The notes beneath the pieces were generated by a model that ran no database searches, had not been told where the DNA came from, and saw only the letters and a list, made by a program, of their open reading frames with translations. Below are positions 1 to 24,807 of a stretch of 24,807 bases of DNA, in pieces; the stretch's first letter is position 1; each line of letters opens with the position of its first letter. The stretch lies in contig WELB01000070.1 of NCBI GenBank assembly GCA_009602725.1, forward strand, positions 56,919 to 81,725. The letters run 5' to 3'. Made by a program: the position numbers and the translations under genes. The stretch is from Spirogloea muscicola. Taxonomy: Eukaryota > Streptophyta > Zygnematophyceae > Spirogloeales > Spirogloeaceae.

Positions 1-4890
<4,890 letters not shown>

Positions 4891-5291
4891 AGCTAGTGCT
4901 TCGTCCCTTTGAGTCAGGTCTTCCATGTTGTAGTCCATATTTATGCAGCGCGCCGCTTGGTCACTCAACACAAGCTAAGTCTACCAGATCTCCAGCATGT
5001 TAGCTTTGGCTTCCACAGTCACTCTAATGGAATAGGCATTGACAAGTATTGGTACTGCAAAAGTTCCAAAAGTAGCACTTTCACAACTTCCTCAGAGAGG
5101 AGTTGCTGGCTGTATGTCATTTGTTGATCGTTCCCTCAAGGTGAACACAGAAGGTGCTGAAAGCTGATGTCAGCATGATCTCTATCATGTCATAAGACAG
5201 AACGTGAGGAGCTAGGAAAGCAGGGTACTTCAAGCTCCGTGTGGAGCTCCAGAGAGGAAGTTAATGCAACGAAACTTCTCGTTGCAGTCTG
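4891..5291. other. Tail-to-tail intergenic spacer
   Basis: This 401-bp spacer lies between the stop of the anoctamin gene (+) and the stop of the RTN4IP1-like gene (-). It must hold both 3' untranslated regions. I see no convincing coding exon, RNA gene or repeat in it, and no clear AATAAA-type signal. Confidence 0.6.
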
Positions 5292-8001
5292 CTACATCTG
5301 AAGGATAACTTTACCATGCACCTCCTTGCTCGCGCGTGCCCTATGCGCCTCTGCTGCATCACTGAGTGGTAGCACCTTGCCGATGGGGACTTTGAGCCTG
5401 CCCTTGGATGCCAGCATCGCAATCTCCTCCAAGCCCTCCGGATCAGTCCTCGTCACCACCCATTGGTATTCTGTTGCTCACATGCAATACAATCTCGAGT
5501 TTATCTTCATCTCTGTCCAGGTCAAGTGTGAGCTGTGGCTGGCACCAAAACCACTTACAAAATGAACAGGCTTTGCTGGAGCAGGTCACGTGCTATGTGC
5601 CTGCAATCCCCGACATGATCAGGACCAGAAGCTGCAATGTTGCACAATGTATTCACCTATGTCATGCGACTGCTTGTATTCCATCTGCTTCTGCATGAGG
5701 CGAGCTGATGCCATTGCCCCGCCGACCACAAGACCGTACTCATCCGCGAATTTGACCAGCTCCCCCTACGCAGGTGAGGGCAAGCCTTGTCTATAAGCCT
5801 CAGTTCTCCAAGAAGTTTGTGACTTGCATCTGAGGTTCTGAGCTGCTCGGACTTGGCGTGTGCTACCGACCTGATGCACCCTTGTGCTATGCTACACGAG
5901 GCAAGCAATAATTGTTGAGGAAATTCAGTACATGGAGTTTTACATGGGCCACGGCAGTCTGAGGATAAGGTTATGAACCACGTAACTAATGGTAGAAGCT
6001 GGATGATAACAACTGTACCAGCAGGCCTTGTGCTTACTTGAAGTGTGAGGTAGACTCCTCCAGCTCTCAAAAGACCCACACCCATGGCCTCCGTCTCTGG
6101 CAGGTTGGGTGTCCCAATTGTGTCCAGCACAACATCGAAGGGACCCGACAACTCCTCCTTCAGATTCTGCAACAACTAATGTCATTGTATGCAGCACACG
6201 CTCCAGCTTAACACTATACACGAGTGCATGCAGAATTTGACCAAGCTCTGCACTTGGACGAATCCACTTTTACTTGAGCAATTTGTGTGCTGTTAGCTGC
6301 TTAATTTTGTGCCTGCCAAGGCAGTTAGGGAACTAGACCGACCCTGCAGGCGCCAAAAACAACCCCAGCATGCAAGTCAAGCTCCGATCCTCAGCACATG
6401 ACATCCTACCACGAATGTTGCTGTCATGACTTCTCAATTGTCACCACATCCAATGTGAGCTTTGTGTCGATGCAGGGCTTAGCTCTAGGGCACTGTCAGG
6501 CCGAATGGTATCCTACAGAGGAGTCGTAGTGCACGGAGCGCTTTGCGCCAAGTGCGCGTGTGCCTTCTAAGCTCTTGAAGCCGCAGGTGCAAGCCACCTC
6601 ACAGCCAGCCGCAACAGCGAGCTGGATGGCGGAGAGCCCGACTGCGCCCCCCCCTCCCAGCACCAGAACCTTCTGGCTGCACAGCATCCCTGCAAAGCAT
6701 GACAACCCCGTCGTTCTGCGGAAGAGATGCTAACGCCAAGCCCTTATCACTCAACTTAATATGCTACTGAATCTGAGCGCAAAGGAATCCTTACAAGCCT
6801 GGTTCTCATTTGGTGCTTGGAACAACCTCTGGACCTGACGAACCTACTGGCCATGCTGAGCTCATCAATAGTCGTTTGTCAGCAACTCGGGCACCCAATA
6901 GGGAGGATGGCGTACCCCTCTTTGATGCTGGCGATGCTCCGCAGCGCCCTCCAGGCTGTCAAGGCGCTGAAAGGGATGGCAGCAGCTTCCTGCGGCAGAA
7001 TTTGCAACTTGGAGTTGGCAATTGCCGCAACTTGGGAAGGAGTTATGCACTTACATTACAGCCTGCAGAAATTTCACCTTCATCTTGTGATACATTGCAT
7101 GCGACTTTTGTGACCTTGCTTCACCAAAGAAGGCAAATGTAGCTGAAGCTTGTTTGGCTGGGCATGCACCGACCTCATGGCTGAGTCCCGCAGGCTTGAC
7201 CGCGAGCTGGCTGTCCTCCAGGAGCGCGTACTGGCTGTACGTGCCGCGCTGAGCCGTGGGATGGAGCGCCCCGAAGACCTCGAGGCCCTCTCGCAAGCCG
7301 CGGACGTTGGCCCCGGCCTTGGCGACGACGCCCGACACATCCCTGCCCAGTATGAGTGGCAGGAGCGGCCCGAAGAGCGACTTGCCGTAGCCCTCCCGCA
7401 TCTGAAAGCGCCAGCGCTGTGCACAGCGTCAACATCTCAACGTTGCTCTGCCATGGCTGGACGAGTGCAAGGGCAAAGACCGCCACAGACGAAGCGCATG
7501 GCGCTCGTTTCCCTGCCAAAGCCACTTGAGGCCCAGGCTGGCCATCGGTGCTGGCTGGCAAGACCAGTGAGAGTGGCCTCTCCACGGCAGGGCCTCAACG
7601 TCCGCGCGACGGTGGCGGAAGCGGCCACGGCCATCAGCCTCGCAAACGAGCACGACTGGCGCTGCCGACGACGTCCAACGTCGGCGGCAGTGGCCACGGC
7701 CAGTCCTCGCCTTCTGACGAGCACGGCGAGTTGCGCTGCAGACGACGCCCATCCATCGCCACAGGCGGCTCGGGTGCGACGGCCTCACCCGGATGTCAAG
7801 GGGGTTGACGGCGGCGGCGCGCACGGCGACGAGGACGTGGCCGGGCCCGCAGTCCGGCACCGGCGTGTCGTGGCGCAGCTGCAGCGCCTCGGGCGGCCCG
7901 AACGCCGGCAGCACCACGGACGCGCACGTCGTCGCCAGCCCGCGGCGCGGCGCCTCCCAGGCCGCCCGGCCCAGCTCGCGCGCCGCCAAGCGCGCCGCCA
8001 T
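5292..8001 (-). CDS. RTN4IP1: RTN4IP1-like mitochondrial NADPH-dependent quinone oxidoreductase (MDR family), complete
   Basis: Complete 7-exon gene: 8001-7789, 7401-7174, 6989-6916, 6676-6517, 6166-6038, 5765-5657, 5470-5292 (TAG). The spliced length is 1092 nt, or 363 residues, normal for the family, and every junction is in phase with GT-AG introns. The first 25 or so residues (MAARLAARELGRAAWEA, then PRRGLATT) are Arg/Ala-rich with no acidic run, as in a mitochondrial presequence. The body matches plant RTN4IP1 homologues: VLPAFGPPEALQL, AVNPLDIRM, LPLILGRDVSGVV, VFGALHPTAQRGTYSQYALL, AAAIPFSALTAWRALRS, and the nucleotide-binding loop VLVLGGGGAVGLSAIQLA. Then come FDVVLDTIGTPN, GGVYLTLQ, a TRTDPEGLEEIA block and the end HGKVILQM. 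It lacks the zinc-ligand cysteines of classical alcohol dehydrogenases. In animals this protein reduces intermediates in coenzyme Q synthesis; the role here is inferred. A potential hairpin and a CGG repeat lie just upstream. Confidence 0.95.
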
Positions 8002-8022
8002 GACCGCGCCGGTGCCGGCAAC

Positions 8023-8063
8023 GGCAGAGGCACCCTTACGGCGGCGGTGGTGCCTCTACTGCC
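8023..8063 (-). promoter_or_regulatory. Potential stem-loop in the 5' leader of the RTN4IP1-like gene
   Basis: AGAGGCACC (8026-8034) and GGTGCCTCT (8049-8057) form a perfect 9-bp inverted repeat around a 14-nt loop. The stem extends by 3 bp (8023-8025 with 8061-8063) across a 3-nt bulge. It lies about 25 nt upstream of the start codon and would fold in the mRNA leader if transcription starts upstream of it. A regulatory role is inference. Confidence 0.45.
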
Positions 8064-8167
8064 GCCGTGACGGCTTTGCCAGCGCTGACACAGCGGGGAC
8101 TGCTCGTAGTCGCCAGATTGGTCAGCCGGCTCGTGGCTCTGCCAATGGAGAGCATGGCACAGAGCGA

Positions 8168-8216
8168 CGGCGGCGGCGGTGGCGGCGGCGGCGGCGGCGG
8201 TGGCGGCAGCGGCCGC
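8168..8216. repeat. CGG/CCG trinucleotide repeat
   Basis: An imperfect (CGG)n run with occasional GGT and GGCAGC interruptions lies about 170-215 bp upstream of the RTN4IP1-like start codon. On the gene's strand it reads CCG, typical of GC-rich leaders or promoters. Although it stays open in several frames, nothing supports it as coding. Confidence 0.85.
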
Positions 8217-8261
8217 CTTGCCGAGGCTACTGTGAGCCCCCTTCTCGTCATTTGTTGATTT

Positions 8262-8318
8262 CTTTTTGGGCTGGCTTTTCCAGCACCTATCCTCAATGGG
8301 CGAGCACTTTCTTCAGCA
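8262..8318 (+). repeat. 3' end of the dispersed hairpin repeat (copy X)
   Basis: This fragment contains TTTTTGGGCTGGCTTTTCCAG followed by a pyrimidine-rich step and GGGCGAGCACTTTCTT. It matches the distal end of the fuller copies at 15.7-18.05 kb. The hairpin is damaged here (CCAGCACC in place of CCAGCCCC). Only the end of the element is present. Confidence 0.75.
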
Positions 8319-8371
8319 AGTGCTCAGGTGAGCGGAAGACGAATTTGCTGGCCCACAGACAGTACTGCGTC

Positions 8372-8542
8372 AGGTGGCCAGACTCGGCGTTCTACCTTCA
8401 GAATGGCCACAGCTCCTCACAGATACAGTGCATGTGACTTCGTCTCAACCTTCTCGACTTCTCTTTTCATTAGGAAGGAAATTCCAGGTATTAGAAACAA
8501 ATGTAGGCCAAATGGCCAAGTACAAGGGCAAGCACATCTAAA
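8372..8542 (+). repeat. Duplicated segment, copy 1 (WPD block plus KYKGKHI block)
   Basis: Two blocks recur at 9167-9345. The block at 8372-8429 matches 9285-9342 at roughly 79% identity by eye. The block at about 8513-8541 matches 9169-9197 with one mismatch in 28 bases. On the + strand both pairs can be read in matching frames: a W-P-D...N-G-S-S peptide, and a peptide ending MAKYKGKHI then stop. The minus strand also stays similar, so the coding strand is not settled. The two blocks occur in opposite order in the two copies. I do not recognise the protein. Confidence 0.55.
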
Positions 8543-8813
8543 AATCTACAAACCTACAGCAGATTGACCCGCTCAATAACCACGGGTCAAAACATAAAGG
8601 TCACTAATCGATGCATGAATACTAAATGCCAGAAACTGGAGCCCTTCTGCCACCAACTAGAGCTCGCCCAGCTTTCTGGTGCAAGGCACTAGCCTGAGCA
8701 CGCTGCAAACAGGCCGAAATTCGTCGTCGCAAGAGCGACAAATATGCAGCTGGCAAGCCCATCTCAGCCGGAAACACATCTGCACGTCGAGTATAGCCTA
8801 GATTGGCAATGTT

Positions 8814-9191
8814 TTAAAGGAGAGTGTGGAAACGAGGACCCAGACAGCCAAAGATGTCGATTGCCGCTGGCAGGAGCTGATCGCATTGGGGGTAATCGGA
8901 GTAGTGCCGCAGTTTTCTTTGTTCTGCACCGCCCACTGCATGTCCAGCAATGTGTGTCGATGCTGGGCCTTTATATGCCTTCGTAACAACAACGTCGACC
9001 AGGGCCCGTGGTCCTCCACCAGGTTGCACGCCCACAATGTCAAGTGTGCGGCGATGATGACGTCCCTGGGCGTCCGTGGTGATAGAAAAGAGGGGCTGGC
9101 AGAAGCCAGCCAAAAAGGAAGCTCGTCGGGAGGAATATTTCGTGTATTTGAAGCAAATGAAGGCCACATGGCCAAGTACAAAGGCAAGCAC
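8814..9191 (-). pseudogene. C-terminal fragment of a non-LTR-retrotransposon-type ORF
   Basis: The minus strand is open for 125 codons, and its last 85 or so look like the conserved C-terminal domain found after reverse transcriptase in plant and algal LINE-type elements. The visible pattern is a TLDIVGVQ strand, ALVDVVVTKAY, an Ala/Gly-rich helix, E-Q-R-K-L-R-H-Y, and a closing PAAIDIFGCLGPRF block ending LL at the stop. No reverse-transcriptase motif lies upstream in the window. The 5' part runs into the hairpin repeat at 9073-9118, so this is a truncated relic or a mosaic. The family assignment is from pattern memory only. Confidence 0.45.
9073..9118 (-). repeat. Hairpin repeat end (copy Y)
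   Basis: On the minus strand this reads TTTTTGGCTGGCTTCTGCCAG then CCCCTCTTTTCTAT, matching the hairpin end of the dispersed repeat. The arms GGCTGGC and GCCAGCC are intact with a changed loop. The GGGCGAGCACTTT tail seen in other copies is missing. Confidence 0.65.
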
Positions 9192-9345
9192 ATCTAGAGA
9201 CCTACATAACCTACAGGGAGTGGTGGCTAAGCAAGCTCAGCCCAAACCGGGAGAAATGAACAAGGTCTGGTGAGGCAATCTGTAAATGGTGGCCAGATCC
9301 CACATTCTGCGTTCGGAATGGCTACAGTTCCACACAGGTACACTG
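9167..9345 (+). repeat. Duplicated segment, copy 2 (KYKGKHI block plus WPD block)
   Basis: Second copy of the segment at 8372-8542. The 28-base block ending in the MAKYKGKHI stop (9169-9197) now precedes the W-P-D...N-G-S-S block (9285-9342). In this copy the second block ends CACAG followed by GTACAC, a good splice donor; in copy 1 the corresponding bases are ATACAG. This suggests former exons of an unrecognised gene or mobile element. Confidence 0.55.
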
Positions 9346-11056
9346 CTTTCATCTTCGTTGTGGGTTCTGACAGACGTACAAGAGCGAGGGCTTGACGCAG
9401 TGTAAGAGGCAACTAACGACTACTTTGCAGCTTGGAAGGAAGGTGAGCCATAACTTACATCGGGCTGTCCATCTTGTGTTTCTGAGCTTTGATAGCTCTC
9501 TTGCCGCGCTTTCTGTCTCAGCTCGACCTGCAGGTGGTTACCTACCCAGAAGCTTGTTCCGATGCACAATAGCGTATAGGGGGCAGAGTGCATTACACGT
9601 ACTGTGAAAGAGGTCCTCTCAAATACGTGGATGGCTAAGCAGAGCGCAGGACCAAATAAATAGAGCGTCGTGCAATCCAGAGGCGCTTGAGGCAGTCAAC
9701 TTGACGAAGAAGACGGCCTCCCAAGGGTGCAGTCAAGCGTCTTGGTCATGGTCAGATTTTATACAAGGTGGCTTAAGCTAGAGAAATGTCACTACGGGCA
9801 TGGCCAAACGCTTGGAGACCACGTCATGATACCACTGTGACAAGCTTGTTGTACTTCGTGAAACGTGTCAAGCATGTCGGCATGTCGACGATGACTAACT
9901 GTTACTGCATATAAACCTCCAAGATATGAGCATTCGAGCCAGTCATCTGCACCTAATTTACAATCACGAGCTGTTGACTTGCCTTCCTGCACATTACACT
10001 ATTACAGTGTTCTTCCAAGCATGCCCTTTGTAAGCATCAGCTATTCGCTGACATCAATGTCGTGATTGCGTGCATGTGGAGCAAACAGCCAAGCCCCCTT
10101 TGGAAGAGCTGCTTCTCGACTTTCGGACTAATTTATGGACAGATTGCATGTGGCTTGCGGCTTGTGGCTTGCGGATACCAGTGGCTTGTGGATCAGTGGA
10201 GGTCTCTATCCTACCAATTGCTTGCCAAGCTTGCTAAGTTCATCTATACATCAAAACTTTCTTGCAATGGAGTTCCCTGCAGAGCCAACGCTCACTCGGA
10301 TCAGCCAACTGTCCCTTTACTAAGCCATGGGCAACGTCCAGACGAGCCAAGTGTCTACAACGCCTTCACGAACATCACCCATTATTTGACGACGCTCATA
10401 TTAAGCAGCATATGAACGACCTTGTTCTGCAGGAGGTTCTATGTCAAGCTCGAATGAGCTGATCGTCGAAATATGGCTGTCAGAAGTCCGGAGTGCAGGA
10501 CTGTGCAGCATATTTTGAAAGTGACATCTGGCCACCTGAGGCCTCAAATACAGGTAAAGACAATTGAGCAGCAGCTGTAATACCCACATACAGAATGAGA
10601 TGACCTGCAATCTGAAGGGTGTGCTACACTCAATGTCCTTCATGCACAGTCCTCAACACTTGAGGAAGTACCTACCTCTGAACTTGTCAAAGAATATGCA
10701 CAGTAATCTGAATCTTCACATGTATGCGTATCCTATCCTGCCTATGAACAGGAAGTCCAACAGGCTTCCTGATGCTTCACAAGCTGCACATCTGGTGGGC
10801 AAAATGGGATTGCCTGGCACAGGCACTTAGATCGCAGAGACAAGATCCTAGAATTCGCCCTCAAGCCCCTCACTTGTCAGGGGCTGTCATAGGCGTCTTT
10901 GCAACCTACGCTAAGCAGACAAGTGCTCTGCAGGCTGCAGAGAAAGACTCTCCACTGTTGATGGTATCTTGCATACCGACACAAAGTACAAAGGCCTCCT
11001 TGAAGATACTAATCTGGCCCACTTGATCAATGTCCACTACGTTACAGGGAGGACGT
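9346..11056. other. About 1.7 kb with no gene I can support
   Basis: Short open frames occur on both strands, but none has a recognisable domain or a chain of in-phase splice sites. The most coding-like is + 10262-10462, whose later part reads RRAKCLQRLHEHHPLFDDAH and on to a stop. It could be a relic of a mobile element. A run of GGCTTGYGG-like units lies at 10148-10192. The right end must contain the 3' untranslated region of the SBP2-like gene. Confidence 0.5.
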
Positions 11057-14000
11057 CTAAAGCGCAGAGGGGTTCGAGGTAGGCTGCGGAGGGCAGTGGG
11101 ATGTGGCTCCGTCCTTATGGAGGGCGAGCCACTGCTCGCGGCCCTTGGCAGCATGGGAGACCATTTCTTTAAAAAGGCTGTTGGCGCCGTCGTAGTCGCA
11201 AATGGCAACTGTGCTCATGCGAACACGCCTCCCAAATGCCTAGGGTAACAAGAGAAACACCAAGTACTCAAGATGGGTAGCAGCAATACTGCAATTCTGA
11301 CCCACGTCGCAATCTAGGACAAGCATCAATCCACTCTGTTGCCAGGACAGAAGCTTGGCATGTACTTAGAAAGTGATGAACACCCACAAGAACCAAGCAT
11401 CACACCTGGGCTATGCGGCTCTTGGTAAGGGCGAAGACCACTGTCACTTCGTTCGCTCCAGCCTGCTGGAGAATGCTGGTGACTGTGCTATCTAATCCGC
11501 CTGCATCATTGGCCCCACTGCTCATATCCAGTAAGTGCATGCTACTTTGCTTCTTCTGTTTCCCAGTGGAATGCCAGGCTCAGCTATTGCAGCTGGCAAA
11601 GAGCTTGAGATCATTTCAGGACATCAGTTGTCGTGCTGACCTTCAGAAGTGATCTCCTCGATATTAGGGGCCACAATTATGCACTTGGCACGTTTTGTAC
11701 GCACTGCTCTGGACACCTCCCTCAAACCTACCACTAAACGCCTCTTCTTCTTGGCCTGCTAAACGAGAAGCTTGGATGAAATTTAGCGGATGCATATGCT
11801 CCCCACCAGGTTTTGCTCAACACCCATTTAACGAAGAAGCTCCTTGCTCATCCACATTCAGTCCAAGGTTTTCACTTAGCTTGTTCTTCTCTCCTGCTGC
11901 ACTACTAGCCATGGAATTCCATACCTTCAGAACATCTTTCGCCTTGGCACGCTCCTGGAAGCGTAGAAGCTCCTTCAGAAGTTCTGTTGTTACTCGGTTC
12001 AATTCTGTCGTGATGACTTGGTTGCAGTACCTGAAGAAAATAGTGCAGTATCAGCATGAATAAAAGCAGGGATTCAACCCTTATTTGCTTATTTTGCAGT
12101 GCCTCAAATAGTGGAGCAGAACTCCACAGCACATTATTGCAACTGCCTCCTGACTACACGCCCTCGAGAAGAACTGTTGCACTGTGACAAGTCAAACACT
12201 CAACTACCAGCAACCCTTGACCCACTCTAAAGCACTTCACGATGCAAATGAAAAGGGGGCAGAACCTTATATGTACGTCTGGTCCTATGTACGTGTTGGG
12301 CTTGGCCTTCTCCTTGGTCATCTCCTCCAGAGACTGCTGGTTAGGAGCGTGTGGCATTCCTGGCCACTCGTCAGAAGACCTGCTGAGACTGCTAGCCGGT
12401 TTCTGCTCAAATGACTGGCCTCCATGATCAGCCAGCCCGCCCAGCCAATCTTTCTCCCAACCTGGCAGCTGAGCCTGCTGCTCTAGCAAGTCCTCAGCAG
12501 CACTGGGGAGCCTGGCCTGGCTGCTGTTGCTGCTGTTGTCTCTCGCCTCCTCGTCGCTGTCTTCGCTGTGCCCCTCACTGAGGCCAGCATCGCTGCCGCC
12601 CTTGGACTCAGAACTGGCAGATATGGTACAGACGCCACAATTGTGGCAACAATGGGTAGACGTGGAGGTGCTCGCGACAGCACCTACGGTTGGCTTGGCG
12701 TTCGAGTCTCCCTCAGCAGCTGGTACAGCAACCAAGCCAACATTCAGACAGCAGAGTGAGTCACTACATACAGCTCTATTTACTCTTCAAGCATCATATC
12801 CCTGGCTATATTGCAAGCTCTGACCGTAACTTCCAAAGCAGCCATACTTTCCGGCTCATCTCAGGAGGGTGATGAAGCAATCCTGAGAATGGGAGCTCAC
12901 AATTGCCTTCCAAGACCTCTCCAGAACTCTGCTTCATTGCCCGCTCCCGGAGGATGACCTTCTTGAGGGCACTCAGCTTCTTCTTCTTGGGGACCAGCCT
13001 CTCCTTGCCTCGTCGCTGGATCAGCAACGTTGAGGACGCCACGTTGGGGTTGACGACCATCTGCATATCACGATATTGCCCTCTCACGGGACTGACACCT
13101 TGTGCGGAGGCTGAAGTGCCCTGGAAGGAGGCCTTGCGGTAGTTGTCAACAGGTGGCAGGGTCTGCTTCCCACCAGCCTGCCACAGGACAGGAGGATGGC
13201 AAACTCAGCTTAATGAGGACGACAAAGCCCACCAGCAAATATCCCAGGTAGTAGTAGACTGGTGCCAAGCTGACAAGGAGGGCAAAGGCTAGACAGATGG
13301 CGGAGGACAAGAAATAAACTGGCAGAGAACGTAGACCTTTCAGGACAAGTAATGAAGTGAAGTGCGTCTGTGTCAAGGCAGGACTTGGTTGTGGAGGTGA
13401 CAATTAAGTACAATCCTCATTCTGAGGGCCACTTGTCCTTGGACTGACCAAGCAAAGGACAGGCACAAGAAGCAAAGGGTAGAACAGGTTACCAAGCGCA
13501 AGGTCGTGGCTGCCGCTATAACATCAGCCATATATGTAGCGTGTCGCCTGTTTGCAGCTGTTGCGGCTGAAGCAGCTGTCACCTGGGCCTGCAGCAAGAC
13601 CTCCAGCATGGTGGTGTTACTGATGGAGACTGATGTGAAATCTTTGATCACCCACATTATTGTACAGAAAACAGTTATCACAGGAAAGCATCACACGCTG
13701 TGTCAGCTCCATGGACAAGATGCTGGACAGGTAGGCGCTAACCTGGGCTTCGACAAACTTGCGCTCCTCGGAGTTGATCCCGTCATGCTTGCTCAGAAGG
13801 TGCTGCTCCATAGCCGCAAACATCTTCAGGATCTTGCCGCAAGATAAGCACTTGAGCTGCACAAGATGCGCAACGAAGTGTAAAGCCGTCAACATAAGGC
13901 GGAGCGACAGCATGTAAGTAGCCGAGGATGCAGTGGCACTGGTCAGGAAGACCTGAAATCATCGCAGCGGGCTAAGAATCTGACGATGACATACAATTGG

Positions 14001-14609
14001 AGCTGTGGATAAGAAGACTGACATTGCCGTATGCATCCATCCGGCTCTTGCGCGCCTCCGCCGCGACCCGTGTGTGCAGGTCCATGTGCAGGTCCATGTA
14101 AACATGGGGCATTGCCAGGCTGTGCTGCTCGTACTGCGGAACTGAGGCTTCGGCGAGCCTGAGGGACATCAGCTGCCGGCACGACTCCAACACGTCGTAC
14201 TGGTCGACACCGTGCGCTGCAACTGCCGGAGGCTGCGCCACGTGCCTGTTGAAGACCTTGCTCTGCTGGTAGTGCTGCAACGAGTCAGCCTGCCAAGAAG
14301 CACGCTCATGGTTACCGGCTGAGCAGAAGAACCAAAGCCGTGCTGTGGCAAAGCTGGTGCAGAGCCAATTTGGCCAGCCATAAAGCTTTCAAGTTTGAAA
14401 TCATGTGCCTTACTGCTGGACCTAGCGAAACAGAATAACTGTCTAGGGACGCCAAGGTGCTCGTCCATGTGTGCAGGTGGGTTGTCGAGAGCCCAAACCT
14501 TGGCCGCAACGAAGGTCTGGATGGACGGGCCGGGAAGTCCAGTCCACTCCGAGGGGTGGGCGGCCCTCAGGAGCTCGTCCTCGAGGCGGAGCAGCGGCGG
14601 CCTCCGCTC
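11057..14609 (-). CDS. SBP2: SECIS-binding protein 2-like (SBP2) RNA-binding protein with C2H2-like finger and L7Ae domain
   Basis: SBP2 proteins bind the SECIS RNA element and direct selenocysteine insertion at UGA. Exons: 14609-14499, 14289-14023, 13856-13743, 13588-13493 (weakest), 13177-12901, 12719-12266, 12030-11925, 11755-11641, 11500-11406, 11239-11057 (TAG); about 605 residues plus a first exon upstream. All junctions are in phase. From the N-terminus: a helical block; a C2H2-like finger C-x2-C-(13)-H-x4-H (CLSCGK to HLLSKH); and a basic block KKKKLSALKKVILRER like the SECIS interaction domain. Next is an acidic Ser-rich linker with two C-x2-C pairs, then HIRYCNQV, LLKELLRFQER, KKKRRLVVGLREV, CIIVAPNIEEI, GGLD, VTVVFAL and VAICDYDGANSLFKEMV. 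The LGLREV-type loop separates SBP2 from other L7Ae proteins. The C-terminal four exons are near certain; joining the finger exons to them rests on phase alone. Confidence 0.85.
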
Positions 14610-14862
14610 CTGAGAGGCATCCGAGGCTGGACGTCAGCCCCGTGTGCCAGCATCGCTCGTCAAGGTGGGGGGACGTTGCAAACAAAAGCTCTATTGTAAG
14701 CACGATCGTCTCAAACAGATGGCCGGAAACGCCCGTAGCAGCCTCTGCTCCATCTGAATGGCTCCATGTCATGGCTCGAGAGGCCCGCAGAAAGGCACGA
14801 GGCTGGCGCAGCCGAGGCTCTGGGAGATAGACAGAGCGGCGGGAGCTGGGAGGTTGCGGAGG

Positions 14863-15081
14863 TCACGTCGGGCGGAGGAGCGGTCCAGTCGACGGGAGGG
14901 CCGAGCTGCTCCGGCAGGCCGCGCCCGGCGCCGGCGCCGAGGGGCGGCGGAGCCGCCGCGAGGCCCGCCAGATGGCGCCACGGGGCGGCGGCGGCGGCGG
15001 CGGCGGCTGGAGATGGTGGTGGTGGTGGTGGTGGTGGGAGTGGAGGCGCCACTGCGGCAGCGCGTCGTCCACGGCCGCCAT
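14863..15081 (-). CDS. Probable first exon of the SBP2-like gene (boundaries uncertain)
   Basis: An ATG at 15081 opens a frame starting MAAVDDALPQW and continuing into a run of eight His and a run of Pro, encoded by CAC and CCG repeats. It lies on the correct strand just upstream of the first supported exon (14609), whose frame has a stop above its acceptor and so needs an upstream exon. I could not find a donor giving the required phase 0, and an overlapping frame is also open. Treat as a candidate only. Confidence 0.3.
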   Translation of the reverse strand: MAAVDDALPQWRLHSHHHHHHHHLQPPPPPPPPRGAIWRASRRLRRPSAPAPGAACRSSSALPSTGPLLRPT

Positions 15082-15734
15082 GGCGCGGCCGTGGCTGACC
15101 CGGCGGGGCTGCGGCGGGCGCTATGGCGGGGCGGGCGCGTGAGGGGAATGGCAATGGGGGGGGGGGGAGGGCCCTCCGCGGTCCCACCCTCCCCCAGGTC
15201 CGCCCGTCTCGCCTGCCGGGCCGGGCAGCCCTGCAAACAGCCCGCCCACGTAGCGGGCAGGCAAAACTCTGCGTGTAGCCGTCCAGCCTGTGGATCCACG
15301 GCTATGCGCGAAATGAACTCGGCCTGCCCGATGGTCGGTCGTCACCTGCCCCGGTCAACGCCCCCCGCCACCCCCCCTCCGCACCTCCCTCCACGCCAGG
15401 GCAGGTGCGGCCCGGTGCGGATAGGCAACGAGCGGGGGCGGTCGGCCCGGCTCTCGCCCAGCCACCCGGCACCTGCCACGTGGATATCGCAAGTCTCCGA
15501 TTCGCCCTGCGACACTCGTGCACGGGCGACAGGCCGTCGGTCCCCCCCAAGTTCCCGAGACGGCAGCCGCGGGGCTGAACGGGACGGAAGCGGTGCCGGC
15601 CGCGCTGCGGCGCAGCCTCCGTGGCGTCCCGTTGGCGCTGGCGGAGCGCTCCGTTGAGTCGCCCGCCTGGCGCTACTCTAACGACCATAGAAACAGCTTG
15701 CGGAAGACGGCGATGGCTAAGAAGAAAGCACAAC
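15082..15734. other. GC-rich upstream region of the SBP2-like gene
   Basis: This stretch is very GC- and CpG-rich, with a run of 11 or so G near 15157-15168, C-rich blocks near 15360 and a (GGT)n run just outside at 15014-15037. Long open frames on both strands are of biased composition (Arg, Pro, Gly, Ala) and show no domain. The region is best read as promoter and leader DNA of the SBP2-like gene. No specific promoter element is recognised. Confidence 0.5.
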
Positions 15735-15906
15735 AGCTCTTCCGATGTAAGGCAGTGGCTGTGAAAAGAGAGAAAGAAACGCCAGCCCAAAAAGAGTGAC
15801 AAGGTCCAAAAAGCCGAAAGGCGCTTAAAGCACACAGCTATGGACGAGACGGCAGCGGATGGGAGCTTAGTAACACTGAGTTAGCAGCAGCACGTCGGAG
15901 TAACTT
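15735..15906 (-). repeat. Dispersed hairpin repeat, copy A (degenerate)
   Basis: On the minus strand this follows the consensus of copies B and D from GAGTTACTCCGACGTGCTG through GGACCTTGTC and CTTTTTGGGCTGGC, and then loses the second hairpin arm. It abuts copy B directly, whose tail ends at about 15907, so the copies are tandem or nested. Confidence 0.65.
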
Positions 15907-16190
15907 GCAGCTGGTAAAGAAGAAAGTGCTCGCCCATAGAGAAGAGGGGCTGGCAAAGCCAGCCCAAAAAGAATGGACAATGTCCAAAGCCAAAGAAATA
16001 GGTGCCGAAAAAGGACTACACTACAAAGCACTACAAACCATGAGATGATGCAGAGGGAAGCTCAGTACCCGCGAGTGAGCAACATCAGGTCGAAGTAGCT
16101 CGCTGCAGGGAAAGAGGCACTCCGCCAAGACCCAGAGGCGGCGGCCATGGCACAGCCTGCTCGCGTTAATGAGGCACCCTGATCGGGACC
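15907..16190 (-). repeat. Dispersed hairpin repeat, copy B (best hairpin)
   Basis: On the minus strand: a GCCGCCTCTGGGTCTTGG block, GGGTACTGAGCTTCC, CTGCATCATCTCATG, TTTTTCGGCACC, GGACATTGTCC (15975-15985) and then the hairpin GGGCTGGC-TTT-GCCAGCCC (15947-15965) with a perfect 8-bp stem. It ends with CTCTTCTCTATGGGCGAGC and ACTTTCTT. Copy D is about 80% identical by eye over some 250 bp in the opposite orientation. Confidence 0.8.
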
Positions 16191-16239
16191 CAGAAGAAAG
16201 GACTCTTCCAGAAGAGAATTGCGGTGTATTAAAAGGATG

Positions 16240-16590
16240 AGCTCGCCCATAGAGAAGAGGGGCTGGCAAAGCCAACCCAATAAGAATGGACAATGTCCAA
16301 AGCCAGAGGGCGATGGCTGTTATCAGCGAGCCCAGATCATTCGAATGCACAGTGTTCGAATGGGCCAGAAAGCACTAGAGCACACAGCGACTCAAGTGGC
16401 CACGATGCTCATAGAGCCAAGTAGCAGCCGCAGGTGGGAGAAAATACTTCCGGGTAGCAGGTCCTCTGTCTATAGCCAGAGGCTGCAGGCAAAGCCCGAC
16501 CGGCGTCCAGATGCAACGCGTGTGCCATTGACCGCTGCAGCGATACTACGAGGCGCATGCGATATACCTGGCGAAGAGCCTGCCAGTCCA
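16240..16590 (-). repeat. Dispersed hairpin repeat, copy C
   Basis: Same orientation as copies A and B. The hairpin arm pair at 16261-16277 has one mismatch, and GGACATTGTCC and the GGGCGAGC end are kept. The upstream half (ATGGCACACGCGTTGCATCT, GCAGCCTCTGGCTATAG) resembles the beginning of copy D (CTCACGCAATGCACGC, GCTGCCTCTGGGTCTCGG) more loosely. Confidence 0.65.
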
Positions 16591-17739
16591 AAAGGAAAAA
16601 CAGGGTTAGAAGCGTAAACATCTTCCTGAGGTTGAAGCTTGTATCAGAACAATACATAGTCAACACAATATGGAAGAGAGTGCCAAAATACGTACACTTT
16701 CTCTCCTCCGCCTGACAAAGGTGAAAGACTCCTGACCCTTCGTGTGTGCAAACAGTGAAGCCGTACTAATATCATAAAATTTCGGGGAAATGGTGGCTGA
16801 GATATGCCAGCCCAAAGAAAACGGATACTCTAGTAATAGTAAAAGGGTTGAGCACAGCAAGACCATTCATCATCTTCCATTTCTGACACTCCACTTTCTT
16901 TTACAGGCCGCTGGAGTCCGTACAAACTAACAGCAGGCAACAGCAGCGGAGAGATCCATCTATTTCACAGCTGCGTGTGGGGCTGATAGCTTGCATGCAG
17001 TCCGACGCTCTCCGCATTGTGAACACCCCACGATCTACTGGAATTATCGTGCAATCCTACGTAACTTCTGACAGAGCTGCTCGGCTCTTGGCAATATCAC
17101 AATCCTCCCCAAGCACTAACGGATTACGCTCTTCTGTGCAACCATCCCAATTGACGTGGCCATATACAGCGCCGTAGTACACGTCCAAGTGCACCAAGCT
17201 CTGGAGAAGCACTATCTCGCTTTCGACGGCATGTTCAAGGTACGCCAGCAATGGATGGCTTAACATAGATGCTCTTCATCCACTTGACTACACTCGGAGG
17301 CAATCGTACTGCACAGTTGCACCTTCAAGCAGGGCGTTGTTGGCTACTGCATTGGGTGCTTGGCATGAGAATTGTATTCATCAATACTAAGTGGCAGGGT
17401 TGTTGACTTGGAGCTGGCTCAGCTCGTCATTGCAGGAGCTCGCTTGGTCGACAAGCCTCCAAATTACACTTTGCTGGCGCCTCCTAGCCTAGACATTGCC
17501 AGTTACTGCCATGCTGGCCGTTTGCAAGCACCGCGGCTTTGACGAGTTGCTCTTGATGACAGCTATTGTTGTAAAACCTGTTGGATTGCCGCCATAATAC
17601 CCAATCATTTTCTGGTGAGCAACCTGATGAGCACACACTGGCCCTCACTCTCCGGAGTGGTGCCGTGCCTTTGGAAGCTGATGCTTGCGATGCGTAGTTA
17701 CATTCTTAGGTAAGCATCCGCCGTCGGTTCTATCAGCCC
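16591..17739. other. Non-coding stretch between repeat copies
   Basis: About 1.15 kb in which I find no gene. Open frames are below 70 codons and lack recognisable domains. A weak echo of the hairpin repeat (GGCTGAGATATGCCAGCCC) occurs at 16796-16814. Confidence 0.5.
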
Positions 17740-18046
17740 AGGTATTTTGCAGAAGGCTGGCGGTCTCGTTTCCGCGCTCTCTGGCTCACGCAATGCACGC
17801 ACGCGCCGGCCACGCTATGGTTGCTGCCTCTGGGTCTCGGCGGAGTGCCTCTCTCCCAGCTTCGAGTTATTCTGACTTGCTGTTGCTAATTCGTGGGTAC
17901 TGAGCTTCCATCTGCATCATCTCATGTCTAGTTGTGTAGCTTTTTACCCTTTTTCGGCACCATTTTTGTGGCCTTTGGATATTGTCCGTTCATTTTCTGG
18001 GCTGGCTTTGCTAGCCCCTCTTTTACTATGGGCGAGCACTTTCTAT
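17740..18046 (+). repeat. Dispersed hairpin repeat, copy D (opposite orientation)
   Basis: The longest copy, inverted relative to A-C. It has the GCTGCCTCTGGGTCTCGGCG and GGGTACTGAGCTTCC blocks, TCTGCATCATCTCATG, TTTTTCGGCACC, GATATTGTCC and the hairpin GGGCTGGC-TTT-GCTAGCCC with one mismatch (17999-18017). It ends with GGGCGAGCACTTTCT. A 72-codon open frame covers it, but the other copies do not keep that frame. Confidence 0.75.
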
Positions 18047-18773
18047 CAAGTGTGCAACGTAACTAGGCACTCATCGGCAGAAGTCACTGCAATCTCGGCG
18101 CATTGCAAAGTGAATGTTGTTCTTGCAGGCTTCAAGGGGCGGGGCTTCTGGCTGCTCCCAGGTGAGGGCTGTGGCCTGAAGGCTGTTCTTCCGATGCTGG
18201 CCTTAAGGCAGACAACAGGAAAGTTGACCGTGGTGTTGCTTTGGCAGTCGCTCGAGGCTTGCCGGGGACAGTTGCTCTCATGCGGGTAACATATAGCCCT
18301 CTTCCTACGGCATACCCTCATGAAACCTACATTCCCAGTGCAATGCAAGTACAGTACTCTCATGGAAGATGTACACCAACACATACACGTGTGCGGAAAT
18401 CATGCAGCTCTCTTCCCACAGCAGCCTCAATTAAGTTATATCTCACTCATGAATCGATGCATTTGGTCATGGACGTTGCCACCACCAAAGACACAGGGTT
18501 ACTATCATGTCATCCAGGGCAGACGGGTGACACAGAGTCACTGACAAGGCAAGATACAGTGACAGTGATTCAGATGACGGAAGGAATGATGTTTATACAT
18601 GATATCATGGGCTGTATGTGCTAATCCTCGCGTGCTAGGTTCACAGCCAAAGTAGGTGAGCTTGCAGCCCGTCTTTGGCGATTGGTGGCCATGCGCTTTG
18701 TGCAAGAATTAAGGTAGCCTTGCTTTGGCTGCCTCAGAGGGGCCCGGAACTCTTTGCAACACGTAAATAGCTA
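18047..18773. other. Spacer downstream of the receptor kinase pseudogene
   Basis: This 0.7-kb region holds no exon that I can connect to a family. Open frames up to 127 codons on + (18241-18624) have no domain and biased short-range similarity only. It should contain the 3' untranslated region of the receptor kinase if that gene is transcribed. Confidence 0.45.
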
Positions 18774-21700
18774 TTAGATAGCCAGGAGCACTAAGAAGCA
18801 CAATCTAGGGCTTGGCCTAGCAGCAAGTGTCTCTTGGACCATTGAGCCCATGTCGGAGCTATCTGTAGTAAACTCTGTCCTACTTGTGCTCATGCCAAAG
18901 GCTTCCAGGTTCTCCAGAATCGACAGCACGTCTTTCATGTCTGGTCGCTGGCTTGCCCGAAACAAAGTACAAAGCAGGCCTGCTCTGAGCATGCCCAGCA
19001 TCTCCCCCTGCTTCTCAAGCATAAACGGCCTCAGAATCGGGTCTAGACACGTTTCCAAGGCAGCCCCCGCTGATATTTCACCTCTCACCCAGCTGACAAG
19101 ATCGCTCCTCTGAAATGAGGGGTCCTGGAAGAAGGGATCTGTCGGCTTCCTGCCAGTGACGGTCTGCAGTAGCATCACGCCGTAGCTGTAGACATCGCTC
19201 TTCTGGCTTGTTTGGCCCAACTCAGCATAGTCAGGTGCCATGTAACCCACAGTACCTGCACAGGTCTCCCCAACCGACTGACAATGAGAACAATTGATGC
19301 TCAGACAGTGGACATTAGGTAATCATGGAGATGTAAGCGGATCACGAGTGTGACCATGTCCTGGTCTTGAAAGTGGCAACCAATTGCAACTCAAGCAACT
19401 CAAGCAAGCACAAGAGTGACCCACTGCAGACAGGCGCAGTTATGCAGCCCACCCAGCCCACAAGATTGCTCTTACAATGGAATGAATTTTCTGGGTCTGA
19501 ATAACAGCAGCCAAACCAACACTCCAAGCACCCAATAGCATAGTTGCTCGTAGGAGATACTGCTGCCCATGCCCACCTGCAGCGACCGTGGACATGTGGG
19601 TGAAGCGGGTCTCGAGCAGCCTCGCAAGCCCGAAGTCGGCCACATAACCCTCCAGGTCATTGTCGAGGAGGATGTTCGCCGGCTTGACATCCCGGTGCAC
19701 AATCCGTGGCTCGCAGTCAAAGTGCAGTTACTTGATGCCGTGGGCGGCGGCCGTGAGGATCTTCACTCTGGCATCCCACAAATTGAGGTCGGGGTGCTTG
19801 ACACTTCCCTGCATGAGGAAGCTATCCAGGTTGCCATTCGTCATATACGGGTATACGAGAAGCACATCCTGGCTCTTTGCATACTGCTGGCCTTCGCCGG
19901 GCAGGAAGTACGCAAGGACAGGGACGAGGTTGCGGTGTCGGATCTGGCCCAATGTCTGGACCTCCGCATGGACCTCCCTCCAACCTTGAGAGCTATCAGG
20001 TGCTAGCTTCTTGACGGCCAGCATCATCTTAGGGCTCAGATCAGCCCTGCACAAGCGCTTGAAGCAGAAGGTCACAGTTGAACTCGAGGCTGGCCATAAG
20101 TGTACCTGCCAGCTAAAGCACAAGTGCTTGCACTAGTTTACAGCAATCAAGGCGGACAGCACAACATCAACATGCTAACCTGTACACCTTGCCGAAGCCA
20201 CCTCGATCAAGAACCATTTTGTCGCTGAAGTTGTCGGTGGCGTTCACAATGTCCGCATACGTGAAATGCTCGTCAGCCGGCCAGAGTGGGAGGAGCACAA
20301 GCTTGCCAGGCTCTTCAGCTTGAAGCTTCTCAAATTGCTGACTTCTCCACCGACGCCACAGAAAGAGGAGAAGCAAGAGGACGATGACAGCAGTCATGAC
20401 GCCAATCACGATGCCCACAATGGCACCTGCACCAAGACTGGAGTGGTGGCTTGTCCCACTTTCTCCTCCAGTGCCTTGTATGCTACATGCAGCAAGCGGT
20501 GGGCCACAAAGTCCTGGGTTGCCTGCAAAGGATGAGCTGCCGAAATTGCTCCCTAGAACTATGGGAATGCTTCCAGATAGATTGTTCATTGAAACGTTGA
20601 AGGATGAAATGACAGTGCTCCTAAACGGTGGTATGGGCCCAGTCAATTGATTGCTGCTAAAGTCGACGGCAGCCAAGAGGGTCTGCACTGCCAGCTGAGC
20701 AGGGATGGGGCCAGTGAGTTTGTTGTGGTCCAGGTAAATTTCTTGGAGGCTTGAGAGATTCGCCAGAGTTGGGGGAATACCACCACTCAGGGCATTGTTT
20801 GAGAGCACCAATGAAGAGATCGATGCAGCACTACCAAGTTTTGCTGGAATGTTGGAGTCCAGGTGATTGTAAGATAAGTCCAGAGCGCGAAGATTCTGCA
20901 GCTTGCCAAGCTCCATAGGGATACTGCCTGTCAAATCTACAACAACACAGCAGCAACCGCCCATCACTATACAAGCTGCTTCCTGAATCATCAGCCATGC
21001 CTGCGGGTTGGTATATTATTTGCCAATACGATCTGGCTGGGAGATACGCTGAGGCCTTACTGTTGTTATCAGCCAAAAGTATGACCAGGTTGGTGCAGTT
21101 CCCTAGCTCCGCAGGCACGCTCCCATTGAGCTTATTGTTGCCAACATCCAGAAGGGAAAGTCCCTGCAGCATGCCCCATGATGCTGGAATCCCACCAGAG
21201 AGGTGATTATTGGAGACACGGATCTGAGAGCTTGCTGCTAAGGTTGGACAGCATGGTCGGAAGTGGGCCTGACAGCCCATTGTTCTCGAGGTGCAAGTCA
21301 AAGAGCTGCGAACAGTTGGCCAGTGTATTGGGGATCTGGCCACTCAAGCTGCAGCAACCGAGTCACAAGCTCGGCACAGCCTCCTTGCTCACATGAATAT
21401 GAGCACAAGTTTTTGGCATTGACTTGAGTGGCCTTGATGCAGTAGTACATAAGATCTGCAGCTGAGAAAGAATATCTGCATCCTAGCATAATGTTTTCCT
21501 ACGCCAATTGCCATGCGTAAGGGCTGGGAGAGGATGCAAGGAAACAGCATGTAGAGAAGAGCCAAATTTGCCTGTTGTTGAAGAGGAAAAGGCGGTCAAG
21601 ATTCGTGAGGCGACCAAGCTCTGGTGGTATAGAGCCTGTGAGGCTGCACCGGGGCAGTGAAGCCACTGTTTGTATCAGTAAGCATTCCATTGCGTGCATC

Positions 21701-21950
21701 ATGTGCCTTGGCTCGAGGCCACACCTGTACTCTGCGATACTGCTTACTAACAGGTCAAAGAAGCAAGCACAATTCGAGATCCAACATATTGGCCACAATG
21801 CCTGCAATTGCAGTAAGCCTTTCCGTTGACAAGATTGCCATGCAATCTTGACATAGGATTGGTGCAAACAGTGAACGATGGGTGGAAATGGGTGGACATG
21901 AAAGGAACTGGCTGGCTAGTGGTGCTGCTGAAGAGGAGGGTAGGTGGGGG

Positions 21951-22022
21951 GAACCCTAAACCCTAAACCTAAACCCCAAACTCCTAAACTCTAACGCGTA
22001 TACATATATAAGGGGGGGGGGG
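21951..22022. repeat. Telomere-like tract with (TA)n and G11 in a receptor kinase intron
   Basis: CCCTAAA-type units (21954-21993) are followed by TATACATATATA and a run of 11 G (22012-22022). The tract sits in the intron between LRR exons 22118-22047 and 21643-21572. The orientation is the same as in the anoctamin introns. Confidence 0.8.
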
Positions 22023-24312
22023 AGTTTAGATGGTGCTGCTACTTGCTTGTTGTTGTAGAGAATCAGATCCTGAAGCGACGCAGCCATGGCGAGCTCCGCT
22101 GGGACAGACCCAGAGAGGCTGCGCAGCAATGATGACACATCAACACTCCTGCTTGCACCTTGCACAGCCTCCTGCTAGCCTGGATCCTAGCCTCTGCCAA
22201 GGAGCGCATGCATGACTCTCACACATTATGTTGTAAATATGCTACCACTCACCTATTGCTAGAAAGGTCAAGGATCTTGAGATTGTTGAGATGCCCCAGG
22301 GTGCCGGGAATAGCACCAGTCAAACTGCATGGGAAATTACAGTACAAGGCAGCAATATCGAAATAGCTGAGATGCAGTAATGCTTGTGATCTTTACACAC
22401 TCAACCCTAATCCATCTAGAGATTCCGCCAGCCCTAGAACTCAGAACCTGCTCTGTATGGCATTGCTGAATGCCCCACTTGGCCTATGCACTGGACCATT
22501 TGGGTTAAGGGGCACATGCAGATGCAATAAGTAGATTGGCGTCTGCTTACTTATTGGAGGTAAGCTTGAGCTGTTCCAAATCTGAGCAGTTGCCGAGCTC
22601 CGGGGGAATAGACCCCTCCAGCCTGCGCCAAGATGCTGAAAATGCATGAAGACTTGTGCTATCTGTAGCCAAGCCGTTCAAGTGCTAGAGCTTGAATGGC
22701 CGGCTGTCATTACTCTATCTGCTAGCCTAGTACCTGTTGTTGCTGAGGATGAGGATGTTTAGATTCTCGCTCAGCGTTCCGAGCTCCACTGGGATGCGTC
22801 CTGTCAGCCTGCTCACAGTGTAGGAATATGGTGCTGCAGCTATGATCTGGAGTGGCAATACCAGCAACCTGCGACAATTAAGCTGCAAGTACTGAAAGCG
22901 AGGAAAGTGGAGGCCTGGCATGGTGGTTCTCACTCGTTGGTGCTGATGTCAAGCTGCTGCAGCTTGGAAAGGCGCCCCAGCTCCGGTGGGATGCCTCCAC
23001 TCAAGCTATAGTAGGCCCACAACGAATAATCAAATGTCTCTTGTCTTATCATGGAGGACACGGCAAATGCTGGGAAATATGAGGTGGCAGGGAGCTACCT
23101 GTTTACAGAGACGACAAGCATGTTGAGGTTTGCAAGGCCGCCGAGAGCTGGCGGGATGTTGCCATTCAGGCTGCGGAGGTCAAAGGTGAGTTGAGTGGTC
23201 AGATAGTCAGCTTGATTGGCCGACATGGAGGAGCGAGAGGGACTGCAGAGCGAAGATGGACGGAGGAGGGACAAGGGTTGCAGTACCTATTGTTGGACAG
23301 GAAGATCTTTGTGAGGTTTGTGCGGCCCAACTCGGGAGGAATGTTGGCAGTTAGCCTGGTAGGACAACAGGAAGGCGCAGCCATTCCTCAGGCCTCTGGA
23401 TGTGGTGAGCGTCAGATGAGGCGGAGCTAGTGAGCTGAGAAACACCAGAGCTGCGAGAGGAGGACGGGAGCTGGGCACTGCACCGATTGAAGCCGCCGCT
23501 GAGGACTTGGAGCTGCTTGAGGCCGTCGAGCTCCGGTGGTATGGGTCCTGTGAGGCTGCAGCACGATCAAAGGTATGCGAGACTTCAGAGGGCAATTATC
23601 GTGATGTAGCTACCGCCGTCAACAGGTGCGGCATGAGGTCAATGGCCCACTTGTTGTTGTCAAAGTAGAGCTGCTGGAGAGCGCTGCAGTTTGCCAGCTC
23701 CGGGGGGATGCCGCCGGCCGGTCAGCCTGCCATTGATGACTCGAGCATGCGCTCGGAGACGGCTGTCAGTAAAAACCGAGGAGGACGTCTACGAAGAAGC
23801 AGAAGTGGAAAGATGGACGAGGACCCGAGCCACCATGGCCACAGCGCCGGGGCACAGAGCGATCGTCGAGCACCGGTTGCTCTAAACGCCAAAGGCCTGC
23901 AGCTTCTGGAGCCGGCCAATCTCCGCAGGTATGGCGCCCTCCAGCCTGCGACCTCCATCTCGCAATTCATCAACATCCGCCATGCATGGGCCAAGCAGCG
24001 TGCGCTGCCGACAATGGTTTGAGAATGCGAAGAGTCGTACAGATTGTGGTTGACGTAGAGGTTGGTGACGTTGACCAGGTTGCCAAGCTCCGGCGGTATC
24101 GTCCCCGTGAGCCTGAGTGCGACAAGGGAGGCAAGGGTCCGTCAGCCGACTTTCAGCAGAGAGGGGTCCGAGAGCCGGAGGCGAGGCTGAGGTGCCGCCT
24201 GCAGCCTGACCTGTTGGGGTCCAGGTAGAGATAGACCAGGTTGGTACAGTTGCCGAGCTCCGGTGGGATGGGGCCAGAGAACCTGGCAGGGAGGCATGGA
24301 GTCAGAAGTGGA

Positions 24313-24334
24313 GGGAGGGAGGGAGGGGGGGGGG
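24313..24334 (+). repeat. G-run array, possible G-quadruplex
   Basis: GGGAGGGAGGGAGGG merges into a longer G run. It satisfies the four-run G-quadruplex pattern on the + strand and lies in the intron between the first two visible receptor kinase exons. The transcribed RNA would carry the C-rich complement. Confidence 0.6.
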
Positions 24335-24622
24335 AAGGAGGACGTCGGAGGAGGGTGGCACTCATGCCGGCCAGCACCAGGCAGGCAGCTCCAGAGGGAG
24401 ATATTGTCAAGAGCCGCGGAAGTATTGAAATGAGACAGACGGGAGGGTGGTAAGTTTTGTGTGCTCTGGCTGCTGCTCAACTGGTTGGCGGCTGCTGCGA
24501 AGAACTTGAGCCGCTTGAGCTTGCCAAGCTCTGGCGGCAGGGGCCCAGAGAACTTGTTAAGCTCCACGTTGAGGTACTGAAGCCCACTCAAACTGCCGAC
24601 CTCGGGCGCCAACGTCCCTTTT

Positions 24623-24807
24623 AGGTTCAGTGCGCCTCACTGGATAGCCGCCACAGCGCTGCCCAGCTCCACACAACATTGCTCGTAAGAAGAGGCTGCC
24701 CGCAGCTCTTGACAAGAGGGAGGGGGTGACAGGGCTTTTTACAGGTGCAGGCGAGAAAGGAGAGGTGCACAGAGAAGGTGTGGAGGGTGGGGGGGGAGAG
24801 AGGTGGG
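24623..24807. other. Window edge, probable intron of the receptor kinase gene
   Basis: On the minus strand this is pyrimidine-rich (CCCACCTCTCTCCCCCCCCA and similar) and shows no LRR. An in-frame TGA lies above the first visible LRR exon, so earlier exons (signal peptide, LRR cap) must sit further upstream, outside the window. Confidence 0.5.

What the first reader, a model, noticed from the sequence alone, without database searches (positions are those of the whole stretch)
11057..14609. SBP2-like SECIS-binding protein gene in a plant-like genome
The last four exons and the end of the exon before them encode a near-canonical SBP2 L7Ae module: YCNQV, LLKELLRFQER, RRLVVGLREV, GGLD, VVFAL, DYDGANSLF. 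A SID-like basic block (LSALKKVILRER) lies upstream. SBP2 acts in selenocysteine insertion, which green algae have but land plants are thought to have lost. Either this lineage keeps the selenoprotein machinery, or the protein has been kept for another RNA job.
Basis: partly seen in the sequence, partly recalled or inferred. Interest (0 to 1): 0.72.

Follow-up and report, generated by a model that had tools for sequence, protein, structure and literature searches.

The report
SECIS-binding protein gene in streptophyte alga
This is a genuine gene for SBP2, the protein that helps cells insert selenocysteine, in what appears to be a single-celled alga closely related to land plants; its presence there has already been published, so it is ordinary for that lineage.

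Summary
Window 14609-11057 (minus strand) carries ten exons of an SBP2 gene, kept in frame in all three copies found in this genome. In sequence it matches solved SBP2 (7zjw, E=1.4e-38) in both the RNA-binding domain and the SID core; the next hit has E=0.0043. The genome is most likely the zygnematophyte alga Spirogloea muscicola (inferred, not named by any tool), not a land plant. The selenocysteine trait looks active: SepSecS and selenophosphate synthetase genes lie on three contigs each. The two SECIS matches of a genome-wide search (E<=10, partial scoring, below Rfam's cut-off) both lie behind thioredoxin reductase copies ending Gly-Cys-UGA-Gly-stop; a third copy agrees. EFSec could not be searched (tool did not complete); PSTK and tRNA-Sec were not found. 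Liang et al. 2019 already reported a complete Sec machinery in 'Spirotaenia sp.', which I take to be this alga. One detail for which I found no description is a C2H2 zinc-finger-like exon in the predicted N-terminal half.

The parts
14499..14609 (-). SBP2 exon 2 (first supported exon; no family match)
   Evidence: CAG acceptor, GT donor and frame kept in 3 of 3 copies; belonging to the same transcript is inferred
14023..14289 (-). SBP2 exon 3
   Evidence: borders and frame kept in 3 of 3 copies
13743..13856 (-). SBP2 exon 4, with a C2H2 zinc-finger-like motif CLSCGKILKMFAAMEQHLLSKH (C-x2-C-x12-H-x4-H)
   Evidence: exon protein identical in 3 of 3 copies; Pfam zf-C2HE and zf-C2H2_2 only below cut-off (E 0.026 and 0.11)
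13493..13588 (-). SBP2 exon 5
   Evidence: borders and frame kept in 3 of 3 copies
12901..13177 (-). SBP2 exon 6: SID core (GKERLVPKKKKLSALKKVILRERAMKQ)
   Evidence: matches SBP2 chain 7zjw residues 493-544 (17.2 bits); 14 of 27 identical
12266..12719 (-). SBP2 exon 7: acidic/serine-rich linker
   Evidence: borders and frame kept in 3 of 3 copies
11925..12030 (-). SBP2 exon 8: start of RNA-binding domain, YCNQV...RFQER
   Evidence: matches 7zjw SBP2
11641..11755 (-). SBP2 exon 9: L7Ae core, RRLVVGLREV
11406..11500 (-). SBP2 exon 10: L7Ae core, GGLD...VVFAL
11057..11239 (-). SBP2 exon 11: end of L7Ae module, DYDGANSLF, and stop codon

Best explanation
The gene is a true SBP2 orthologue in a Sec-using streptophyte alga. 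Its L7Ae module binds the kink-turn of SECIS elements in selenoprotein 3'-UTRs; with the SID it helps the Sec elongation factor deliver Sec-tRNA at UGA. At least one client exists in the same genome: an animal-type thioredoxin reductase (three copies) ending GC-UGA-G-stop, with a SECIS-like element about 120 nt downstream. Shown here: gene structure, homology, purifying selection, the UGA/SECIS pairing, SepSecS and SPS genes. Inferred: RNA binding, interaction with EFSec, actual Sec insertion, and the species name.
For: PDB best hit SBP2 7zjw E=1.4e-38, RBD and SID both matched, next hit 0.0043. In an 11-row tree the three copies group with 7zjw SBP2 apart from eL8, L7Ae and eS12, support 100/98; 61 of 146 RBD positions identical. 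Exon borders and frame kept in 3 of 3 copies; dN/dS 0.075, 0.146, 0.063 in the L7Ae exons. SepSecS: 14 exon matches on three contigs (rings in 1 of 14 control genomes). SPS: 8 exon matches on three contigs, supported by the reading frames and motif MRCGGCGAK in 3 of 3. Genome-wide SECIS_1: 2 matches at E<=10, both behind thioredoxin reductase. GC-TGA-G-TAA in 3 of 3 copies, core ATGA 121, 121 and 124 nt after the UGA. TXNRD identity: TIGR01438 is the best family for 4 of 4 fragments; PDB rat TrxR1 aligned up to the Cys before the Sec position.
Against: EFSec never searched. PSTK not found (TIGR03575, 0 matches; the 4 PF08433 matches read as KTI12). tRNA-Sec not found by RF01852 (one match, a tRNA-Ser with anticodon UGA) or two patterns. 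SECIS scores (23.7, 22.1, 20.1 bits) are below the gathering score of 35; the SECIS search also rang weakly in 4 of 14 prokaryote controls. The lowest-energy fold showed the SECIS stem in 110-base windows of C207 and C25, but in 90-base windows only in C25, not in C207 or C31. C31 has AG for the apical AA. The selD model rings in 14 of 14 controls, so it is unspecific. All exon-wise matches of SepSecS and SPS lie under the whole-protein cut-offs. GPx uses Cys in 5 of 5 genes found; SPS is the Cys form. No transcript data.
Confidence: 0.9

Rival explanations
1. The protein is an SBP2 descendant kept for another RNA job (rRNA or kink-turn binding) after the Sec trait was lost.
For: tRNA-Sec and PSTK not found, EFSec untested. 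The selenoproteome seems tiny: GPx and SPS use Cys, no Rdx match. SECIS matches are weak and fold in only some windows.
Against: Three TXNRD genes keep GC-UGA-G-stop and a SECIS core, with the coding stretch 5' of the UGA 96.6% identical in three copies. A lost trait would be expected to leave the UGA changed to Cys or the tail decayed (inference). The SID is conserved. Liang 2019 reports the complete machinery in the genome I take this to be.
Confidence: 0.07
2. The domain belongs to eL8, eL30, NHP2 or SNU13-type L7Ae proteins and only resembles SBP2.
For: The L7Ae fold is shared; Pfam names only the superfamily.
Against: E=1.4e-38 to SBP2 against 0.0043 for eL8, 0.012 or worse for archaeal L7Ae and 0.91 for eL30; SID present; tree. 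eL30, NHP2 and SNU13 were not among the tree rows.
Confidence: 0.01
3. Exons 2-5 (with the zinc-finger-like exon) are a separate upstream gene and SBP2 starts in or near exon 6. This concerns the gene's extent and is compatible with the best explanation.
For: No family match over its cut-off in exons 2-5; dN/dS is higher there (0.29-0.38); start codon not found.
Against: Phases join exon 5 to exon 6 in 3 of 3 copies and no stop codon intervenes in the spliced frame.
Confidence: 0.2

Closest known systems
SECIS-binding protein 2 (SBP2, SECISBP2)
   Same: SID core with VILRE where human has IILKE, RFQER where animals have RFQDR, GGLD, whole L7Ae module; 61 of 146 RBD positions identical to 7zjw SBP2.
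   Different: phmmer matched no stretch outside SID and RBD; the predicted N-terminal half carries a C2H2-like motif; HIRY stands where 7zjw has FRDY.
SBP2 of 'Spirotaenia sp.' (taken to be Spirogloea muscicola) and other Zygnematophyceae, Liang et al. 2019, PMC6627142
   Same: Probably this very gene set: complete Sec machinery, copy number raised by genome triplication, 1-3 selenoproteins.
   Different: Sequences not compared; the supplements could not be read here; the parts of the text that I saw do not describe SBP2 domains.
Selenoprotein thioredoxin reductase (TXNRD, client)
   Same: GCUG C-terminus and downstream SECIS-like element, as in animal TrxR (the animal GCUG end is recalled).
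   Different: SECIS below Rfam's gathering score; AG instead of AA in one of three copies.

Membership tests
SBP2 | L7Ae RNA-binding domain closer to SBP2 than to ribosomal or snoRNP L7Ae proteins | tested here: met
   (eL30, NHP2 and SNU13 not in the tree)
SBP2 | SID core upstream of the RBD (K517-R543 in human) | tested here: met
   definition from passages of PMC2746813
SBP2 | RFQDR-type motif before the L7Ae core, needed for Sec incorporation | tested here: met
   RFQER in 3 of 3 copies; motif
SBP2 | Binds SECIS RNA and supports Sec insertion | not testable with these tools
   needs biochemistry
Functional eukaryotic Sec trait in this genome | SepSecS | tested here: met
   14 exon matches on three contigs, best E 2.7e-22, none over the whole-protein cut-off; control rings in 1 of 14
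Functional eukaryotic Sec trait in this genome | Selenophosphate synthetase | tested here: met
   8 exon matches on three contigs, none over the cut-off, and the model rings in 14 of 14 controls; rests on the reading frames and MRCGGCGAK in 3 of 3
Functional eukaryotic Sec trait in this genome | Selenoprotein with in-frame UGA plus SECIS | tested here: met
   TXNRD, UGA in 3 of 3 copies; SECIS-like element in 3 of 3, below the gathering score, fold dependent on window
Functional eukaryotic Sec trait in this genome | EFSec | not tested
   TIGR00475 search not answered 12 times
Functional eukaryotic Sec trait in this genome | PSTK | tested here: inconclusive
   0 matches; 4 PF08433 matches read as KTI12; search is exon by exon
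Functional eukaryotic Sec trait in this genome | tRNA-Sec | tested here: inconclusive
   not found; only 53 of 7899 first-look candidates were scored

The most novel reading that the evidence does not exclude
Streptophyte-algal SBP2 carries an N-terminal C2H2 zinc finger not known from animal SBP2, and three full SBP2 copies are kept under selection to serve a selenoproteome reduced to essentially one enzyme, thioredoxin reductase: a snapshot of the Sec trait just before the loss seen in land plants.
Probability: 0.35. Interest if true: 0.4.

Novelty: already known. Interest (0 to 1): 0.22.

Why it matters
It supports the view that the Sec trait persists in the algal sister group of land plants, and it ties SBP2 to a concrete client gene with an element that can be tested. 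The main claim has been in print since 2019. The open points are small: the zinc-finger-like exon, and why three SBP2 copies survive for so few selenoproteins.

Tried and rejected
Land-plant origin: judged unlikely. The genome has triplicated genes and contig sizes fitting Spirogloea muscicola, and Liang 2019 found no Sec machinery in its vascular-plant transcriptomes and five embryophyte genomes. Its Table 1 does list SBP2 in mosses (5) and liverworts (5); the authors think that likely contamination.

GPx and SPS as selenoproteins: rejected. GPx has Cys in 5 of 5 genes found, in three of them by joining a codon split by an intron; SPS has Cys in 3 of 3. Rdx family (SelT/W/H, recalled): no match, weak evidence because exons are short.

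tRNA-Sec: the single RF01852 match is a tRNA-Ser with anticodon UGA, in an AT-rich tRNA-bearing stretch that I take to be plastid DNA. Two pattern searches gave 1 and 4 hits, fewer than their backward controls (4 and 12); ARAGORN and cmscan found no tRNA in any of the 5 loci.

PF08433 matches taken as PSTK: rejected, they read as KTI12 (label from recall).

An open frame joining exon 4 upstream to about 13958 was rejected because the C158 copy has a frameshift there; ending exon 2 further downstream was rejected because the C150 copy has a 4-base deletion there. The window has no Rfam match at gathering score and no tRNA by ARAGORN. Searches used mixed strands and were redone. A first motif script for the SPS site found nothing and a second found one of three copies before one search found all three. 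No structure was predicted: I judged that a spliced protein does not fit that tool's letter-for-letter rule and did not send it.

Full report
What is in the window. On the minus strand, ten exons between 14609 and 11057 join, with GT-AG borders and compatible phases, into a 605-aa open frame ending at a stop at 11057. I found the borders by aligning the window gene with two other copies in the same genome (C158 and C150), which brought in as L7Ae matches. In 3 of 3 copies the ten acceptors and donors are kept and the frame stays open; exon lengths differ by a 6-base indel in exon 6 and a stop 7 codons later in the two other copies. Exon 1 and the start codon are not resolved: the other two copies have runs of N there. 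Similarity of the three loci extends beyond the gene, downstream to about 8.1 kb in the window.

It is SBP2. The translation matches SBP2 of PDB entry 7zjw at E=1.4e-38, in two stretches: the RNA-binding domain (query 424-586, 118.8 bits) and the SID core (227-279, 17.2 bits). The next hit, eL8, has E=0.0043. In an 11-row tree the three copies and 7zjw SBP2 form one clade (100/98) apart from eL8, archaeal L7Ae and the genome's own eS12 and eL8. The tree is small, four of its eight inner branches are weak, it lacks eL30, NHP2 and SNU13, and the 7zjw branch is long (1.16). Motifs described by Donovan and Copeland (PMC2746813, passages seen) are present: VILRE where human has IILKE, and RFQER where animals have RFQDR. 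Of the 8 L7Ae-family matches in the genome, 3 are SBP2, 3 eS12 and 2 eL8 (the labels eS12 and eL8 are my recognition of the sequences). The search is exon-wise, so more may exist.

Selection. Nei-Gojobori dN/dS among the three copies is 0.063-0.146 in the L7Ae exons, 0.148-0.336 in exons 6-7 and 0.292-0.375 in exons 2-5. The three copies are therefore under constraint, the RNA-binding part most.

Which organism. G000 has 153 Mb in 471 contigs. SBP2, SepSecS, SPS and thioredoxin reductase each match on three contigs. Liang et al. 2019 (PMC6627142; parts 1 and 2 of 5, passages, and the figure-and-table section seen) used a zygnematophyte genome, 'Spirotaenia sp.', with a recent triplication. A 2024 paper (PMC11096116, passages; table headings not seen) gives for Spirogloea muscicola CCAC 0214 the figures 174, 84.7, 566.4, 17,449 and 95.2, which I read as megabases, a percentage, N50 in kb, scaffolds and completeness. 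Contigs C82, C83 and C97 here are 568, 590 and 557 kb, roughly where such an N50 would fall; I did not compute the N50. I take the genome to be that species with small scaffolds left out. This is inference: no tool named it, and that 'Spirotaenia sp.' is Spirogloea muscicola is recalled.

The Sec trait. SepSecS: 14 exon matches on three contigs, none over the whole-protein cut-off; the model rings in 1 of 14 control genomes. SPS: 8 exon matches on three contigs, none over the cut-off, and this model rings in 14 of 14 controls; the identification rests on the reading frames, which also show an N-terminal oxidoreductase-like part before the SPS domain, as Liang describes for clade I, and on the motif MRCGGCGAK with Cys in 3 of 3. 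A search of the whole genome for SECIS_1 gave two matches at E<=10 (2.27 and 6.12; 133 of 1611 candidates scored; 4 of 14 prokaryote controls also gave weak matches). Both lie behind a thioredoxin reductase gene. Its last exon ends Gly-Cys-TGA-Gly-TAA, aligned to rat TrxR1 up to the residue before the Sec position. A third copy on C31 has the same ending. The SECIS core ATGA lies 121, 121 and 124 nt after the UGA. The scores are 23.7, 22.1 and 20.1 bits, below the gathering score of 35; the C31 copy has AG where the others have the apical AA. Lowest-energy folds show the SECIS stem in 110-base windows of C207 and C25, but in 90-base windows only in C25, not in C207 or C31. Identity across the three copies is 0.966 in the last coding stretch, 0.826 between the UGA and the SECIS, 0.911 in the core and 0.911 downstream, so the core is not more conserved than what follows it. 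The case for the element rests on its place behind a UGA-ending TXNRD, in three copies, more than on its score.

Against this reading. EFSec was not tested: the same request did not complete 12 times. PSTK: none, KTI12 only. tRNA-Sec: none. The genome search is exon-wise, scores only part of the first-look candidates, and the assembly is probably partial, so these are weak negatives; but they are negatives. GPx uses Cys in 5 of 5 genes found and Rdx gave nothing, so thioredoxin reductase is the only selenoprotein I found.

What is known. Liang et al. [quoted passage not shown] In their Table 1 SBP2 counts are 27 for 40 zygnematophyte transcriptomes, 0 for the four vascular-plant groups, and 5 each for mosses and liverworts, which they hold to be likely contamination. 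Other passages seen agree: few selenoproteins in Klebsormidium and more in some other streptophytes (PMC7539508), and no true selenoproteins in vascular plants (PMC13103439). Searches for Spirogloea with selenoprotein, thioredoxin reductase with selenoprotein and Zygnematophyceae, and selenocysteine with Mesotaenium listed only PMC11096116 and PMC6627142. So the finding is real, correctly read, and already known in substance.

A small open point. Exon 4 encodes CLSCGKILKMFAAMEQHLLSKH, a C-x2-C-x12-H-x4-H pattern identical in the three copies. Pfam zinc-finger models match only below their cut-offs. One literature search combining SECIS-binding protein, zinc finger, algae and selenoprotein listed a single paper, on ferroptosis, of which I saw only the listing, and I could not look at other algae. 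Whether this exon is in the SBP2 mRNA needs transcripts.

Noticed in passing
window about 18774-24636, minus strand: A leucine-rich-repeat receptor-like kinase gene: LRR and protein kinase matches in 3 of 4 frames scanned; further LRR-like frames up to 24636 by reading.
   Followed up: partly
window about 5657-8055, minus strand: A zinc-type alcohol dehydrogenase / quinone oxidoreductase-like gene: ADH_N over its cut-off at 7051-7428, ADH_zinc_N below its cut-off at 6496-6729, two other frames without match. Similarity to the other two SBP2 loci comes close to this gene.
   Followed up: partly
window 15778, 15952, 16267 (+) and 17977 (-): A dispersed repeat with the core AGCCAGCCCAAAAAGAATGGACAATGTCC: 4 places in the window and 27 in 14 of 59 other fetched loci (several loci overlap), with up to 5 differences. 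Possibly a SINE-like element.
   Followed up: partly
L032 (C158 copy), reverse-complement positions 3189-3637: 64 perfect units of TTTAGGG (the plant-type telomere repeat, recalled) lie inside the contig, upstream of the SBP2 copy and next to an N gap.
   Followed up: no
L057, L058, L059 (C207, C25, C31): Animal-type thioredoxin reductase with GC-UGA-G-stop and a SECIS-like element in three copies; one copy has AG in place of the apical AA.
   Followed up: yes
L037, L039, L041: Selenophosphate synthetase behind an oxidoreductase-like N-terminal part, Cys form, three copies.
   Followed up: partly
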